Below, in pieces: positions 1 through 64,000 of a stretch of DNA of 64,000 bases (position 1 is its first letter; every line of letters starts with the position of its first letter). The notes below the pieces were generated by a model that saw only the letters and a list, made by a program, of their open reading frames with translations, was not told the DNA's origin and ran no database searches. The position numbers and the translations under genes were made by a program. The stretch comes from Bacillus niameyensis. GTDB taxonomy: Bacteria; Bacillota; Bacilli; Bacillales; Bacillaceae_C. The DNA is taken from assembly GCF_001375535.1 (NCBI RefSeq), contig NZ_LN831197.1, positions 124,001-188,000 of the forward strand, written 5' to 3'.

Positions 1-542
1 TTTTCAACGAGTTGTAATGCCAAGATTAATCCTAGTAAACCTACGAAGGCACCTAAGTAAAAAGGAGCACTCCAACTTATATACTCAGCTAAAAATCCAC
101 CAACCGTTGTCGCCGTCATTTGACCAAGACTTGTATAAAAACTAATAATGCCCATTGCTTTTGGAGCCTCGTCAGGTTCAAAATAACTGGCAAATAAAAC
201 TGTAAAAGCGACCCAACTCGCTGCCGCGACTCCTGCAAGCGAGCGGAAGCCGAAAATTACCCATACATTTGTCGTCAATGCTAGCCCAACACTACTTAAC
301 ACTGCACAAGCAATTCCTGCAATAATAAACAATTTCCGTCTTCCAATTCGATCTGACCAAATTCCTAAGGGGATTCGGACAAGCATTTGCGTAAAGCCAT
401 AGCTTGCCACAACTAAGCCAATCATAAAAACAGATCCACCAAGATGTTCAACATAAGGGGAAAGAATCGGGACATATGTATACATGGAAAACCAATACAT
501 CATCGTAACAATATAGAATAATAGCTTTCTGGAAGATTTCAC
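1..542 (-). CDS. MFS transporter, N-terminal part (gene runs off the window)
   Basis: The reverse strand is open from a GTG at 542 to the window edge, about 180 codons, so this is the first half of a 12-helix major facilitator. A GAGGGTG Shine-Dalgarno lies about 7 bases before the GTG. The product starts with a short basic stretch (KSSRK) and then hydrophobic segments. Between helices 2 and 3 it carries RIPLGIWSDRIGRRK, which is the classic MFS loop (GxxxDRxGRR). It is therefore an inner-membrane secondary transporter; the substrate cannot be read from this half. It is divergent from the gene at 629, and both promoters must lie in the 86-base gap. Confidence 0.85.
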   Translation of the reverse strand, partial: MKSSRKLLFYIVTMMYWFSMYTYVPILSPYVEHLGGSVFMIGLVVASYGFTQMLVRIPLGIWSDRIGRRKLFIIAGIACAVLSSVGLALTTNVWVIFGFRSLAGVAAASWVAFTVLFASYFEPDEAPKAMGIISFYTSLGQMTATTVGGFLAEYISWSAPFYLGAFVGLLGLILALQLVE

Positions 543-579
543 TGCAACACCCTCGTTATCTGATTATTTTGGTAACAAC

Positions 580-608
580 TTAACAATTAGATTCCTATTT
601 AGTATTAT
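580..608 (+). promoter_or_regulatory. sigma-A promoter for the aspartyl-protease-like gene
   Basis: TTAACA (580-585) and TATTAT (603-608) are separated by 17 bases. They lie just upstream of the RBS and ATG at 629. Confidence 0.5.
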
Positions 609-628
609 AGTAGAAAGGGAGTGAAAAA

Positions 629-1534
629 ATGAAATTATTAAAAGAGTCTAAGACTTTGCCGGTTGATTTTGTTGATAATCGAATTATTGTTCAACCTGTG
701 ACAAAAAATGGCGAGACATTAAATATTTTAACAGACACTGGCGGTGGGCTTATTTTAAGCTTAGATGCCACCCAAAGAGCTAACCTGCCTATAAGTATCG
801 AGATCATTGATAGTAAGGAAATCCAAGCAGTAGATTTACCGGAATTTATAGAAAGTAGATGGATTCCACCTCTATCTGGTCAATATAAAAAAATGAGAGT
901 ATTTTCTGGGGATTTTGTTGGGGAAGCAGGTTTTTTACAAGAGGTAGACGGGTTACTAGGACAAGCCTGGTTTGGAAATCGAATTTGGACTTTTGACTAT
1001 TTAAAGAAAGAAATGCTTTACCATGAACTTTTGGATTATACACATATGGATCAAACTCATAGCGTAAAACTTTGGTTTCAAAAAGATGATAAAGGTAATC
1101 AGACAAATCATTTTCCGCGTATTCAAGCTTCTGTTGATGGTGAAATTCTTGATTTTCTCTTTGATACAGGTGCTACTATAAGACTTTCTGAAAATGGATT
1201 TATACACCTAAACGAGAATGGTGGCAGACATATAGGAACTTGTTTTATTACAGAAAATAAGTTTAATCAGTGGAAGGAACATCATCCAGACTGGCGAATC
1301 ATAGAGAACGCGGAAGAAGATACGGATTTTCCAATTATAGAAGTTCCAGAAGTAACAATTGCTGGTTACGCAGTTGGCCCTGTTTGGTTTACGTACAGAA
1401 ATAATTCCAGCTTTCACTGGTATATGGCACAGATGATGGACAAAGAAGTCGAGGGAGCATTAGGCGGATCATTATTTCAATATTTTAAAATAACAGTTGA
1501 TTATCCAAACGGCACCGCTTACTTCGAGAGATAG
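629..1534 (+). CDS. Double retropepsin-like (aspartyl protease-fold) protein
   Basis: This is a 301-residue soluble protein with no signal peptide or membrane segment. Two aspartyl-protease signatures are visible. One is LTDTGGG near residue 36, with a hydrophobic stretch after it. The other is LFDTGATIRLS near residue 180. Each is followed later by hydrophobic-hydrophobic-Gly segments (VDGLLGQAW near 109, VEGALGGSLF near 278), which match the hydrophobic-Gly element of retropepsin halves. It could thus be a single chain carrying both catalytic aspartates, or a non-catalytic relative. GAAAGGGAG precedes the ATG. Its substrate is unknown, and I do not recognise a named homologue. Confidence 0.75.
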   Translation: MKLLKESKTLPVDFVDNRIIVQPVTKNGETLNILTDTGGGLILSLDATQRANLPISIEIIDSKEIQAVDLPEFIESRWIPPLSGQYKKMRVFSGDFVGEAGFLQEVDGLLGQAWFGNRIWTFDYLKKEMLYHELLDYTHMDQTHSVKLWFQKDDKGNQTNHFPRIQASVDGEILDFLFDTGATIRLSENGFIHLNENGGRHIGTCFITENKFNQWKEHHPDWRIIENAEEDTDFPIIEVPEVTIAGYAVGPVWFTYRNNSSFHWYMAQMMDKEVEGALGGSLFQYFKITVDYPNGTAYFER

Positions 1535-1568
1535 AATATCCCACTCCTGCTAAGTAGAGTGGGATATT
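1535..1568. terminator. Bidirectional terminator between convergent genes
   Basis: AATATCCCACTC (1535-1546) pairs perfectly with GAGTGGGATATT (1557-1568). It sits between the ends of the convergent genes at 629-1534 and 1571-1939. Confidence 0.8.
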
Positions 1569-1570
1569 AC

Positions 1571-1939
1571 TTATTTATTTGGAGCTTGCCTATAAAGCAT
1601 AATGAGTATAGCCAACATAACAATATCCAGTCGTGCATCAAAAAGAAACTTCATGACATTTACCGAAAGAGTGGGAAGTTTGGTAATGACTATAGCACCA
1701 ATCATGATTGCTAATAACGGGATAGAGGCTAATTTTACTTTAATATTTAAGATTATGAATATGCCACAAATAATTTCTGTTAATGCAACGGCATATAACA
1801 GAAAGGTGGGAAACGGGAGTCCTAAGCTGACAAAAAAGTTACCTAGCCCTGTATCTAATAATTTCATTAATCCGGAAACAATAAAGACATATGCGACTAC
1901 GTACCTCATGATTTTAAAAGAGAACATATGATCAATCAA
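1571..1939 (-). CDS. DoxX-like small membrane protein
   Basis: This is a 122-residue protein with four predicted membrane helices. The motif YVFIVSGLMKLLD near the N-terminus is typical of DoxX/MauE-type membrane proteins (F-x-x-x-G-x-x-K). The role of such proteins is loosely defined; some are linked to thiol or redox chemistry at the membrane. An ATG lies at 1966, but AAGGGAG is positioned 8 bases before an in-frame TTG at 1939, so TTG is the better start. No operon partner is visible. Confidence is good for a membrane protein and moderate for the family. Confidence 0.65.
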   Translation of the reverse strand: MIDHMFSFKIMRYVVAYVFIVSGLMKLLDTGLGNFFVSLGLPFPTFLLYAVALTEIICGIFIILNIKVKLASIPLLAIMIGAIVITKLPTLSVNVMKFLFDARLDIVMLAILIMLYRQAPNK

Positions 1940-2108
1940 TAAAGTCACTCCCTTGACGGAAATCATTATTAATGAATCATATGCTTATGGATGGACAAAC
2001 CATTACTATTATGGGAAATCTATCATGAAGATTTTACAATTGAAGTAGAGGGAAAGAAGAATTTAAAAGTTTCTATAATTTTGTATAGGAACATATGATC
2101 CTGTGTGT

Positions 2109-2114
2109 TATAAT
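2109..2114 (+). promoter_or_regulatory. Extended -10 promoter of the type I toxin mRNA
   Basis: TG-T-TATAAT is an extended -10. A TTGTAT lies upstream but at a poor spacing (22 bases), so the extended -10 probably carries the promoter. The transcript would start near 2121 and run through the toxin ORF to the terminator at 2371-2404. Confidence 0.5.
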
Positions 2115-2202
2115 AAAAATACAATAGACCGGCTTCTGATGAGGGGGTTAGGCACATCGTTTGTACCTTCAAGGATTACACCTATGAAGGGAGGTGTCGC
2201 CC

Positions 2203-2286
2203 ATGGATGTGGAAGTTGTATTAACATTGATGATTTCATTTGGAATGTTAATCGCTCATATCATGTCCGATAAAAATAAAAAATGA
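2203..2286 (+). CDS. Type I toxin peptide, holin-like (TxpA/BsrG class)
   Basis: This is a 27-codon ORF with a strong RBS (AAGGGAGG, 8 bases before ATG). The product has an acidic N-terminus (MDVEVV), one hydrophobic segment (LMISFGMLIAHIM) and a charged tail (SDKNKK). This is the layout of the small membrane toxins annotated as putative holin-like toxin in Bacillus. The mRNA is unusual: GAGGGGGTTAGGCACA near its 5' end (2141-2156) can pair with TGTGCCTAACCCCTC near its 3' end (2332-2346). Such long-range 5'-3' closure is known to silence translation of type I toxin mRNAs. A convergent antisense RNA overlaps the 3' part. The toxin role is inferred from peptide and RNA architecture, not shown. 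Confidence 0.75.
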   Translation: MDVEVVLTLMISFGMLIAHIMSDKNKK

Positions 2287-2421
2287 CCCCTCATTGACTT
2301 TAGCAGGTACTTGAGGGATCACCGTCTCACTTGTGCCTAACCCCTCTTGATGGGGTTTGGTCTTATTGTGAACCGTTCCATGTTGGCGCATGGGACGGTT
2401 TTCTATAATATATGAATTTAT
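2273..2421 (-). ncRNA. Antisense antitoxin RNA of the type I toxin-antitoxin cassette
   Basis: On the reverse strand TTCACA (2450-2455), a 16-base spacer and an extended -10 TGGTATACT (hexamer 2428-2433) form a strong sigma-A promoter with a start near 2421. Transcription would cross the toxin mRNA terminator and 3' region. It would end at a hairpin made of TGATCCCTCA (complement of 2312-2321) and TGAGGGGTCA (complement of 2284-2293), followed by an oligo-U run (A-rich 2273-2283). The RNA would be about 150 nt and fully complementary to the toxin 3' end, as in RatA/TxpA and SR4/BsrG. Confidence 0.7.
2371..2404 (+). terminator. Terminator of the type I toxin mRNA
   Basis: AACCGTTCCATG (2371-2382) pairs with CATGGGACGGTT (2389-2400) with one G-T wobble, followed by TTCT. 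It also forms a hairpin near the 5' end of the antisense RNA. Confidence 0.7.
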
Positions 2422-2524
2422 ACCTATAGTATACCATAAAGAATCAATTTGTGAACAATGTTATTTTTCTTATTGAGAGGAAATTGGACCAAAGTTTACA
2501 ATAAGATTCTTATCAGAATTCCAT

Positions 2525-3346
2525 TTATTCTTCTTCCAATATCTCTTTTACAGTGGATTCAACTTCTGAACGTCCCATTTTTTCTTTTCCACTGCTTAAT
2601 GCTTTTAGTGTCTTGTTAGCTAGTGCTAAAGGAATTTTACAAAATAATATAATGTTTTTTGTATCGATGGATTTGATATATTCATCCGCCATTTTTAAAT
2701 TCTTGGTTGCATATTCGAACATATCTTGACGCTTCCACCCATCAGGAATAAAGTGAACACCACGGTCAGCATCTTCATCTTGGTTACGAAGCATGTTGAC
2801 AGCTTGCAAGCCTCGTCCATATCCAATGGCCAATTCGCGATCTGTTTTTGTCCCGTCATACCATTCCCAAATATCCGAAAGCATGACTCCGACTAAACCA
2901 GCTACATAGTAAGTATACTCATCCAGATCCTCTTTAGTTTTAACCTTCCAATCCTTTTCTACCCATCTTGCCATACCCTCTGCCATAATACTTGTCGACT
3001 CTTTAACTTTTCCGATAATTTCAGCAGGGCATACAGCAAGCCAATCGTTCAATCTTAACGTCACTTCTGGTAAAAGCTCTTGATATGGCTTTAGAAGCTG
3101 TAGATAAGCCGTGTTATCGAAATCAGATTCTAAAAGCTTACTCGTTGATCGAAGCAGATGTTGTTTCGTATGAGAGGATAAATTTTCATGATCCTCAATT
3201 TCATCAATGGCACGCATGCATAAATAAGCAGATCCAACAGTCTTTCTTAACAATGGGTTCAACAATTTAATGGGGATATAGAAAGTTCTACTTGTCAATT
3301 TTAGTATATGCATCGCTTCTTTTTGTAATACGGCTCCAGTACTCAA
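2525..3346 (-). CDS. yisP: Squalene/phytoene synthase family protein, YisP-like
   Basis: This 273-residue all-alpha protein belongs to the head-to-head prenyl synthase superfamily. The N-terminus SRTFYIPIKLLN and AYLCMRAIDEIEDH give the first aspartate-rich motif (DEIED, about residues 47-51). NMLRNQDEDADRG near 186-194 is the second. In B. subtilis the equivalent protein YisP acts on farnesyl diphosphate, reported to release farnesol, and supports biofilm and membrane-domain formation. Whether this copy condenses or dephosphorylates cannot be decided from sequence. It is a single gene flanked on both sides by the type I toxin-antitoxin cassettes, which is an odd setting. The symbol rests on overall resemblance. 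Confidence 0.75.
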   Translation of the reverse strand: MSTGAVLQKEAMHILKLTSRTFYIPIKLLNPLLRKTVGSAYLCMRAIDEIEDHENLSSHTKQHLLRSTSKLLESDFDNTAYLQLLKPYQELLPEVTLRLNDWLAVCPAEIIGKVKESTSIMAEGMARWVEKDWKVKTKEDLDEYTYYVAGLVGVMLSDIWEWYDGTKTDRELAIGYGRGLQAVNMLRNQDEDADRGVHFIPDGWKRQDMFEYATKNLKMADEYIKSIDTKNIILFCKIPLALANKTLKALSSGKEKMGRSEVESTVKEILEEE

Positions 3347-3588
3347 CGAAATATCTCCTTTTCAATCCTAATATTATATCTTGACTCTATTCTACTACTA
3401 TATGGCACTTAAATGTTCTATAAAGTATTTCAAAATAGCAAACCTTATATTATTTTGGTTCATTTTTATAAATTTACGCTTGTCAGTCGAAAATATATGT
3501 AAGCGTATGATGTATTTGACCCACTTCGCATGAGAAGGGGCAGCGTTATTTACCTTCCAAGTGAAGGAATTTCCTATGGAGGGGGAGG

Positions 3589-3703
3589 TTGCCTGTAGAG
3601 ATAGAAAACACTTTTAGGCAAGATGATTCTATTGCATGATATCGCGTTCATTATGTTCGAACGAATTAAAAAACGATCCCTCATTGACTTTAGCAGGCCC
3701 TGA
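3589..3703 (+). pseudogene. Decayed second copy of the type I toxin peptide gene
   Basis: This region parallels the cassette at 2115-2455. A GGAGGGGGAGG RBS precedes TTG at 3589, giving MPVEIENTF, which resembles MDVEVV of the intact copy. That frame then stops at TGA about 14 codons later. The homologous hydrophobic half is found in a different frame from ATG 3623 (MILLHDIAFIMFERIKKR). The ancestral stop also appears mutated to CGA, so that frame runs on to 3703. The 20 bases CCCTCATTGACTTTAGCAGG downstream are identical in both copies. I read this as a frameshifted toxin gene whose antisense RNA signals are still present. Confidence 0.6.
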
Positions 3704-3797
3704 GGGATCATTTTAACCCAACTGTGCTTAGCCCCTCTGACTGGGGTCTTATCTTATTGTAACCATTCCATTTATGATCATAATGTATGAATTTTCT
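3668..3797 (-). ncRNA. Antisense RNA of the decayed toxin-antitoxin copy
   Basis: The reverse strand carries TGTACA (3827-3832), a 17-base spacer and an extended -10 TGATATACT (hexamer 3804-3809). Downstream is a terminator formed by GATCCCTCA (complement of 3701-3709) and TGAGGGATC (complement of 3675-3683), followed by T6 (A-run 3668-3673). Position and signals match the antitoxin of the intact cassette, so this RNA may still be made and could cross-act on the intact toxin through the shared 20-base core. Confidence 0.5.
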
Positions 3798-3934
3798 ACT
3801 CTCAGTATATCAATGAACAGGATATTTGTACACAAATTTCCTTTTATAAAGCGGGATTGTGTATATTGAAAAATTCAAAATTCCTCAAGCCTGTGATAGA
3901 CTAAATATGAAATTTAGAGAAAAGGAGCGATTTC

Positions 3935-4759
3935 ATGAATTACATAACGTTAAATAACGGAATTCGTGTGCCACAACTCGGACTAGGTGTTTGGAAGGTG
4001 CCAAATGAAGAGGCAGAGAAGGCTGTCGTACAAGCACTTGAAACGGGTTATCGCTTGATTGATACAGCAAAAATTTACGGAAATGAAGTTGGTGTAGGGG
4101 AAGCACTGGCCAAATGTGACGTTTCCCGTGAGGAATTATTTATCACAACAAAAGTTTGGAACAGCGATCAAGGCTATGAGAGTACCTTAAAAGCATTTGA
4201 TGAAAGTCTTGAAAAATTGGGACTTGATTATGTTGATCTATATTTAATTCATTGGCCAACTCCCCAATATGACTCGTATGTAGAAACATATAAAGCTTTG
4301 GAAAAACTTTATAAAGATGGACGTACGAAAGCGATTGGTGTATGTAACTTTGAGATCGAGCATCTTGAGCGAATTATGAAGGAGTGTGAAATTAAGCCCT
4401 CTGTAAATCAGGTAGAATGCCATCCGTATTTGCAGCAAAAAGAATTGAAGAAATTCTGTAAAGAACATGGGATTTATTTAGAGGCCTATAGCCCATTAAT
4501 GAACGGAACGAAAGTGCTTGAGGATCCTGTTATTAAGGAAATAGCGGAGCAACACGGAAAAACTCCAGCTCAGGTCATCCTTCGTTGGCATCTTCAAACA
4601 GATGTTATAGTGATTCCCAAAACCGTTACCGCGTCACGAATGGAAGAAAATTTGGCTGTTTTTGATTTTGAACTGAGTGACGTTGATATGGATAAAATTG
4701 CTGCACTTGACCGCGGTGAGCGTCATAATGCAGACCCGAATGAAATGAATGTCCGCTAG
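3935..4759 (+). CDS. Aldo/keto reductase
   Basis: This is a 274-residue cytosolic NADPH-dependent oxidoreductase of the AKR5-type family common in Bacillus (YvgN/YtbE relatives). The catalytic tetrad is visible: Asp in YRLIDTAKIYGNE (about residue 46), Tyr in the same motif, Lys in TTKVWN (about 76), and His in LIHWPTP (about 109). VIPKTVTASRMEENL near 225-240 is the NADPH-binding signature. It probably reduces methylglyoxal or other small aldehydes. It is monocistronic, with AAAGGAG before the ATG and a hairpin after the stop. Confidence 0.9.
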   Translation: MNYITLNNGIRVPQLGLGVWKVPNEEAEKAVVQALETGYRLIDTAKIYGNEVGVGEALAKCDVSREELFITTKVWNSDQGYESTLKAFDESLEKLGLDYVDLYLIHWPTPQYDSYVETYKALEKLYKDGRTKAIGVCNFEIEHLERIMKECEIKPSVNQVECHPYLQQKELKKFCKEHGIYLEAYSPLMNGTKVLEDPVIKEIAEQHGKTPAQVILRWHLQTDVIVIPKTVTASRMEENLAVFDFELSDVDMDKIAALDRGERHNADPNEMNVR

Positions 4760-4770
4760 GTAAGAATAAC

Positions 4771-4801
4771 AAGTCTCTCGCTGAAAATAAGCGAGAGACT
4801 T
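4771..4801. terminator. Bidirectional hairpin terminator
   Basis: AAGTCTCTCGC and GCGAGAGACTT form an 11-bp stem between two convergent genes. U-tracts are weak on both sides. Confidence 0.65.
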
Positions 4802-4813
4802 AATAATACGTAT

Positions 4814-5464
4814 TCAGTTTTTTAGTAATTCCACGAAATGATTAAGCTTTTCTAACGAACGGATATTTTGGTTGCACTTTTGACTATCATTACAAATATA
4901 GTTACCTCTATTAGTGTACGTTTCTTTGCCGCTTTTTACATTGGCCATGAACAAACCTACTTCCTCATGACAATTACATATAGCACATACTCCTTTTGTT
5001 GTATGCCTAAACGTACCGTGTATTCCCAACAATCTTCCATCAAAATTAAAAATAAGATACTTTTTCTCTGAGCGAATATCATACCAGCCCAGGTAAACAA
5101 TCTCTTGGAAGTCGATGTCCGCTAGGGACGGAACCTTCAATTTCTTAGCTTTAGGAAATAACTTTGCTACATTTTTTTCTGTAATTGTCTTGAAGGGAAT
5201 GACATATGGTTTTAAACGGGCCAGAAAGTTCTTACCCTGAACTTCTTCTTCGATGCTAGTGATGGTGTCGAAAATCGCTTTTTGACTATCATCTAATTCG
5301 GGGAATAGAGCAGCTATCTTATCGACAGCTCCAAACTTTACTGCCTTCAAGACATTAGGATCCTTAACAGTAGAATGAGCGTGCACCATGTTTTTTACTT
5401 GGAAATTTATAAAATTATATTGATCACAACGGATAAATGGTTCTTTATTTAAAAGGCTTGTCAT
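4814..5464 (-). CDS. Elongation factor G-binding protein (FusB/FusC family)
   Basis: This 216-residue protein has the two-domain layout of FusB-type proteins. A helical N-terminal part covers residues 1-80. The C-terminal domain has four cysteines around GVCAICNC (about 161-168) and YICNDSQKC (about 189-197) that would bind zinc. In staphylococci these proteins bind EF-G and rescue ribosomes stalled by fusidic acid. Chromosomal homologues in Bacillaceae are presumed to do the same or to have a housekeeping role. The RBS AAGGAG (complement of 5474-5479) is 9 bases from the ATG and can be hidden in a hairpin. A leader ORF lies upstream (5528-5620), so drug-inducible translational attenuation is likely. 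Confidence 0.85.
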   Translation of the reverse strand: MTSLLNKEPFIRCDQYNFINFQVKNMVHAHSTVKDPNVLKAVKFGAVDKIAALFPELDDSQKAIFDTITSIEEEVQGKNFLARLKPYVIPFKTITEKNVAKLFPKAKKLKVPSLADIDFQEIVYLGWYDIRSEKKYLIFNFDGRLLGIHGTFRHTTKGVCAICNCHEEVGLFMANVKSGKETYTNRGNYICNDSQKCNQNIRSLEKLNHFVELLKN

Positions 5465-5473
5465 TATTATTAG

Positions 5474-5584
5474 CTCCTTATTATTAAATGATTGAAATAA
5501 GGTGCAAAGCCTTGAAAGATTAGGCGATTACTCGATGATCAACCCCATGCAAAGAATCGCCTTCTTAATTGTAGGCTTTGCATG
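5474..5584 (-). promoter_or_regulatory. Candidate translational attenuator of the EF-G-binding gene
   Basis: On the reverse strand the leader region has competing pairings. Segment A (5573-5584) can pair with B (5546-5554) over 9 bp (CATGCAAAG/CTTTGCATG) or with D (5504-5512) over 9 bp (GCAAAGCCT/AGGCTTTGC). A further segment (5555-5561) pairs with C (5523-5529) over 7 bp. The Shine-Dalgarno of the main gene can be masked by CCTTATT (5496-5502) pairing with AATAAGG (5476-5482). Segments A and B lie inside the leader ORF, so ribosome position would choose the fold. Confidence 0.6.
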
Positions 5585-5620
5585 AGATGTTACCGATTCT
5601 GGCCGAAAGGTGTTCGCCAT
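5528..5620 (-). CDS. Leader peptide upstream of the EF-G-binding protein
   Basis: This 30-codon ORF has a very strong RBS (GGAGGTGATAACTA then ATG). The peptide begins MANTFRPESVTSHAKP and ends MGLIIE. It ends 63 bases before the main start codon. Its codons contain the inverted-repeat elements described for the attenuator, which is the arrangement of erm, cat and staphylococcal fusB leaders. The regulatory role is inferred from position, RBS strength and folding. Confidence 0.65.
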   Translation of the reverse strand: MANTFRPESVTSHAKPTIKKAILCMGLIIE

Positions 5621-5751
5621 TAGTTATCACCTCCAGTAAACTGTTTTTATTTTACAATAAATTGAGTTTGTATGGTAGCCTCTAGTTGTTTCCGGCAAGA
5701 CTTGATGGATATAATTAGCCCAATAATCAGAACTGTAAGTGGAGGAATAAA

Positions 5752-6339
5752 ATGCAGAAAAAACCTGAGTTAGTTTTAGATATTGCAGGTGTGTTAGCAA
5801 CTAATTTTTCACCATTATTTTGGGAGAGTTTATCTCTAAAATATGATATTAACTATGAAAGTCTTAAAAAATTTAAAAGTGAAATACGCAAAAATTTATG
5901 GACAGGAATGATGCGAGAAGAGGAGTTTTGGTTAAGATTAAAAAGACGATTTCCTCTAGTAGATATTGAGTGTGCGAAGCAGGAATTACAGAGCAATATT
6001 AAGCCACTGCCAGCTATTGAAAAGATCGCTTTTTGGAGTGAATTTGCCAATATTCATTTATTGAGCAATCACTGTTTGGAATGGGTCAATCCTATTATAA
6101 ATCCGTATCGAAAATATATAAAAAGTGCTACCATTTCTGCAGTAGTAGGATATTGCAAGCCAGAGGCAGAGATATATTTAAAAGTCCAATCTCAGCTGCA
6201 GGATACTGGAAGAGTGTTATTCATCGATGATCAAGACAAAAATTTAGTAGTTGCTAAAAAATTGGGATGGCATACGGTGCTTGCTGATGAAAGAGGCGAT
6301 TGGATGGATATGATCACAACAATTTTAAAATCATTATGA
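5752..6339 (+). CDS. HAD-superfamily hydrolase, variant motif I
   Basis: This is a 195-residue HAD subfamily IA-like protein. Motif I is LVLDIAGVL (nucleophile Asp at about residue 10), but the second Asp of DxD is replaced by Ala. Motif II is LLSNHC (Ser near 103), motif III is Lys in GYCKPEAEIY (about 143), and motif IV is LFIDDQDKN (about 163-171). An alpha cap lies at residues 20-85. Loss of the acid/base Asp is known in phosphonatases (DxAGT) and in YihX-type relatives (DxGG), so ordinary phosphomonoesterase activity is uncertain. RBS GGAGG lies 6 bases upstream. Confidence 0.8.
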   Translation: MQKKPELVLDIAGVLATNFSPLFWESLSLKYDINYESLKKFKSEIRKNLWTGMMREEEFWLRLKRRFPLVDIECAKQELQSNIKPLPAIEKIAFWSEFANIHLLSNHCLEWVNPIINPYRKYIKSATISAVVGYCKPEAEIYLKVQSQLQDTGRVLFIDDQDKNLVVAKKLGWHTVLADERGDWMDMITTILKSL

Positions 6340-6494
6340 TCTAACTAAAAGTTTAACAATGACATTTTTTTGCTTTCTTTAGGCAATTGATTTAATCAAA
6401 AGTCTTTTAAGAAAATAATACTATCCCTATGAAACTACTGTGAAACATTGGTATAATGGACCCCATAAACTAGATTTGTAAGCGGGGTATATTC

Positions 6495-6983
6495 ATGCAA
6501 AAAATTGAAGCTACACTTTTAACGATGGTGATCGTTCACGATGAAGAACAGAAGCGAATACTACTAATAAACCGGCCAAGTAAATTGGGATTTCCTGGAT
6601 ATCTAGGTCCTGGAGGGAAGATCGAACTGACGGAAAGCTTTACAGAAGGAGCGGTCCGAGAACTTAGAGAGGAAACTGGGCTACATGTTAAGCCGGAAGA
6701 TCTAATTTATAAAGGTGTCGATGAATATATATTACAAGATGAAAACTACCGTTATGTTGTATTCAATTATGTAGCAACTAAATATGAGGGAGAATTATTA
6801 GAAAATCCTCCGGAAGGTGAAATACAATGGGTATCTTTAGATGAGGTATTAGAAATCCCTATGCAACCATGGTTTCAAAGACGATTACCTTATTTTTTTG
6901 AAGAAGGGACCTTTGAAATTTCGATTCAATTAAAAGACTTTTCAAGTGAACCTACAAAAGAGAGTATCCGAAAGATTGGTTAA
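6495..6983 (+). CDS. Nudix hydrolase (MutT-like)
   Basis: This is a 162-residue protein. The Nudix box starts at about residue 38: GGKIELTESFTEGAVRELRE followed by ETGL, fitting G-x5-E-x7-REUxEExGU. The GPGGK lead-in and a C-terminal WF..RLPYFFEEG segment are typical of 8-oxo-dGTP/NTP pyrophosphatases of Bacillus. It would cleave a nucleoside diphosphate-linked substrate in the cytosol. Start ATG follows AAGCGGGG. It ends in a strong terminator pair, so it is probably monocistronic. Confidence 0.88.
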   Translation: MQKIEATLLTMVIVHDEEQKRILLINRPSKLGFPGYLGPGGKIELTESFTEGAVRELREETGLHVKPEDLIYKGVDEYILQDENYRYVVFNYVATKYEGELLENPPEGEIQWVSLDEVLEIPMQPWFQRRLPYFFEEGTFEISIQLKDFSSEPTKESIRKIG

Positions 6984-6990
6984 GAAAGGT

Positions 6991-7029
6991 TTTAGCATGT
7001 TTGATTATAAAAAAATCAAACATGCTAAA
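6991..7029. terminator. Long perfect hairpin after the Nudix gene
   Basis: TTTAGCATGTTTGATT (6991-7006) pairs with AATCAAACATGCTAAA (7014-7029): 16 bp with a short A-rich loop. Confidence 0.6.
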
Positions 7030-7040
7030 GATTCATATAT

Positions 7041-7084
7041 GAATCCTCTCAACTAGAGATGTTAAGAGGATTCTTTGTTTTTTT
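7041..7084 (+). terminator. Rho-independent terminator
   Basis: GAATCCTCT (7041-7049) pairs with AGAGGATTC (7065-7073), followed by TTTGTTTTTTT. It reaches the stop codon of the convergent GNAT gene. Confidence 0.8.
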
Positions 7085-7583
7085 AATCTCCTGAAGATAG
7101 GATAAAGGCGGTTGCGGTCCGCTCTTCGGTTTCTATCTCTTTTGAAATGTAATTATCACCTGTATAGTTTTTGATGACCTCCTTCCAAAAAATGTGGGAT
7201 ACGTGATTTTCTGGATGTACCCGAACTTCCCAATGCCCGATGAATTGATCGAAAGTTAAAAAAGCAACTTGAGAACCAATTCCTGCTCTTCGATACTTTC
7301 GCATTATGAAAAATTCACTTATAGAACGTGCATTTTCTTCCTTTAATAAATAACAATGATCATTTACCAGCACAAAACCTGCTAGCTTTTCATCAACAAT
7401 AACAAAAAACGGAAATCTGCCGGAATCAGTCCAATAATGATCGAAGTATTTATAACCATAGAGTCCATTCTGATTAACATCGTTATGATTGAATTCACTA
7501 AAATCATACTCATAAAGTTCTACTAACTGTCTAAGAACCGACTTTTCATGTTCCAAAACAGGTCTTATTTGAATCCTAGTCAT
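7083..7583 (-). CDS. GNAT family N-acetyltransferase
   Basis: This is a 166-residue GNAT-fold protein. It begins MTRIQIRPVLEHEKSVL, typical for strand 1. The central beta segment FFVIVDEKLAGFVLVND precedes the acetyl-CoA motif RKYRRAGIGSQVAF (about residues 95-108, R/Q-x-x-G-x-G). The C-terminal part is ENHVSHIFWKEVI. Substrate unknown. The RBS AAGGAG lies 7 bases before the ATG. The gene is convergent with the Nudix gene and divergent from the next GNAT gene. Confidence 0.88.
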   Translation of the reverse strand: MTRIQIRPVLEHEKSVLRQLVELYEYDFSEFNHNDVNQNGLYGYKYFDHYWTDSGRFPFFVIVDEKLAGFVLVNDHCYLLKEENARSISEFFIMRKYRRAGIGSQVAFLTFDQFIGHWEVRVHPENHVSHIFWKEVIKNYTGDNYISKEIETEERTATAFILSSGD

Positions 7584-7744
7584 AAAATGATCTCCTTATA
7601 AAAACATTTTATAAATTCATAATTCCCTCATTTATTTTACAAGTTAATGGTAATATTAGAGTAATATTTTAACGATGACAAGTAATTTCATGAAACTGCG
7701 TTACTTTGATTGCGTTAATCGATCATAGTAATTGGAGGGTGAAT

Positions 7745-8269
7745 ATGGATACTGACCAAAAGGTTAAAATTCGTACTGCTCATGTTAACGATTCCGAACA
7801 GATATTAGAGATGCAAAAGCAAGTAGTTGCTGAGGGGGAATTTTTAACTACAGTAATCGAAGAATTATCTCATAGGACGATAGAGCAACAACAAGCTTGG
7901 GTTCGGAAGGTGTTAGAAAATGAACGAGAAACGTTTATTGTGGCTGAGATAAAAGGCGTTATCGTTGGATGGATCGTATTTCAATCAGAGGGTAGAAAAA
8001 GATTAGCTCATAAGGGATCTATTGGAATGATGGTTAGTCAAGAATTTAGAGGTATCGGAATTGGGAAGCAGCTTTTAAAGGCACTGATTGAATGGGCAGA
8101 GGAGCATCCATTGATTGAAAAGGTATGTTTAGGAGTTTTTTCAAATAATGCTCGGGCTCTTTCTTTATATAAGAGCATGGGTTTTAAGGAAGAAGGAAGG
8201 AAAATTAAGGAATTTAAACTGGGCGACGAAGAATACATAGACGATATTCTTATGTACAGATTTGTTTAG
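7745..8269 (+). CDS. GNAT family N-acetyltransferase (RimI/PhnO-like)
   Basis: This is a 174-residue GNAT protein. VSQEFRGIGIGKQLLKALIEWA (positions about 98-119) is the acetyl-CoA-binding motif. CLGVFSNNARALSLYKSMGF is the usual beta6-alpha4 signature of small-molecule and protein N-acetyltransferases. An upstream ATG at 7706 keeps the frame open, but TTGGAGGGTG directly precedes the ATG at 7745, so that start is chosen. The next gene, a Nudix hydrolase, follows 64 bases later on the same strand. Confidence 0.88.
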   Translation: MDTDQKVKIRTAHVNDSEQILEMQKQVVAEGEFLTTVIEELSHRTIEQQQAWVRKVLENERETFIVAEIKGVIVGWIVFQSEGRKRLAHKGSIGMMVSQEFRGIGIGKQLLKALIEWAEEHPLIEKVCLGVFSNNARALSLYKSMGFKEEGRKIKEFKLGDEEYIDDILMYRFV

Positions 8270-8333
8270 ACTTTTTCATCATGTATGAAAAATCCTGTCT
8301 CTAATTTTGAACTATGAAGGAAGGGTGTATCGT

Positions 8334-8822
8334 ATGCCAGATTTGAGGAAATACCATCGTGCTTTTGGAGTATATGGAATCTGTGTAGAAAATGGTCAAC
8401 TGCTCGTCATCCGCAAAAATGGAGGCCCTTACATCAACCGCTTTGATCTTCCTGGTGGAAGCTTGGAAGAAGGAGAGAGTTTATCCGATGCGATGAAAAG
8501 GGAATTCATGGAGGAAACCGGCTTTGAAATTGAGATTAAGGAAAACATTGGCGTGGTTGATTTTCAGCTTCCATGGCAATGGAAGGGATTCACTGATGTC
8601 CACCATATAGCAGTCTATTATTTAGTCGAAATCATTGGTGGTGAAATATGTGTACCAGAACAATTTGAAGGACAGGATTCCCTTGGGGCATTATGGGTGT
8701 CGGAGAAGGATATCTCACTAGAAAATGCCTCACCATTGGTTTTAAAGGCGTTTGAATGGTTGAAAACGGAAACATTAGGGTTTGAAGCTGAAAGTTTTGA
8801 AGAATGGAAAGTGCTAAAATGA
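8334..8822 (+). CDS. Nudix hydrolase
   Basis: This is a 162-residue protein with Nudix box GGSLEEGESLSDAMKREFME followed by ETGF (about residues 40-63). FGVYGICVENGQLLVIRKNGG is the first beta-strand pair. Downstream WKGFTDVHHIAVYYLVEIIGG is typical of ADP-ribose/NADH-type Nudix folds. The frame is open from ATG 8307, but GAAGGAAGGG is an RBS for ATG 8334. Substrate unknown. It lies in a run of same-strand small enzyme genes and ends 28 bases before the Clp-N/GNAT fusion, so the two may be co-transcribed. Confidence 0.88.
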   Translation: MPDLRKYHRAFGVYGICVENGQLLVIRKNGGPYINRFDLPGGSLEEGESLSDAMKREFMEETGFEIEIKENIGVVDFQLPWQWKGFTDVHHIAVYYLVEIIGGEICVPEQFEGQDSLGALWVSEKDISLENASPLVLKAFEWLKTETLGFEAESFEEWKVLK

Positions 8823-8850
8823 ATAGTTAATAACAATTGGAGGAGAAACT

Positions 8851-9738
8851 ATGATCAACCTTAATGATGCAATGTTTACCGACCGTTCTATAAGAATTCT
8901 AAAATATGCAGAACAAGAAGCAAAAAAGACAACTAAACTTGTTTATCCGATTCATTTATTACTAGGTGCCCTTCAAGAAAGAACTGGAGTATGTGCAGAG
9001 TTATTTATCACTTATCCGAAACTTATAGACATTTTATTTGATAGGGTTTATAAAATACAATCTGCTTCCGAAGAACAAAACATTCATTGTCCTCCATTCA
9101 GCATGCCTGTTTCTTTGTCAGTAAAGAATGTTTTAGCAGATGCTATTCTTCTCAGAGAACGGTATAAACAAAATTTTATTAATGAAGGCCATCTGATCAA
9201 AGCAATATTTGCTCAAAAAGATCCGCTCACCACATTACATGTAAAAGGTTTGGATCATTCCCTCATTATTAAAATTATGTCAGCTACACGTGATATGATC
9301 GTCTCACTAGCAAATTATTCATATCCAAGGATTTCGGAAACGACAGTGAAGTATAGAAAAGCGGAAAAAGATGATGCAATTTCTCTTAAAAGCTTTGTAG
9401 AAAAGGAGTTTGGAAGTGGTTGGATCGAATCGATTGAAAATGGCTTACAAGCGGAAAATATCCCTATTTATGTAGCAACAGAAAATGAAAAGCTTATCGG
9501 CTTTGCTTGCTATGATGTTTATCAACGGAAAAAGGGATTATTTGGTCCGATGGGCGTGGCAATGTCTAATCGAATACGGGGAGTTGGCTATACGTTATTG
9601 CATTGTTGCTTAAAAGAAATGCAGGAAAAAAACTATGCTTATGCGATTATTAGTGAAGCGGGGCCCATTGAATTTTACGAAAAAGCTTGTGGTGCGATAG
9701 TGATTCCGAATAGTGAATTAGGAGAAGAGCGAGGATAA
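8851..9738 (+). CDS. Clp N-terminal (Clp-R) domain fused to GNAT acetyltransferase
   Basis: This 295-residue protein has two parts. Residues about 5-140 hold two Clp-R-type repeats: FTDRSIRILKYAEQEAKK with YPIHLLLGAL, and SVKNVLADAILLRER with INEGHLIKAIF. These resemble the substrate-binding N-domain of ClpC. Residues about 165-285 are a GNAT domain (VKYRKAEKDD, RIRGVGYTLLHCC as acetyl-CoA motif, EFYEKACGAIV). There is no AAA+ module. The N-domain may bind a protein partner such as an arginine-phosphorylated or ClpC-related target and direct acetylation; that is inference. RBS TTGGAGGAG. Confidence 0.8.
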   Translation: MINLNDAMFTDRSIRILKYAEQEAKKTTKLVYPIHLLLGALQERTGVCAELFITYPKLIDILFDRVYKIQSASEEQNIHCPPFSMPVSLSVKNVLADAILLRERYKQNFINEGHLIKAIFAQKDPLTTLHVKGLDHSLIIKIMSATRDMIVSLANYSYPRISETTVKYRKAEKDDAISLKSFVEKEFGSGWIESIENGLQAENIPIYVATENEKLIGFACYDVYQRKKGLFGPMGVAMSNRIRGVGYTLLHCCLKEMQEKNYAYAIISEAGPIEFYEKACGAIVIPNSELGEERG

Positions 9739-9874
9739 ATAACAACATTTTATTGGCTTTTTTACTGATCCCAGATTAGTTTTTTAGGATAGACGTTTTG
9801 GAGATGTTAAATTAATTGAGATTGAGTTCAAGTAGTATACTTATAGTGGAAAAAATGTAGAAAATGAAGGAGTA

Positions 9875-10825
9875 ATGATGATAGTGCATATTGGGATTAT
9901 TGGTTTAGGAGCTATTGGTCAACGCTTAATAAAACAATTTAAAGATCATTCTGGAGTTGAAATTATTGCAGTGTGTGATCAGGTAGAATCACTTTTAAAG
10001 GAAACAGCTGATAGCCTTGGTGGAATTCAGGCGTATACTGACTATAAAGATTTACTTGCCGATCAACGGGTAGATCTTGTTTATGTTGCTGTGCCGCCAA
10101 AATATCATCATCCTATTGTTATGGATGTTTTAAAAGCAAAAAAACATGTTCTTTGTGAAAAACCTTTAGCTAATTCCCTTGATGAGGCTTATGAGATGAT
10201 GCAGGCTGCGAAAAAGGCAGGTGTAATTCATGCCATCAATTTCCCACTAAATTATGAACAAGCAGCAACAAAATTTGCGAATTTGATTAACCAAAACTAC
10301 ATAGGTAAACTTCGCCGCATCCAACTAACAATGCATTTTCCCGAATGGCCACGTAATTGGCAAAAAAATGAATGGGTTGGCAAAAGGGAACAGGGAGGAT
10401 TTGTTTTAGAAGTAGGAGTACATTTCATTCAGCAAATAATTAAGATATTTGGTGAGATTTCAAATATTCATACACAATTGGAGCTTCCTGATGATCCAAG
10501 CATGTGTGAGACAGGGATTATTGCAACAGCAGAGTTGAAAAATGGTACTCCGATACTAATTGAGGGACTAAGTCAAATGGCCGGTGAAGAATATATTGGC
10601 TTTACGGCGTATGGTTCGGATGGCATACTATCTCTTGAAAATTGGGGCCAACTAAAAAGTGCTAAAAATGGGGAAGAACTGAAACGTATTCGAGTGGATT
10701 TAGAGGAAACAAACAGTTTATTAGCGGAATTAGTAAAAGCAACTAATGGACAAAAAGCAGAAATTTATGATTTCTCCGTTGGGTACAAGGCTCAGGAAGT
10801 GCTAGAAAAACTGAGGAAAATATAA
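9875..10825 (+). CDS. Gfo/Idh/MocA family oxidoreductase
   Basis: This is a 316-residue NAD(P)-dependent dehydrogenase. The Rossmann motif GIIGLGAIGQRLI is at residues about 6-18. AVPPKYHHPIVMDVLKAKKHVLCEKPLA (about 74-101) contains the EKP signature, and the C-terminal domain holds GFVLEVGVHFIQ with the catalytic His region. Substrates of this family are sugars, inositols or related polyols; which one applies is not evident, since no sugar genes are nearby. Start ATG ATG follows GAAGGAG. A terminator lies 60 bases after the stop. Confidence 0.88.
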   Translation: MMIVHIGIIGLGAIGQRLIKQFKDHSGVEIIAVCDQVESLLKETADSLGGIQAYTDYKDLLADQRVDLVYVAVPPKYHHPIVMDVLKAKKHVLCEKPLANSLDEAYEMMQAAKKAGVIHAINFPLNYEQAATKFANLINQNYIGKLRRIQLTMHFPEWPRNWQKNEWVGKREQGGFVLEVGVHFIQQIIKIFGEISNIHTQLELPDDPSMCETGIIATAELKNGTPILIEGLSQMAGEEYIGFTAYGSDGILSLENWGQLKSAKNGEELKRIRVDLEETNSLLAELVKATNGQKAEIYDFSVGYKAQEVLEKLRKI

Positions 10826-10885
10826 GGTGGACGATAGCTTTATCCCTGGAGAAACCTACACTTGTAAGTGAAGCTAACTACAATC

Positions 10886-10921
10886 AGGTGCATTTCTTCC
10901 GAGGGGAGATTGCACCTTTTT
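10886..10921 (+). terminator. Rho-independent terminator
   Basis: AGGTGCA (10886-10892) pairs with TGCACCT (10911-10917), followed by TTTT. Confidence 0.75.
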
Positions 10922-10968
10922 GTTGAAGTAAAGTAACAGGACTTATTTACTGAAAGGCAGGGATGAAT

Positions 10969-11592
10969 ATGGGCTCACGAATTATGCATGCTATTATTGG
11001 TTATAAGATTGCAGAGTCTTTAGCAATAGTAGATCAAACATCATTTTTACTTGGAAGTGTTGCTCCAGATGCTGTTTTTTCATTTGAAGAAAAAAACTTA
11101 TCCCATTTCTTTATTGGAAATGTACGAGATTATTCAAGAAGAGTTGATTTTGAAGGGTTTTTACATAAATATAAAGAGCAAGTGGAAAGGGAAAATCCTT
11201 ATATAATGGGCTATTGTACACATTTGGTTGCAGATGATATTTGGCTAAGAGGATTTAATTTATCTTGGTTAAAAAACAGAATGGATGCTGATGAAGGATT
11301 GTATCAGTTATATCATAATGATTTTCGATTGTTAAATGGCAAATTATTAGAATACTATGGTTTGACAAATGAATTGAAAAAAGCGTTTAGTCATTTTCCT
11401 AACATTATAGATTTACAAGAGGTTAAGTCTAATGATGTTGAAAAATTCGTTTCGTATGTATTAGGGGATATGAATTTCAATAGGGATATATTAAATGCAA
11501 ACCTTCAAGTTTTTACATTTGATATGATAGTTGGCTATATTGAGACATCAATTGAAGTAGGTTTATTGAAAATAAAGCCTTTACTAGATTAA
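10969..11592 (+). CDS. Zinc-dependent phospholipase C-like hydrolase family protein
   Basis: This is a 207-residue protein. The N-terminal MGSRIMHAIIGYKIAE, LGSVAPDAVFS and YIMGYCTHLVADDIW (about residues 74-88) match the metal-binding His/Asp pattern of the small bacterial zinc-dependent PLC/hydrolase family (PDB-unlinked DUFs of the same fold). There is no signal peptide, so it is cytosolic. The frame is open from ATG 10963 (two residues longer), but homologues usually start with M-x-S-R-I-M-H, which favours 10969. Substrate unknown. The next gene begins 30 bases later. Confidence 0.7.
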   Translation: MGSRIMHAIIGYKIAESLAIVDQTSFLLGSVAPDAVFSFEEKNLSHFFIGNVRDYSRRVDFEGFLHKYKEQVERENPYIMGYCTHLVADDIWLRGFNLSWLKNRMDADEGLYQLYHNDFRLLNGKLLEYYGLTNELKKAFSHFPNIIDLQEVKSNDVEKFVSYVLGDMNFNRDILNANLQVFTFDMIVGYIETSIEVGLLKIKPLLD

Positions 11593-11621
11593 CTTCATTC
11601 TAACAAAGTAGGTGACACCAC

Positions 11622-12371
11622 TTGAAAAAAGCGTGGATCTTATCTTTTATACGAATTCCTTTACTTTTTGTGATGCTGGTAACCTCACTTTTATTATTCA
11701 AATTATTTAAAATAGAATTTTCGTTTCCGTTTCTTCCCGACCTATCTACTGTTTTCTTTACCGTCGTAAATATCATTTGCTTATTTCTATTGTACCGCTT
11801 TTTAAAAAATGAAGGTCGTTCGATTAAAGGTTTGATAGATTTCCAGCGGGAATTTTGGAAAAAGGATATTTTATACGGATTTTTGTGGGTGTTTGTTTTA
11901 TATGTTCCCTTTGTTATTGCTGTTATGGGTACGATGTTTATCATGTTCGGATCAGAATTTATCAATTACTTCGAATTGGTTTTTGCCGGAAATTCGGAAA
12001 AATATTTTTCTCGTCCATTATGGCTTATGTGGTTTGCGGCAATCACCTCTTTACTTTTTCCTTTTCTCAATGCACCAGTTGAGGAATTAATGTACCGGGG
12101 TTATGCTCAGCCATTATTTATCAAAAAGTATAAAAAAATTTGGGTGGGTATTTTCATCCCTGCCATTGGTTTCGCCTTACAACACGTAATGCTAGCGGCA
12201 AGCATGCAAGGAGCGATCGTCTATGCTGTAGCCTTTTTTGTATGGGGAGTTGGAAGTGGGATCATTTACTATAAACAAAAAAGGTTGTTTCCGCTAATCG
12301 TCAGCCATTTTATTGTGAACATTGCATTTAGTGTATTTCCGATTATGTTTCTAATTTTGGATATTACGTGA
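11622..12371 (+). CDS. CPBP family intramembrane metalloprotease
   Basis: This is a 249-residue integral membrane protein with about eight hydrophobic segments. CPBP (Abi) motif 1 is PVEELMYRGYAQ (about residues 151-162), motif 2 is GFALQHVML (about 184-192), and a third conserved region is SHFIVNIAF near 228. These residues form the glutamate/histidine active site of Rce1-type proteases. Start is TTG at 11622 with AGGTGA eight bases upstream. Such proteins process or protect against peptides in other bacteria; here no bacteriocin genes are adjacent. Confidence 0.85.
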   Translation: MKKAWILSFIRIPLLFVMLVTSLLLFKLFKIEFSFPFLPDLSTVFFTVVNIICLFLLYRFLKNEGRSIKGLIDFQREFWKKDILYGFLWVFVLYVPFVIAVMGTMFIMFGSEFINYFELVFAGNSEKYFSRPLWLMWFAAITSLLFPFLNAPVEELMYRGYAQPLFIKKYKKIWVGIFIPAIGFALQHVMLAASMQGAIVYAVAFFVWGVGSGIIYYKQKRLFPLIVSHFIVNIAFSVFPIMFLILDIT

Positions 12372-12400
12372 AATGAATAATATCAAAAGGGGTTTTTTAC

Positions 12401-13021
12401 ATGACAACTTTATTTATAACTAGACACGGAGAAACCATTTGGAATACGGAAAAAAGAATGCAAGGATGGTCAGATTCAGCCTTAACAGAGAGTGGCATTA
12501 AAAATGCTATAGAATTAGGAGAAAGACTGAAAAATATAGATTTCAAAGTCATCTTATCAAGCCCAAGCGAAAGAACAAAGGCAACATCGAGGCTGATTAG
12601 AGGAAAAAGAGATATACCGATCTTGCAAGATGAAAACTTAAGAGAAATTAACTTAGGTGAATGGGAAGGAGAAACACTTCCAGCAATAAAAGAAAGGTAT
12701 CGAAAAGAGTTTGATGCGTTTTGGAATTCTCCCCAAGACTATACACCGATTGGAGGAGAAACATTTGAAGATATAAAGAAGAGAGCCGCTCTCGTTATTA
12801 AAAGAATAAGAGAAGAGTATCCTAACGGGAATGTTTTAATCGTAACTCATTCCGTTATGATCAAATGTTTACTTTTAATCTTTAGAAATGGGCCAATCGA
12901 AAAATTATGGGAACCACCTTTTATTCACGATACAAGTCTGACGATCGTCCGCAAGTCTGAAAAGGGATATCAAATTATTTTAGAAGGGGATACCACTCAT
13001 AGAAAAACAGACACTAAATAA
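12401..13021 (+). CDS. Histidine phosphatase family protein (phosphoglycerate mutase-like)
   Basis: This is a 206-residue cytosolic protein. The phosphohistidine motif TRHGETIWN is at residues 7-15. SSPSERTKATSRLI (about 53-66) gives the second arginine, REINLGEWEG (about 82-91) the acid/base region, and VTHSVMIKCL (about 146-155) the second catalytic His. Family members are PhoE/GpmB-like phosphatases of small phosphoesters. RBS AAAGGGG. It is placed between two CPBP protease genes on the same strand with short gaps, so the three may be one transcript. Confidence 0.88.
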   Translation: MTTLFITRHGETIWNTEKRMQGWSDSALTESGIKNAIELGERLKNIDFKVILSSPSERTKATSRLIRGKRDIPILQDENLREINLGEWEGETLPAIKERYRKEFDAFWNSPQDYTPIGGETFEDIKKRAALVIKRIREEYPNGNVLIVTHSVMIKCLLLIFRNGPIEKLWEPPFIHDTSLTIVRKSEKGYQIILEGDTTHRKTDTK

Positions 13022-13065
13022 TTTTTCTAAAAATGAGTGAATACAGGGGGGATTGTCCAAAAATT

Positions 13066-13698
13066 ATGAGTCAAATTACGATAATTGTTCTGGTAATGGT
13101 ACTAACGTTTTCATATGCAATAATTAATGGGATTCTTTCTAAGATTACAAATGCTGTAGGAAATATATATGTAGGAAAATACAGCATTTACATATGGGGA
13201 GTCTTTGCCCTCGCAGCTGCTTTTTTAGTGCAAGATAACTTTGTATATAAACTCCCCTTAATGGATAGGAGAGTCATATTTGTCTGTTTTGCGATTTTAT
13301 TATTCAATATATTTATTGCGAAATATTCGGGATACAAGCCGATTGGAAGATATAACCTTATTAATTTCGTTATTTTTTTCCCTCTTTTTGAGGAAATCAT
13401 TTTTAGAGGACTTGTATTGCCCATATTAAATAATTCATTTCAGCATGTTGTTATTGAGATAGCTTATTTACCGGTCACGATCGCGGTAATTATTTCTGCA
13501 TTTCTGTTTTCAATCGCCCATTTACAATACTATGAATTGGATAAATTGAGTGTTCGATATATGTGCTTCGCATTCGTTGGAGGAATTTTGTTTGGCGCGA
13601 TAGCTGATTATACACAATCGATCGTTATTCCAGTGCTGCTTCATATTGGATTCAATTTATTATCAGCATGTTACTCTATTAGACAGCAAAAAGTCTAA
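13066..13698 (+). CDS. CPBP family intramembrane metalloprotease (second copy)
   Basis: This is a membrane protein of about 210 residues with six or seven helices. Motif 1 is FPLFEEIIFRGLVLP, motif 2 is FSIAHLQYYEL, and a C-terminal HIGFNLLSA supplies the last conserved His/Asn. An in-frame ATG at 13033 exists but has no RBS. AGGGGGG sits 14 bases before ATG 13066, which is long, so the start is uncertain by 11 residues. It is only distantly similar to the CPBP protein at 11622, so it is not a recent duplicate. Confidence 0.8.
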   Translation: MSQITIIVLVMVLTFSYAIINGILSKITNAVGNIYVGKYSIYIWGVFALAAAFLVQDNFVYKLPLMDRRVIFVCFAILLFNIFIAKYSGYKPIGRYNLINFVIFFPLFEEIIFRGLVLPILNNSFQHVVIEIAYLPVTIAVIISAFLFSIAHLQYYELDKLSVRYMCFAFVGGILFGAIADYTQSIVIPVLLHIGFNLLSACYSIRQQKV

Positions 13699-13789
13699 GT
13701 GTAAATGCTAGCGGAATCACCAGCATTAGAAGAAAAGAGTTATATGGTTTTTACATAATGAAACCGCATTAAAAATGGAGGTATTCGTT

Positions 13790-14272
13790 TTGACTCTATT
13801 AACTCAAAATAACGGCTTTAAATTTCTGAATTTTTTATTTGTGAAGGAAGAAGAAATGGATCAGTATCAACCACTTGCGGGATCTTTTGCCATCATTACA
13901 AGTGAGCAAAAATATCTAATATGTTACAACGTATGGCGTAAGCAATGGGAGCTGCCTGCGGGAAAAAGAGAAGAGGGAGAACCTGCTAAAGAATGCGCCA
14001 AAAGGGAGCTTTTCGAGGAAACGGGCCAGAACGTAACAGATTTGGAGTTCATAGGCTTGTTGAAGATGGAAAACATCTCGGATGGAAAGTTGAAATTTAA
14101 TCCTGTTTATTTTTCATCGATTAAGAAACTAAATCCGTTTATAGCAAATGAAGAAACAACTGGAATCATGTTATGGGATTTAGAGGAAAAGATTGATAAC
14201 ATTGATGAAGTTGATTATAAGTTACTAGATTATATAAATCGAAGTCCTAGATTTCGAAGTAATGGAGAATAA
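13790..14272 (+). CDS. Nudix hydrolase
   Basis: This is a 160-residue Nudix protein with box AGKREEGEPAKECAKRELFE followed by ETGQ (about residues 64-87). PLAGSFAIITSEQKYLICYNVWRKQWELPAG precedes it (written here as context, residues about 35-65). The frame is open from ATG 13775, but TGGAGG lies 9 bases before the TTG at 13790, so TTG is the likely start and the upstream ATG belongs to the RBS. Substrate unknown. The following kinase-like gene begins 4 bases after its stop. Confidence 0.85.
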   Translation: MTLLTQNNGFKFLNFLFVKEEEMDQYQPLAGSFAIITSEQKYLICYNVWRKQWELPAGKREEGEPAKECAKRELFEETGQNVTDLEFIGLLKMENISDGKLKFNPVYFSSIKKLNPFIANEETTGIMLWDLEEKIDNIDEVDYKLLDYINRSPRFRSNGE

Positions 14273-14276
14273 TGAT

Positions 14277-15215
14277 ATGGAAAATAAGGTATTAGAATTA
14301 CTGAACGAACAATACCCATTTGATTTTTTTAAAGTTGAATCCGTAACAAACGAAATGTATCGCTGTACTGCAAAGCAAGGTATTTTTTTTGCTAGAATAA
14401 CGAACAATAAAACATATAATGAACAGTCAGAAGAAATAGGGTATACCAATTTTTTATATAATGAGGGTTTGGGTGTATCGCCGACAATACCCTCTTTGAA
14501 AGGTCAATTAGTAGAAAAGTTAGCACTAGATGAAGAAATGCTAACTGTTTTATATAAAGTAGCCCCTGGAGTACATTTACCAAAAAGTCAATGGAATGCT
14601 AGTGTACTTAAAGAATTGGGACGGCAGATTGGTAGATTACATCGTATTTCAAAAAGGTTTGAAGATATAAATCCAATTAGACATATTAACGATTGGTATG
14701 ATAATGAGGAATATAATTTTCTAAAATATATCCCAGAAGAAGAAAACATTATTAGAGAAAAAGCCCAAAAGGTAGTATCAACTATAAAAAGCCTTTCAAA
14801 AAGTCAGGAGAATTATGGTTTGATTCATGGGGATTTATGGCTAGAAAACATATTAGTAGATAAAGATTTAAAATTGACCATGATCGATTTTCAAGACTGT
14901 GAGAAGCATTTCTATATATTCGATTTAGCTGTTCCGATTTATAGTGCACTGGAATATTCGTTTGTAGGAAATGGTAATATCGTTGACTATGGACGAGCTA
15001 TCTATGAAGCGATAATCACAGGATATGAAGAAGAAAATGACATCTCTCTGGAAATGCTAGAGAAACTACCACTCTTCATTAAATTAAAGGAAATGTTCGA
15101 GTATAGCTTAATGCATATGTACTGGGATAAGGAAAAGTTAACAGAAGAGCAAATACGGATAATGAACCATTTCAGAATCCGAATAGAGTGTGATTATCCT
15201 ATTTTTAAACTATAA
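14277..15215 (+). CDS. Aminoglycoside phosphotransferase (APH) family protein
   Basis: This is a 312-residue protein of the APH/choline kinase fold. The catalytic loop is LIHGDLWLENILVD (about residues 182-195) and the metal-binding motif is MIDFQDC (about 203-209). The N-lobe has FFARITNNKTYNEQ in place of the nucleotide-binding lysine strand. This type phosphorylates small hydroxylated substrates; true antibiotic resistance cannot be inferred. GGAG lies 9 bases before ATG 14277; the longer frame from 14262 would overlap the Nudix gene. The two genes are probably translationally coupled. Confidence 0.82.
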   Translation: MENKVLELLNEQYPFDFFKVESVTNEMYRCTAKQGIFFARITNNKTYNEQSEEIGYTNFLYNEGLGVSPTIPSLKGQLVEKLALDEEMLTVLYKVAPGVHLPKSQWNASVLKELGRQIGRLHRISKRFEDINPIRHINDWYDNEEYNFLKYIPEEENIIREKAQKVVSTIKSLSKSQENYGLIHGDLWLENILVDKDLKLTMIDFQDCEKHFYIFDLAVPIYSALEYSFVGNGNIVDYGRAIYEAIITGYEEENDISLEMLEKLPLFIKLKEMFEYSLMHMYWDKEKLTEEQIRIMNHFRIRIECDYPIFKL

Positions 15216-15242
15216 CTGTCTAGCCTAAAGGAGAGAGTTTTG

Positions 15243-15710
15243 ATGAACATCCGACTTGCTGAAGAAAAAGATATTAAGCAGTTAATTAAAATGAGATGGG
15301 ATTTCACAATTGAGCATGACGAGACGAAAAAAATAGAAAAGACATCATTTCATGATTTTGAAAATGAATGTCAAGCTTTTCTAGAAAATGTAATAAATGG
15401 CAGCCAATGGTTTATTTGGGTTGCAGAGGATAATGAAAAAATTCTATCACATATATACATAGAATTAATCCAAAAAGTGCCACGACCGGGCAGGATAACA
15501 TATCCATTCGCTTATATGACGAATGTCTATACAATTCCAGAGTATAGAAATAAGGGGATTGGAAGTAAACTTCTATCGAATATAAATAGGTGGGCTAAAG
15601 AAAATAAGTATGAATTTTTAATTGTTTGGCCTAGTGATGATAGCATTCATTATTACAAGAAAAATGGCTATAGTCATTGTAAGGAACCTATGGAATATTT
15701 CCCCTCTTAA
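15243..15710 (+). CDS. GNAT family N-acetyltransferase
   Basis: This is a 155-residue GNAT protein. IRLAEEKDIKQLIKMRWDF is strand 1/helix 1. TNVYTIPEYRNKGIGSKLLSNI (about residues 94-115) contains the acetyl-CoA motif. LIVWPSDDSIHYYKKNGY is the C-terminal signature. GGAGAG lies 6 bases upstream of TTG 15240 and ATG 15243; ATG is preferred. It begins 27 bases after the APH-type kinase gene, so it probably shares its transcript. Substrate unknown. Confidence 0.87.
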   Translation: MNIRLAEEKDIKQLIKMRWDFTIEHDETKKIEKTSFHDFENECQAFLENVINGSQWFIWVAEDNEKILSHIYIELIQKVPRPGRITYPFAYMTNVYTIPEYRNKGIGSKLLSNINRWAKENKYEFLIVWPSDDSIHYYKKNGYSHCKEPMEYFPS

Positions 15711-15748
15711 GGAAGGTATTTAAAGCAATTGGAGCTTGGAGAATAAAT

Positions 15749-16231
15749 ATGGACATACGAATTTTAGCTGAAGTATACAGATTAGGTCTTTCAACAGGAT
15801 ATTACACAGTTCGAGACGTCGTTACGTGGGCTGATTCTGTGATTGAGGAGCTTGATGAACCACCGTATGACATTATTGACCTATCATTATCAGGAAATGC
15901 AAAACCTGTTGATATAGCTTCAATATTAAAAGAGTTTTCAAAAGAAATTAGCAGTAGTGAACTTCCATGTATGATCATACTGGGATTATTGGCTAATTAT
16001 AGCATAAAAACAGGGGATATCTCTACTGTCACTTCTATGTTGTATCGTCTATGTGAACACTTGCCTGAAACGTGTGACAGTATAAAAGTGGAAATACTAT
16101 CCTTAACTGACGAGTTATACTTAGCAGAACAAAATATTTATGGGAATTTACAAGAAGTAATAAAAAGATTGCAAGAATTTCTAATGCAATACCGGAGTTA
16201 TAGTAAATATTTTGTTGAGGATTTTCATTAA
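15749..16231 (+). CDS. Hypothetical protein, alpha-helical
   Basis: This is a 160-residue protein without signal peptide or membrane helices. It is largely helical and starts MDIRILAEVYRLGLSTGYYTVRD. The pattern GYYTxxDVVxWADxxIxxLxxPPYDIIDLSL suggests a small conserved Bacillus family often described only as hypothetical; I cannot assign a function. The RBS TTGGAG is 9 bases before the ATG. It is the last gene of the same-strand run that started at 13790. Confidence 0.65.
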   Translation: MDIRILAEVYRLGLSTGYYTVRDVVTWADSVIEELDEPPYDIIDLSLSGNAKPVDIASILKEFSKEISSSELPCMIILGLLANYSIKTGDISTVTSMLYRLCEHLPETCDSIKVEILSLTDELYLAEQNIYGNLQEVIKRLQEFLMQYRSYSKYFVEDFH

Positions 16232-16432
16232 CGGACGATGTTTCCGTTCAATAAAAAGCTGCAGTAAGATATCATTTTCAATCTATAAATCTAAAAAATT
16301 AATAGAAGAGTTTGGGGAATATGAAATTAAACAAGACGCATAGGAGGGAAGTATAGAATCAGGATGTGCCTAGTCTCCTAATGGTCTAAGAAGAATCGGT
16401 AACGGAATTATGCATAGAGCACGTACAAATTT

Positions 16433-16471
16433 GCGCTTCGCTTTCTACACAACTTATTGAATGCGAAGCGC
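16433..16471. terminator. Hairpin in the 285-base gap before folD
   Basis: GCGCTTCGC (16433-16441) pairs with GCGAAGCGC (16463-16471) around a 21-base loop. It lies downstream of two convergent genes but has no good U-tract. I see no gene in the rest of the gap 16232-16516. Confidence 0.4.
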
Positions 16472-16516
16472 TTAGTTGATTATAAGCCTCTCTTAGTAGT
16501 TTCGTTAGATTTTTGA

Positions 16517-17356
16517 TTATCTATTATGCTTTTCCGCTGATTCTACTGTGTGTTGAAGTAATGTCGCGATCGTAACAGGTCCTACACCTCCAGGAACAGG
16601 AGTGATTGCACTCGCAACCTCGTAACAAGAGTCATAATCTATATCGCCAATATTACCTTCGTTGTAACCAGCATCTAAAATAATTGCCCCTTTTTTTAAC
16701 CAATCACCTAGAATAAACTTAGGCTTGCCTACTGCAGCTACAACAATATCCGCTTGTTTTAAAATACTTGGTAAATTCAAAGTTTTTGAGTGACATGTAG
16801 TGATTGTAGCATTTTCATTTAGCAGTAAAGCTGATACGGGTTTTCCTAAAATTGGACTACGACCAATTACAACAGCATGTTTTCCTTCAATCGGTATTTG
16901 ATAAAATTTTAAAATTTTTATTATGGCAGCTGGGGTACAAGAAGGGTATTTGCCAAATCCTAATGCAGTTTGACCGTATCCAGCACTCGTGACACCATCC
17001 ACATCTTTTTTTACATCAATCGCTTCAAACGCCAAACGCTCATCAATGTGGGATGGTACTGGGTGTTGCAGAAGAATTCCATGAACAGCAGGGTCGTTAT
17101 TTAGCTCATTAATTGTTTGGATTAAATCCGTTGTTTTTGTTTCTTCAGGTAAGTGAATACGTATAGACTTCATACCGATTTTTTCACAGGCGTTCCCTTT
17201 CATTCTTACATACGTTTTTGACGAAGAGTTATTGCCTACCAAGACCGTTGCGAGGCAAGGAACTATCCCATTTTCTTTTAATGACACAATTTTTTCTGCC
17301 AAGTTTTCTTTTATTTTCTGGGCCACAACTTTACCATCCAAAATAATCTTTTCCAA
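16517..17356 (-). CDS. folD: Bifunctional methylenetetrahydrofolate dehydrogenase / methenyltetrahydrofolate cyclohydrolase
   Basis: This is a 279-residue cytosolic enzyme of one-carbon metabolism. It oxidises 5,10-methylene-THF to methenyl-THF (NADP) and hydrolyses this to 10-formyl-THF. Visible residues are SKTYVRMKGNACEKIG with the catalytic Lys (about 56), GILLQHPVP, DVDGVT, CTPAAIIKIL, VVIGRSPILGKPVS (dinucleotide site) and TPVPGGVGPVTIA. Many Bacillus FolD proteins have QLPLP where this has QHPVP, so it may be a second, divergent FolD. TTG start with AAGGAGGG upstream. A ZTP riboswitch and terminator lie directly upstream and fit control by folate/purine stress. Confidence 0.95.
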   Translation of the reverse strand: MEKIILDGKVVAQKIKENLAEKIVSLKENGIVPCLATVLVGNNSSSKTYVRMKGNACEKIGMKSIRIHLPEETKTTDLIQTINELNNDPAVHGILLQHPVPSHIDERLAFEAIDVKKDVDGVTSAGYGQTALGFGKYPSCTPAAIIKILKFYQIPIEGKHAVVIGRSPILGKPVSALLLNENATITTCHSKTLNLPSILKQADIVVAAVGKPKFILGDWLKKGAIILDAGYNEGNIGDIDYDSCYEVASAITPVPGGVGPVTIATLLQHTVESAEKHNR

Positions 17357-17380
17357 AAAAATCCCTCCTTAAAATGTAAC

Positions 17381-17413
17381 AAAAAAGAGATAAGAACATT
17401 AAGTCCTTATCTC
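17381..17413 (-). terminator. Riboswitch expression platform: intrinsic terminator before folD
   Basis: Read on the reverse strand, GAGATAAG (complement of 17406-17413) pairs with CTTATCTC (complement of 17387-17394), followed by T6. It follows the ZTP aptamer at once and ends 25 bases before the folD start. Confidence 0.85.
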
Positions 17414-17492
17414 TGCCCAGACGACCCGACCATATAAAACACAGCTCCCTTGTGGTTATTTCCACAAATGTCGTCAGTTACTGTGTCTTTAA
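17412..17492 (-). promoter_or_regulatory. ZTP (pfl) riboswitch aptamer controlling folD
   Basis: On the reverse strand ACACAG (5' of P1) is followed by TAACTGACGACA. A second stem TTGTGG/CCACAA comes next, then GGGAGC, the P1 partner CTGTGT, and the distal conserved segment CGTCTGGGCA. This matches the order of conserved blocks of the ZTP riboswitch (CUGGCGA, GGGGAGC, CCGCCUGGGCA), with a few substitutions. ZTP binding would prevent the adjacent terminator, raising FolD when 10-formyl-THF is short. Confidence 0.8.
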
Positions 17493-17623
17493 CTTTAAAT
17501 AAAGATTATCATATCTTAATTAAATGTCAATTTTTTCTGTTAATGTATGCTTTAATAAAAGGAAGATAAACTAGATCTCTTTGCAAGATCAATTGAAGGC
17601 TAAAAGTCATAGGAGGACACAAT

Positions 17624-18019
17624 TTGACTATAAAAATTTTAAATTTTACCGAAAAAGTAATTAAATCTAACGATGTTATGAAACTATATAAGGATGCAGA
17701 TTGGTGGGAGGAAAGATTAGAAGAGGATATTGAAGAGATGCTAAAAAAGGATCAGTCAGTTGGTGCTTGGAAAGCCGATACTTTGATTGGTTTTGCAAGA
17801 GCTGTTTCAGATGGGAAATTTAGAGCTTATATAGAAGACGTAGTTATACACAGTTCATATCGGCATGAGGGAATAGGAACAAAACTGATCTCAAAATTGA
17901 TGGATGAGCTTTCGCATATCGATGTGATCAGTTTGTTTTGCGAGGAGGAATTAATCTCCTTCTATGAAAACAATGATTTTAAATTAAGCAAATCACAATT
18001 TGTTATGCATAAAAAATAA
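17624..18019 (+). CDS. GNAT family N-acetyltransferase
   Basis: This is a 131-residue minimal GNAT. DWWEERLEEDIEEMLKKDQSVGAWKADTLIGFARAVSDG (split here as residues about 26-64) gives the first strands. EDVVIHSSYRHEGIGTKLISKL (about 72-93) is the acetyl-CoA motif, and SFYENNDFKLS the last strand. TTG start with AGGAGG 9 bases before it. It is monocistronic, between the folD riboswitch (divergent) and the GrpB gene. Substrate unknown. Confidence 0.85.
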   Translation: MTIKILNFTEKVIKSNDVMKLYKDADWWEERLEEDIEEMLKKDQSVGAWKADTLIGFARAVSDGKFRAYIEDVVIHSSYRHEGIGTKLISKLMDELSHIDVISLFCEEELISFYENNDFKLSKSQFVMHKK

Positions 18020-18144
18020 TAGTTTAGCAAGTGCTTGTTTGACATTAATTGCACAACAATTGAAAGATCTAGCCTTCTCAACTAATTCAAGTAAACCGAT
18101 TCAAGGTTGATGAGTATTAAAATAATCCCAAAGGGGGCATACAT

Positions 18145-18663
18145 ATGAAAGTTCGACTTACGAACTTTAGTGAGGATTGGTTTAAAATGTTTCAAATCGA
18201 GGCTCAATTTTTGGAAACAATATTTGGTGACGAGATCATTAGATTTGAACACTTTGGGAGTACGTCAGTTCAAGGTATGAAGGCAAAACCTGTAATCGAC
18301 ATGATGTGTATCGTGAAAGACATAGAGAAAGTTGATATGTTTAACGACAAAATGAATTCTCTTGGTTATGTTGTTGCAGGGGAGTGGGGTATTCAAGGGA
18401 GACGGTTGTTTCGCAAAGGTGGAGAAAACAGAACTCATCATATTCATTTCTATCAAATAGATCATCCCCAAATTGAACGGCATTTAGTATTTCGTGATTA
18501 TTTGCAGTCTCATCCCAAAGAGGCAGAAAGGTATAGTCGCTATAAAGAAAAGCTAGCTCAGCAATTCGATCAAACAAGAGAATATAGTTTAGCAAAAAAA
18601 TCATTTGTGAAGGAATTGGAGCAGAAGGCACTTCATTGGTATGCAGAAAAACTACGGAAATAG
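18145..18663 (+). CDS. GrpB family protein (UPF0157, nucleotidyltransferase fold)
   Basis: This is a 172-residue GrpB-type protein. EHFGSTSVQGMKAKPVIDMM (about residues 36-55) contains the G-S-T-S and K-P-x-I-D pattern of the nucleotidyltransferase-like fold. THHIHFYQIDHPQIERHLVFRDYL (about 91-114) is the family signature. Often found alone or fused to dephospho-CoA kinase; the biochemical role is unsettled. AAAGGGGG precedes the ATG. It is followed 80 bases later by the cupin gene. Confidence 0.87.
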   Translation: MKVRLTNFSEDWFKMFQIEAQFLETIFGDEIIRFEHFGSTSVQGMKAKPVIDMMCIVKDIEKVDMFNDKMNSLGYVVAGEWGIQGRRLFRKGGENRTHHIHFYQIDHPQIERHLVFRDYLQSHPKEAERYSRYKEKLAQQFDQTREYSLAKKSFVKELEQKALHWYAEKLRK

Positions 18664-18743
18664 TATTAGAATAATTTATATAAGGGTAATATGTTGATAG
18701 AGTGAAAACAGATGGGGACTCACAAAAAATAGGGGGACAATCA

Positions 18744-19202
18744 TTGTCTTATAATCCAAGAAAGATCAGTCTGGAAGAAGCGCGTTCATCTGGGGTGGAT
18801 GTGAATTTTGAACGTATGGATAATGGTGAAAAACGATATAGACTAGTAAGTTCTGATGGTAGCTCATATTGCCGTACTGTTGGTTCGGAAAAAGGTGCAT
18901 GGCAGAATAGTCATTACCACAAATATAATTCAGAGTTTTATGTTGTTCAATCTGGATGGATTGTTTATGCGAAAATGGAAAAAGGTGGAGAAATGGATAT
19001 GCGTTTTCTTCGCGAAGGGGAAAGTGTATCAGTAAGGCCATTTGTTCATCATAATATTTTTTTATCATCTAATTCAGTAATCCATACGATTAAATATGCT
19101 GGTGGTGCTGAAACTGACTGGTTTTTTTCCAAAGAATTAGATGAATTAACGAAAAAACTTTCTGAGAAAGAGTTGCTTGCGTTGAGTAAAGGTAATAATT
19201 AG
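18744..19202 (+). CDS. Cupin-fold protein
   Basis: This is a 152-residue single-domain cupin. SHYHKYNSEFYVVQSGWIVYAK (residues about 58-79) matches cupin motif 1 (HxH, E, G). VRPFVHHNIF (about 98-107) is motif 2 with its metal-binding His. An in-frame GTG at 18702 gives a longer frame, but AGGGGG lies 8 bases before TTG 18744, so that start is preferred. Probably a sugar-nucleotide epimerase-like or sensor cupin; no substrate can be named. Confidence 0.75.
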   Translation: MSYNPRKISLEEARSSGVDVNFERMDNGEKRYRLVSSDGSSYCRTVGSEKGAWQNSHYHKYNSEFYVVQSGWIVYAKMEKGGEMDMRFLREGESVSVRPFVHHNIFLSSNSVIHTIKYAGGAETDWFFSKELDELTKKLSEKELLALSKGNN

Positions 19203-19261
19203 GAGCCTTGTAGCCAGGATATTCCTAGAACACCATACAAAAATGAAAGGAGAAAAACAGA

Positions 19262-19645
19262 ATGAAAATCACTGTTACCAGTATATTCGTACAAGATCAA
19301 GATAAGGCACTAAAGTTTTATTCAGAAACACTGGGTTTTGTAAAAAAGCATGATGTCCCAGCAGGAGAATTTAGGTGGATAACGCTTGTTTCTCCTGAGG
19401 ATCAAGAAGGTACCGAACTTTTGCTTGAACCTAATAACCATCCAGCTGCCAAAGAGTATCAAAAGAATATATTTGCTGATGGCATCCCAGCAACAATGTT
19501 TGCCGTTGCAGATGTTCGCAAAGAGTATGAGAGATTATTGAAACAAGGCGTGAAGTTTACTATGGAGCCGACAAAAATGGGAGAAATGACACTGGCTGTC
19601 TTTGACGATACATGCGGCAACCTTATTCAGATAATACAGCAGTAA
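19262..19645 (+). CDS. VOC family protein (glyoxalase/dioxygenase-like)
   Basis: This is a 127-residue protein with the paired beta-alpha-beta-beta-beta modules of the vicinal oxygen chelate superfamily: SIFVQDQDKALKFYSETLGF (about residues 7-26) and a second half VRKEYERLLKQGVKFTMEPTKMG to CGNLIQIIQ. Glu in GNLIQ-type positions and WITLVSP suggest a metal site is incomplete, so the activity is unknown. RBS AAAGGAG lies 11 bases before the ATG. Confidence 0.85.
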   Translation: MKITVTSIFVQDQDKALKFYSETLGFVKKHDVPAGEFRWITLVSPEDQEGTELLLEPNNHPAAKEYQKNIFADGIPATMFAVADVRKEYERLLKQGVKFTMEPTKMGEMTLAVFDDTCGNLIQIIQQ

Positions 19646-19697
19646 TATTTTACAATATCTGAGACAATAGATTAAAAAAATTATTCAATGGAAGTGA

Positions 19698-19857
19698 AGA
19701 CAAAACTCAGGACTAGTTTCCCGCAATAAACCATATATAGTTCGCTATTCATTTCCAAAAGATGACCAACGTTTTATACTTAGAATTTTAAGCATCTCAT
19801 CAACATCGGTAGCTAGGCAAGATATAGAAATATCTTACCTAGCTACTAGTTGAATGA
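19698..19857 (+). pseudogene. Possible C-terminal remnant of a RelE/ParE-type toxin
   Basis: An in-frame stretch without start codon reads SGLVSRNKPYIVRYSF and then DDQRFILRILSISS before TGA. The pattern KPYIVRY followed by a short turn and ILRI is that of the last strands of ParE/RelE toxins. There is no RBS, start codon or antitoxin gene. It may be chance; treat as a weak candidate. Confidence 0.25.
19809..19846. terminator. Bidirectional hairpin terminator
   Basis: GTAGCTAGG-c-AAGATAT pairs with ATATCTT-a-CCTAGCTAC around AGAA. It separates the convergent VOC and XRE-TPR genes. Confidence 0.65.
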
Positions 19858-19869
19858 TAAAAACTCTAC

Positions 19870-21129
19870 TTATCCTCGGTTTTTTTCCACTTGTATATCC
19901 CGCAAAACCCCTCGAGCAAATTGATAATAGGCTGTGTGAGGGTGTTTTCGTAGCAATCTTTCTACTTCTTCGGCTAATTCAAGGGCTTTATCCAAGTCAT
20001 TAAGCTGCATATAGCAAAGGGCTTGATATGATTTACTGATTTCACGAATCCCTACGTCTATTGGGTGATACTCAATATGCTTTTGATCATCTCTTAACAG
20101 TTGGCGGAAGAGTGGTAAAGCTTTTTTCGGTTGTTTTAATTTTGTGTAGCATCTAGCTTTTAGCTCGGAAAGAGTATCATCGGATTTAGCCTTATTTTTT
20201 TCAACTATCTCAATCAAGCGCAACGACTCTTCTGGCTGATCCTCATAAAACTCCATATTATGAATAATGCTGAATTCTTTTTCGTTTTTCAAATAATCGC
20301 TATCGAACAGTTCAACCAATGTAGTCGTTTTTTGTGTGAATTCTCTCGCCTTGTCAAATTCTCCACATTGATAATAGAGTCCTTCTCCCATTCTGAACAA
20401 CTCAAAAGCCCAGTTAAATAGCTGGTATGTATTCATTAATTGGATGTTTTCTTCAAGTAATTGCTTGCTCTCTTCGAATTCTCCTATCGCAAACAGCGAA
20501 TAAAATTGAAGTTGCTTAAACTTCATTGCAACTTGAGCGGATTTACTATCGATCAGGTCGATCTTTTCAAGTGAATTCTTAACAATCTCCACTGTTTTTG
20601 AATAATTGCCATGAAGATAATCAATATTGGCTAACATTCTGTGGATATCCAAGACGCGATTTTCCATTTGTAGATCTTCATAAATTTCTGAGGCTAAGAG
20701 GGCATATTTATTCCAATCACCATCTTCAAGTTGGTCGTAATCTGCTTTGTAATGTTGGTAAAGTCCGAATAAGGTTGTGAAATACAGATCATAGATATCG
20801 GCTGATTCCACATTATTACCTAAATATGGAAATAATGTTTGGATATGTTTGATGGCTTTTTTAAATGATGCGGCTCCTGACTTTTTTATTATCTGTCTTA
20901 ATTCCGATAATTCCCTTTTCAATTCACTTCTTGTCTTACCGACCATTAATTCATTAACGTCTACTTGTAATTGTTGTGCGATATGCTGTAAATTTTCCGC
21001 GGATGGCTTCGATTTTCCATTTTCAATTAAGCTGAGCATGGCTGGTGACATTTGATCTTTCGCAACTTCTGCCAATGTAAGTTTCTTCTCTTTTCGAAGT
21101 TTCTTGATTTTTACTCCAATCATACTCAT
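19870..21129 (-). CDS. XRE-family transcriptional regulator with C-terminal TPR-like repeats
   Basis: This is a 419-residue protein. Residues about 5-62 are a helix-turn-helix of the Cro/C1 type (GVKIKKLRKEKKLTLAEVA, SPAMLSLIENGKSKPS, LQHIAQQLQVDVNEL). Residues about 90-410 are helical repeats with tetratricopeptide character (for example ALPLFRQLLRDDQ, YQALCYMQLNDLDKALELAEE). This layout is shared with peptide-responsive RNPP/Rgg-like regulators, but no adjacent signal-peptide gene is visible. It is divergent from the ABC exporter and its promoter region contains inverted repeats, so it probably controls that operon and itself. ATG 21129 follows AGAGGA; GTG one codon earlier is possible. Confidence 0.85.
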   Translation of the reverse strand: MSMIGVKIKKLRKEKKLTLAEVAKDQMSPAMLSLIENGKSKPSAENLQHIAQQLQVDVNELMVGKTRSELKRELSELRQIIKKSGAASFKKAIKHIQTLFPYLGNNVESADIYDLYFTTLFGLYQHYKADYDQLEDGDWNKYALLASEIYEDLQMENRVLDIHRMLANIDYLHGNYSKTVEIVKNSLEKIDLIDSKSAQVAMKFKQLQFYSLFAIGEFEESKQLLEENIQLMNTYQLFNWAFELFRMGEGLYYQCGEFDKAREFTQKTTTLVELFDSDYLKNEKEFSIIHNMEFYEDQPEESLRLIEIVEKNKAKSDDTLSELKARCYTKLKQPKKALPLFRQLLRDDQKHIEYHPIDVGIREISKSYQALCYMQLNDLDKALELAEEVERLLRKHPHTAYYQFARGVLRDIQVEKNRG

Positions 21130-21180
21130 CACAATTCCTCTTTCTAATTTTTATCTTATATTCATTTTACCATAATTTAA

Positions 21181-21221
21181 ATTTATTTAAAAAATAAATA
21201 GTAATATTTAAAAATACTATT
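21181..21221. promoter_or_regulatory. Candidate operator between the regulator and the ABC exporter
   Basis: Two inverted repeats lie in the AT-rich gap. ATTTATTT with AAATAAAT (within 21181-21199) is the first. AATAGTA (21197-21203) with TACTATT (21215-21221), spaced by 11 bases, is the second. An XRE dimer could bind either. Inference only. Confidence 0.4.
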
Positions 21222-23091
21222 GAAATTTATTTTAAATATATTAAAATTAAAATTAATTAAGTTAAATAAATGGAGAGGTGAAGGAGGAATTAACATATTA
21301 CATGCACAAAAAGGTTTTTCCATAGCTGATACGATCAAGATCCCGTTTCAATGTACACCAATCATGACGATAATTTTAGTATTGCAAACGCTATTATCTG
21401 GGATCATTCCGACGGTACAAATAATAGTTACTGCACGATTTATCGACACAGCTATATCCATCGTAAAATATAAGACAGATATAAACCAGATCTATCCTTC
21501 TCTATTTACTGTAGTCGCTTTAATTGCCTACCAATGGATCTCTTGGCAATTCACGTATCTTACCCATGTAAAAATGGAAAATGGTATCAGAGAAAAATTT
21601 CGTTCGGCTATTACAGAGAAAAAGGCAAAGCTTGCTTTCAAGCATATTGAAAATCATCATACTTGGGATTTGATTTCACGCGTTTCCAATAATCCCGAAA
21701 ATCAAATTAAGTCAGGCTTTACAGATACATTATCCATTATATCCTTAGTACTCCGAGTTGTAGGGATCCTTGGATTACTCGTTGCACAAGTATGGTGGGC
21801 AGCTCTACTTATCATGGTCATATCCGTCCCCTTATTTGCTCTAGCAGTTAAGAGTGGAAAAGCAAATTATCAAGCGAATCGGGAAGTCTCAAAATATAAA
21901 AGAAAATATGGGTATCTTTCCGAAGTACTAACCGGTAGGGATACTGTGGATGAAAGATCCTTATTCGGTTATGGAGATTTAATTGGTGATAAATGGCATC
22001 AACAATATGAAACAGCAAGGAAAATAGAGTTTAGGACAGAATTAAAGTGGTTTATAAAAATGAAATCAGGGAGTGTAGTGTCGGCACTTATTTCGATCCT
22101 AATCATTCTAATACTAATTGGATCTGTACTTTCTGGTGCACTCACAGTTGGAATGTTCATATCGTTAGTTAGTGCGGTATTCGGGATTGTTGAGATGATG
22201 TCATGGAATCTTACGACTAATGTAGACCGATTAGCTAAACATAGGGAATACTTAAAAGACTTAACAGAATATGCAACATTAGATGAAACAATAGATGCCA
22301 TTGCGCCAAAAGCGAATTCATCCAATGTTTTTAAATCTCTAGAATTTAAAGATGTCCGCTTTAAATACCCCGGAACGGATAAGGTGATATTAGATGGAAT
22401 GTCTTTTCGAATTACAAAAGGGAAAAACTATGCCTTTGTCGGTGCTAACGGTACGGGAAAAACAACGATAACAAAGCTAATAACGGGGTTATACAATAAT
22501 TATGAAGGTGAGATCTACCTAAATGACAGAAGTATTTCCGACTACAGTCAAAGCGAATTAAAATCATTTTTCGCTGTCGTATATCAAGATTTTGCAAAGT
22601 ATTACATTTCAATGAAAGATAATGTCTCCATAGGAGATATCAACAGTATGAATGATAAAGATATAGATCATCGTGTTTATTACGCGATTGACCAACTGGG
22701 TCTAAATAACTTAGAGAATAAAATGCCAAAAGGAATTGATACCCCATTAGGAAAAATCAAAGATGGAGGACAGGATATTTCTGGAGGTGAATGGCAAAGG
22801 ATTGCGATGGCCAGAGCTGTTTTGAATCCGGCACCATTAAGAGTACTAGATGAACCGACTGCAGCACTCGACCCACTAAGTGAAAGTAAATTGTATGAAG
22901 AGTTCGAGCAAATAAGCAAAGACAAAACTACCATTTTTATAAGTCATCGACTAGGCTCAACAACATTAGCAGATGAAATATTTGTTCTTGGAGACGGTCA
23001 AATCATTGAACATGGTAGCCATGATGAATTAATGAGTCTCGGTGGTTTGTATGCTGAAATGTACGAGAGCCAAAGGAGTTGGTATCAATGA
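21220..23091 (+). CDS. ABC exporter half-transporter (permease plus ATPase), first subunit
   Basis: This is a protein of about 600 residues with an N-terminal six-helix exporter domain (about residues 40-330) and a C-terminal nucleotide-binding domain. The latter has Walker A GANGTGKTT, Q-loop VYQDF, signature ISGGEWQRIA, Walker B RVLDEPTAALDP and H-loop ISHRLGS. The start is unclear. TTG 21220 opens the frame but has no RBS and overlaps the presumed operator. A strong AAGGAGG (21281-21287) lies before ATT 21289 and ATA 21295, with ATA at ideal spacing; the nearby ATG is out of frame. It pairs with the next gene to form a heterodimeric exporter; cargo unknown, perhaps a peptide or drug. Confidence 0.82.
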   Translation: MKFILNILKLKLIKLNKWRGEGGINILHAQKGFSIADTIKIPFQCTPIMTIILVLQTLLSGIIPTVQIIVTARFIDTAISIVKYKTDINQIYPSLFTVVALIAYQWISWQFTYLTHVKMENGIREKFRSAITEKKAKLAFKHIENHHTWDLISRVSNNPENQIKSGFTDTLSIISLVLRVVGILGLLVAQVWWAALLIMVISVPLFALAVKSGKANYQANREVSKYKRKYGYLSEVLTGRDTVDERSLFGYGDLIGDKWHQQYETARKIEFRTELKWFIKMKSGSVVSALISILIILILIGSVLSGALTVGMFISLVSAVFGIVEMMSWNLTTNVDRLAKHREYLKDLTEYATLDETIDAIAPKANSSNVFKSLEFKDVRFKYPGTDKVILDGMSFRITKGKNYAFVGANGTGKTTITKLITGLYNNYEGEIYLNDRSISDYSQSELKSFFAVVYQDFAKYYISMKDNVSIGDINSMNDKDIDHRVYYAIDQLGLNNLENKMPKGIDTPLGKIKDGGQDISGGEWQRIAMARAVLNPAPLRVLDEPTAALDPLSESKLYEEFEQISKDKTTIFISHRLGSTTLADEIFVLGDGQIIEHGSHDELMSLGGLYAEMYESQRSWYQ

Positions 23092-24899
23092 AAATAGAAA
23101 ATAAGGTAGCAACTGAACCAATGTCATTGATCACAATTTTATTAAAATTATTTCCGATTGTTCTTGCTTCAACACCTTTATTATTTCTTTTCACGAACCT
23201 AATAGGTATTCTTCATGGGGTATCTTTTGGTTTTAATACATTTGTAACGCAACACTTTTTCGATTCTGTCACTAGTGCAGTTACTGAACAGACGGGTCTA
23301 AAAAAAGTAATTTGGATGGCTCTCGCTTTAGGCGGAGTCGTTATCGGCTCACAAATACTTAATGGTTTACATAATTTTGTTGGTAAAACCTACATTTTAA
23401 AAATGACTGGGCTATTAACGAATCGAATTAATCAAAAAGCATCGCGAATTGATCCTATTTCCTATGAAACTCCCGAACTTCTAAATGACATTAACAAAGC
23501 CCATGAAGGTATGCAAAATAGCCTCGGTCTATTGTTCACTGTAGTAGGTATTGGAACTTTTTATCTACCTTACTTTTTATTTATGGGAGTTTATCTTTAT
23601 ACACTAAAGCCGATTCTTGCTATTTCATTACTACTTATATTTGTTCCCGTAGTCATTACCCAACTTATAAGGGTAGGTTTTTTCTCTAAACTGGAAGATC
23701 AAGTAGCTCCCATTCGTCGTGAATATGAATACCTTGAACGCTGTGTTGGTGATAAAGAATATTTTAAAGAAACCCGCATACTAGGAGCATTCAACTATTT
23801 TAAAAGCTTATATCAAGCTTCCTTAGATCTACTTGGGAAAAGGATATGGAGTGTAGAATTAAGAACAAGGCTATTAGAAATTGGAATGAAGATGATCACT
23901 TTAGCAGGATATTTTGGCGTCCTCTATTTATTGTTTCATACATTAATGATAGGAGAAATTAGTATTGGCTCCTTTGCAGCTGTATTTGCTTCAATTGGAT
24001 TAATGTTTGGAATAATGGAAGAAGTCATTTCAAGTCAGATTGGTAGTGTTACTAAAAATCTTGGTACTGTTCGAAATTATATACGCTTCCTAGATTTACC
24101 TGAAAGGAGAGGAAAAGATTTACTTATTGATGCTAGCGATGGAGTTGTATTACATAATGTATCTTTTCGGTATCCGGGTGCTGAACACAATGCAATATCA
24201 GGAATATCATTTGAGTTAAAAAAAGGGGAAACCATTGCAATTGTCGGCGAGAATGGAGCAGGAAAAACGACGCTCGTAAAACTAATGACAGGATTATATC
24301 TCCCCACTGAAGGAAGTATACAAATTGGAGGAATGGATTCGAAGGAAGTGGCGGGAAAATCAATTTACAGTGGTATTTCCGCGGTATTTCAAAAATTTCA
24401 GCGATATAAAATGACGCTGGAGGATAATGTCAGAATAAGTAATATAGAGAATGATCGGGATCAACACAAACCCGTGATGGAAAATGCCATTGAAAAAGCA
24501 GATTTGCATATGGATCAAGATACTTTTCCAAAGGGCTATAATACTATGTTATCTCGTGAATTCGATGGTGTTGACTTATCAATTGGACAGTGGCAACGGG
24601 TTGCGATTGCACGCGGATTTTATCGGGCTCATGACATGATTGTCCTTGATGAACCAACTGCATCTATTGATCCCATTGAAGAAACGAAAATCTATAAAAA
24701 ATTCATAGAGATATCCAAAGACAAAACATCCATTATTATCACCCATCGATTGGGTTCTGCTAAAATAGCGGACCGGATTGTCGTAATGGATCATGGGAAA
24801 ATTATAGAAGTAGGTTCTCATGACGAACTTATACAAAAAGAAGGAAAGTACGCGGAGATGTTTTATGCTCAGTCCAAATGGTATGTGATAAATAGTTGA
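23079..24899 (+). CDS. ABC exporter half-transporter, second subunit
   Basis: The frame opens at TTG 23079; ATG 23088 follows AAAGGAG and overlaps the stop of the first subunit by ATGA, so the two are translationally coupled. About 603 residues: six membrane helices and an ATPase domain with Walker A GENGAGKTT, Q-loop VFQKFQ, Walker B IVLDEPTASIDP and H-loop ITHRLGS. Its signature motif reads LSIGQWQRVA instead of LSGGQ, so one of the two composite ATP sites may be degenerate, as in many heterodimeric exporters. Regulated presumably by the divergent XRE-TPR protein. Confidence 0.85.
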   Translation: MVSMKIENKVATEPMSLITILLKLFPIVLASTPLLFLFTNLIGILHGVSFGFNTFVTQHFFDSVTSAVTEQTGLKKVIWMALALGGVVIGSQILNGLHNFVGKTYILKMTGLLTNRINQKASRIDPISYETPELLNDINKAHEGMQNSLGLLFTVVGIGTFYLPYFLFMGVYLYTLKPILAISLLLIFVPVVITQLIRVGFFSKLEDQVAPIRREYEYLERCVGDKEYFKETRILGAFNYFKSLYQASLDLLGKRIWSVELRTRLLEIGMKMITLAGYFGVLYLLFHTLMIGEISIGSFAAVFASIGLMFGIMEEVISSQIGSVTKNLGTVRNYIRFLDLPERRGKDLLIDASDGVVLHNVSFRYPGAEHNAISGISFELKKGETIAIVGENGAGKTTLVKLMTGLYLPTEGSIQIGGMDSKEVAGKSIYSGISAVFQKFQRYKMTLEDNVRISNIENDRDQHKPVMENAIEKADLHMDQDTFPKGYNTMLSREFDGVDLSIGQWQRVAIARGFYRAHDMIVLDEPTASIDPIEETKIYKKFIEISKDKTSIIITHRLGSAKIADRIVVMDHGKIIEVGSHDELIQKEGKYAEMFYAQSKWYVINS

Positions 24900-24975
24900 G
24901 TTTATTGGTTAGGATTTAGTCTTATTGCTCATTGTATATTTGTGGGAATTTTTTGTTTTAATCATAACGTTCTAG

Positions 24976-25215
24976 CGGACAAAAGAAATGATTTTTCCCT
25001 AATTCAGTCTGAGATTGGGGATCAGGGACAAAAGTCAGCGTCTTTCGGTGGAAAATGTCTTTGAGAAGGGGTATCAGGGACAAAAAGTCGAACACTTCCC
25101 GAATAATGTCTTTGAGAAGTGTTCAACCTGACTATAGTAAACGTCTTTTGATAATTTAGGTAGATGGAAGCGAACAAACGGATAAAAGAAATGATTTTTC
25201 GCAAATTTAGTCTGA
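24976..25215. repeat. Composite repeat patch: tandem 51-52 bp unit inside a direct repeat
   Basis: Outer direct repeats lie at about 24976-25012 and 25179-25215 and share AAAAGAAATGATTTTTC plus a diverged TTAGTCTGA-like end. Between them, ATCAGGGACAAAA occurs at 25021 and 25073, and AATGTCTTTGAGAAG at 25054 and 25105, i.e. a unit of 51-52 bp twice. GAACACTT (25089-25096) and AAGTGTTC (25116-25123) form a hairpin in the second unit. There is no coding sequence in this 355-base gap (24900-25254). It may be a degenerate intergenic element. Confidence 0.6.
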
Positions 25216-25227
25216 TTAAAAAGGAAA

Positions 25228-25255
25228 GGGAGGGCATACCTGTCAGATACCCTCC
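25228..25255 (-). terminator. Terminator of the YusW-like gene
   Basis: On the reverse strand GGAGGGTATC and GTATGCCCTCC form an imperfect stem overlapping the stop codon, followed by CTTTCCTTTTT. Confidence 0.55.
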
Positions 25256-25803
25256 TATTTTCGATCCTCAACGTCCAACACGGCTCCATCTTTAAAGGTG
25301 ATCTCCAAATCAAATTCAGTATAATTATCTGGTAGATTTAGACGCTCCAACACCGTTTGAATAACAGTTTCCTGAGGCGTGTTAGCGTCAATATCAGCGT
25401 CTTTTAATTGATTGTATAAAATGAGAAAAGCATCCATTCCCTTTACCGTTTTATTCTGATCATTAACAGTATCGCGTAACTCAGCTTCATAATCTCCATC
25501 ATTACTCTTTTGTTCAAAGTCTAAGTCATACTCTTCTGTGTTCGCATATTGAACTTCTAAATCAAACTCTAAAAATCCAAGTTGATTCATTTTTTCAATT
25601 GCTTGTTCATCATCCGCTACTTGTCCACCAAGCGATTTATTGCCGCCATCACCTTTTTCGATATTATTGGGTGTTTTCCCTTGGCTATCTTCAGGGGGAA
25701 CTACTTGCTCCTTAGGGTTGCTATCTACTGAGGGATCGTCTGAGCAAGCAGCAAGTCCTAAAATCAATGAAATTCCCAACACGGAACTCAGATACTTTTT
25801 CAC
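25255..25803 (-). CDS. YusW-like lipoprotein
   Basis: This is a 182-residue secreted lipoprotein. The signal peptide ends with the lipobox LGLAAC (Cys at about residue 20), followed by a low-complexity acidic/proline linker (residues about 21-65). The mature domain has FLEFDLEVQYANTEEYDLDFEQ and a C-terminal YTEFDLEITFKDGAVLDVE, a repeated strand pattern found in the YusW family. The function of YusW is not known; it would sit on the outer face of the membrane. RBS GGAGGTAAT precedes the ATG. Confidence 0.7.
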   Translation of the reverse strand: MKKYLSSVLGISLILGLAACSDDPSVDSNPKEQVVPPEDSQGKTPNNIEKGDGGNKSLGGQVADDEQAIEKMNQLGFLEFDLEVQYANTEEYDLDFEQKSNDGDYEAELRDTVNDQNKTVKGMDAFLILYNQLKDADIDANTPQETVIQTVLERLNLPDNYTEFDLEITFKDGAVLDVEDRK

Positions 25804-25935
25804 GTTCCATTACCTCCATTTCGTGTTCTCATATGGAAAGTTTTCACTTAACTACTCTAAATTAAACATTCATAAATAAATATTGATTCATCGTCATCCG
25901 TCTGCTATAATTAATTTTTGTTAAAGGACTCATGA

Positions 25936-25964
25936 TTGACATCACGAACATACTGTGATATATT
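25936..25964 (+). promoter_or_regulatory. Sigma-A promoter of the infC operon
   Basis: TTGACA (25936-25941), 17-base spacer, TATATT (25959-25964). Predicted start near 25971, giving a 240-nt leader before infC. Confidence 0.8.
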
Positions 25965-25971
25965 CTTAAGG

Positions 25972-26115
25972 TGAATCGAATACTCGTTTATGGAAGAAGG
26001 AGCTACCCGCTTCTCGCCTGATCGACGCATTTTTGCAGTTGGCAGGTTTTGAAACGTTCAATTATCATCTCATGATGATTGCTAATGCGGGTTGCTTTGT
26101 ACCCGTATTTTTTAT
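25972..26115 (+). promoter_or_regulatory. L20-type leader of infC-rpmI-rplT with attenuator
   Basis: The leader before infC holds several helices and ends in an intrinsic terminator: AATGCGGGT (26084-26092) with ACCCGTATT (26101-26109), then TTTTTATT. In B. subtilis ribosomal protein L20 binds this leader and promotes termination. Position, gene order and terminator fit that autoregulation. The individual L20-binding helices were not verified. Confidence 0.75.
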
Positions 26116-26208
26116 TGCTTAATTTTAAGATTGAAACGTATATTGAACGTCTATGCTTTACTTTTTCCAAACATGTATTCCTTGAAAATACCTTGGAGGT
26201 GGCTAACT

Positions 26209-26724
26209 ATTAGCAAAGATATGTTGGTAAATGACGGCATTCGTGCCCGTGAACTTCGTCTAATTGATCACGAGGGTAATCAGCTTGGTGTGAAATCTCG
26301 AAATGAAGCACTGGAAATTGCAACACGTGTAAACCTTGACCTTGTTCTAGTTGCACCTAACGCAAAACCTCCTGTAGCCCGTATTATGGACTACGGAAAA
26401 TACCGTTTTGAACAACAGAAGAGAGATAAAGAAGCACGGAAGAACCAAAAAGTGATTAATATGAAGGAAGTTCGATTGAGTCCTACCATTGATGAGCATG
26501 ATTTCAATACGAAACTTCGCAATGGTCGTAAGTTTTTAGAAAAAGGCGACAAAGTGAAGGCTTCCATTCGATTCAGAGGTCGTGCCATTACCCATAAGGA
26601 AATTGGACAACGTGTCTTAACACGCTTTGCTCAAGAGTGTAATGATCTAGCAATAATTGAATCGCATCCAAAAATGGATGGTCGTAGTATGTTCTTGGTA
26701 TTAGCACCAAAAACAGAAAAGTAA
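26209..26724 (+). CDS. infC: Translation initiation factor IF-3
   Basis: This is a 171-residue IF3. It prevents subunit association and checks start codon selection. The N-domain runs from [20 protein letters not shown] to about residue 75, followed by the linker [16 protein letters not shown] and a C-domain with [23 protein letters not shown] and [14 protein letters not shown]. The frame is open far upstream, but the true start is ATT at 26209, preceded by GGAGGTGG. The rare AUU start is the known means by which IF3 limits its own synthesis. First gene of an operon with L35 and L20. Confidence 0.97.
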
Positions 26725-26746
26725 AGTTTTTAAGGAGGAAAACCCT

Positions 26747-26947
26747 ATGCCTAAAATGAAAACACACCGTGGTTCGGCAAAACGCTTCAAAAAAACAGGT
26801 TCTGGCAAATTGAAACGTTCCCATGCTTACACAAGCCACATGTTCGCTCATAAATCTCAAAAACAAAAACGTAAACTACGCAAGTCGGCGATTGTATCTA
26901 AAGGAGATTTCCGTCGTATTCGCCACATGCTAGACAATCTGAAATAA
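26747..26947 (+). CDS. rpmI: 50S ribosomal protein L35
   Basis: This is a 66-residue, strongly basic ribosomal protein. [20 protein letters not shown] is the family signature, followed by [17 protein letters not shown] and a C-terminal [20 protein letters not shown]. It lies 22 bases after infC and 25 before rplT, within one operon. Confidence 0.98.
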
Positions 26948-26972
26948 TCCGGAACAATAGGAGGGAATCAAT

Positions 26973-27326
26973 ATGCCACGTGTAAAAGGCGGTACAGTTA
27001 CTCGCAGACGTCGCAAGAAAGTTTTAAAATTAGCTAAAGGTTATTATGGTTCAAAACATAGATTATTTAAAGTTGCCAATCAACAGGTTATGAAATCATA
27101 TATGTATGCTTACCGTGATCGCCGCAATAAAAAGCGCGACTTCCGTAAGCTTTGGATCACACGTATTAATGCAGCAGCTCGCATGAATGGTCTTTCTTAT
27201 AGCCGTTTAATGCACGGTTTGAAATTAGCTGGTATTGAAGTGAACCGTAAAATGCTTGCTGATTTAGCTGTATCTGATGCACAAGCATTTGCTGAATTAG
27301 CTAGCAAAGCAAAAGCAGCACTATAA
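26973..27326 (+). CDS. rplT: 50S ribosomal protein L20
   Basis: This is a 117-residue basic protein of the large subunit, required for early 50S assembly. [20 protein letters not shown] and [18 protein letters not shown] are typical of the long N-terminal extension. The globular C-domain includes [21 protein letters not shown], which in B. subtilis also binds the operon leader for feedback control. Usual length is 117-119. It is the last of the three core genes and is followed by a terminator. Confidence 0.98.
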
Positions 27327-27339
27327 TTTTAATTGAAAC

Positions 27340-27374
27340 ATAGCCATTCTCTTAATTGGGGATGGCTATTTCTG
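27340..27374 (+). terminator. Terminator after rplT
   Basis: ATAGCCAT (27340-27347) pairs with ATGGCTAT (27362-27369), followed by TTCTGTT. The U-tract is weak, so read-through into ysdA is possible. Confidence 0.6.
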
Positions 27375-27396
27375 TTAGAAAGAAAGGTTGGAGCCT

Positions 27397-27669
27397 ATGA
27401 AGCCGTTTATAATTGGTTATTTATTAATTATTAACCTTTACGGAATAATTATTATGGGTGTTGATAAAAGAAAAGCGCAAAAAAGGGAGTGGCGGATCCG
27501 AGAAAAGAACTTGTGGCTCGTAGCTTTAGTAGGAGGTGCGCCTGGTTCAACAATAGGAATGCTATTTTTTCGACATAAAACCCAGCACTTATCTTTTAAA
27601 ATTGGTTTTCCATTATTAGCTATTTTGGAAATAGTTTTTTGTTATATACTGCTTGGTCCTATGTCATAA
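27397..27669 (+). CDS. ysdA: DUF1294 membrane protein (YsdA)
   Basis: This is a 90-residue protein with three hydrophobic segments. MGVDKRKAQKREWRIREKNL (about residues 21-40) and VGGAPGSTIGMLFFRHKTQHLSF are the DUF1294 signature. The role is unknown. An in-frame TTG at 27388 exists; ATG 27397 follows AAAGG at better spacing. In B. subtilis ysdA also follows rplT, which supports the name. Confidence 0.85.
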   Translation: MKPFIIGYLLIINLYGIIIMGVDKRKAQKREWRIREKNLWLVALVGGAPGSTIGMLFFRHKTQHLSFKIGFPLLAILEIVFCYILLGPMS

Positions 27670-27716
27670 CGACTTTCTTGACTCCATACAATAAAAGTAA
27701 GAAAGCGGGTGATCCT

Positions 27717-28307
27717 ATGGATGAGCAATTATTGATCATGCTTGCCTTTGTACAGGGAACGGGTGCACTTGCTCCATTTATGTTTATCTTTTTCCATGTC
27801 TTACGCCAGTTTATGTTTATTCCTGTTGCTCTTGTTTGTATGGCTGGTGGGATTTTATTTGGAAGTGTATTGGGTACATTATATTCGATGGTTGGTTTGC
27901 TTTTATTGTCTGGCCTTTTTTATATTTGTATCCGAAGAATGCCCAATACTTATGAAAGATTAATAAAGATCAAATATAAATGGTTTGGCCGCTATTCTAA
28001 AATGACAATTGGGCAAATTGCGATACTTAGACTAATCCCGTTTTTTCATTATCATTTGCTTAATCTTTGCTTACTTGAAAGAAGACCAGATTTTAAAGGC
28101 TTCATGAAAGGTGCTTTTGCCACTAACTTGCCATTGGCATTCTTTTACACTGTTTTTGGAGAATTCATTACGCGTTTTACACCTGCGATGAGTGCGATGA
28201 TCATTCTTGCACTTCTCATATTGTTTTATATCTTTCGCGAAAAAGTGGCTACCATCGCTTGGAATGAATTTTTTTCTCATAAAGAAGAGTCAAAAAATGC
28301 TTGCTAA
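27717..28307 (+). CDS. ytxB: TVP38/TMEM64 family membrane protein (YtxB-like)
   Basis: This is a 196-residue polytopic membrane protein of the VTT/DedA-like fold. FMFIPVALVCMAGGILFGSV and a later AILRLIPFFHYHLLNL carry the conserved G-x-x-x-G and R-x-x-P positions of the family. These proteins are implicated in lipid scrambling or transport in other organisms. The frame opens at 27639 inside ysdA, but ATG 27717 after AAAGCGGGTGA is the likely start. The B. subtilis homologue lies near infC too. The symbol is tentative. Confidence 0.75.
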   Translation: MDEQLLIMLAFVQGTGALAPFMFIFFHVLRQFMFIPVALVCMAGGILFGSVLGTLYSMVGLLLLSGLFYICIRRMPNTYERLIKIKYKWFGRYSKMTIGQIAILRLIPFFHYHLLNLCLLERRPDFKGFMKGAFATNLPLAFFYTVFGEFITRFTPAMSAMIILALLILFYIFREKVATIAWNEFFSHKEESKNAC

Positions 28308-28313
28308 TTGAAA

Positions 28314-28361
28314 TAGGGATGTTACAGAAATTCAGTATAGCTGATTTTCTGTAACATCCCT
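28314..28361. terminator. Bidirectional hairpin between convergent genes
   Basis: AGGGATGTTACAGAAA pairs with TTTTCTGTAACATCCCT around a 14-base loop. It separates ytxB and the small gene at 28374-28550. Confidence 0.7.
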
Positions 28362-28373
28362 AAATGCATTTAG

Positions 28374-28550
28374 CTAATGGAAACCACGGAACTTATTTCT
28401 TCCATTAATGAGAGAAAGGAAAATAAAGAAGGCTAAGAAAAGCAGGGGAGATGTTACGAATATTGGGACCAGTTTCATAAGCCCGAGTATATTAAAGAGA
28501 AAACAGAAAATAATGAGAGCAATAAGCAGAGATTTGGTGATTGTTCGCAC
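28374..28550 (-). CDS. Small two-helix membrane protein, hypothetical
   Basis: This is a 58-codon ORF starting with GTG at 28550, with AAGGAG 8 bases upstream. The product begins MRTITKSLLIALIIFCFLFN, contains ILGLMKLVPIFVTSPLLFL, has a second hydrophobic helix and ends in a basic tail NGRNKFRGFH. Two helices with a short loop and a basic C-terminus are coherent for a real membrane peptide, and hairpins bound it on both sides. I cannot name a family. Confidence 0.6.
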   Translation of the reverse strand: MRTITKSLLIALIIFCFLFNILGLMKLVPIFVTSPLLFLAFFIFLSLINGRNKFRGFH

Positions 28551-28709
28551 TGTCGAGTCTCCTTTTCCACATTTGATTTACTTATATGTTGTCTTTTAAA
28601 ATATTATGAATCAAATGGGGGCTAAATCAATTAAAGTCTCTTAGTACTATGGTTCGGTTATTATGCGGTTTTAAAAAGTCAAAATAGAGCAGGTTTTACT
28701 AATATAATT

Positions 28710-28763
28710 AAAAATATAGCAAGTTGAAAAAATATTTTTCTCAACTTGCTATATTTTTTAGAT
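28710..28763. terminator. Strong bidirectional terminator
   Basis: AAATATAGCAAGTTGA pairs with TCAACTTGCTATATTT, with T-tracts on both sides. On the reverse strand it ends the spxH transcript. Confidence 0.85.
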
Positions 28764-28781
28764 TAACTATGAATCCGATGT

Positions 28782-29618
28782 TTATATACCTGTAAAATTA
28801 TATTTCCAAAAAGTTCCGTGGCAAGTGTGGACTTTTTCAGCCTTTTGTTGGAGCTGTAACTTTTTCATAAACTTTTCGATCTGTTGAACAGGTAAATCAT
28901 ATATAATCGCTAAGTCATGAGCTGTATTAATGGGACTCTGAGCAAGAAAAAGTTCTAATGGCAGTTTTTCAGCCGGTTTAGGATAATCATGAAACATCTC
29001 GGTCAATATTTGCACATAAACTTCATAATTATATAAACCAGTAATTTTTATACCTTCATCCTCGATATTTTCATTAAAGAAAACCATCGATGGCATTTCA
29101 TCTACTTCCATTTCAGATGAAATTTTCAAGTCGCATTGGAATGCTCTAGAAGCACTTTCTGAATAGACATCACGAATAAATTCTTCTAAATCTAGTCCAA
29201 TATGTTTGGCGCACTTTTGTAGTATGTTGATATCCGAGATATCCTGATTTTCAATAAATAACATTTCCTGTAGTCGTTGGATAAATTTAATCCCTGCCCG
29301 TCTTCCTTGTAATTCAGCTGCTTTAATACTGATTGCCGCTAAGTGAGGCGGATCCTCAAATTCTTCAGTAGACTTCCTATTCTTAGAGATTAACTTTCCA
29401 TTGTGATGTTTCCATCTCTTTTTACAGGGACTGTTTCTTTTGTTTAATGAAGAAAGTTTACCTGAAAGAATATACTTTAAAGAGAAATAATCACCATACT
29501 CCATTTGCAATCTCTTGAGAATAGGACTGACTGACCAACATTCTGAACAAAATGGATCAATGAAAAAGTAAATCTCCATGGGCTTTTTGTTTTTAAGTAG
29601 CATCTCTTTGTATGACAT
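28782..29618 (-). CDS. spxH: ClpXP adaptor protein SpxH (YjbH), DsbA-like fold
   Basis: This is a 278-residue cytosolic protein. YFFIDPFCSECWSVSPILKR (about residues 17-36) is the thioredoxin-like CxxC region. The rest is a DsbA-type helical insert plus VDEMPSMVFFNENIED (cis-Pro region, about 176-191). SpxH binds the regulator Spx and delivers it to ClpXP, so it sets the thiol-stress response. The frame includes TTG 29621, but ATG 29618 is preferred. The stop of the upstream yjbI remnant overlaps as TGATG. Slightly shorter than B. subtilis SpxH (about 300). Confidence 0.9.
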   Translation of the reverse strand: MSYKEMLLKNKKPMEIYFFIDPFCSECWSVSPILKRLQMEYGDYFSLKYILSGKLSSLNKRNSPCKKRWKHHNGKLISKNRKSTEEFEDPPHLAAISIKAAELQGRRAGIKFIQRLQEMLFIENQDISDINILQKCAKHIGLDLEEFIRDVYSESASRAFQCDLKISSEMEVDEMPSMVFFNENIEDEGIKITGLYNYEVYVQILTEMFHDYPKPAEKLPLELFLAQSPINTAHDLAIIYDLPVQQIEKFMKKLQLQQKAEKVHTCHGTFWKYNFTGI

Positions 29619-29767
29619 CAAGGCTGCTCACCCTGCAAAACTGCATGTGAATTTTTAGACGTGAATAGATTGAGGCTTAGTTCAGGGTGAAAATAAGAGT
29701 TAAACTTGAGCACTAATCGTTTCTTTTCTCCAACGGCGTCATACGGTGTCATATTTTTCTCAACCAT
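29618..29767 (-). pseudogene. Remnant of the truncated-hemoglobin gene yjbI
   Basis: This is a 49-codon ORF with a good RBS (AAAGGAG, 8 bases before ATG). It begins MVEKNMTPYDAVGEKKRL, which resembles the start of YjbI/trHbO (APYEAIGEE), then KFNSYFHPELSLNLF, which resembles the next conserved part of YjbI but lacks the residues between. No distal or proximal heme histidine region remains. In B. subtilis yjbI is next to spxH. Its stop still overlaps the spxH start, so the short ORF may be kept for translational coupling. Confidence 0.6.
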
Positions 29768-29922
29768 ATGATTCGCTCCTTTGTCTAAATGGTACATTTA
29801 TTGTAGCAATCACCTATACAGAACTCAAATAAATCGCACTGTGTGAAATAGGATACAAACGAAAAGAGGATTGGTAACGACCTAAAATTTGGAATTATGC
29901 TTTTGATAAAGATGACCATAGA

Positions 29923-29957
29923 AAAAAGAGAAGCTCAAAAAGTTATTTTGAACTCCT
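29923..29957 (-). terminator. Terminator of the lytic transglycosylase gene
   Basis: On the reverse strand AGTTCAAAA and TTTTTGAGCT form a stem with a 4-base loop, followed by TCTCTTTTTTC. Confidence 0.6.
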
Positions 29958-29964
29958 CCAATTC

Positions 29965-30615
29965 CTAACTATAAAAAGTACTTGTCACTTTATTTACATA
30001 GTTTTGTGTTTCTTTAAAGGGTGGAATCCCACCGTATTTATCAACATTACCTGGCCCCGCATTATAGGCGGCGAGGGCGAGAGATACATTCCCATCATAT
30101 TTATCAAGCATTTGTCGTAAATATTTACTTCCACCCATAACATTTTGCATTGGGTCGAAAATATCTTGAACGCCAAGGCCGCGGGCAGTTCCTGGCATAA
30201 GTTGCATAAGGCCAGATGCTCCTGCCTGACTGACAGCAGAAGAATTGAAATTTGATTCATGCTTAATAATTGATTTAATTAATTTGGCAGGCAATTGAAA
30301 TTTCTCTGCTGCTGATTGAATAATAGCTTCTAAATTGTCTATTTTGGAATTATCTACGGTAATGGCTGATTCAACGTTTGTAGTTGATTTGACCCCTTGA
30401 AAATTCAATTGCTGTAAATTTAAATTATGAACTGTCCCTAAACTATTTAGCGATAGTGGCTGACTCGGTGAAGAAACAGCTGTATTAAGCGCCTGTTGGA
30501 GAAGATCACCGAAATCCACCATTGATTCTTGATTACTTAAACTTGTTTTGTTTGCTGAAAACCCTCTTAACATCTGTATATCTAGCAAGGTTTTAATTTG
30601 CCCCAATGAATTCAC
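29965..30615 (-). CDS. cwlQ: Lytic transglycosylase (YjbJ/CwlQ)
   Basis: This is a 216-residue murein hydrolase. The C-terminal SLT domain (about residues 92-216) shows IKHESNFNSSAVSQAGASGL with the catalytic Glu (about 120), MQLMPGTARGLGV and LALAAYNAGPGNVDKYGG. It cleaves the MurNAc-GlcNAc bond. The N-terminal 90 residues are low complexity with no clear signal peptide, as in B. subtilis CwlQ. The ATG overlaps the stop of yjbK (ATGA), so it is coupled to it. Confidence 0.88.
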   Translation of the reverse strand: MNSLGQIKTLLDIQMLRGFSANKTSLSNQESMVDFGDLLQQALNTAVSSPSQPLSLNSLGTVHNLNLQQLNFQGVKSTTNVESAITVDNSKIDNLEAIIQSAAEKFQLPAKLIKSIIKHESNFNSSAVSQAGASGLMQLMPGTARGLGVQDIFDPMQNVMGGSKYLRQMLDKYDGNVSLALAAYNAGPGNVDKYGGIPPFKETQNYVNKVTSTFYS

Positions 30616-31208
30616 ATTTCTTCATCCTTCTGTTTTTTCATCTTTGCTTTATACATTCTACCAATTTTAGTATCGGTCATTTTCACTTCAATTTTATATA
30701 TTTCAAGGAATTGCCTAAATATGGTACTCCCTTCATTCCAATTAGCAGCTTCATACTCAACTTCGTAATCCTCTTGATCTAAATATAGGCTATGATCAAA
30801 TACTAATTGGCCATTTTTATATTCCACTTCAGCACGGTGGGTTGTTAGAGAACCAAAGTAACCAAGTTCAATATCCTTCAGCCCAAGTTCATGAATGGCA
30901 TTCTTGATTTCTCCGTCAGGAATATAAGGGTTTATCAAAATTGCATCTACTTCACTTTTTTCAAGTTGTTGATTAATTTCCAGAGAACCTCGATGACCAG
31001 CACGTTTCAAGGTCATTTCAAAACTATTTGGAAGTTCTCTTATTCGAAGGGCACTATTCATTTTTTTAAACTTAAAATCTTTTGTATCAAAATAATGATT
31101 CACTTGAGTAAAAAAATGATGAGACGAGACATTGAAGGTTCTAAGAAGAAGGTTGAATTCCTTTTTCGTTAAAAGGTTTTTAAATTCGATCTCAGTTGTT
31201 TTAGCCAT
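30612..31208 (-). CDS. yjbK: CYTH domain protein (YjbK)
   Basis: This is a 198-residue triphosphate tunnel protein. The N-terminal TTEIEFKNLL (E-x-E-x-K) starts the tunnel, followed by YFDTKDFKFKKMNSALRIRE, TLKRAGHRG and DHSLYLDQEDYEVEYEA. Family members hydrolyse inorganic tripolyphosphate or ThTP. It is adjacent to RelQ, as in B. subtilis, on the opposite strand and divergent from it. The start ATG follows AAGGAAGAG. Confidence 0.88.
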   Translation of the reverse strand: MAKTTEIEFKNLLTKKEFNLLLRTFNVSSHHFFTQVNHYFDTKDFKFKKMNSALRIRELPNSFEMTLKRAGHRGSLEINQQLEKSEVDAILINPYIPDGEIKNAIHELGLKDIELGYFGSLTTHRAEVEYKNGQLVFDHSLYLDQEDYEVEYEAANWNEGSTIFRQFLEIYKIEVKMTDTKIGRMYKAKMKKQKDEEM

Positions 31209-31361
31209 TGGACTCTTCCTTTCTAGTCACTCCTATTATTCGCTATTTACATGTTTGAATCAAGATCAAATATAAAATTATTATGTACTAGTTGTTTATG
31301 CTAAAATAAGAAGGGCATCTTAACAAATTTCCACTCTTTTTGATTAAGAGGTGATTGGACA

Positions 31362-32006
31362 ATGATACAATGGGAGCATTTTTTAGCACCATATAAACAA
31401 GCTGTAGATGAATTGAAAATAAAATTAAAAGGGATGAGGAGCCAGTTTGAATTAGAGCATGATCATTCACCAATTGAATTTGTGACAGGGAGGGTTAAAC
31501 CGGTTGCAAGTATTTTGGATAAGGCTCAACAAAAAAAGATTCCACTCGATAGATTAGCGACAGAAATGCAAGATATAGCTGGATTAAGAATGATGTGTCA
31601 ATTTGTCGATGATATTGAAACGGTTGTGGAACTGCTTCGATTACGGAATGATCTTCGCATTGTAGAAGAGAGAAACTACATATCACATAAGAAACCAAGT
31701 GGGTATCGTTCTTACCACGTTGTAATAGAGTATCCAGTACAAACTATACATGGTGAACAGAGAATTTTAGCTGAAATTCAAATTCGAACTTTAGCGATGA
31801 ATTTTTGGGCGACAATCGAGCATTCCTTAAATTATAAATATAAAGGTCAATTTCCGGAAGAGATTAATAAAAGATTGCAAGGAGCAGCCGAAGCAGCATT
31901 TCGATTAGATGAAGAAATGTCTAAAATTAAAGATGAAATTCAAGAAGCACAAGTTTATTTTACAAAAAATAAAGAGACTTCTAAAAAGATGAAGAAAAAA
32001 GAGTAG
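31362..32006 (+). CDS. relQ: Small alarmone synthetase, GTP pyrophosphokinase (RelQ/SasB)
   Basis: This is a 214-residue small (p)ppGpp synthetase without hydrolase domain. It transfers pyrophosphate from ATP to GDP or GTP. The synthetase motifs are visible: VTGRVKPVASILDKAQQK (about residues 41-58), DIAGLRMMCQFVDD, SYHVVIEYP, EIQIRTLAMNFWATIEHSLN (about 138-157). First gene of a run with nadK and the pseudouridine synthase gene. RBS AGAGGTG. High confidence because of motif set, length and synteny. Confidence 0.95.
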   Translation: MIQWEHFLAPYKQAVDELKIKLKGMRSQFELEHDHSPIEFVTGRVKPVASILDKAQQKKIPLDRLATEMQDIAGLRMMCQFVDDIETVVELLRLRNDLRIVEERNYISHKKPSGYRSYHVVIEYPVQTIHGEQRILAEIQIRTLAMNFWATIEHSLNYKYKGQFPEEINKRLQGAAEAAFRLDEEMSKIKDEIQEAQVYFTKNKETSKKMKKKE

Positions 32007-32067
32007 GAAACCCTTTTGGGTATTTTGAGGTTTGTTTCATGTCATTATAGATGAGAGGATGAGAGGG

Positions 32068-32868
32068 TTGAAATTTGCGGTTACTTCTAAAGGTGATCCC
32101 GCTTCTAACGCTTTATCACAAAAAATACGAACCTATTTACAAGATTTTGAATTAGTATATGATGAAGGACGTCCAGATATTGTAGTTTCTGTCGGTGGTG
32201 ACGGAACATTGCTTTATGCCTTTCATCGATATAGTTCAAGGTTGGATCAAACTGCCTTTGTTGGAGTACATACAGGACATTTAGGTTTTTATGCAGATTG
32301 GGTCCCCGACGAAATTGAGAAATTAGTGATTGCGATTGCGAAAACACCTTATCAAGTTGTGGAATATCCCTTACTTGAAGTAGTTATGCGTTATCGAAAT
32401 GGCGGAAAAGAAATGCGCTACCTCGCATTAAATGAATCAACTGTTAAAGGGTTAATGGGGACGCTTGTTATGGATGTAGAAATTCGTGGTGACCATTTTG
32501 AACGTTTTAGAGGAGATGGACTTTGTATATCAACACCTTCCGGAAGCACGGCATATAATAAAGCATTAGGTGGCGCTATTATCCATCCATCTCTATCATC
32601 TATTCAACTTGCTGAAATGGCATCGATTAATAATCGGGTATTTCGAACTGTAGGATCGCCGCTTATTTTACCAAATCACCATACTTTAGTGCTCAAACCA
32701 GTAAACACATTTGATTTTCATGTGACGATTGATCATTTAACGATTATGCACCGGGATGTAAAATCTATTCAATTTAAAGTAGCAAAAGAGAAGGTTCGTT
32801 TTGCAAGATTTAGACCGTTTCCATTTTGGAGACGAGTTCATGATTCTTTTATATCAGATGGTCGGTAA
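32068..32868 (+). CDS. nadK: NAD kinase
   Basis: This is a 266-residue NAD(P) biosynthesis enzyme that phosphorylates NAD to NADP with ATP or polyphosphate. [16 protein letters not shown] holds the GGDG catalytic motif (about residues 44-48). ALNESTVKG is the NE motif, and [20 protein letters not shown] the second glycine-rich motif. The frame opens at 32032, but the TTG at 32068 gives [10 protein letters not shown] exactly as in the B. subtilis protein (266 residues), with GAGAGG nine bases upstream. Called ppnKA/nadF in B. subtilis. Confidence 0.95.
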
Positions 32869-32872
32869 GAAA

Positions 32873-33766
32873 ATGGGTCGTTATGAGTTAGAATGGAGAA
32901 TAGATCAGTGTGATGCTGGAAAAGAGATGAAGCTTTTTTTACGCGAACAGGGAGTTTCTAGAAAAGCCTTATCTGCTATTAAATTTTCTGGTGGCACAAT
33001 AAATGTTAATGGTAAGGAAGAGACGGTTCGTTATATCCTGCAAAAGTCGGATAGCGTAAAGGTTATATTTCCAAGTGAGGAAATTAATGATCGATTAATT
33101 GGGGAGGACATCCCGCTCTCTATCCTATATGAGGATGATGATCTACTAATCATAGACAAACCTCCATATATGAGCACAATTCCTTCGCGAGACCATCCTT
33201 CGGGTAGTGTGGCGAATGCACTTAAATACTATTACGAGCAAATTGGGCTTAAATCATCCATCCATATTGTTACTAGGTTAGACCGTGATACTTCTGGACT
33301 TGTTCTTGTTGCGAAACATCGTCATTCTCATCATTTGCTCAGTTTAATGCAAAGGAGACATGAAATTCATCGGTTTTACGAGGGATTCGCAGAGGGGGAT
33401 TTTGACCAAGAACAAGGGGTTATAGATGCCCCTATTGGCCGAAAGCCTGGAAGTATTATTGAACGTGAAGTGAGAGAGGATGGACAATTTGCTCTGACTA
33501 AATACCAAGTCTTGCATCAGTACCCAACGTTCGCGCATTTAAAATGGAAGTTGGAAACTGGAAGGACGCACCAGATCAGAGTTCATATGTCGAGTTTGGA
33601 ACATCCACTTCTCGGTGACGACCTCTATGGTGGAAGAAGAGATAAAATCAAGCGTCAAGCATTGCATTGTCAACAAATTATGTTTAAGCATCCGCTATCT
33701 GGCCAAGATTTAAACTTTCAAATTGCTCTCCCTACAGACATGACAAACCTTTTTAATAGCCTATAA
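32873..33766 (+). CDS. RluA-family pseudouridine synthase (YjbO-like)
   Basis: This is a 297-residue RNA pseudouridine synthase. An S4-like N-terminal part (KLFLREQGVSRKALSAIKFS) is followed by the catalytic domain with VTRLDRDTSGLVLVAK (Asp nucleophile, about residue 145) and LETGRTHQIRVHMSSLEHPL. It converts specific rRNA or tRNA uridines. The frame opens inside nadK at 32801; ATG 32873 directly after the nadK stop is the likely start. A terminator shared with prpE follows. Confidence 0.9.
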   Translation: MGRYELEWRIDQCDAGKEMKLFLREQGVSRKALSAIKFSGGTINVNGKEETVRYILQKSDSVKVIFPSEEINDRLIGEDIPLSILYEDDDLLIIDKPPYMSTIPSRDHPSGSVANALKYYYEQIGLKSSIHIVTRLDRDTSGLVLVAKHRHSHHLLSLMQRRHEIHRFYEGFAEGDFDQEQGVIDAPIGRKPGSIIEREVREDGQFALTKYQVLHQYPTFAHLKWKLETGRTHQIRVHMSSLEHPLLGDDLYGGRRDKIKRQALHCQQIMFKHPLSGQDLNFQIALPTDMTNLFNSL

Positions 33767-33770
33767 TATG

Positions 33771-33808
33771 ATTCGGGCACGACTATATTGTCAATGCCCG
33801 AATTTTTC
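33771..33808. terminator. Bidirectional terminator
   Basis: ATTCGGGCA (33771-33779) pairs with TGCCCGAAT (33795-33803), followed by TTTTC. It includes the stop region of prpE. Confidence 0.75.
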
Positions 33809-34522
33809 TTGGATAAAAGGCATTTTGGAAGGTACAGATACGGTTTCCATTTCTGGGTATCGTAAAGCTGTTAATTGACCTCCAAATACACAACCAGTAT
33901 CAATATTGATTGTATTTCTTATTTTTCGCGGGTGCGTAACCGGTGTGTGCCCGTAAATAATAAAAGATTCTCCATTATAATGCTCTGCCCAGTCTCTTCG
34001 GATAGGACGCCCATCGGGATAAGTTTTCCCAGTGATATCTCCATATAAGACAAATGTCTCCACCTTTTTATCGTATCTTCCGATGAATTCTGCTTTAATG
34101 CCAGCATGAGTTAAAATTAGTTGCTGACCATCGAGGATCTCATAAAGAGATGATTTCTCGTAAAGTTCCATAAACATCTTTTTAACATTTTTTTGCTCTT
34201 TATGGGAAATCGCTTGTAATTCCGCAACAGTCGTTTCGAGTCCGTGCTTAATTTGCACATTACGTCCGAGAAAATATCGATACAATTTGTTACAATGATT
34301 CCCAGGAACATAATATGCTCCATTATGTTTCCAAAGTTGCCAGACAAGTTCAACCATTTTCAGCGAATGAGGTCCACGATCCGTAATATCTCCAATAAAA
34401 CCAAGAATCCGCTCCTCTTTATGAATAGGTAACCCAGTTCCCCAGGAGTAGCCCATTTTTTCAGTAAGCTCTTTAAATTCAGTGAAACATCCATGGATAT
34501 CACCAATAACATCGATTTTCAT
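33791..34522 (-). CDS. prpE: Bis(5'-nucleosyl)-tetraphosphatase PrpE
   Basis: This is a 243-residue calcineurin-like metallophosphoesterase. [29 protein letters not shown] and THAGIKAEF carry the metal ligands. The C-terminal [13 protein letters not shown] completes the active site. It hydrolyses diadenosine tetraphosphate and dephosphorylates proteins such as germination factors in B. subtilis. Of two in-frame ATGs, 34522 is 8 bases from AAGGAG and preferred over 34528. Confidence 0.92.
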
Positions 34523-34600
34523 TTTCATAACTCCTTTAAGATTGATTTGTACAAGGGTAAACGACTAAATTCAGTAAATAAAAGTAAAAAGATAAAATGT

Positions 34601-34630
34601 AGCGACAAAATGATAAAGATTTGTTAGGAT
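34601..34630 (+). promoter_or_regulatory. Putative sigma-A promoter of mgtE
   Basis: GCGACA (34601-34606), 18-base spacer, TAGGAT (34625-34630). The 140-base leader contains no M-box-like riboswitch that I could recognise. Confidence 0.4.
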
Positions 34631-34661
34631 AGTTAAGACTAATTTGAAAGGAGGGGTCATC

Positions 34662-36032
34662 ATGGAAATAAACGAAGGTCAAGAAAAAATTGACAGTGCC
34701 TTACTGATCCAAACTATGGCTGAAGGTGACCTTGAATCCTTTCGAAAAGAATTTTTAAATCTTCATCCATATGATCAGGCACAGTTTTTTTTCCGAGTTG
34801 ATGGGCAGACAAGAACAAGTATGTATTATTATCTTTCCCCGAAAGAAGTCGCTGATTTCTTTGAAATGCTTGAATTCGAAGATGACGACATTAAAGGTAT
34901 TTTGGCGGAAATGGAACCGAAATATGCGGCTGATATGTTAGCTAGCATGTTTGCGGATAACGCGGTTGATTTATTAAATAAGTTAGATAAAGATCAAGCT
35001 GCAAGTTATTTGACCATTATGGACCGGGAAGCAGCCCAGGAAATTAAAGGTCTTCTTCATTATGAAGAGTATACAGCCGGAAGTATCATGACGACGGAGT
35101 ATGTCGCCATTTCAGAAAATCAAACAGTTATGTCTGCTATGCGTATTTTGAAGAAACAAGCCCCAACAGCTGAAACGATTTATTACGTATACGTTATTGA
35201 CGAGGATCAAAGACTTGTTGGAGTTATTTCGCTTCGGGATTTAATTATTAGCGATGATGATACGATGATTTCGAATATAATGTCCGATCGGGTCGTCGCC
35301 ATTTCTGTTGGAGCCGATCAGGAAGAAGCTGCAAGACAAATGCGTGATTACGACTTATTAGCCTTGCCAGTTGTTGATTTTCAAAATCATTTACTGGGGA
35401 TTATTACCGTTGATGACATTATTGACGTAATTGATGAGGAAGCCTCTGACGACTATTCGAAATTAGCGGGTATATCTGATGTTGATAAAATTGATAAAAA
35501 CCCATTATCTGCAGCGAAAAAGAGGTTGCCATGGCTAGTTATTCTTTTATTTTTAGGGATGTTTACAGCCAGTTTAATTGGACGTTTTGAGAACACCCTT
35601 GCAGAGGTTCCTATGGTAGCCGCATTTATACCACTTATTGCAGGAATGGCTGGAAATACAGGAACTCAAGCTTTGGCAGTAGCCGTCCGAGGAATCGCCA
35701 CTGGTGAATTAGAAGAAATGAATAAATTAAAATTAATCATGAAAGAAGCAGGTACCGGATTAATTACAGGCTCAACATGTGGTGTATTAGTTTCACTTGT
35801 TATCTTTATTTGGAAACATGACTTGTTTTTAGGTGTGCTTGTTGGGATCGCAATTGTTGCTTCCTTATTTGTAGCTACAATTGGAGGGTCTCTTGTCCCT
35901 TTAATTATGCATAAACTAAAAATTGATCCTGCTGTTGCTTCTGGACCTTTTATTACGACGATGAATGATATTACATCTATTTTAATTTATTTTGGTTTAG
36001 CTACGATGTTTATGAGTTATTTAATCCATTAG
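34662..36032 (+). CDS. mgtE: Magnesium transporter MgtE
   Basis: This is a 456-residue magnesium channel. The cytosolic N-domain (about residues 1-130, helical with DMLASMFADNAVDLLNKLD) is followed by two CBS domains (about 135-260). Five membrane helices (about 285-456) contain PLIAGMAGNTGTQALAVAVRG, the selectivity region. It opens at low cytosolic magnesium. AAAGGAGGGG lies before ATG 34662; TTG 34644 would place the RBS within the ORF. The antiporter gene follows after 19 bases, in one operon. Confidence 0.95.
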   Translation: MEINEGQEKIDSALLIQTMAEGDLESFRKEFLNLHPYDQAQFFFRVDGQTRTSMYYYLSPKEVADFFEMLEFEDDDIKGILAEMEPKYAADMLASMFADNAVDLLNKLDKDQAASYLTIMDREAAQEIKGLLHYEEYTAGSIMTTEYVAISENQTVMSAMRILKKQAPTAETIYYVYVIDEDQRLVGVISLRDLIISDDDTMISNIMSDRVVAISVGADQEEAARQMRDYDLLALPVVDFQNHLLGIITVDDIIDVIDEEASDDYSKLAGISDVDKIDKNPLSAAKKRLPWLVILLFLGMFTASLIGRFENTLAEVPMVAAFIPLIAGMAGNTGTQALAVAVRGIATGELEEMNKLKLIMKEAGTGLITGSTCGVLVSLVIFIWKHDLFLGVLVGIAIVASLFVATIGGSLVPLIMHKLKIDPAVASGPFITTMNDITSILIYFGLATMFMSYLIH

Positions 36033-36051
36033 AATAGATTGGAGTACCAAC

Positions 36052-37899
36052 ATGGAAGAATCTTTACTATCACTTGTAATTGTTTTAATCATTGCGTTTA
36101 TAACCCCGCTCGTTCTTGATCGTTTCCGTATCTCATTTATGCCGATTGTTATAGCCGAAATCATTATGGGGCTTATAATAGGTAAAAGTGGTTTCGATAT
36201 TATTCAAGGAGGGTCTTGGCTAGAGACCCTTTCTACACTTGGATTCATCTTCCTAATGTTTCTAAGTGGTCTTGAAATTGATTTCTCGGCTTTTAAGAGT
36301 TCTGGCAAGAAAAAAGTATTACCTAACGGAAAACAAGAGCCTAACCGACTTTGGGTCTCTATAGTTATCTTTGCAGGGATATTCGTACTCTCCGTTGGGT
36401 TATCTTATTTATTTGTCATTATTGGTCTAATTGATAATGTTTTCCTAATGACTTTAATCATCTCTACTATATCCTTAGGGGTAGTTGTTCCTACGTTAAA
36501 AGAAGCTAATATAATGAAGACAGGAATTGGGCAAATTATTTTGTTAATTGCCGTAATTGCCGATCTAGTAACGATGATTTTATTAGCAGTCTTTGTATCA
36601 CTGCAAGGTGATGAACAGGGAAATATGTGGCTGTTGTTGATTCTATTTGCAGCAGGGATTCTTTTATATTTCCTAGGAAGGCGTTTTAAAAATAAGACTT
36701 TTATAGAACGGCTTTCTGCTGGAACTGCTCAAATAGGAACACGCGCTATCTTTACCCTCATTATTGTACTTGTTGCCTTGTCAGAATCCTTAGGGGCCGA
36801 GAATATTTTAGGTGCATTTTTAGCAGGGACGCTAGTGTCTCTATTAAACCCTAAACCTGAGATGGTGAGACAACTAGATTCGTTTGGTTATGGTTTCCTT
36901 ATTCCAATCTTCTTTGTAATGGTTGGTGTTGATATTGATCTATGGTCCTTGCTGAGTAACAAGGATATGTTGATCTTAATTCCTCTATTATTGATTGGAT
37001 TACTGATTTCTAAGATTTTTCCCGTATTTATTTTACGGAAATGGTATGATACAAAGACTGTATTAGCCTCTGCATTTCTTTTGACATCGACATTGTCTTT
37101 AGTTATTGCAGCAGCTAAAATTGCTGAGCGGATTAATGTTATTACTACTGAGATGAGTGGTACGTTGATCTTAGTCGCTGTTATTTCATGTATTATTACA
37201 CCGATTTTCTTTAAAAAGTGGTTTCCGAAAGAAAACGAACAAGAAAGAAAGCAGAAAGTTGCTTTTATCGGAGCAACTCAGTTTACACTTCCTGTTTCAA
37301 AAGAACTGGATAGTGAACTTTATGAACCACTAGTTTTCCATAAAAAAATGGATAAACTTGATTCATCTATGATGGATTCGGCCTTTCAAATAATGGAAGT
37401 TCATAATTATGGGGAAGAGGAATTAATTAAGGCAGGGGTTTATGATTGCGATATTCTTTTTATCTCAACAGGAGATGAGGAATTAAATACCACCTTAGCC
37501 ATTGATGCTCGAGAAAAGGGAGTAGAAAGGGTAATCGCTAGGATTGAAAGTCCTGATCTTGGTAAGGCACTACAAGAACAAGGTGTTGAGCCGTTTTCAA
37601 CGTTACTTTCAACAAAAGCATTAATAAAAGCATTAATAGAGTCACCGAATATTGCGGATATATTAACAAATCAAGAAACGGCTTTATTTGAAATTGAAAT
37701 GCGGAATGCTCACTATAACAATATGAAACTACGAGAATTCCCATTTGTTGGCGACATTATTATTGTCAGGATTTTCCGAGGGAATGATTCAATAGTACCC
37801 CACGGTGATACAGAGCTGAAGGTAGACGATCGCTTAATCGTGACCGGGACAAAAGAATTTGTTGATGATTTAATGCGTGAGTTGCAATTTAATTCATAA
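36052..37899 (+). CDS. CPA2-type monovalent cation/proton antiporter with RCK domain
   Basis: This is a 615-residue protein. About twelve membrane helices (residues 5-390) include LSGLEIDFSAF and ALSESLGAENILGAFLAGTL, typical of KefB/NhaP-like exchangers. The C-terminal part has a TrkA-N-like nucleotide domain (AFIGATQFTLP) from about 400, and a TrkA-C domain (about 540-615) ending in a regulatory beta domain. It probably exports potassium or sodium in exchange for protons under NAD(H)/ligand control. It corresponds to YjbQ by position in B. subtilis. Confidence 0.88.
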   Translation: MEESLLSLVIVLIIAFITPLVLDRFRISFMPIVIAEIIMGLIIGKSGFDIIQGGSWLETLSTLGFIFLMFLSGLEIDFSAFKSSGKKKVLPNGKQEPNRLWVSIVIFAGIFVLSVGLSYLFVIIGLIDNVFLMTLIISTISLGVVVPTLKEANIMKTGIGQIILLIAVIADLVTMILLAVFVSLQGDEQGNMWLLLILFAAGILLYFLGRRFKNKTFIERLSAGTAQIGTRAIFTLIIVLVALSESLGAENILGAFLAGTLVSLLNPKPEMVRQLDSFGYGFLIPIFFVMVGVDIDLWSLLSNKDMLILIPLLLIGLLISKIFPVFILRKWYDTKTVLASAFLLTSTLSLVIAAAKIAERINVITTEMSGTLILVAVISCIITPIFFKKWFPKENEQERKQKVAFIGATQFTLPVSKELDSELYEPLVFHKKMDKLDSSMMDSAFQIMEVHNYGEEELIKAGVYDCDILFISTGDEELNTTLAIDAREKGVERVIARIESPDLGKALQEQGVEPFSTLLSTKALIKALIESPNIADILTNQETALFEIEMRNAHYNNMKLREFPFVGDIIIVRIFRGNDSIVPHGDTELKVDDRLIVTGTKEFVDDLMRELQFNS

Positions 37900-37917
37900 G
37901 AGATATTCCGTTACTGT

Positions 37918-37955
37918 AAAGCACAAAAGATTTAATTCTTTTGTGCTTTCTCTTT
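37918..37955 (+). terminator. Terminator of the mgtE-antiporter operon
   Basis: AAAGCACAAAAGA (37918-37930) pairs with TCTTTTGTGCTTT (37937-37949), followed by CTCTTT. Confidence 0.8.
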
Positions 37956-37981
37956 ACAATATAGAAACTAGTCGTGTATGC

Positions 37982-37998
37982 TTATTACTAGGTACTAG
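37982..37998 (+). promoter_or_regulatory. Putative FapR operator upstream of fabI
   Basis: TTATTACTAGGTACTAG matches 15 of 17 positions of the FapR site as I recall it (TTAGTACTAGGTACTAA). It overlaps the region just upstream of an extended -10-like TGTAATAT (38004-38011). FapR represses fatty acid synthesis genes and is released by malonyl-CoA; fabI is a known target in B. subtilis. Confidence 0.6.
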
Positions 37999-38082
37999 TA
38001 ACATGTAATATCTACTGGTCACAGACTTTATGAGTGTTTGAAAAATATGTAGTTAAATTGAAATTTGGAGGGACGGATCAAT

Positions 38083-38865
38083 ATGAACCTTTCATTAGAA
38101 GGAAAATCTTTTGTAGTAATGGGAGTAGCAAATAAACGAAGTATAGCATGGGGAATTGCTCGCTCACTTCATCAGGCTGGTGCGAGATTGATTTTTACAT
38201 ATGCAGGCGAACGTCTGGAAAAAAATGTTCGGGAGCTTGCAGACTCATTAGAAGGAAATAAATCGCTTGTTCTACCATGTGATATTACGAATGATGAGGA
38301 AATTAAACAGTGCTTTACAAATATTAAAGAAGAAGTAGGAAATATTCATGGGATTGCCCACTGTATCGCATTCGCTAACAAGGAAGAGTTAGATGGAGAG
38401 TATATGAATGTGACCCGCGATGGGTTTCTATTAGCCCATAATATTAGCGCTTATTCTTTAACAGCTGTAGCGAAAACAGTTCAAGAGCTAAATAGTATGC
38501 CTGAAGGTGGTAGTATTATAACCTTAACTTATCTCGGTGGCGAGCGAGTTGTTTCTAATTATAATGTCATGGGTGTTGCTAAAGCTGCTCTAGATGCTAG
38601 TGTAAAATATTTGGCAAGCGATCTTGGAAAATACGGAATAAGAGTTAATTCCATTTCAGCTGGTCCAATTCGTACGCTTTCAGCAAAAGGAATAAGCGAT
38701 TTTAACAGTGTTTTGAAGGATATTGAGGAAAGAGCACCACTAAAACGCACAACAACACCAGAAGAAGTGGGCGATACGGCTTTATTCTTGTTTAGTCACC
38801 TTTCTCGAGGAATTACTGGAGAAAATATCCATGTAGATTCCGGTTTTCATATTATGGCAATCTAA
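38083..38865 (+). CDS. fabI: Enoyl-[acyl-carrier-protein] reductase (NADH) FabI
   Basis: This is a 260-residue SDR enzyme that reduces trans-2-enoyl-ACP in the last step of each fatty acid elongation cycle. Visible are the FabI-specific GVANKRSIAWGIARSLHQ (about residues 13-30), ITLTYLGGERVV, and the catalytic YNVMGVAK (Tyr-x6-Lys, about 157-164). SAGPIRTLSAKGISDF is the substrate loop. The triclosan-binding region looks normal. ATG 38083 with GGAGGG upstream; the ORF itself opens at 38065. Placed before cotO as in B. subtilis. Confidence 0.95.
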   Translation: MNLSLEGKSFVVMGVANKRSIAWGIARSLHQAGARLIFTYAGERLEKNVRELADSLEGNKSLVLPCDITNDEEIKQCFTNIKEEVGNIHGIAHCIAFANKEELDGEYMNVTRDGFLLAHNISAYSLTAVAKTVQELNSMPEGGSIITLTYLGGERVVSNYNVMGVAKAALDASVKYLASDLGKYGIRVNSISAGPIRTLSAKGISDFNSVLKDIEERAPLKRTTTPEEVGDTALFLFSHLSRGITGENIHVDSGFHIMAI

Positions 38866-38873
38866 TTATTTTG

Positions 38874-38908
38874 ATAGCTGTCACAAACGTGGCAGCTATT
38901 TTCTTTTA
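38874..38908 (+). terminator. Terminator after fabI
   Basis: ATAGCTG-t-CAC pairs with GTG-g-CAGCTAT around AAAC, followed by TTTCTTTT. Confidence 0.75.
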
Positions 38909-38921
38909 GTTCGCCAATAGG

Positions 38922-38950
38922 AAACCTTGAGCCCATCTATGCATACAGTA
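38922..38950 (+). promoter_or_regulatory. Sigma-K promoter of cotO
   Basis: AAAC (38922-38925), 16-base spacer, CATACAGTA (38942-38950) matching CATANNNTA. It fits late mother-cell expression. Confidence 0.6.
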
Positions 38951-38982
38951 ATACGAAGTATGAAAAACGGAGGTGCTCCTTA

Positions 38983-39534
38983 ATGGAAGAAAACGAGAAA
39001 CAAAGGAAAGGGAATCCCCCTTTATTATATATCCACCAGCCAGAGTTCACTAATCCGGAAACTTCAATGCAAGAGTCTTATTCTTTGGTTGATGATGATG
39101 AAAAAAGTGAACAAAATTTACAACATCACGAACAAGAAAAAGGGAGAATCCCTCAGTTAAACCCATCCATAGAAAAAGAATTAAATGAAAGTGAAAAAAA
39201 TGCAAATGATGGAAAGGATGCAGCAGTGGGAACGCCCCAACAAGTTTCAGCAGCAGATTACTTTCGGAAAGGGTCTAAAGCAAAAAAGAGTTGGAATTTA
39301 ACACCAGTGAAATCTTTTAAAGACATGTCCATTCCAGAAAAACTCCAATATTTAGCACAGCTTCCATCAAGTCAGCCGCCTTTTCCATGTGAATTTATTA
39401 CTCAAAATCAACGTGTAAAAGGGGTTCTAGACAAATGCATCGAAGGCGAAGAAAAATTTACTGTAATGAACTTTAAAGGAGAAATTAAGGAAATTGTAAA
39501 AGGTGATCTGAAATCAATTCGTATCATTTTTTAA
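38983..39534 (+). CDS. cotO: Spore coat protein CotO
   Basis: This is a 183-residue hydrophilic protein. Residues about 10-110 are low complexity and acidic. The N-terminal PPLLYIHQPEF and the C-terminal part (PVKSFKDMSIPEKLQYLAQL, PPFPCEFITQ, KGDLKSIRIIF) match the CotO family. CotO is a late outer-coat morphogenetic protein. Its place between fabI and cotZ is as in B. subtilis, and a sigma-K promoter lies upstream. RBS GGAGGTG. Confidence 0.88.
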   Translation: MEENEKQRKGNPPLLYIHQPEFTNPETSMQESYSLVDDDEKSEQNLQHHEQEKGRIPQLNPSIEKELNESEKNANDGKDAAVGTPQQVSAADYFRKGSKAKKSWNLTPVKSFKDMSIPEKLQYLAQLPSSQPPFPCEFITQNQRVKGVLDKCIEGEEKFTVMNFKGEIKEIVKGDLKSIRIIF

Positions 39535-39536
39535 TT

Positions 39537-39566
39537 AAAGGAAATGGGGGATCCCCATTTCCTTTA
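39537..39566. terminator. Bidirectional terminator between cotO and cotZ
   Basis: AAAGGAAATGGGG pairs with CCCCATTTCCTTT around GAT. Confidence 0.85.
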
Positions 39567-39577
39567 ATAGCAACTAA

Positions 39578-40114
39578 TTAGTCGCAAAGTTGCAAATCAT
39601 AGTCTGCAATACATTGAACAGCACAGAAGCAATGTAAGTCTACAGTAATACAGCTGTTTGTTTTGGCCCAGTTACGTACAGAGCAAAGAGTGTCAAAATT
39701 TAGTTTCCCATGGTGCATAATGTTTACTGGTTCCCTATTCTTATTTAAAGGAACAAGTACGCGTAATGTTGCACAGCAATTATCAAACACTTCTTCTACC
39801 CTGAAGTAGACGGAAGCGCAATTTCCTGCGTAGCCTTTAAATAGACCTTTGAACAATTCACCGTTTTTGTTTGTTAAAGTAAATACCCTAGTATCTACAT
39901 TTGTTCTTGTAGGGAGTGCAAGATCACCAAGTGGTTCAATAAAACAGTTTGTTGGGCAATTTGGGCAATCTTCTTCAACAGCTTCATCTTGAATATCCTT
40001 AATTGCACGGATAACTTGACAAACACATCCACCTGTACATCCACCTGTGCATCCACCAAAATGGTTAGAACTTTCTACTGGTAATTCCATTGATTCCATT
40101 TCTTCATAGCTCAT
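39578..40114 (-). CDS. cotZ: Spore coat protein CotZ/CotY
   Basis: This is a 178-residue cysteine-rich crust protein. The N-terminal GGCTGGCTGGCVCQVIRAIK is followed by CPNCPTNCFIEPLGDLA, and a C-terminal half with FDNCCATLRVLVPL, LHCFCAVQCIAD. CotY, CotZ and exosporium ExsY share this layout and form disulfide-linked arrays on the spore surface. Only one gene of the cotXYZ set is present here. Some of the extra cysteines (GGC repeats) are at the N-terminus. AAGGAGGAATT before ATG. Confidence 0.9.
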   Translation of the reverse strand: MSYEEMESMELPVESSNHFGGCTGGCTGGCVCQVIRAIKDIQDEAVEEDCPNCPTNCFIEPLGDLALPTRTNVDTRVFTLTNKNGELFKGLFKGYAGNCASVYFRVEEVFDNCCATLRVLVPLNKNREPVNIMHHGKLNFDTLCSVRNWAKTNSCITVDLHCFCAVQCIADYDLQLCD

Positions 40115-40238
40115 GGATTTAATTCCTCCTTATCATCTATTGATCCATATCCACTAATAACATATTAGATATATGTACAATGGGTAACGGACAAACGCCT
40201 TGATTTTAGAAAATAGGCGGGTTGGGAGCGGAATATTA

Positions 40239-40589
40239 ATGAATTGGTTTTCATTTATTTTATTGAGTTTAGCTGTTTTTCGATTAACAAGGCTGATTGT
40301 GTATGATCAAATTACGAGCTTTTTAAGAAGTCCTTTCATGGAGGAAGTCGAGGAAACAAACGAAGAAGGTTTATCGGAAGTTTTCTTAATTCCAAGAGCG
40401 CATGGCTTTCGTGGTTGGATCGGTCAATTAATTAGTTGTTATTGGTGTACAGGGATATGGGCGTCGATTTTTCTTTTAGCTCTGAAATGGACAGTTCCTA
40501 ATGTTGGTGATCCGCTAATTTTGTTATTTGCTGTTGCAGGTCTTGCAGCTATATTTGAAACCATTATACAGGCCATCAAATTAGATTAA
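40239..40589 (+). CDS. yjcA: DUF1360 membrane protein (YjcA), sporulation-associated
   Basis: This is a 116-residue membrane protein. LLSLAVFRLTRLIVYDQITS is the N-terminal signature, ISCYWCTGIWASIF (about residues 65-78) the conserved C-x-x-C-x-G-x-W. The family is sporulation-linked in Bacillus. The frame opens at TTG 40200; ATG 40239 with GGGAGCGG upstream is better. Synteny with B. subtilis (after the cot genes) supports the name. Confidence 0.85.
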   Translation: MNWFSFILLSLAVFRLTRLIVYDQITSFLRSPFMEEVEETNEEGLSEVFLIPRAHGFRGWIGQLISCYWCTGIWASIFLLALKWTVPNVGDPLILLFAVAGLAAIFETIIQAIKLD

Positions 40590-40621
40590 TGGGCTATTTG
40601 CCAAACACTTTTTTCTAGGGT

Positions 40622-40649
40622 ACATAAACTATATTGAGCGCATAATTTA
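40622..40649 (+). promoter_or_regulatory. Sigma-K promoter for the small basic spore gene
   Basis: ACA (40622-40624), 16-base spacer, CATAATTTA (40641-40649) matches CATANNNTA. Confidence 0.55.
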
Positions 40650-40669
40650 AAATCGGGATGTGAATATAT

Positions 40670-40777
40670 ATGCGGAGAAGGCCAGAGAAACTAAGACCGA
40701 TTCAGGACAAAAGGAAGAAAAAGAGTGGTTGTGGGTGTGGAAAACCTTTAAGAAAACCAAAAAGAAATGGATTATAA
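40670..40777 (+). CDS. Small basic Cys-containing peptide, probably spore-related
   Basis: This is a 35-codon ORF: MRRRPEKLRPIQDKRKKK, then SGCGCGKP, and a basic tail. It is followed at once by a terminator. A sigma-K-like promoter lies 21 bases upstream and GGGATGTG could serve as RBS. Its position between yjcA and the spoVA operon suggests a late mother-cell product such as a coat component. A longer frame from GTG 40660 in another phase covers the same bases and reads through the terminator, so I reject it. No family recognised. Confidence 0.55.
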   Translation: MRRRPEKLRPIQDKRKKKSGCGCGKPLRKPKRNGL

Positions 40778-40807
40778 AGGAGGGGGACATTGGTTCCTCC
40801 TTTTTTT
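40777..40807 (+). terminator. Terminator of the small spore gene
   Basis: AAAGGAGG pairs with CCTCCTTT around a short loop, followed by a T-run. Confidence 0.7.
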
Positions 40808-40946
40808 ATGTGATTCACTATCATAATTTAAGAATTGTGGTGAAAAATATGTAGAGAATAAAAATCAGATGATGTCGGTTTTGCGAATACGAGTCTTAAT
40901 TGAATTTATTGAAAAGTAAGCTTGATGTCATACATAGGAGGTTTCA

Positions 40947-41423
40947 ATGAGAACGAAACTTTTTTTGATCATCATTATTTCCAGTCAATTGTTATTTCTT
41001 GCAAGCTGCTCTAGCAAGGGTGATGGTAAAGACAGTCAATTATCCTTAATGAAGGCAACGCAACCAGAGCCAATCCTTATTAACTACGATAAAAATGAGG
41101 AGTCTGTAGCCCAACGGGTTCAGGAAGAAATAGAAGAAATTGATGAAATTTATGATGTAGCAGTTATTGAACGCGGAAAAAAAGTACTTGTTGCCTACAA
41201 GGTAAAACATTTACAGAGATTTCGAATGAAAAAAATTGAAAAGAACCTGACAAAACGGTTAAAAGATGAATTTCAAAACCATCAATTTACAGTGTCGAGT
41301 GATTATAAAATTTTCTTAGAGTCCATTCGCTTAAAAGAAAAGATTGAAACAAATAAGATATCGGATGAAGAAGCAGAAAAGAAATTTGAGAAAATTATAA
41401 AACTAAAAAAGGAAATGACTTAA
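40947..41423 (+). CDS. YhcN/YlaJ family sporulation lipoprotein
   Basis: This is a 158-residue lipoprotein. The signal peptide ends in LFLASC (Cys about residue 21). The rest is hydrophilic with two regions: ESVAQRVQEEIEEIDEIYDVAVIERGKKVLVAYK (about 51-84 as a BON-like fold) and a charged helical tail. This family is found in the spore inner membrane fraction. It directly precedes spoVAC (1-base gap), the same combination as in spoVA-2-type operons. RBS AGGAGG. Confidence 0.85.
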   Translation: MRTKLFLIIIISSQLLFLASCSSKGDGKDSQLSLMKATQPEPILINYDKNEESVAQRVQEEIEEIDEIYDVAVIERGKKVLVAYKVKHLQRFRMKKIEKNLTKRLKDEFQNHQFTVSSDYKIFLESIRLKEKIETNKISDEEAEKKFEKIIKLKKEMT

Positions 41424-41424
41424 T

Positions 41425-41901
41425 ATGGCAAGTAAAAATAAAACTAAAACACCTGAACAAATCCAATATGATTCTTTGCAAAAGAAACATGAGTTAAAAC
41501 GTCCCATAATAAAGAATTGTATCCGTGCGTTTTTTATTGGAGGAACGATTTGTTTAATTGGCCAAGCTGTAACCTATGGTTATATATATTTCTTTGATTT
41601 TACGGAGCAGACGGCTAGTAATCCAACTGTCGCGACAATGGTTTTCTTTGCCATGCTTTTAACAGGTTTTGGGGTTTATGATCGCTTAGGACAATTTAGT
41701 GGTGCTGGTAGCGCAGTTCCAGTTACTGGGTTTGGAAATGCTGTCATTTCTTCTGCAATTGAACATAGGACGGAAGGATATGTGCTAGGGGTAGGAGGCA
41801 ATATGTTTAAACTGGCAGGTTCTGTTATTGTATTTGGCGTTTTTTCAGCTTTCGTTATTGTTCTGATTAAAACTTTATTAGTTCAATGGGGGGGCTTTTA
41901 A
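41425..41901 (+). CDS. spoVAC: Stage V sporulation protein AC
   Basis: This is a 158-residue membrane protein. FFIGGTICLIGQAVTYGYIY, VFFAMLLTGFGVYDRLGQFS, GAGSAVPVTGFGNAVISSAI and a C-terminal helix give at least four membrane segments. SpoVAC is part of the Ca-dipicolinate channel in the spore inner membrane and behaves as a mechanosensitive pore. Its stop overlaps the spoVAD start (TAATG). Confidence 0.93.
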   Translation: MASKNKTKTPEQIQYDSLQKKHELKRPIIKNCIRAFFIGGTICLIGQAVTYGYIYFFDFTEQTASNPTVATMVFFAMLLTGFGVYDRLGQFSGAGSAVPVTGFGNAVISSAIEHRTEGYVLGVGGNMFKLAGSVIVFGVFSAFVIVLIKTLLVQWGGF

Positions 41902-42917
41902 TGTTAAAGGGAGCCCAAACTTGGGTCTTTGATCAGAAACCAGTCATCTTATCCACTGGAGTTGTTGGCGGACCTTTTGAAAAAGAGTGTCGGCTATCTA
42001 ATGACTTCGACAAATTCCATGATGATCTTTGGATGGGGAAGGATTCGTATGAGAAGGCGCAAAATGTTCTTTTAGAAGATGCAGTAGCCATTGCTATGAG
42101 AAAAAAGGGACTAACAGAGGATCATGTTCAATTTTTCCTCTCAGGAGATTTGATCAACCAAATTACTCCAACCAGCTTTGCGGCTAGAACAAATCAAATT
42201 CCTCATTTAGGGCTATTTAGTGCTTGCGCAACATCAACAGAAGGATTGGCTCTTGCAGCCATGATAATAAACAATGGTGGTGCTACTCGGATTTTAACTG
42301 GGGCAGCTAGTCATAATGCTGCTGCTGAAAAACAATTCCGTTATCCGACAGAGTATGGAGGTCAAAAGCCTCCTACAGCGCAATGGACAGCAACTGCGGC
42401 GGGAGTTGGATTAGTTGGGACAGATGAAGATATTGATAGCCCATATCCGCGAATTGTTTCGGCAACAATTGGAAAGGTCGTTGATCTCGGACTTTCTGAT
42501 CCGTTAAATATGGGAGGAGCAATGGCACCAGCTGCTGTTGATACGATTCAGCGGCATCTATTTGACTTGCAAGTAGAACCGTCACATTATGATCTCATTA
42601 TTACGGGTGATCTTGCTGAAATTGGAAGAAATACTGCAATGGAGATGTTTGAACAAAAGGGAGTCAAGATGAGTAAAGATCTTTTTCATGACTGTGGCTT
42701 ATGGTTATATACCGACAAGCAGGAAGTTTTTGCTGGTGCCAGTGGTCCGGGCTGTTCCGCAGCTGTCATGTATGGACATTTACTTAATCAAATGAAAGAA
42801 GGTGTCTATAAAAGAATTCTTGTAGTCGCAACTGGTGCCTTACTTTCTCCGCTTTCTTTCCAGCAAAAAGAAACTATACCGTGTATAGCTCATGCAGTTG
42901 CAATTGAATACGAATAA
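41901..42917 (+). CDS. spoVAD: Stage V sporulation protein AD
   Basis: This is a 338-residue protein with a thiolase-like fold that binds dipicolinic acid. LKGAQTWVFDQKPVILSTGVVGG and SACATSTEGLALAAMIINNGGA are typical. HDCGLWLYTDKQEVFAGASGPGCSA covers the conserved core (about residues 260-284). ATG 41901 is chosen; ATG 41886 gives five extra residues inside spoVAC. Second gene of the spoVA trio. Confidence 0.93.
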   Translation: MLKGAQTWVFDQKPVILSTGVVGGPFEKECRLSNDFDKFHDDLWMGKDSYEKAQNVLLEDAVAIAMRKKGLTEDHVQFFLSGDLINQITPTSFAARTNQIPHLGLFSACATSTEGLALAAMIINNGGATRILTGAASHNAAAEKQFRYPTEYGGQKPPTAQWTATAAGVGLVGTDEDIDSPYPRIVSATIGKVVDLGLSDPLNMGGAMAPAAVDTIQRHLFDLQVEPSHYDLIITGDLAEIGRNTAMEMFEQKGVKMSKDLFHDCGLWLYTDKQEVFAGASGPGCSAAVMYGHLLNQMKEGVYKRILVVATGALLSPLSFQQKETIPCIAHAVAIEYE

Positions 42918-42938
42918 ATTGAGGAAGGAGATGGGGAT

Positions 42939-43295
42939 ATGCTAGCTATGTTTTTTTGGTCTTTTGTCATAGGAGGTTTAATTTGTGTAATTGGTCAGTT
43001 AATGATGGATGGCTTGAAGCTAACTCCAGGTCACACTTTAAGTATTCTTGTCGTCATCGGAGCCATTTTAGCGGGAGTAGGTTTATATGAGCCGCTAATT
43101 GATTTTGCAGGTGCTGGCGCTACAATCCCAATTACTAGTTTTGGCAATTCTCTTGTTCATGGAGCAATGTCGGAAGCTGAAAAACACGGACTTGTAGGGG
43201 TTATGACAGGTATGTTTGAAGTGACATCGTCAGGAATTTCCGCTGCTATCATATTTGGATTCATTGGATCCTTAGTGTTTAAACCAAAAGGCTAG
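42939..43295 (+). CDS. spoVAE: Stage V sporulation protein AE (AEb type)
   Basis: This is a 118-residue, four-helix membrane protein. FVIGGLICVIGQLMMDGLKL, GVGLYEPLIDFAGAGATIPI, TSFGNSLVHGAMSEAEKHG and a last helix are distinctive. It closes the operon. No spoVAA, AB, AEa or AF is present, so this is a compact spoVAC-AD-AE operon of the second-copy type, likely in addition to a full spoVA operon elsewhere. RBS AGGAAGGAG. Confidence 0.92.
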   Translation: MLAMFFWSFVIGGLICVIGQLMMDGLKLTPGHTLSILVVIGAILAGVGLYEPLIDFAGAGATIPITSFGNSLVHGAMSEAEKHGLVGVMTGMFEVTSSGISAAIIFGFIGSLVFKPKG

Positions 43296-43407
43296 GTTGT
43301 AGACTAAAATTTTTTTGGTCTATAGGCAAAGTTGTTTAGAGCGCCCATACGTTATATACGTTACTCACATAAATTATAATAGGCGATCAAAAGTGAGGTG
43401 AATGTAT

Positions 43408-43539
43408 ATGTATGGTTATGGATCTTGTGGAGCTCCTTATGGCGGATATGCTGGTGGTGCAGGTTTCGGAGGAAGCTTTGCGTTAATCGTTGTTTTGTTT
43501 ATTCTTCTGATTATTGTTGGAGCTACTCTTTGTTTATAA
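43408..43539 (+). CDS. YjcZ family small sporulation protein
   Basis: This is a 43-residue peptide: [20 protein letters not shown], then one hydrophobic helix [17 protein letters not shown] and a Cys-Leu end. Gly/Tyr-rich head plus helix is the YjcZ/SscA pattern. GAGGTG lies 7 bases before ATG 43408. A possible sigma-K -10 CATAAATTA (43368-43376) is 32 bases upstream of the start. A strong terminator follows. Confidence 0.85.
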
Positions 43540-43554
43540 GAAAAATGTTGCTAA

Positions 43555-43589
43555 GGATGGAATGACGATGGGTCATTCCATCTTTTTCA
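43555..43589 (+). terminator. Terminator after the YjcZ-like gene
   Basis: GATGGAATGAC pairs with GGTCATTCCATC around GATG, followed by TTTTTC. Confidence 0.85.
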
Positions 43590-43600
43590 TATAATTATTT

Positions 43601-43628
43601 CACTTATCGCGATTTCCTTCATAGTATA
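43601..43628 (+). promoter_or_regulatory. Sigma-K promoter of spoVIF
   Basis: CAC (43601-43603), 16-base spacer, CATAGTATA (43620-43628). spoVIF of B. subtilis is known to be read by sigma-K RNA polymerase. Confidence 0.7.
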
Positions 43629-43652
43629 AAGGAGAAGAAGGGAGCGGTATAA

Positions 43653-43907
43653 ATGGAGAATCATTTTTTTAAAAATGTTGAAAAGAAAACAGGTGTCAAC
43701 ATGAATGAAATATTGGCTTTGGCAAACTCACTACAAAGCGCGAATTTTAAGGATGAAAAAACGGTACGAAGTATTATTAAAAGAGTTTCTCAAATAGCGA
43801 ATAAACCAGTGTCCAAAGAGATGGAAGATAAAATGGTGAAATCGATTATACAAGATGGCAATAACCTTGATATGGAAGCTATCTCAAAAATGATGAATAA
43901 GAGATAG
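43653..43907 (+). CDS. spoVIF: Stage VI sporulation protein F
   Basis: This is an 84-residue helical protein. FFKNVEKKTGVNMNEILALA, ANFKDEKTVRSIIKRVSQIA and NKPVSKEMEDKMVKSIIQDG match the SpoVIF (YjcC) family. It is needed for coat assembly and spore resistance. The RBS GGGAGCGG lies before ATG. Preceded by a sigma-K promoter and followed by a terminator, so monocistronic. Confidence 0.9.
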   Translation: MENHFFKNVEKKTGVNMNEILALANSLQSANFKDEKTVRSIIKRVSQIANKPVSKEMEDKMVKSIIQDGNNLDMEAISKMMNKR

Positions 43908-43914
43908 CATAGGT

Positions 43915-43942
43915 GCCGTCCGAAAAAAGTGGGACGGCTTTC
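43915..43942 (+). terminator. Terminator after spoVIF
   Basis: GCCGTCC (43915-43921) pairs with GGACGGC (43932-43938), followed by TTTC. Confidence 0.7.
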
Positions 43943-44009
43943 ATATTTTATGTTTGGATATAGAGAAAGTGGGGTATATAGAGGTAACTTGTTTCCTGGG
44001 GGTGGTGGA

Positions 44010-44282
44010 ATGGGGTACATTGGCAAACTCAACTATGAACCAAACCGGCAATATCATGAAAGAGTCGCTGAGAAGGGGAAAAAGCGTGATCCTTTTACAA
44101 TTACAACAGTACAAAACGTACAATTAACATCACCGTTTCATAGTATTTTCAAAGAACAGGTTGAAAGTTCTTATGAAAAGCATAGGGAAGTAAAGCCTTC
44201 CTCACCTAAAAGAGAAGATCCCTCATCCAACGTATTGGCGCAAATATATGGTAAGGGGAGACTTTTTAACGAAAGTGTATGA
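44010..44282 (+). CDS. Hypothetical protein, hydrophilic
   Basis: This is a 90-residue, charged, probably unstructured protein (MGYIGKLNYEPNRQYHERVA start, KPSSPKREDPSSNVLAQIYG near the end). The frame is open from 43929, but that lies in the spoVIF terminator; GGGGGTGGTGGA precedes ATG 44010. It sits in a sporulation-gene block, so a spore role is possible; I recognise no family. Confidence 0.5.
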   Translation: MGYIGKLNYEPNRQYHERVAEKGKKRDPFTITTVQNVQLTSPFHSIFKEQVESSYEKHREVKPSSPKREDPSSNVLAQIYGKGRLFNESV

Positions 44283-44301
44283 AAATTAATACTTAAAGGT
44301 A

Positions 44302-44350
44302 AAAAACCCCCGAATTTTGTGTTTCCTATCCACAAAATTCGAGGGTTTTT
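44302..44350. terminator. Bidirectional terminator
   Basis: CGAATTTTGTG pairs with CACAAAATTCG, flanked by A5C4 and GGGT5, so U-tracts exist both ways. Confidence 0.85.
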
Positions 44351-44793
44351 CATATGACCGCTTTTGATTTCACGATGGTTTTAACCATTGCTTTATGAGG
44401 AATCCCAGCATCCAAAAATTCATCAGATACCACTTTATAACCTAATTTTTCGTAAAAGGGAATTGCATATGTTTGGGCATTAAGTTTTAATGTCTGGAGA
44501 TTTTGTTTCATGGCAAACTTTTCAATGCTTTGCATAATCAATTTTCCAGAACCATTTCCCCGATGAGAGGATAAGATGCAAATCCGCTCCACTTTTCCGA
44601 CCTGATCCAATATTCTAAAACGTCCTGCTCCAACTGGAGTTAGTCCATCGTAAAGGACAAAGTGAGTAGACTGATCTTCAAATTCATCAATTTCTAACTC
44701 AATGGGTACTTTTTGTTCTTCTACAAATACTGCTTTTCTTATTGAAAAAGCATCTTGAAGCTGGTCTTCTGTTGTTGTGCATATTACATTCAT
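44350..44793 (-). CDS. yjcF: GNAT family N-acetyltransferase (YjcF)
   Basis: This is a 147-residue GNAT. FSIRKAVFVEEQKVPIELEIDEFEDQ is the ElaA/YjcF-type N-terminus (residues about 15-40), and ICILSSHRGNGSGKLIMQSI (about 71-90) is the acetyl-CoA motif. AIPFYEKLGYKVVSDEFLDAGIPH is typical of the family. Substrate unknown. It ends the minus-strand pair with yjcG, 7 bases apart, as in B. subtilis. Confidence 0.88.
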   Translation of the reverse strand: MNVICTTTEDQLQDAFSIRKAVFVEEQKVPIELEIDEFEDQSTHFVLYDGLTPVGAGRFRILDQVGKVERICILSSHRGNGSGKLIMQSIEKFAMKQNLQTLKLNAQTYAIPFYEKLGYKVVSDEFLDAGIPHKAMVKTIVKSKAVI

Positions 44794-44800
44794 CCAGTAA

Positions 44801-45310
44801 TTATTCCTTTCCTAACCGAAATGTTTCGTAGGTGGACCAAGAACCGTTTTCCAGTTGATAAACAAGGTGGAAGCGATCTACTACCTCCTCGTGATTAACA
44901 CCAAGCATTCTGAGTGATCCAAACACATCAGAGTGTTCATCATTTGATAATTTTTGTCCAAGTGTTACATGAGGAACAAAAGGGTGTTCTGGTTCGCCGC
45001 CAGGGAGTGTCGTATAAAGGTCATCATGGATCTCTTGCAACTCATCTGTTTTTTCGATTTTAAAGTAAATTGTATTAGTAATTGGTTGAAACGAACTGAC
45101 CTTTAGGAACTTCAAATAAAATGGTTGATATTTTTTAGCAACTGTTGTTAAAATATCAGTTATTTGTTTGGGGTCTTTTTCAAATTCAAAGGCTTCCTTC
45201 AACGTTATATGTGGAGGAATTAAAGCATAGTGTGGATCATACCGTTTTCTGTATGAATTGGCTAAATCTTGTAGCTTCTTGGATGGAAAAATAACAACTC
45301 CGTATTTCAT
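44801..45310 (-). CDS. yjcG: 2H phosphoesterase / 2'-5' RNA ligase family protein (YjcG)
   Basis: This is a 169-residue protein with two HxT motifs, HITLKEAF (about residue 42) and HVTLGQK (about 120), in a symmetrical fold. It may act on 2',3'-cyclic phosphates or 2'-5' bonds. The frame opens at 45334, but AAGGAGG is placed 9 bases before ATG 45310. Length matches B. subtilis YjcG (about 171). Confidence 0.9.
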
Positions 45311-45528
45311 AACTTTTACCTCCTTCAAATCCATTTTATTTTTTTAAAACAATGGTCAGTACGAGTCCGACTTATAGGCACTGACAAGGATGTTCATATG
45401 TTGCTTTAGTGCCCAGTGTTAGTAACTCTTTAACTTCCCTGCGATAAATAACATTAGTACGCTTTTCTTAATGCCCATTATAACATTCACTATAACTATA
45501 ACAAATTTTCGAATGGCTTAATATCTGT

Positions 45529-46245
45529 TTATTCATAAGAAAACATTTTTTTCAAAGCCCGTTTTAAATCTGGTTGCCAATATTTCCAAGAATGGCCACC
45601 ATCAAATTCATCATAAAAAAGTTGAAATTCTTTTTCCTTGAATATTCGCCGAAGTTTTCTATTTGGTGTTAAGAAATCCCGATTGTTGGAGATCTTAACA
45701 ACAGATTCTTCTTTCCCGATAACTTGATAAATGTTTAAAGGATAGGGGGATTCAAAATCCATAACTTTAGTTATTACATCATCATCTACATAAGGAGAAT
45801 GTAAAATCACCATGTTAAAAATATCTGGATGTTGTATAGCAGTTAGCAAGGAAACTGTCCCCGCAAGGCTATCTCCCATTATGGCACGATTTTGATTTAT
45901 CGGATATTCCTGATCAATCCACGGCACTAATTCATTTGTTAAAAATCGAATAAAGGCCTCATTTTTTTCACCTTTAGGATGATATTTTGTTCGTCGGTCT
46001 TCGACGTTTTTGTAATGCGACCCTACGATTATTACTTCTTCCATCTTCTCCTCTGTCATCAATTCATCTGCAAAACGCGCCAATCGACCTAACTGAAAGT
46101 AATCTTTTGCATCTTGAACGATGATAAGTGAATACTTATTAGCTGGAGAATATTGGGCAGGTAAATAGACAAGTATGTCCATTATTTCTTTTAATTCATC
46201 GCTTTGAAATCGAATATCCTGAATGGTTCCTCGAGGTAAACTCAT
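45529..46245 (-). CDS. yjcH: Esterase family alpha/beta hydrolase (YjcH)
   Basis: This is a 238-residue alpha/beta hydrolase of the enterochelin-esterase/esterase D type. SLIIVQDAKDYFQLGRLARF, AIMGDSLAGTVSLLTA (Ser nucleophile in G-x-S-x-x-G, about residue 127) and DGGHSWKYWQ (catalytic His, about 217) are visible. ATG 46245 follows AGGTGATG. Its gene order with yjcG and yjcF agrees with B. subtilis. Confidence 0.88.
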   Translation of the reverse strand: MSLPRGTIQDIRFQSDELKEIMDILVYLPAQYSPANKYSLIIVQDAKDYFQLGRLARFADELMTEEKMEEVIIVGSHYKNVEDRRTKYHPKGEKNEAFIRFLTNELVPWIDQEYPINQNRAIMGDSLAGTVSLLTAIQHPDIFNMVILHSPYVDDDVITKVMDFESPYPLNIYQVIGKEESVVKISNNRDFLTPNRKLRRIFKEKEFQLFYDEFDGGHSWKYWQPDLKRALKKMFSYE

Positions 46246-46470
46246 ATTCATCACCTGAATTTAGGGAATTCTTATAATAGATGTTCATTTTATCACAATA
46301 ATTTAGGAAATAGAAAAGAAAAGTCTTTCCGAGGAAATTGAGAAATTGATATTTTGGAATAATTCACTGATAACCATACTATAATCGCTTATGGGACAGG
46401 AAATATAAATCATATCCTTTGTTTGAATCATGTCTTTTGCTCACTAATAGGGAAAAAAGGAGGAATCAAG

Positions 46471-47505
46471 GTGAATAAGAAGCATCTTTTTCTAAGTGTT
46501 GTTTTTATTGTTTTGATAACTATGATATTAGCTGCTTGTGGCGGAGGCAAAAATACTGAGCCAGAAAAGGAAGAAGGCAATGGAGATAATGTTTCAAGCG
46601 GTAATGATGGAAACGAGGAAAAAAATTATGGTATTGAGTTTCTAAGTTTAGCAACAGGGGGAACTGGAGGTACTTATTATCCGCTAGGTGGCAGCATGGC
46701 TAGTATTATTCAAGATGCAACGGGCATTGATGCAAATGCTACAACATCCAATGCATCTGCAGAAAATATGACCCTACTTAAAAAGAAAGAAGTAGAAGTA
46801 GCTTTTACCCAAACAGACATTGCTACCTATGCAAATGAAGGGACAATGATGTTTGAAGGTGAAAAAATTGAGAATGTGAGAGGGTTAGGTACGCTTTATC
46901 CAGAGACGATACAAATCGTAACTATTGCCGATACAGGAATTAATTCTGTGGAGGATTTAAAGGGGAAGGCTGTGTCTATTGGGGAAGCAGGATCTGGTAC
47001 TCGCGCAAATGCTGAACAAATCTTAGAAATGTATGGCATGACAGTGGACGATATTAAAGCCCGTAACTTGTCTTTTGATGATTCATCTACAGGGATTCAA
47101 GATGGTACGATCGATGCCGCCTTCATCACTGCGGGAACTCCAACAGGGGCAGTAGAAGGATTGGCTGCAACTAAAGATGTGAAAATTCTCCCGCTAGATA
47201 ATGATAAGATTGAGGCGTTAATTGAGAAATATCCCTATTATGCAAAGGAAACGATTCCAGCTGGTACGTATAAAGCTGAAAACGATATAGAGACCGTTGC
47301 TGTGCAAGCGATGTTAGTCGTTCGTGAAGACCTGTCAGAAGATCTTGTTTATGATATAACGAAGGCAATTTTCGAAAATACAGACAAAATTGGTCACGCG
47401 AAAAGTGAATTAATTGATGCTGAAAAAGCACTAAATGGTATGGGAATTGAAATTCATCCAGGGGCTAAAAAATACTATGATGAAAAGGGAATTTCGAAGG
47501 AATAG
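46471..47505 (+). CDS. TAXI family TRAP transporter solute-binding lipoprotein
   Basis: This is a 344-residue lipoprotein. The signal peptide ends at LAACGGG (Cys about residue 23), followed by an acidic Asn/Gly/Glu linker. The binding domain begins FLSLATGGTGGTYYPLGGSM and contains VSIGEAGSGTRANAEQIL and DAAFITAGTPTGAVEG, typical of TAXI proteins. It presents an organic acid or amino acid to the permease at 48066. GTG 46471 after AAGGAGG is the start; the ORF opens at 46423. Confidence 0.92.
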   Translation: MNKKHLFLSVVFIVLITMILAACGGGKNTEPEKEEGNGDNVSSGNDGNEEKNYGIEFLSLATGGTGGTYYPLGGSMASIIQDATGIDANATTSNASAENMTLLKKKEVEVAFTQTDIATYANEGTMMFEGEKIENVRGLGTLYPETIQIVTIADTGINSVEDLKGKAVSIGEAGSGTRANAEQILEMYGMTVDDIKARNLSFDDSSTGIQDGTIDAAFITAGTPTGAVEGLAATKDVKILPLDNDKIEALIEKYPYYAKETIPAGTYKAENDIETVAVQAMLVVREDLSEDLVYDITKAIFENTDKIGHAKSELIDAEKALNGMGIEIHPGAKKYYDEKGISKE

Positions 47506-47521
47506 GAAAACAAGGAGAATA

Positions 47522-47557
47522 GACCGCAATTTAAAACGGTCTATTCTTTTGACTTTA
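47522..47557 (+). terminator. Intercistronic hairpin in the TRAP operon
   Basis: AATAGACCG pairs with CGGTCTATT around a 9-base loop, followed by CTTTTG. It could let part of the transcripts end after the binding-protein gene. Confidence 0.6.
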
Positions 47558-47563
47558 TCACAT

Positions 47564-48082
47564 ATGAAGAAGGGTTTTTTACTATTATTATTGTTTAGCA
47601 TTGGCCTAGCCTTTATTTATACCCCTTTTCAAAAATCACTAGTAGTGGAAGATGGTAAAACGAAGAAACTTATTGCTTTTATACCGATGTACAAAGATGA
47701 TTATACATTTGGAATTCGCTATACCCATTCGATTCATTTATCTGATGTGGAGGAGACTTATTGCATATTAGCAGATGGGACAATTAGGCAATTTGAGTTA
47801 ATGTACGAAGATACATCAGTTGGAATGCCATCTAATGCAGAGGATGGGGAAACATTTGTTATGGAAGATGGCAAGTTTTTTATCAAGAATATGAGAAGGG
47901 ACTTTCAATCCATTTATATAAGGACAGCACAAGTTGTAGGTAGTCATAAATTAATGATTGGAAAGAATGATGTTGATTTTACCGCCTTTGTAGTACCAGG
48001 ATCGTTGGTACAAGTGAAAATAAGGCGCTTAAGTTTATGGCAAATGTGGAAGGGAGTGGAGATTGATGGAGCATCAACATGA
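47564..48082 (+). CDS. DUF1850 domain-containing protein
   Basis: This is a protein of about 172 residues with one N-terminal membrane anchor (GFLLLLLFSIGLAFIY) and an outside domain with FGIRYTHSIHLSDVEETYCI, the DUF1850 signature. Such genes lie between TAXI binding proteins and fused permeases in many bacteria, so it is probably an accessory subunit. The start is uncertain: the frame opens at 47435 inside the previous gene; ATG 47564 lies after the hairpin but with a weak RBS. Confidence 0.78.
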   Translation: MKKGFLLLLLFSIGLAFIYTPFQKSLVVEDGKTKKLIAFIPMYKDDYTFGIRYTHSIHLSDVEETYCILADGTIRQFELMYEDTSVGMPSNAEDGETFVMEDGKFFIKNMRRDFQSIYIRTAQVVGSHKLMIGKNDVDFTAFVVPGSLVQVKIRRLSLWQMWKGVEIDGAST

Positions 48083-50054
48083 AACACTTTCAAATGAGAA
48101 GCAACAGGAATTATTAGAAAAGTACGATCCTGAATCTGCTACACGGAGTGTAAAAGGGGTATTGGGAGCCATTGTGTTTTTTGGCTTGTTAGCCTTTTCT
48201 ATATTCCAACTTTATGCATCAATTATGCAAAGTCTTCCTAGACAAATGCTGTTATCTATTCACCTGGGGTTTGCTTTATCACTCATTTTCATTTTATTTC
48301 CTGCAAGAAAAAAATCCCCAAAAAAGGGGAAGGTGGCATGGTATGATTATATCTTATCCTTTTTATCTATTGGTGTTGGTGCGTACTGGCCACTTATGCT
48401 AGAGACGATCGCAAATAGAGTTGGATCTTTAACTACTCTTGATTTAATAGTCGGAACGATAGCCATTCTATTGACGTTGGAGGCAACAAGGCGGGCTGTA
48501 GGACTGCCTATTACAATCATTGCTTTAATCTTTATTGCCTACGCTTATTTTGGTCAATCTATGCCAGGTTTTTTTGCGCACCGTGGGGTAGAGTATGAAA
48601 GTCTTATTAATACGCTCTTCTTTACTGGTGAAGGAATTCTTGGTACTCCTTTATATGTTTCAGCAACATATATCTTTTTATTCCTATTATTCGGAGCCTT
48701 TTTAGTTAAAACGGGCGTGGGGCAATATTTTAATGATTTAGCATTATCCATTGCAGGAAAAAGGATTGGTGGTCCTGCTAAAGTTGCAATATTTTCAAGT
48801 GCTCTTCAAGGGACTATTAGTGGCAGTTCCGTTGCCAACGTTGTGACATCAGGTTCATTTACGATACCGATGATGAAAAAACTAGGTTACCGAAAGGAAT
48901 TTGCTGGAGCGGTAGAGGCGGCAGCATCTACCGGGGGTCAGCTTATGCCACCTGTTATGGGCGCGGCCGCTTTCCTTATGCTTGAATTTATAGGTGGAAT
49001 TAGTTATTGGGAAATCGCCAAAGCAGCAGCCATTCCTGCTGTACTGTATTTTTCGGGAATTTGGATTATGACGCACTTTGAGGCGAAACGGGTAGGTCTA
49101 AAAGGTCTGCCAAAAGAACAACTTCCTAATAAAAAGGAAGTACTAAAAAAAATATACTTACTGATCCCTATACTGGTTGTGATAGTTTTATTAATGACTG
49201 GGATGAGTGTTATGCGAGCTGCTCTTTGGTCTATTTTAAGTACGATTATTGTCAGTGCTCTTCGTAAAGATACAAGGATTGGGATGAAGAAAATCATTCT
49301 TGCGCTTGTTGATGGAGCACGCTCTGCTTTATCAGTAGCCGCAGCGACAGCAGCAGCCGGTATTATTGTAGGGGTTGTGACTAAAACTGGGCTTGGTCTA
49401 AAATTGGCAAACGGACTTGTTGATCTAGCCAATGGTCATCTACTATTAACGCTTTTTTTCACAATGTTGACCGCTATAGTCTTAGGGATGGGATCACCAA
49501 CAACTGCTAATTATGTTATAACATCCACCATTGCAGCTCCAGCAATTATTACGATTCTCATGATAGATATGCCAGTAGGGGAGCCTATTCCGATCGTCAT
49601 TGCACTATCGGCTCATCTTTTTGTTTTTTATTTTGGAATAGTAGCAGATATAACACCACCCGTGGCACTTGCAGCATTTGCCGCTTCTGGGGTATCAGGT
49701 GGGGAGCCGATAAGAACAGGGATTAATTCTGCAAAATTAGCTATTGCAGCATTTATTATTCCGTATATGTTTGTCCTCTCTCCAGAAATGCTGATGATAG
49801 ATGCAACTATTCTGCAATTAATTTGGATCGTAGTAACAGCCATTTCGGGAATGATCGGAATTGGTGCAGGAGTAATTGGTTACTGGTATAGGAAATTATA
49901 CTGGTTTGAAAGAATCATTGCGATTGTTGCTGGCCTGATGCTAATCTATCCAGAAAGCTTATCAGATGTCCTCGGTCTAGTTATATTCGTAGGTATGGTG
50001 ATCAGTCAAATTTGGACAAAAGGAAAAGGGAAGGAAACATATAGAACGGCATAA
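48066..50054 (+). CDS. TRAP transporter fused permease (4TM/12TM), TAXI type
   Basis: This is a 662-residue membrane protein. About 16 helices combine the small and large permease subunits. GTISGSSVANVVTSGSFTIP (about residues 252-271) and AAASTGGQLMPPVMGAAAFLM are the fused TRAP signatures. GSPTTANYVITSTIAAPAI repeats the pattern in the second half. Driven by a sodium or proton gradient. ATG 48066 after GGGAGTGGAG; it overlaps the DUF1850 gene by 17 bases. Confidence 0.93.
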   Translation: MEHQHETLSNEKQQELLEKYDPESATRSVKGVLGAIVFFGLLAFSIFQLYASIMQSLPRQMLLSIHLGFALSLIFILFPARKKSPKKGKVAWYDYILSFLSIGVGAYWPLMLETIANRVGSLTTLDLIVGTIAILLTLEATRRAVGLPITIIALIFIAYAYFGQSMPGFFAHRGVEYESLINTLFFTGEGILGTPLYVSATYIFLFLLFGAFLVKTGVGQYFNDLALSIAGKRIGGPAKVAIFSSALQGTISGSSVANVVTSGSFTIPMMKKLGYRKEFAGAVEAAASTGGQLMPPVMGAAAFLMLEFIGGISYWEIAKAAAIPAVLYFSGIWIMTHFEAKRVGLKGLPKEQLPNKKEVLKKIYLLIPILVVIVLLMTGMSVMRAALWSILSTIIVSALRKDTRIGMKKIILALVDGARSALSVAAATAAAGIIVGVVTKTGLGLKLANGLVDLANGHLLLTLFFTMLTAIVLGMGSPTTANYVITSTIAAPAIITILMIDMPVGEPIPIVIALSAHLFVFYFGIVADITPPVALAAFAASGVSGGEPIRTGINSAKLAIAAFIIPYMFVLSPEMLMIDATILQLIWIVVTAISGMIGIGAGVIGYWYRKLYWFERIIAIVAGLMLIYPESLSDVLGLVIFVGMVISQIWTKGKGKETYRTA

Positions 50055-50084
50055 TAGGAATGATTTACGATGCTTTTTTTTAAT

Positions 50085-50133
50085 AATAAGGGAAGTGTAG
50101 ATTAGTGATTTTTGTGTCTACACTTCCTTTATT
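50085..50133. terminator. Strong bidirectional terminator
   Basis: AATAAGGGAAGTGTAGA pairs with TCTACACTTCCTTTATT around a 15-base loop. Confidence 0.8.
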
Positions 50134-50578
50134 ATGGAGTCTCTGGATTAAATACATGCGATGCAATCCATTTTGATTTCGGATTATTAGTGCATTCTCT
50201 ATTTCGAGAGAGGAAATTAAGTAATTCTAAGTCAGATAATATAATGTTTTGTATAGAAGTGAGTTTTCGAATATGGTATAAAGATGGATTACATTCATAT
50301 GAAAAATGATATAGTTCATGGAGAGTGTTAGTCATATTTGTGATTAAGCCTTGGGAAGGTAGTCGAATTCGTGTGAATTCCGTTAATTCATATCTATTTA
50401 TTATTAAGTTTAAAAAGCATTGAATGGATTCAAGTGATTCAATAATTGCTTTTAATGTAATTTTATCTTGGATTCCTTTAATGTGCATGGATTTCCAAAG
50501 TACAAATAAAGATTTTTGGTATGTCGAGAGAGAATCCCATAAGCAATAAAGGGAGTCCCCTGTATCAATCCTCGTCAT
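50132..50578 (-). CDS. Hypothetical protein coupled to the upstream gene
   Basis: This is a 148-residue, helical, cytosolic protein (MTRIDTGDSLYCLWDSLSTY start). It has no motif that I recognise. ATG 50578 lies inside the end of the previous gene (14-base overlap), so it is translationally coupled. A longer frame to 50626 is open but has no RBS. It ends in the terminator of the TRAP operon. Confidence 0.5.
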   Translation of the reverse strand: MTRIDTGDSLYCLWDSLSTYQKSLFVLWKSMHIKGIQDKITLKAIIESLESIQCFLNLIINRYELTEFTRIRLPSQGLITNMTNTLHELYHFSYECNPSLYHIRKLTSIQNIILSDLELLNFLSRNRECTNNPKSKWIASHVFNPETP

Positions 50579-51029
50579 CGAAAATTTCAGCGAATTCATC
50601 ATTATCACCTTGGCGACTAGATTCAATCACATTATTTTCCTCTTCGCTCATTTCTCCATTTAAAGAAAGGTCATCTTCAACGTTATTGGATTCTTCCAGA
50701 TCTTCATTAAATGGTGTGGGGGGTGAAAGGGATGTTTGCTTCGAGTCGAAATCCACTACTTCTTCGAGCCGGCTTAACGCTAACCATTCCTTCATTACAG
50801 CCATTCTTAATAATCGCATCGACGAATTATTTAATGATATAATTTCTTCGTTAGAAGGGTGCGTAGGAAAATCAAAATCTTTACCTACAAAAGCATGGAT
50901 TTTTGCTGCTTGGGCATTGAGTATATTGGCCAGAGCCAAATCCTCCTGGGCGATTGATTCTAATAAATGATCAATGACTAAATGTCGGGGGGAATGCTCC
51001 GGATTTATAGGCTCATTAGGCATGTTCAT
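50565..51029 (-). CDS. Hypothetical protein with ESIAxEDLALAxILNAxAxKI motif
   Basis: This is a 154-residue protein. Residues about 20-100 are helical with HLLESIAQEDLALANILNAQ and NSSMRLLRMAVMKEWLALSR. Variants of this pair (ESIAxEExALAxILNAExEK, then xxxNxSVxxxLxxVLxxxxxLxxKL) occur in spore-surface and other small proteins of Bacillus. Residues about 105-154 are acidic and disordered. AAGGAGG lies 9 bases before ATG. Function unknown; spore association is a guess. Confidence 0.6.
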   Translation of the reverse strand: MNMPNEPINPEHSPRHLVIDHLLESIAQEDLALANILNAQAAKIHAFVGKDFDFPTHPSNEEIISLNNSSMRLLRMAVMKEWLALSRLEEVVDFDSKQTSLSPPTPFNEDLEESNNVEDDLSLNGEMSEEENNVIESSRQGDNDEFAEIFDDED

Positions 51030-51243
51030 CTTTTCTTACCTCCTTAACACGCGTCATCTACATTATTTTATTGAATGGAAAGCATTACGTGTAAGTTAAA
51101 CAAGCCCGTTTCTTTCACTTCTCCTACTGCTCAGTTAGCGACAAAAACTTGTAAATGCTCTTTTCAAACGAATCAATAAAAACTATTAAAAAACAGTGAA
51201 AATTAATATCTATTTGGTTTCTCCGTCAATCTTGCTGAAAATG

Positions 51244-51282
51244 AAAAAACGCTCAATCCCATGAGGGACAAGCGCGTTTTAA
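51244..51282 (-). terminator. Terminator after tRNA-Val
   Basis: On the reverse strand AAAACGC and GCGTTTT form a stem, followed by TTC; the loop is about 20 bases. Confidence 0.5.
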
Positions 51283-51286
51283 TTAG

Positions 51287-51359
51287 TGATTCCGACTGGT
51301 CTCGAACCAGCGACCTCCACCCTGTCAAGGTGGCGCTCTCCCAGCTGAGCTACGGAATC
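51287..51359 (-). tRNA. tRNA-Val (anticodon GAC)
   Basis: The reverse strand folds into a full cloverleaf of 73 nt. Acceptor stem GATTCCG/CGGAATC, D arm GCTC-AGCTGGGA-GAGC, anticodon arm CCACC-TTGACAG-GGTGG, T arm GCTGG-TTCGAGA-CCAGT. Anticodon GAC reads valine codons GUC/GUU. The CCA end is not encoded. Confidence 0.95.
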
Positions 51360-51634
51360 AAGCTATTAAGTTACCAGACATTTACTAATATACATGGTAA
51401 CAAGCTCTTCGTCAATCACTTTTAAAAAAATATATGGAAAATTAGTGCTGCAGTTAAGTTTTTTACTAAGTGAGAAATCCATCTATTGATAGTAGGACAG
51501 CAGAAGTCCTCCGTTAAAGTTTTCAATGATCGTGTTTGAAGAAACGTGTAATCTGATTTTATCCGAGGTATATAAGTTTAAAATATTAAGCCTCAGATAA
51601 ATCTGATTGAACAAGATGAAATTGCGCGAAAAAT

Positions 51635-51664
51635 ATTGACACTGTAATCTTTCGCATGTCATAA
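51635..51664 (+). promoter_or_regulatory. Sigma-A promoter for the 49-residue gene
   Basis: TTGACA (51635-51640), 18-base spacer, CATAAT (51659-51664). I see nothing else in the gap 51360-51742. Confidence 0.55.
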
Positions 51665-51742
51665 TAATTTTATATACTTTTTTCATATAATTTAAAAATG
51701 GTTATTTAAACATTAAAAATTATATCGCGGAGGTTTATGGTT

Positions 51743-51892
51743 ATGACGACAAGTGCAGACCCTGGGAAACTCTCAGTAAATTCGACAATTTCGCTTAAAG
51801 GAATTGTGAAAGCTATTTTCAAAGATACCGTTCACGTTCAAATCGGCGGTAAAATTATCACTTTACCAATTTCAAAATTAACAAATAATTAA
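51743..51892 (+). CDS. Small conserved-looking protein, hypothetical
   Basis: This is a 49-codon ORF after GCGGAGG (spacing 9). The product is SVNSTISLKGIVKAIFKDT, then VHVQIGGKIITLPISKLT. The beta-rich pattern with a K-x-I-T-x-P-I-S-x-L end resembles a small SH3- or YolD-like barrel; the family is unknown. It has its own sigma-A promoter and terminator, which supports a real gene. Confidence 0.6.
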   Translation: MTTSADPGKLSVNSTISLKGIVKAIFKDTVHVQIGGKIITLPISKLTNN

Positions 51893-51927
51893 ACATGAGC
51901 AGGAATTTGTTTATCAATACATTTTGG

Positions 51928-51956
51928 AGGAACCTATAAAAAGGTTCCTTTTTTTA
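51928..51956 (+). terminator. Terminator of the 49-residue gene
   Basis: AGGAACCT (51928-51935) pairs with AGGTTCCT (51942-51949), followed by T6. Confidence 0.9.
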
Positions 51957-51999
51957 AAATAAAGAGAAGTATACAATTTAGTCAGGGAGTTATGTCAAA

Positions 52000-52752
52000 A
52001 TGGATATTTATATTATTACTGGAGCTTCAAAAGGAATTGGGGAAGCGTTAAGTCGGAAAGTACTCGATCCAGGTCATATTGTTTTCTGTATTGCCAGGAC
52101 AAGAAATGAGGAATTACTGGAGCTTGCGAGAACCAAAAATGCTCCATGTACATTTTTAGAGCATGATTTATCAAAGACTGATTCATTAGAAAGCCTTTTG
52201 GACGGTATAATAACATCTTTCCCAACTGATGTTAATTCCGTAACGCTTATTAATAATGCTGGTGTTGTTGAACCAATAGGAAACTCTGAAAACAATACTC
52301 CTCAAGATATTGCAATAAGTGTTGCAATAAACTTAACAGCTCCCATGATCTTGACGTCTGTTTTTATCCGTAAATTGATGACATACAAAATTGCAAAAAG
52401 AGTAATGAATATTTCGTCTGGTGCTGGACGCAATGCTTACCCAGGGTGGAGTGCTTATTGTGCGGGAAAAGCAGGACTTGATCATTATTCTAGAACGATA
52501 TTTGAAGAGCAAAAGAATATAAGCAACGGAGTTAAAGTCATTTCTATTGCGCCTGGTATTATTGATACGGGCATGCAGCAAACAATCCGTTCAACAAATG
52601 AGGAAGATTTTAAATTGGTTCAGCGCTTCATAAACTATAAAGAGAATGGATTATTAAGTTCGCCGGATGAAACAGCTCAAAAGCTTATCCAATTGCTTTA
52701 TAAGGAAGATATATGGGAGAACAATCCAATTCTTGATTTGAGGAATCTATAG
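52000..52752 (+). CDS. yueD: (S)-benzoin-forming benzil reductase-like SDR (YueD)
   Basis: This is a 250-residue short-chain dehydrogenase. YIITGASKGIGEALS is the NADP-binding motif (about residues 4-18). TLINNAGVVEPIG gives NNAG, NISSGAGRNAYPGWSAYCAGKAGL the catalytic Ser-Tyr-x3-Lys, and SIAPGIIDTGMQ the region after. The sequence follows B. subtilis YueD throughout; YueD reduces benzil to (S)-benzoin, but its physiological substrate is unknown. The SD sequence (CAGGGAG) is 10 bases before the ATG. Monocistronic. Confidence 0.88.
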   Translation: MDIYIITGASKGIGEALSRKVLDPGHIVFCIARTRNEELLELARTKNAPCTFLEHDLSKTDSLESLLDGIITSFPTDVNSVTLINNAGVVEPIGNSENNTPQDIAISVAINLTAPMILTSVFIRKLMTYKIAKRVMNISSGAGRNAYPGWSAYCAGKAGLDHYSRTIFEEQKNISNGVKVISIAPGIIDTGMQQTIRSTNEEDFKLVQRFINYKENGLLSSPDETAQKLIQLLYKEDIWENNPILDLRNL

Positions 52753-52869
52753 CGATAAGACAGCCAGTAAATATGAATAGTTAAGGCTTTTTGAACGATT
52801 AAAGGATTTTTTACTTTTTTGTCGAAATATCAAAGGATAAAATGTAAAATAGGGGAAGAGATATTTTTG

Positions 52870-53793
52870 ATGTTACATCTGTTACATATTTTTAAAGATA
52901 TTATTCTACCAGTCTTTATTTTAATTGCAATCGGTGTCATATTGCAAAGGAAATTCAGATTAGATTTATATACACTATCCAAAATAAGTATTTATTATTT
53001 AAGTCCTGCCCTAATTTTTATTAAATTGTATGAAAGTACTTTTTCTCCATCCATATTTTTTGGTGTGATTTTCTTTTCATTGTCCTTTATTGTTATTATG
53101 TATTTAGTCAGCTCTTTAACAGCAAAATTGTTAAAATTAAACAAGGCTAAAAAGCTCTCTTATACGAATAGTGTGATTTTTTATAATTCAGCGAACTTCG
53201 GTATTCCAGTCAATGATCTAGTTTTTAAACATGATCCTTTCGCAATGTCGATTCAGATTGTTGTAATGGCACTACAAAATACGTTAGTTTTTTCATACGG
53301 CGTCATTGCCATGAAATCGATAAAAGGAAGCAAACTGAAAGCTATATTAGACTATTTTAAAATGCCTTTATTTTACGCTATGATTTCTGGAATACTACTT
53401 AATGTATTTAATGTTTCATTACCAGACTTTTTATTAACGCCCATTACATATATTTCTAATTCATTAATTGCTGTTGTTTTGTTAACATTAGGTGCACAAA
53501 TTGCCCATATTAAAATTTCATTTACTAATATTTCACTTTATTTAAGCATTATCTTAAGATTATTGGTAGGTCCTGGTATTGCTCTCGCTGGATTGTTAAT
53601 AATGGGTATTGATGGAATTTTAGCTCAAGCGATACTCATTTCGACCGCAATGCCGACTGCTGTCAATAGCTCAATTATCGCTCAGGAATATCAAAATGAA
53701 CCTGAATTTGCAGCCCAAACTGTTATTGCTTCAACTTTATTTAGTTCTTTAACTTTAACATTCATTATATTTGTTGCGCTAAACGTCTTTTAA
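52870..53793 (+). CDS. AEC family transporter (auxin efflux carrier-like)
   Basis: This is a 307-residue membrane protein with about ten helices. ILPVFILIAIGVILQRKFRL at the N-terminus, FYNSANFGIPVNDLVF (about residues 100-115) and the C-terminal ISTAMPTAVNSSIIAQEY (about 262-279) are the AEC signatures. Such carriers move malate, malonate or other organic anions. ATG 52870 is chosen; the frame opens at 52819 and the RBS (GGGGAAGAG) fits loosely. The following gene starts 34 bases later. Confidence 0.85.
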   Translation: MLHLLHIFKDIILPVFILIAIGVILQRKFRLDLYTLSKISIYYLSPALIFIKLYESTFSPSIFFGVIFFSLSFIVIMYLVSSLTAKLLKLNKAKKLSYTNSVIFYNSANFGIPVNDLVFKHDPFAMSIQIVVMALQNTLVFSYGVIAMKSIKGSKLKAILDYFKMPLFYAMISGILLNVFNVSLPDFLLTPITYISNSLIAVVLLTLGAQIAHIKISFTNISLYLSIILRLLVGPGIALAGLLIMGIDGILAQAILISTAMPTAVNSSIIAQEYQNEPEFAAQTVIASTLFSSLTLTFIIFVALNVF

Positions 53794-53827
53794 CTTTATT
53801 TTGGATGTATTGAAAGAGGGGAAATCG

Positions 53828-54478
53828 TTGAAAAGGCCACTTAGAGAAATATTGTCTGAAATGACCATGCAGGAAAAAGTTAATTATATTTGGGAGTATT
53901 ATAAGTATTTTATTTTGGGATCCATTATCGTACTCATATTGATTATTTATACTGTTTACAGTGTAGTGAATAAAAAAGATGATATTTTAAATATTGTTTT
54001 AATGACTCAATACGCGGATCCAGAACAAGTAGAACTAATTAAAGACACGCTTTATCAGGAATTACTAACGGATGAGGAAAGAGATTCTTCCAATATCATT
54101 ATCCAAACTATTAGGCCTAATAAAGATGGTAAAGACATTCAAGGTGGCATGGAAATGCAAAAGATGGTGGCAGAATTGTCTGCTGGGTATATTGACTTTT
54201 TCATTGCGGATCATGACTTTTTTGAACAAATGAATAAGGATCAACAGTTAATGGCTTATCAGAATTTGGAAGGGATCTCGACAATTCCATTTCCTGATGA
54301 TCGACTCTTATACGGGGAAGAAGAAGCTATTACTGGGATTGATGTAACGACAGAACCATTGTTTCAAAATCTTTTTATTGAAGAAGGGCAAAAAATTATT
54401 TGTACCCCAAGCAATGCGAAAAATACAGCCTACATTTCTCGACTTATTCAATTTTTAGGGGAAAAGGAAAATAAATAA
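53828..54478 (+). CDS. Membrane-anchored hypothetical protein
   Basis: This is a 216-residue protein with a cytosolic N-terminal helix (residues about 1-28), one membrane helix (YFILGSIIVLILIIYTVYSV, about 30-49) and an outside domain of about 160 residues. TTG 53828 follows AGAGGGG; the frame opens at 53801. Similar Bacillus proteins are annotated only as hypothetical; the outer domain superficially resembles a substrate-binding fold. Function unknown. Confidence 0.65.
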   Translation: MKRPLREILSEMTMQEKVNYIWEYYKYFILGSIIVLILIIYTVYSVVNKKDDILNIVLMTQYADPEQVELIKDTLYQELLTDEERDSSNIIIQTIRPNKDGKDIQGGMEMQKMVAELSAGYIDFFIADHDFFEQMNKDQQLMAYQNLEGISTIPFPDDRLLYGEEEAITGIDVTTEPLFQNLFIEEGQKIICTPSNAKNTAYISRLIQFLGEKENK

Positions 54479-54493
54479 AGCATAAACTATGAG

Positions 54494-54520
54494 ACAGGCT
54501 ATAATAAAGCCTGTTTTTTA
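54494..54520 (+). terminator. Rho-independent terminator
   Basis: ACAGGCT (54494-54500) pairs with AGCCTGT (54508-54514), followed by TTTTT. Confidence 0.9.
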
Positions 54521-54590
54521 GTGTGGAAAGCTTAGCTATGATATTATATTTTTAGAGAATGTTGATGTTTGTTGGAAAGGAAATGGAATT

Positions 54591-55637
54591 ATGACAAATA
54601 GTAAGGAAATCTTTACGTTAATTAAGGAATTAGTGTCCATTCCTAGTCCTTCTGGGAATACCGCAAGAGTAATTGATTTTTGTGAAAAACAACTAGGTGG
54701 TCTTGGATTTGAGATGCAGCGCAATAAAAAAGGGGGACTTTTGGTCACGATACCCGGGAAAAACGCGAATCAGCATCGAATGCTTACAGCTCATGTAGAT
54801 ACTTTAGGAGCGATGGTTAAAGAGATTAAACCGAATGGTCGATTGAAGCTTTCCATGATTGGTGGTTTTCGCTGGAATTCAGTTGAAGGTGAATATTGTG
54901 AAATTGAAACGGATTCTGGTGAGATTTTTACTGGTACTATTTTAATGAAACAAACTTCCGTACACGTCTATAAAGATGCTGGGGAAGCCAAGCGAAATGA
55001 GGATAATATCGAAGTCAGGATTGATGAAAGGACGACTTCCGCTGAAGAGACGAAGGCACTTGGAATCAATGTCGGTGATTTTGTATCATTTGATCCACGT
55101 GTTCAAATAACGAATAGCGGTTATATCAAATCCCGTCATCTGGATGATAAAGCCAGTACAGCTCTTTTGATGCTGCTAATAAAAGCCATTAAGGATGAAG
55201 GATTGGAGCTTCCTTATACTACTCATTTCCTAATATCAAATAATGAGGAAATTGGTTATGGAGGGAATGCGAGTATTTCTCCGGAAACGGTTGAATATTT
55301 AGCGGTTGATATGGGGGCGCTTGGTGAAGGGCAATCTTCTGACGAGTATACAGTTTCGATTTGCGCTAAGGATTCAAGCGGACCTTATCATTATGGTTTG
55401 AGAAAGCATTTAGTTCAATTAGCAAAAGATCATAATATTGACTATAAAGTTGATATTTATCCTTATTATGGATCAGATGCATCTGCAGCCATCAAATCTG
55501 GCTATGATATCGTTCATGGATTGGTTGGACCAGGCATTGAAGCTTCCCATGCCTTTGAAAGAACTCATGAGACTTCTTTGATAAATACAGAGAAATTACT
55601 GCGAGCTTATGTGATGTCGACGATTACGACTTACTAA
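54591..55637 (+). CDS. M42 family metallopeptidase (aminopeptidase)
   Basis: This is a 348-residue cytosolic peptidase. MLTAHVDTLGAMV (about residue 66, first metal His/Asp), SRHLDDKASTALLML (about 181-195, bridging Asp), ISNNEEIGYGGNAS (about 214-227, general base Glu and metal Glu), and SHAFERTHETSLINTE (last metal His) are visible. It forms dodecameric aminopeptidases in relatives. RBS AAAGGAAATGGAA. Monocistronic with terminators on both sides. Confidence 0.93.
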   Translation: MTNSKEIFTLIKELVSIPSPSGNTARVIDFCEKQLGGLGFEMQRNKKGGLLVTIPGKNANQHRMLTAHVDTLGAMVKEIKPNGRLKLSMIGGFRWNSVEGEYCEIETDSGEIFTGTILMKQTSVHVYKDAGEAKRNEDNIEVRIDERTTSAEETKALGINVGDFVSFDPRVQITNSGYIKSRHLDDKASTALLMLLIKAIKDEGLELPYTTHFLISNNEEIGYGGNASISPETVEYLAVDMGALGEGQSSDEYTVSICAKDSSGPYHYGLRKHLVQLAKDHNIDYKVDIYPYYGSDASAAIKSGYDIVHGLVGPGIEASHAFERTHETSLINTEKLLRAYVMSTITTY

Positions 55638-55642
55638 GCTGT

Positions 55643-55677
55643 GAAATCCTCAACTTGGCTTGAGGATTTCTTTTTTC
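55643..55677 (+). terminator. Terminator of the M42 peptidase gene
   Basis: GAAATCCTCAA pairs with TTGAGGATTTC, followed by T6. Confidence 0.92.
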
Positions 55678-55741
55678 TCATTGAAATATTTCTATGAAGG
55701 GAATATTATAAAACAAGACTGTATTTGGAAGGAACATTATC

Positions 55742-57313
55742 ATGTCAAAAACTTTAAAACAAGAAATTGAATCAAGAAAGACGTTTGCCATTATCTCTCA
55801 CCCTGATGCTGGTAAAACAACGATGACTGAAAAATTATTGTATTTTGGTGGAGCTATACGAGCTGCTGGTACGGTAAAGGGGAAAAAGACAGGGAAATAT
55901 GCAACTTCCGATTGGATGGAAATTGAAAAACAACGGGGAATTTCTGTTACCTCCTCTGTTATGCAATTTGATTACCACGGATTTCGCATTAATATTCTTG
56001 ATACTCCTGGACACCAAGACTTTAGTGAAGACACATACCGAACGTTAATGGCTGTTGATAGTGCCGTCATGATTATCGATTCTGCTAAAGGGATTGAGGA
56101 ACAAACGCTTAAACTATTTAAAGTTTGTAGAATGCGTGGCATCCCTATTTTTACATTTATAAATAAATTAGATCGTCAAGGTCGTCCACCTCTTGAGTTG
56201 CTTGCGGAGCTAGAAGAGGTCCTTGGTATTGAATCTTACCCAATGAATTGGCCGATCGGAATGGGGAAAGAATTTCAAGGTATTTATGATCGACACAACA
56301 ATAGAATTGAACAATTTCGAGTTGAAGACGATAATAGATACTTGCCTTTAAATGAAGAAGGAGAAGTAATTGGAGATCATCCCATTAAACAATCCGGTTA
56401 TTACGAACAGACATTGGAAGAAATTATGCTTCTTGATGAGGCTGGTAATGAATTTTCTCAGGAAAAAATTAAGAATGGTACACTTACGCCTGTTTTCTTT
56501 GGGAGTGCTTTAACAAATTTTGGAATACAAACCTTTCTTGAAACATACTTAGAATTTGCTCCTTCTCCGCAACCGCGAATGAGTAATGAAGGTGAGATTG
56601 ATCCTCTATCTACTCAGTTTTCAGGATTTATATTTAAAATTCAAGCAAACATGAATCCGGCTCATCGGGATCGAATTGCTTTTGTTAGAATTTGTTCTGG
56701 ACAATTCGAACGAGGGATGAATGTAACTCTTGCCAGAACAGGAAAGCCAATCAAGTTATCACAATCGACACAGTTTTTAGCCGATGACCGTAGTACCGTT
56801 AATGAAGCTGTAAGTGGCGATATTATCGGTTTGTATGATACGGGCACATACCAAATTGGGGATACTCTCTTTGAAGGAAAGCAATCAATCCATTATGAGA
56901 AACTGCCACAATTTACTCCTGAACTTTTCGTAAGAGTCACTCCGAAAAATGTTATGAAGCAAAAAAGTTATCATAAAGGAATCGAGCAACTTGTCCAGGA
57001 AGGCGCTATTCAGTTATATAAAACATATCGAACCGACGATTATATACTTGGGGCAGTTGGACAATTACAATTTGAAGTTTTTGAACATCGGATGAAAAAT
57101 GAATACAATTCAGACGTTATTATGGAACCAATGGGATCCAAAATTGCCCGGTGGATTGAAAATGAAAAATTTGATGAATCTCTTTCAAGTCAAAGAAGCT
57201 TACTTGCGAAAGATCGCTTTGACCGCCCTTTATTTTTATTTGAAAATGAATTTGCTCTTCGCTGGTTTCAAGATAAGAATCCGGATATTATTCTTAGCAA
57301 TCCGATGGAATAG
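55742..57313 (+). CDS. prfC: Peptide chain release factor 3
   Basis: This is a 523-residue translational GTPase that removes RF1/RF2 from the ribosome after termination. G1 is [14 protein letters not shown] (about residues 18-31). [15 protein letters not shown] is switch [15 protein letters not shown] is G3, and [10 protein letters not shown] is G4. C-terminal domain-III motifs include [15 protein letters not shown]. prfC is not universal in Bacillaceae (absent from B. subtilis as far as I recall). RBS TTGGAAGGA. It has its own promoter region and a terminator behind. Confidence 0.95.
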
Positions 57314-57408
57314 AGAATTGAAACAACATTTAGTTGGGGTTTCCATCGACGAATAAATTTTATAGCTTAGTCAAGGTAAGATCGCAGTTAATATAAGTTA
57401 ATTTGGCA

Positions 57409-57455
57409 AAATCCCTTTTTGAAAACATTTATTCAAAAAGGGATTTTTATTTTAT
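57409..57455 (+). terminator. Terminator after prfC
   Basis: AAATCCCTTTTTGAA pairs with TTCAAAAAGGGATTT, followed by TTATTTT. Confidence 0.9.
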
Positions 57456-57543
57456 CTGTAAAAAGTGGCAATGGTTACATAATAATCCATCTGTTAATGG
57501 AATAATAAAGATGTCTACTGTTCTATCCGAAAGGAGCAATTTC

Positions 57544-60500
57544 GTGAACATCAGTAATTTTTCTATTAAAAGACCTGTATTTACTATAGTCACCATGTTA
57601 CTAGTCATAATTTTAGGTTTCGTTTCATTGTTGAAAATTCCATTAAAATTAATTCCTGATATTAATGCCCCTATTGCAGTAGTTGTAACCTCGTACCCTA
57701 GTGCAAGTCCAGCAGAAGTAGTTGAAAAAATATCAAAGCCATTGGAAGCAAGCTTAGCTACTTTACCAGGGATCAAAAATGTTCAGTCTATCTCACAAGA
57801 AGGATCTAGTTTAATTTTGCTTGAATTTACGTGGACAACGTCGATTGATGACGTTCAAAATGATGTTTTACAGAGGATAGATCAAACGCCGATTACATCG
57901 GATGCAAATAAACCGAGATTTTTAAAATTTGATCCTTCACAATTTCCAGTCATTCAACTTTCCTTGAAAACGAATAGGGATGAAAAGAACTTAAGGGTTC
58001 TTGCTGCTGATTTAACAAACGAACTGAAAAAAGTGGAAGGAGTAGCGAATGTCAATGTGTCAGGTACATTGATTGAAGAGGTTAGGGTGATCATAGATGA
58101 AGAAAAACTTAAGAATAATCATCTTGCTCAATCTGATCTTATTCAAGTTATTCAAGCTAATAATATTTCTATGCCAGGTGAAACAATTTTAATGGAAGGG
58201 AAGGAACTTACGACTAGAGTAATCAGCATGCTTCACACAACTGAGGATATTGCTAATCTGCCAATAACAGCTAACCCAATTAATGGAAAAAAGATTCGCA
58301 TTAAAGACGTTGCAGAAGTGAGATTGCAGGAACAGCCATCGAAAAGTATAACACGGACTAATGAGCAGCCTTCAGTGTTATTAAGCGTTCTTCAGGAATC
58401 CAATGCGAACACAGCTGATGTTTCAAAAAACTTTCAAAATGCATTGGACAAGCTTTTAAGAAAAGAACAATATAAAGGAGTCGAATCGGCCGTACTATTT
58501 GATCAGGGGGATTATATTCGGATTGCAATCGGAAATATCGCTTCATCGTTATTAATTGGAGGAGCCCTTGCGATGCTAGTGCTGTTTTTGTTTTTACGGA
58601 GTTTCAAAAGCCCGATCATTATAGGAGTAGCAATCCCGTATTCGGTCATTGTTACATTTGTTCTCATGTATTTTGCGGATTTTGCAATGAATATAATGAC
58701 GCTAGGGGCACTTGCTCTAGGAATTGGAATGCTTGTTGATAACGCCATTGTAGTGATTGAAAATATTTATCGTCATCTTTCAATGGGAAAAGCCCCTGAA
58801 CAAGCGGCTCGTGATGGAGCAAAAGAAGTGGCGGGAGCTATTACAGCATCGACGTTTACAACTGTTGCAGTATTTCTTCCAGTAGTTTTTATAAGTGGTT
58901 TACTTGGACAATTATTTAAAGAATTTGCTTTTACGATTTCCTTCAGTTTATTCGCCTCACTATTTGTCGCTTTAACCGTTATTCCAATGCTTGCAAGTAA
59001 GTGGCTGAAAGCATCCAAAAACAATTTTGAAGCAAAAAGACGTCGATCGAAGTCAATGAATATGTTGGATCGCTCAATTCGTTGGTCATTACGCCATCGT
59101 CTCCTTATTTTAACAACGGCCGTAGTGTTATTTGTTGCTGGCCTGTTTGGGTTTGGTTCTGTTGGAACACAGTTTTTGCCACCGACAGACGAAGGTTTTT
59201 TTAGTATTGGCGTCCAGTTAGAAAATGGAGCTGCTTTAACAGAAACCGATAAAGTAGTAAATGTAATCGAAAAGCAGCTTAAAAAGAATAAAGATGTAGA
59301 TGTGTATGTTAGTTTAGTCGGTTCAACCCAGGAGGAAGCATTCCAAGGCAAGGGCAAGGTGAATGCCGCTGAAATATATGTGCGACTTAATTCAAAGGAA
59401 GTTAGGAGAGAGTCCTTATTTAAAATTGTTGATCAACTTAAACCAACCATTATCGAACAGGTTAACAAAATAAATGATCAAGCCAAAGTGAAATTTGATG
59501 TTCAAGCAGCTTCAGGAATGGCGCCACAAACCCTAACATTTAATGTTAGTGATACTAATAAAGAGCGTTTGGAACAAAATGTAGAATTGATTTATCTAGC
59601 ACTCAAAGATATTGCTGCTGTTACAGAATTATCTACAAACACAGCTAAAACAGTGGAAGAAGTACAAATTAGCGTGAATCGAGAAAAAGCTTTTGACGTA
59701 GGATTGGCTCCTGTGCAAATTGCTACGGTTGTTAACAATATAACAAAAGGCGTGCAGGCTTCACAGATTCTGGGCGAAAATTCGGAAGTATACGGAGTTT
59801 TTGTAGGATTCGATGAAGATGTAAGCAGAAATCTCGAGAAGTTAAAATCATTGTTAATTAGAAAATCAGATGGTTCTTACGTTAAATTAAGTGATGTTGC
59901 GGATATTACAACGGGTAAGGGACCTGTTTCTATTCAAAGACTTAATCAACGGGATGCTGTCCAATTTAAGTTAAAGTATGACTCGGAAACTAATCTAGGA
60001 GCAATTTCTAAGCAAGTAGATAAAAAAATTGCTGATTTAAAGCTCTCTGATCAAACGGAACTTACGTATAGTGGGGAGACAGAACTACTTGAAGATTCCA
60101 TGAATGATATGATTATGGCTTTTATTTTAGCTATTCTTTTAATATATATTGTAATGGCTGCTCAATTTGAATCGTTTAAATATCCATTTGTTATTATGTT
60201 TACAGTGCCTTTAATGGTCATTGGCGTTGCGATAGCATTAGTTATAACTAGACTTCCGATCAGTATTCCAGCATTTATCGGACTAGTTATACTAGCTGGA
60301 ATAGTTGTGAATAATGCCATAGTTCTTGTAGATTATGTTAATCAACGGAAGGATGCAGGTTTATCAAGTTATGAAGCTTTGGTGGAATCTGTAAAAGATC
60401 GTGTTCGCCCGATTCTTATGACGTCGTTAACAACTATTCTCGGACTTGTCCCGATTGCTCTTGGAATAGGGGAGGGAACGGAAATCAATCAACCAATGGG

Positions 60501-60633
60501 TGTGACAGTAATAGGAGGGTTAATTAGTAGCACTTTGTTAACTCTGTTTATCATCCCTATAGTCTATAGTCTATTTGATCCGGAAACACGCAGAATGAAT
60601 AGTAAAAAGAAAAGGTTGCATTTAAAAAAATAA
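57544..60633 (+). CDS. swrC: RND-family efflux pump (SwrC/AcrB-like)
   Basis: This is a 1029-residue RND transporter with twelve helices and two large outside loops. FSIKRPVFTIVTMLLVIILG is the first helix region. GIGMLVDNAIVVIENIYRH carries the proton-relay Asp pair and GTQFLPPTDEGFF is typical of HAE-type pumps. It matches SwrC (YerP) of B. subtilis, which exports surfactin and aids swarming. No membrane fusion or outer channel gene is near, as expected in a Gram-positive. GTG 57544 follows AAAGGAG; the frame opens at 57403. Confidence 0.93.
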   Translation: MNISNFSIKRPVFTIVTMLLVIILGFVSLLKIPLKLIPDINAPIAVVVTSYPSASPAEVVEKISKPLEASLATLPGIKNVQSISQEGSSLILLEFTWTTSIDDVQNDVLQRIDQTPITSDANKPRFLKFDPSQFPVIQLSLKTNRDEKNLRVLAADLTNELKKVEGVANVNVSGTLIEEVRVIIDEEKLKNNHLAQSDLIQVIQANNISMPGETILMEGKELTTRVISMLHTTEDIANLPITANPINGKKIRIKDVAEVRLQEQPSKSITRTNEQPSVLLSVLQESNANTADVSKNFQNALDKLLRKEQYKGVESAVLFDQGDYIRIAIGNIASSLLIGGALAMLVLFLFLRSFKSPIIIGVAIPYSVIVTFVLMYFADFAMNIMTLGALALGIGMLVDNAIVVIENIYRHLSMGKAPEQAARDGAKEVAGAITASTFTTVAVFLPVVFISGLLGQLFKEFAFTISFSLFASLFVALTVIPMLASKWLKASKNNFEAKRRRSKSMNMLDRSIRWSLRHRLLILTTAVVLFVAGLFGFGSVGTQFLPPTDEGFFSIGVQLENGAALTETDKVVNVIEKQLKKNKDVDVYVSLVGSTQEEAFQGKGKVNAAEIYVRLNSKEVRRESLFKIVDQLKPTIIEQVNKINDQAKVKFDVQAASGMAPQTLTFNVSDTNKERLEQNVELIYLALKDIAAVTELSTNTAKTVEEVQISVNREKAFDVGLAPVQIATVVNNITKGVQASQILGENSEVYGVFVGFDEDVSRNLEKLKSLLIRKSDGSYVKLSDVADITTGKGPVSIQRLNQRDAVQFKLKYDSETNLGAISKQVDKKIADLKLSDQTELTYSGETELLEDSMNDMIMAFILAILLIYIVMAAQFESFKYPFVIMFTVPLMVIGVAIALVITRLPISIPAFIGLVILAGIVVNNAIVLVDYVNQRKDAGLSSYEALVESVKDRVRPILMTSLTTILGLVPIALGIGEGTEINQPMGVTVIGGLISSTLLTLFIIPIVYSLFDPETRRMNSKKKRLHLKK

Positions 60634-60635
60634 AA

Positions 60636-60675
60636 AATCGCATGTGAATCTCTGGGGTTCACATGCGATTATACT
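60636..60675. terminator. Bidirectional terminator
   Basis: AATCGCATGTGAA pairs with TTCACATGCGATT around a 9-base loop. Confidence 0.85.
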
Positions 60676-60747
60676 ATAGAGGTTTGTCTAATCTCACCAC
60701 TCGTCTAATACCGAATGTATTAGAATTTAGAATTGTGTTAATTTTTC

Positions 60748-60945
60748 CTATTGCTGATTTCCATTCAATTGGGCTTGTGCTTGTTTAACTAACCTTTTTG
60801 TAATTTCTCCTCCAACTGAACCATTGCCTCTCGAAACAGTGTCAGCTCCTAAGGTTACCCCAAACTCTTGGGCAATTTCGTATTTGACTTGATCTAAATA
60901 TTGTTCGATTCCGGGAACAAGTAGTTTATTACTTTGTCTAGGCAT
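60748..60945 (-). CDS. Small acid-soluble spore protein, alpha/beta type
   Basis: This is a 65-residue DNA-protective protein of the spore core. [20 protein letters not shown] contains the GPR protease cleavage site (E-I-A), and [17 protein letters not shown] the second conserved helix. It saturates spore DNA and gives UV and heat resistance; the protein is degraded by GPR on germination. RBS GAGGAG. A sigma-G promoter lies upstream. Confidence 0.95.
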
Positions 60946-60983
60946 TTAAATAACTCCTCTTCATTAAATTTATTTCGTATTCG

Positions 60984-61014
60984 TAGTATGGTTTAATAAT
61001 TGATCATTCATGAA
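60984..61014 (-). promoter_or_regulatory. Sigma-G promoter of the SASP gene
   Basis: On the reverse strand TTCATG (complement of 61009-61014), 18-base spacer, CATACTA (complement of 60984-60990). CATACTA is the sigma-G -10 consensus. Confidence 0.75.
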
Positions 61015-61196
61015 TGGTAAAATGAGAGTTGATTGGATGAAATTTGTAAGAAGAGTAATATCGTGAAAATTCATCAATAATCAAGCTTTCAGCTAGGTAT
61101 TATCGGATTAAAAGGTTATGGATATTTTTTTCTTTCCAATGAAGATGTTTTTCATTAATATAAAAGAATGGACTTCAATTTGGGGGATACATTAAA

Positions 61197-62552
61197 ATGA
61201 AGCGAATTAAAAAATTAACCGTAACAAGGTTGACACCTTTTCGTATCCTTGTGACTTATTATTTCTTCACAGTAGCCATTTCAGCAGTACTACTAAGTTT
61301 ACCATTTGCCCGAAAACCGGATGCTGAGTGGTCTTTTATGGATGCGATCTTTACTGCAGCAAGTGCTGTTAGTGTAACTGGATTGACAACGATTAAAATT
61401 GCTGATACTTTTACAACATCTGGTATCTTTTTACTCATGATCGTTCTGCAAATAGGTGGAATTGGTATTATGACGATCAGTACTTTTTTCTGGCTTATGT
61501 TAGGAAAAAGAGTTGGACTAAAGCATAGACAATTGATTAGAACAGATCAAAATCAACTTAATCTATCAGGATTAGTAGCCCTGTTGAAGGAAATTGTCTA
61601 TATAATATTGTTCATTGAGTTAATAGGAGCAATTGTACTTGGTACATACTATTTAACGTATTATTCGACATGGCAAGAGGCCTACTTACAAGGGTTGTTT
61701 GCTTCGATTAGTGCAACTACAAACGCTGGTTTTGATATTACTGGCCAATCTTTGCTACCGTTTGCTAAAGATTATTTTGTCCAATTTGTCACAATGATAC
61801 TGATTATTTTAGGTGCGATAGGATTTCCTGTGTGGATCGAGGTAAAGAAATTTTTACTACATAAAGATGAAAATATTCGTTTTCGTTTTAGTTTATTTAC
61901 AAAAATAACAACTTTAACGTATGTTCTTTTATTAGTAGTAGGTGCAATTGTCATATTAGTTATTGAAGCTGGTCAATCATTTTCAGGGAAATCATGGCAT
62001 GAATCTTTATTTTATGCTTTATTTCAGTCGACCTCTATGAGAAGTGCTGGATTGTTAACTATGGACGTAAACCAGCTATCCGTTTCAACGATCCTTTTTA
62101 TGTCGGCATTAATGTTTATCGGGGCATCTCCTAGTTCAGTTGGTGGAGGTATTAGGACAACGACATTTGCTTTAAATCTTCTTTTCTTATTCCATTTTGC
62201 TCGTGGTCGATCAGCTATTAAGATATTCCAGCGTGAAATTCACCCACAAGACGTGCTAAAATCTTTAGTTGTACTTATGTTAGCAGTTATTTTAACAGGT
62301 ACATCAATCTTTCTATTGTCGCTGACCGAAGATGCAAGTCTTATCGCTATTATTTTTGAAGTAGCATCGGCATTTGGAACATGTGGAGCCTCGATGGGAA
62401 TCACTCCGGATTTAACGATTTTTGGAAAATCCTTGCTTATTTTATTAATGTTTATTGGTAGAATTGGAATACTATCCTTTTTGTTCATCATGGCTAACAA
62501 TGAAAAGGAGCCAGATTTCCATTACCCGAAGGAAAGAGTCATCATAGGGTAA
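61197..62552 (+). CDS. TrkH/KtrB-type potassium channel subunit (KtrD-like)
   Basis: This is a 451-residue membrane protein with four M1-P-M2 repeats. The four pore loops are visible: SAVSVTGLTT (about residue 63), SATTNAGFDI (about 180), STSMRSAGLL and ASAFGTCGASMGITP. The first three keep a Gly at the selectivity filter. It works with a cytosolic RCK protein (KtrA or KtrC) not seen here. The downstream acyltransferase recalls the ykrP neighbour of ktrD in B. subtilis. RBS TTGGGGG. Its precise Ktr type is inferred. Confidence 0.9.
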   Translation: MKRIKKLTVTRLTPFRILVTYYFFTVAISAVLLSLPFARKPDAEWSFMDAIFTAASAVSVTGLTTIKIADTFTTSGIFLLMIVLQIGGIGIMTISTFFWLMLGKRVGLKHRQLIRTDQNQLNLSGLVALLKEIVYIILFIELIGAIVLGTYYLTYYSTWQEAYLQGLFASISATTNAGFDITGQSLLPFAKDYFVQFVTMILIILGAIGFPVWIEVKKFLLHKDENIRFRFSLFTKITTLTYVLLLVVGAIVILVIEAGQSFSGKSWHESLFYALFQSTSMRSAGLLTMDVNQLSVSTILFMSALMFIGASPSSVGGGIRTTTFALNLLFLFHFARGRSAIKIFQREIHPQDVLKSLVVLMLAVILTGTSIFLLSLTEDASLIAIIFEVASAFGTCGASMGITPDLTIFGKSLLILLMFIGRIGILSFLFIMANNEKEPDFHYPKERVIIG

Positions 62553-62579
62553 AATATTAGTACATTGGAGGTAATAATC

Positions 62580-63566
62580 ATGGCAAACAAAATTAGAATT
62601 GGTATTGCGGGTTATGGGAATTTAGGTAGAGGTGTAGAAGCCGCTATCAAGTTAAATGCAGATATGGAGCTCGTAGGTGTATTTTCTAGAAGAGATCCTG
62701 CTAGCGTTAAAGTTCTAGACCCAAATGTAAAAGTTTTATCAATTACGAATGTAGAAGAATATAAAGATCAAATTGATGTACTTATTTTATGTGGTGGGTC
62801 TGCAACAGATTTACCTGAACAAGGTCCAGAATTGGCCGCTATGTTTAATACGATTGATAGCTTTGATACACATGCTAAAATTCCCGAGTATTTTGCTAAA
62901 ATGGATGAGGTAGCAAAAAGGTCAGGAAAAACAAGTATTATTTCGGTTGGTTGGGATCCCGGTGTATTTTCGATGAATCGCTTGCTTGGGGAAGCGATAC
63001 TTCCTGAAGGAGAAACGTATACATTCTGGGGGAAAGGTTTGAGCCAAGGACACTCTGATGCAGTTCGGAGAGTGGATGGTGTTAAAGCTGGAGTCCAATA
63101 TACAATCCCTATTGAAAATGCCGTTAATCGTGTTAGGAATGGGGAAAACCCAACGCTAGCAACAAACGAAAAGCATCTACGTGAGTGTTATGTAGTTCCC
63201 GAAGAGGGAGCAGAGCTTAAAAAGATTGAAGAAGCGATTGTTACAATGCCTCACTACTTTGCTGACTATCATACAAAAGTTAATTTTATTAGCGAAGAAG
63301 AGTTTCAGGCTAATCACTCTAAAATGCCTCACGGTGGTTTTGTAATCAGAAGTGGAAAAACAGGTGATTCAAATTCACATATAATGGAATTTTCTTTGAA
63401 ACTTGAAAGCAATCCTGAGTATACGGCAAGTGTATTGGTTGCATACGCTCGAGCGGCTTTTAAAATGAATCAACTTGATCAAACTGGAGCAAAAACAGTA
63501 TTTGATGTACCAATGGGCTTACTTTCGCCGAAATCAGCTGAGGATTTACGGAAAGAATTACTATAG
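62580..63566 (+). CDS. ddh: Meso-diaminopimelate D-dehydrogenase
   Basis: This is a 328-residue NADPH-dependent enzyme that converts tetrahydrodipicolinate and ammonia to meso-diaminopimelate in one step. IRIGIAGYGNLGRGVEAAIK (about residues 5-24) is the nucleotide fold. FDTHAKIPEYFAKMDEVAKR, GWDPGVFSMNRL, GKGLSQGHSDAVRRVDGVKAG and HGGFVIRSG are family signatures. It supplies cell-wall and lysine precursors; relatives are found in lysinibacilli and corynebacteria. ATG 62580 after TTGGAGG; the frame opens at 62565. It lies 27 bases after the potassium channel gene. Confidence 0.93.
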   Translation: MANKIRIGIAGYGNLGRGVEAAIKLNADMELVGVFSRRDPASVKVLDPNVKVLSITNVEEYKDQIDVLILCGGSATDLPEQGPELAAMFNTIDSFDTHAKIPEYFAKMDEVAKRSGKTSIISVGWDPGVFSMNRLLGEAILPEGETYTFWGKGLSQGHSDAVRRVDGVKAGVQYTIPIENAVNRVRNGENPTLATNEKHLRECYVVPEEGAELKKIEEAIVTMPHYFADYHTKVNFISEEEFQANHSKMPHGGFVIRSGKTGDSNSHIMEFSLKLESNPEYTASVLVAYARAAFKMNQLDQTGAKTVFDVPMGLLSPKSAEDLRKELL

Positions 63567-63574
63567 AAAATAGT

Positions 63575-63606
63575 AAAAAACCGGCTTTAAATGCCGGTTT
63601 TTTTAC
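63575..63606 (+). terminator. Terminator of ddh
   Basis: AAAAAACCGGC pairs with GCCGGTTTTTT around TTTAAAT. Confidence 0.93.
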
Positions 63607-63709
63607 ATTCAAATTGGAATTTTATCCCGCTTTAACTGATTGTAAGACCCACACTTCAGGAATTAGAGAAGAATCCGAGAATTTAAGTTGGGGAATGTTA
63701 AAGTCATGT

Positions 63710-64000
63710 TTATGCTCTTTTCGCGCTAGTCAAATTATCCTTCATATCTCCTAAAAATTGTTTCCATCTTGACCACTTCAGTTCAATAAAAGGCTGTGCT
63801 GCAACTGTGACAAATTTGCTTGATAAAATGGATGTGAGTCCTAATGCGATTATGAGAAGGATGATGACTGTTTGCGAATGGTCGATGAGCCCCTCAAAAT
63901 CACTACCTCTAAACGTTCGTATAACAAATCCATGTAATAAGTAAACGTAAAGTGTGTTTCTGCCCCATTTTGTAAAAAATAGTTTTCTATTAGGTACAAA
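63710..64000 (-). CDS. Acyltransferase family membrane protein, C-terminal part
   Basis: This is the last 96 codons of a gene that enters from beyond the window. KWGRNTLYVYLLHGFVIRTF is the conserved last-helix motif of membrane acyltransferases (acyltransferase-3/OafA type, GRNTLxxYLLH). A hydrophobic helix VIILLIIALGLTSILSSKFV and a basic tail follow. Such proteins O-acetylate surface polymers. It could correspond to YkrP, since ktrD is close by in B. subtilis. Confidence 0.78.
   Translation of the reverse strand, partial: FVPNRKLFFTKWGRNTLYVYLLHGFVIRTFRGSDFEGLIDHSQTVIILLIIALGLTSILSSKFVTVAAQPFIELKWSRWKQFLGDMKDNLTSAKRA

Follow-up and report, generated by a model that had tools for sequence, protein, structure and literature searches.

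A two-state leader RNA that may control FusB-type and other resistance-like genes in Bacilli through ribosome position on a leader ORF

The window, a 64,000-nucleotide stretch of Bacillus niameyensis DNA, carries a chromosomal gene for a FusB-type EF-G-binding protein, preceded by a leader RNA that, judging from its conserved leader ORF and alternative structures, very probably regulates this gene at the level of translation. We put at roughly 0.5 the probability that this is a two-state leader RNA which controls FusB-type and other resistance-like genes by the position of ribosomes on a leader ORF. Comparison among copies supports a Shine-Dalgarno (SD)-led ORF that runs into a segment termed region 1, the pairing of region 1 with either region 2' or region 4, and a hairpin over the ribosome-binding site (RBS) of the target gene. 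The direction of control and the inducer are proposed with modest confidence.

The FusB-type gene and its leader in the window

The FusB-type gene (216 aa; 5464..4814) lies on the minus strand, as do all parts of its leader. The protein contains the Pfam domains EF-G-binding_N (7.2e-26; 90.9 bits, cut-off 27.1) and FBP_C (1.1e-12; 48.2 bits, cut-off 27.2), both above the curated cut-offs, and its gene is the single PF07299 match in the genome. It remained below the NCBIfam cut-offs for the named alleles FusB, FusC, FusD and FusF, the best score being 128.6 bits versus 450 for FusD. FusB-type proteins release translation machinery jammed by fusidic acid. By its domains the protein of the window is of this type, and it may rescue EF-G from fusidic acid. 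Other RNAs in the window are an L20 leader (25988-26120, plus strand), a ZMP/ZTP riboswitch (17408-17491, minus strand) and a tRNA (51287-51359, minus strand); a squalene/phytoene-synthase-like protein of 273 aa, under the NCBIfam cut-offs, is encoded at 2525-3346 (minus strand). The parts of the leader, and a hairpin beyond the gene, are as follows.

5649..5654, minus strand: candidate -10 box TAAAAT (the other 8 copies of the genus alignment read TATAAT here)
5626..5634, minus strand: leader SD GGAGGTGAT, 5 nt before the leader ATG (from sequence; conserved)
5528..5620, minus strand: leader ORF of 30 codons, MANTFRPESVTSHAKPTIKKAILCMGLIIE (from the ORF list and sequence)
5574..5586, minus strand: region 1, CUCAUGCAAAGCC, partner of region 2' or region 4 (from the conservation profile and stem tests)
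5555..5563, minus strand: region 2, AAGGCGAUU, partner of region 3 (from the fold)
5543..5554, minus strand: region 2', CUUUGCAUGGGG, partner of region 1 in the predicted OFF stem (from stem conservation)
5522..5529, minus strand: region 3, AAUCGCCU, partner of region 2 (from the fold)
5515..5520, minus strand: region 3a, partner of loop 2a, which lies between regions 1 and 2 (from the fold and coevolution over 120 copies)
5503..5512, minus strand: region 4, AGGCUUUGCA, partner of region 1 in the predicted ON stem, or of region 7 (from stem tests)
5496..5502, minus strand: region 5, CCUUAUU, 5' arm of the RBS hairpin (from stem conservation)
5474..5482, minus strand: region 6, AAUAAGG, 3' arm of the RBS hairpin, with the fusB RBS AAGGAG (from stem conservation)
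5453..5459, minus strand: region 7, AAGCCUU, within the first fusB codons and complementary to region 4 (from the genus alignment)
4770..4802, minus strand: intrinsic-terminator-like hairpin 3' of the FusB-type gene (from a terminator scan)

A preliminary description of this DNA had placed a 30-codon leader ORF with a strong SD sequence upstream of the FusB-type gene, and this ORF was confirmed at 5620..5528 (minus strand) with an SD spacing of 5 nt. The 191-nt leader folded at -52 kcal/mol, compared with -37.2 kcal/mol (sd 3.85) for dinucleotide shuffles (z = -3.84; 0 of 200 as good). Its stems are 1:2' (CUCAUGCAAAG/CUUUGCAUGGG), 1:4 (UGCAAAGCCU/AGGCUUUGCA) and 2:3 (AGGCGAUU/AAUCGCCU). Stems 1:2' and 1:4 are mutually exclusive because region 1 is common to both, whereas stem 2:3 is nested within the 1:4 rod and is no alternative to it; of the three mutually exclusive stems proposed earlier, two thus stand as such. 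The fusB RBS is covered by the 7-bp hairpin CCUUAUU/AAUAAGG (regions 5:6), in line with the earlier account. This hairpin was rejected as a transcription terminator, as no U-run follows it and the terminator scan was empty at that place. A helix between regions 4 and 7 is possible in 9 copies of the genus, with an A-U pair in the window where its relatives have U-A, a compensatory change. Singly these helices are weak, as 4 to 20% of trials with shuffled start regions gave helices of equal length, and 4:7 pairing was rejected as a general feature, being significant (p <= 0.05) in 2 of 32 copies overall that lie directly before fusB.

Distribution of the element and the genes behind it

The element is not a curiosity of a single genome, and it is conserved to an extent well above what chance would give. 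Covariance model R1 detected it in 138 of the 397 order genomes and in 50 of 135 genera (149 matches). The broader model R3, run on 398 class genomes that in part also belong to the order sample, found it in 98, with up to 4 copies per genome. Among the 397 order genomes, 132 carried both the element and PF07299, 6 the element alone and 38 PF07299 alone; fusB was present in 170 of the 397 and in 132 of the 138 genomes with the element. Within the genus of the window, PF07299 was found in 11 of 16 genomes; 9 complete leader copies were aligned and a tenth (L023) was found by pattern. At L011 the element stands one gene further upstream, before a CD3324 gene (L040). The fusB gene of L008 is broken, cut by the contig end, and the same genome carries the L023 element on another contig.

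Searches of Rfam 15 returned no gathering-level match at the element, the three such matches in the window lying elsewhere. The leader of the window gave one chance-level match on the other strand (E = 0.53), and 16 further loci with the element gave no match up to E = 0.05. Likewise, no description of this leader RNA was found in the open-access literature among the matches listed.

The genes downstream were assigned to classes by tblastn with fusB and CD3324 queries. The 136 copies examined (134 distinct) comprised 131 of the 149 order matches (18 were left out), 4 more from the genus, and L018. CD3324 (NF040785) is a small protein for which NCBIfam gives a family name only and which weakly resembles Mor activators. 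Behind 81 copies stand a CD3324-family gene and then fusB, and behind 33 stands fusB directly (fusB-direct copies). In a further 20, CD3324 follows and no fusB was found up to 2.2 kb away (or up to the stretch end where that comes sooner). One copy is 220 nt away from fusB, and another (L127) has no match to either query, although by eye it precedes a broken CD3324 gene. In 114 of the 136 copies, fusB comes directly after the element or one small gene further. The genes that come next in the 20 copies with CD3324 and no fusB belong to a GNAT-like group (8), an APH group (5) and a serine-hydrolase-like group (2); the rest are an MFS transporter, an alpha/beta hydrolase, a 730-aa peptidase-like protein in the window's own genome, a stretch end and a gene on the opposite strand (1 each). 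Domain scans of those groups covered one GNAT-like, one serine-hydrolase-like and two APH members.

A second set of 20 copies, from multi-copy genomes and other genomes of the class, held 8 fusB-direct copies, 1 with CD3324 then fusB, 10 with CD3324 and no fusB, and 1 with neither. As read from the ORFs, 360-aa nucleotidyltransferase-like proteins follow in four copies; the first 300 residues of one of them matched nothing in Pfam or NCBIfam up to 1e-5. Also downstream in this set are an ANT(9)-like gene, two SpoU methylases (best NCBIfam match RlmB, with weaker similarity to TsnR/NshR), and GNAT-like and esterase-like genes named by eye only. At L192, an ORF 1714 nt after the element corresponds to the N-terminal 123 residues, up to the stretch end, of a Tet-type ribosomal protection protein, and stands behind CD3324 and one of these nucleotidyltransferase-like genes.

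No downstream gene that was scanned scored as high as the curated cut-off for any named resistance allele. Both APH and GNAT are broad families, and several downstream genes have no obvious relation to drugs. The downstream families include members that protect against ribosome-targeting drugs. Given that the element also precedes genes other than fusB, it is unlikely that fusidic acid is the only signal. The attenuator reading of the preliminary description is borne out in that a conserved leader ORF and alternative RNA structures do precede chromosomal fusB, but by linking the element to fusB it was drawn too narrowly.

Several further loci were noted. The window's own genome has a second copy (L059; G000:C6:4525059-4525212, plus strand), before a CD3324 gene and the gene for the 730-aa peptidase-like protein. 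L074 carries two copies (2747-2895 and 3512-3660, minus strand) about 765 nt apart, alike over the printed stretch, each preceding a CD3324 gene. The CD3324 family reaches the Clostridia, where a Paraclostridium plasmid carries one of its genes about 1.8 kb upstream of a MATE efflux gene (L212). On a Paenibacillus polymyxa plasmid (L211), CD3324 is followed by an alpha/beta hydrolase gene, and the DNA over the element and the gene start matches L041 at 67%. A Priestia plasmid fusB (L015) follows a macrolide-glycosyltransferase gene, with no R1 match in the 3.6-kb stretch. The CD3324 query gave no match to phage records at E <= 1e-5.

Comparative evidence for two exclusive stems

Stem conservation was scored in two alignments. 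A4 was built with a sequence-only model (R2, E <= 1e-10) and held 101 rows from 100 loci, the remaining loci, many of them near-duplicates, being left out; A5 was a further alignment that included Paenibacillus-like copies. In A4, 99.4% of the cells of 1:2' were paired, and 4 of its pairs (5 cells) showed changes in both partners; for 1:4 the values were 96.5% and 5 such pairs, and for the RBS hairpin 5:6 they were 97.3% and 1. Control structures slid along the alignment were 30-53% paired. In A5, 1:2' and 1:4 were each 99.0% paired and had 5 such double changes each. The strength of this evidence lies in the percentage paired, although a structure drawn from the same sequences is favoured, and compensatory changes are few. 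For 1:2', 4 double changes (A4) and 5 (A5) were observed versus at most 2 in slid structures. For 1:4 and 5:6 together, the corresponding numbers were 6 versus up to 4 (A4) and 7 versus up to 5 (A5), which counts against the model. Examples of compensatory change were seen by eye at L038 and L078 (1:2') and at L074 and L077 (1:4). Region 1 was the most conserved of the stretches profiled.

The loop and start regions were compared by exchanging partners among copies. Pairing of 2a with 3a averaged -6.0 kcal/mol for a copy's own partner versus -4.34 kcal/mol for swapped ones, the own partner being better in 95 of 120 copies (p = 4e-13). Pairing of 3a with the start region beat swapped partners in 57 of 93 copies of the CD3324 class (p = 7e-4), but in only 9 of 27 fusB-direct copies (p = 0.88), which counts against the switch model. 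Helices of at least 7 between 3a and the start-codon region were present in 51 of 93 CD3324-type copies (19.3 expected) and in 12 of 30 fusB-direct copies (4.4 expected). Furthermore, the pair that would perfect an extended RBS hairpin is avoided: where the 5' arm has C, a G stands opposite in 0 of 30 copies, versus 39 of the 80 others (110 copies scored; Fisher p = 2e-7, with relatedness not corrected).

It is very improbable that this is a structured 5' leader whose main role is to set mRNA stability or a constant low level of expression, without induction: the RBS hairpin is indeed predicted in all states, but the joint conservation of two exclusive stems and the kept imperfection of the extended hairpin are hard to explain without switching.

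Ribosome position, direction of control and known systems

Forced-state energies were obtained for 104 of the 134 distinct copies, the other 30 being skipped where patterns failed to place the parts. Opening the stretch from RBS to AUG was on average 3.4 kcal/mol dearer with 1:2' forced than with 1:4 (more than 0.5 dearer in 90 of the 104 copies, more than 0.5 cheaper in 8). Among fusB-direct copies, opening with 1:4 was more than 0.5 cheaper in 19 of 27 and more than 0.5 dearer in 4. A ribosome placed on region 1 resembled the 1:2' state, making opening 3.3 kcal/mol dearer than with 1:4 (more in 89 copies, less in 9), and in 89 of 104 copies 1:4 was the stabler of the two states. On these energies and the stability of 1:4, the gene is predicted to be on when the RNA is at rest and to be turned off by ribosomes moving through region 1. 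Several results count against this direction. The difference is small in the window's own copy (7.7 versus 6.3 kcal/mol) and reversed at L001 (8.0 versus 8.6 kcal/mol). The hairpin 5:6 is predicted in every state, with the SD mostly paired throughout, and mean SD unpairedness over 131 copies hardly differed between free RNA (0.18), a ribosome on region 1 (0.16) and a ribosome on 2' (0.20). Because the SD is mostly paired in all states and the difference in the window copy is small, our confidence in the direction is only modest.

A mechanism along these lines can be outlined. During normal growth, ribosomes would pass through region 1 and disrupt 1:4, and 1:2' would reform first behind them. 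In the 1:2' state, region 4 and the adjoining 3a would be free to pair with the RBS and start region of the target, and the gene would be off. A translation inhibitor, fusidic acid or another, would arrest ribosomes at the leader start or within about the first ten codons, so that region 1, whole or in its 3' half, remains free and 1:4 forms with 2:3. Regions 3a and 4 would then be withdrawn from the start region, leaving only the weak 7-bp hairpin, and the gene would be on. The signal sensed by the leader would be the arrest of translation, neither one drug nor one peptide.

The leader ORF itself was compared across the 136 copies. A TATAAT-like box lies 45-95 nt before region 1 in 101 of the 136, versus 45.6 expected from shuffles; a general promoter scan of the window listed no site at the candidate -10 box (5649..5654). 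By a loose SD pattern with no shuffle control, an SD-led ORF enters region 1 in 130 of the 136 copies, starting 21-45 nt before it (67 at -36). Among these 130, region 1 is read in the frame giving HAKP in most copies in 117, in the frame giving SCKA in many in 12, and in the third frame in 1, the genome's own L059. The stop ranges from within region 1 to past stem 2' (before +28 in 28 leaders, +40 to +48 in 23, +49 to +60 in 68, and at other positions in the remaining 11). The leader amino acids gave no sign of purifying selection, with 46 synonymous changes versus 44.0 expected in 38 close pairs; in the stretch -18..-1, 62 were seen versus 56.7 expected, with codon-position differences at p = 0.06. 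We read this as a requirement for ribosome entry into region 1, with the peptide being of little importance. An arrest peptide as the main sensor was rejected on the absence of a synonymous excess and the use of three frames, and the stall of the leader ribosome proposed in the preliminary description is unsupported as a peptide-specific one, the variable stop position pointing the same way. One frame kept in 117 of 130 leaders is nevertheless more than a pure occupancy sensor needs, and counts against the switch model.

That frame preference is an argument for classical translational attenuation as in plasmid fusB, in which a drug-bound ribosome stalls at particular leader codons, such as those around L-P-x-S/T-x-A-S/T-H-A-K-P, and by its own presence promotes the open state. 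The leader ORF and alternative stems it calls for are present, residues before region 1 recur (L in 65, P in 69, S or T in 70 and A in 62 of 120), and in most codons of -18..-1 conservation is highest at the second position. Furthermore, a ribosome near codon 10 would cover CUCAUG, blocking 1:2' and not 1:4. However, the synonymous counts give no sign of selection on the amino acids, either over the leader or in -18..-1, 13 of 130 leaders, including L059, read region 1 in the other two frames, and the state with a ribosome on region 1 is predicted to resemble the off state. We therefore regard stalling at particular codons as unlikely, though worth keeping in view.

A quite improbable alternative is a binding-site or riboswitch-like RNA, in which a protein (FusB, CD3324 or a ribosomal factor) or a small molecule picks the state and the ORF is secondary. 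The very high conservation of region 1 and the recurrence of a small DNA-binding-like protein, CD3324, beside the element would suit it, and nucleic-acid binding by FusB, possibly self-regulatory, is raised as a possibility in one report (PMC3352095). Against it, neither FusB nor CD3324 is always encoded in cis, as 33 of the 136 copies precede fusB without CD3324 and 20 precede CD3324 without fusB within 2.2 kb. In addition, an SD-led ORF runs into the element in 130 of 136 copies, and the two alternative helices account for most conserved bases.

Control by ribosome position on the leader ORF, the reading we prefer, can be set beside known attenuators. Those of ermC and cat combine a leader ORF, competing stems and an RBS hairpin, and in the erm model a stall on region 1 frees the RBS. 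The element of the window has the same three components, but here an occupied region 1 is predicted to be off-like and the peptide is without detectable selection.

Published reports place pUB101 FusB under translational attenuation, with the regulation of FusB homologues given as unknown (PMC12493156), and attribute the attenuation of fusB to leader ribosomes stalled by fusidic acid, with homologues in other Gram-positive bacteria (PMC12008383, PMC3352095). The Staphylococcus aureus pUB101 leader resembles the element in having a short ORF with a strong SD before a FusB-type gene, and is described as fusidic-acid-induced (PMC12008383, PMC3352095, PMC12493156). In contrast, its leader ORF differs by eye, and the element of the window spans many genera and other genes. 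Up to E = 10, model R1 found nothing in the region upstream of pUB101 fusB (L159). It did not match the leader of Listeria fusB either, and homology with both leaders was rejected. Upstream of Listeria fusB (L016, about 1345-1500) lie another short SD-led ORF and hairpins seen by eye, possibly an independent leader.

The leaders of the ABC-F resistance genes vmlR and msrD are similar in that attenuation-type control is described as acting on a translation-factor resistance protein (PMC9226507, PMC10314930); the genes are different, and the comparison is by description, the element of the window having no Rfam match. Likewise, the uORF of Escherichia coli topAI-yjhQ is described as one uORF sensing several classes of ribosome-targeting antibiotics (PMC12121999), although in another organism and with other genes, and here too the comparison is by description.

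At somewhat less than even odds, we suggest that this RNA represents a so far undescribed family in Bacilli and is a general translation-arrest sensor. Leader translation would keep the genes off, and early arrest by any of several drugs would turn on FusB-type, Tet-type, rRNA methylase, ANT, APH and other genes, often with a Mor-like regulator encoded first. The element shows where to look for the control of fusB homologues, which it adjoins or nearly adjoins in 114 of 136 copies. If several translation inhibitors act on it, it would be a ribosome-arrest sensor reused for different resistance-like genes, and would help to explain how EF-G-binding factors are kept silent until needed in bacteria without known exposure to fusidic acid.
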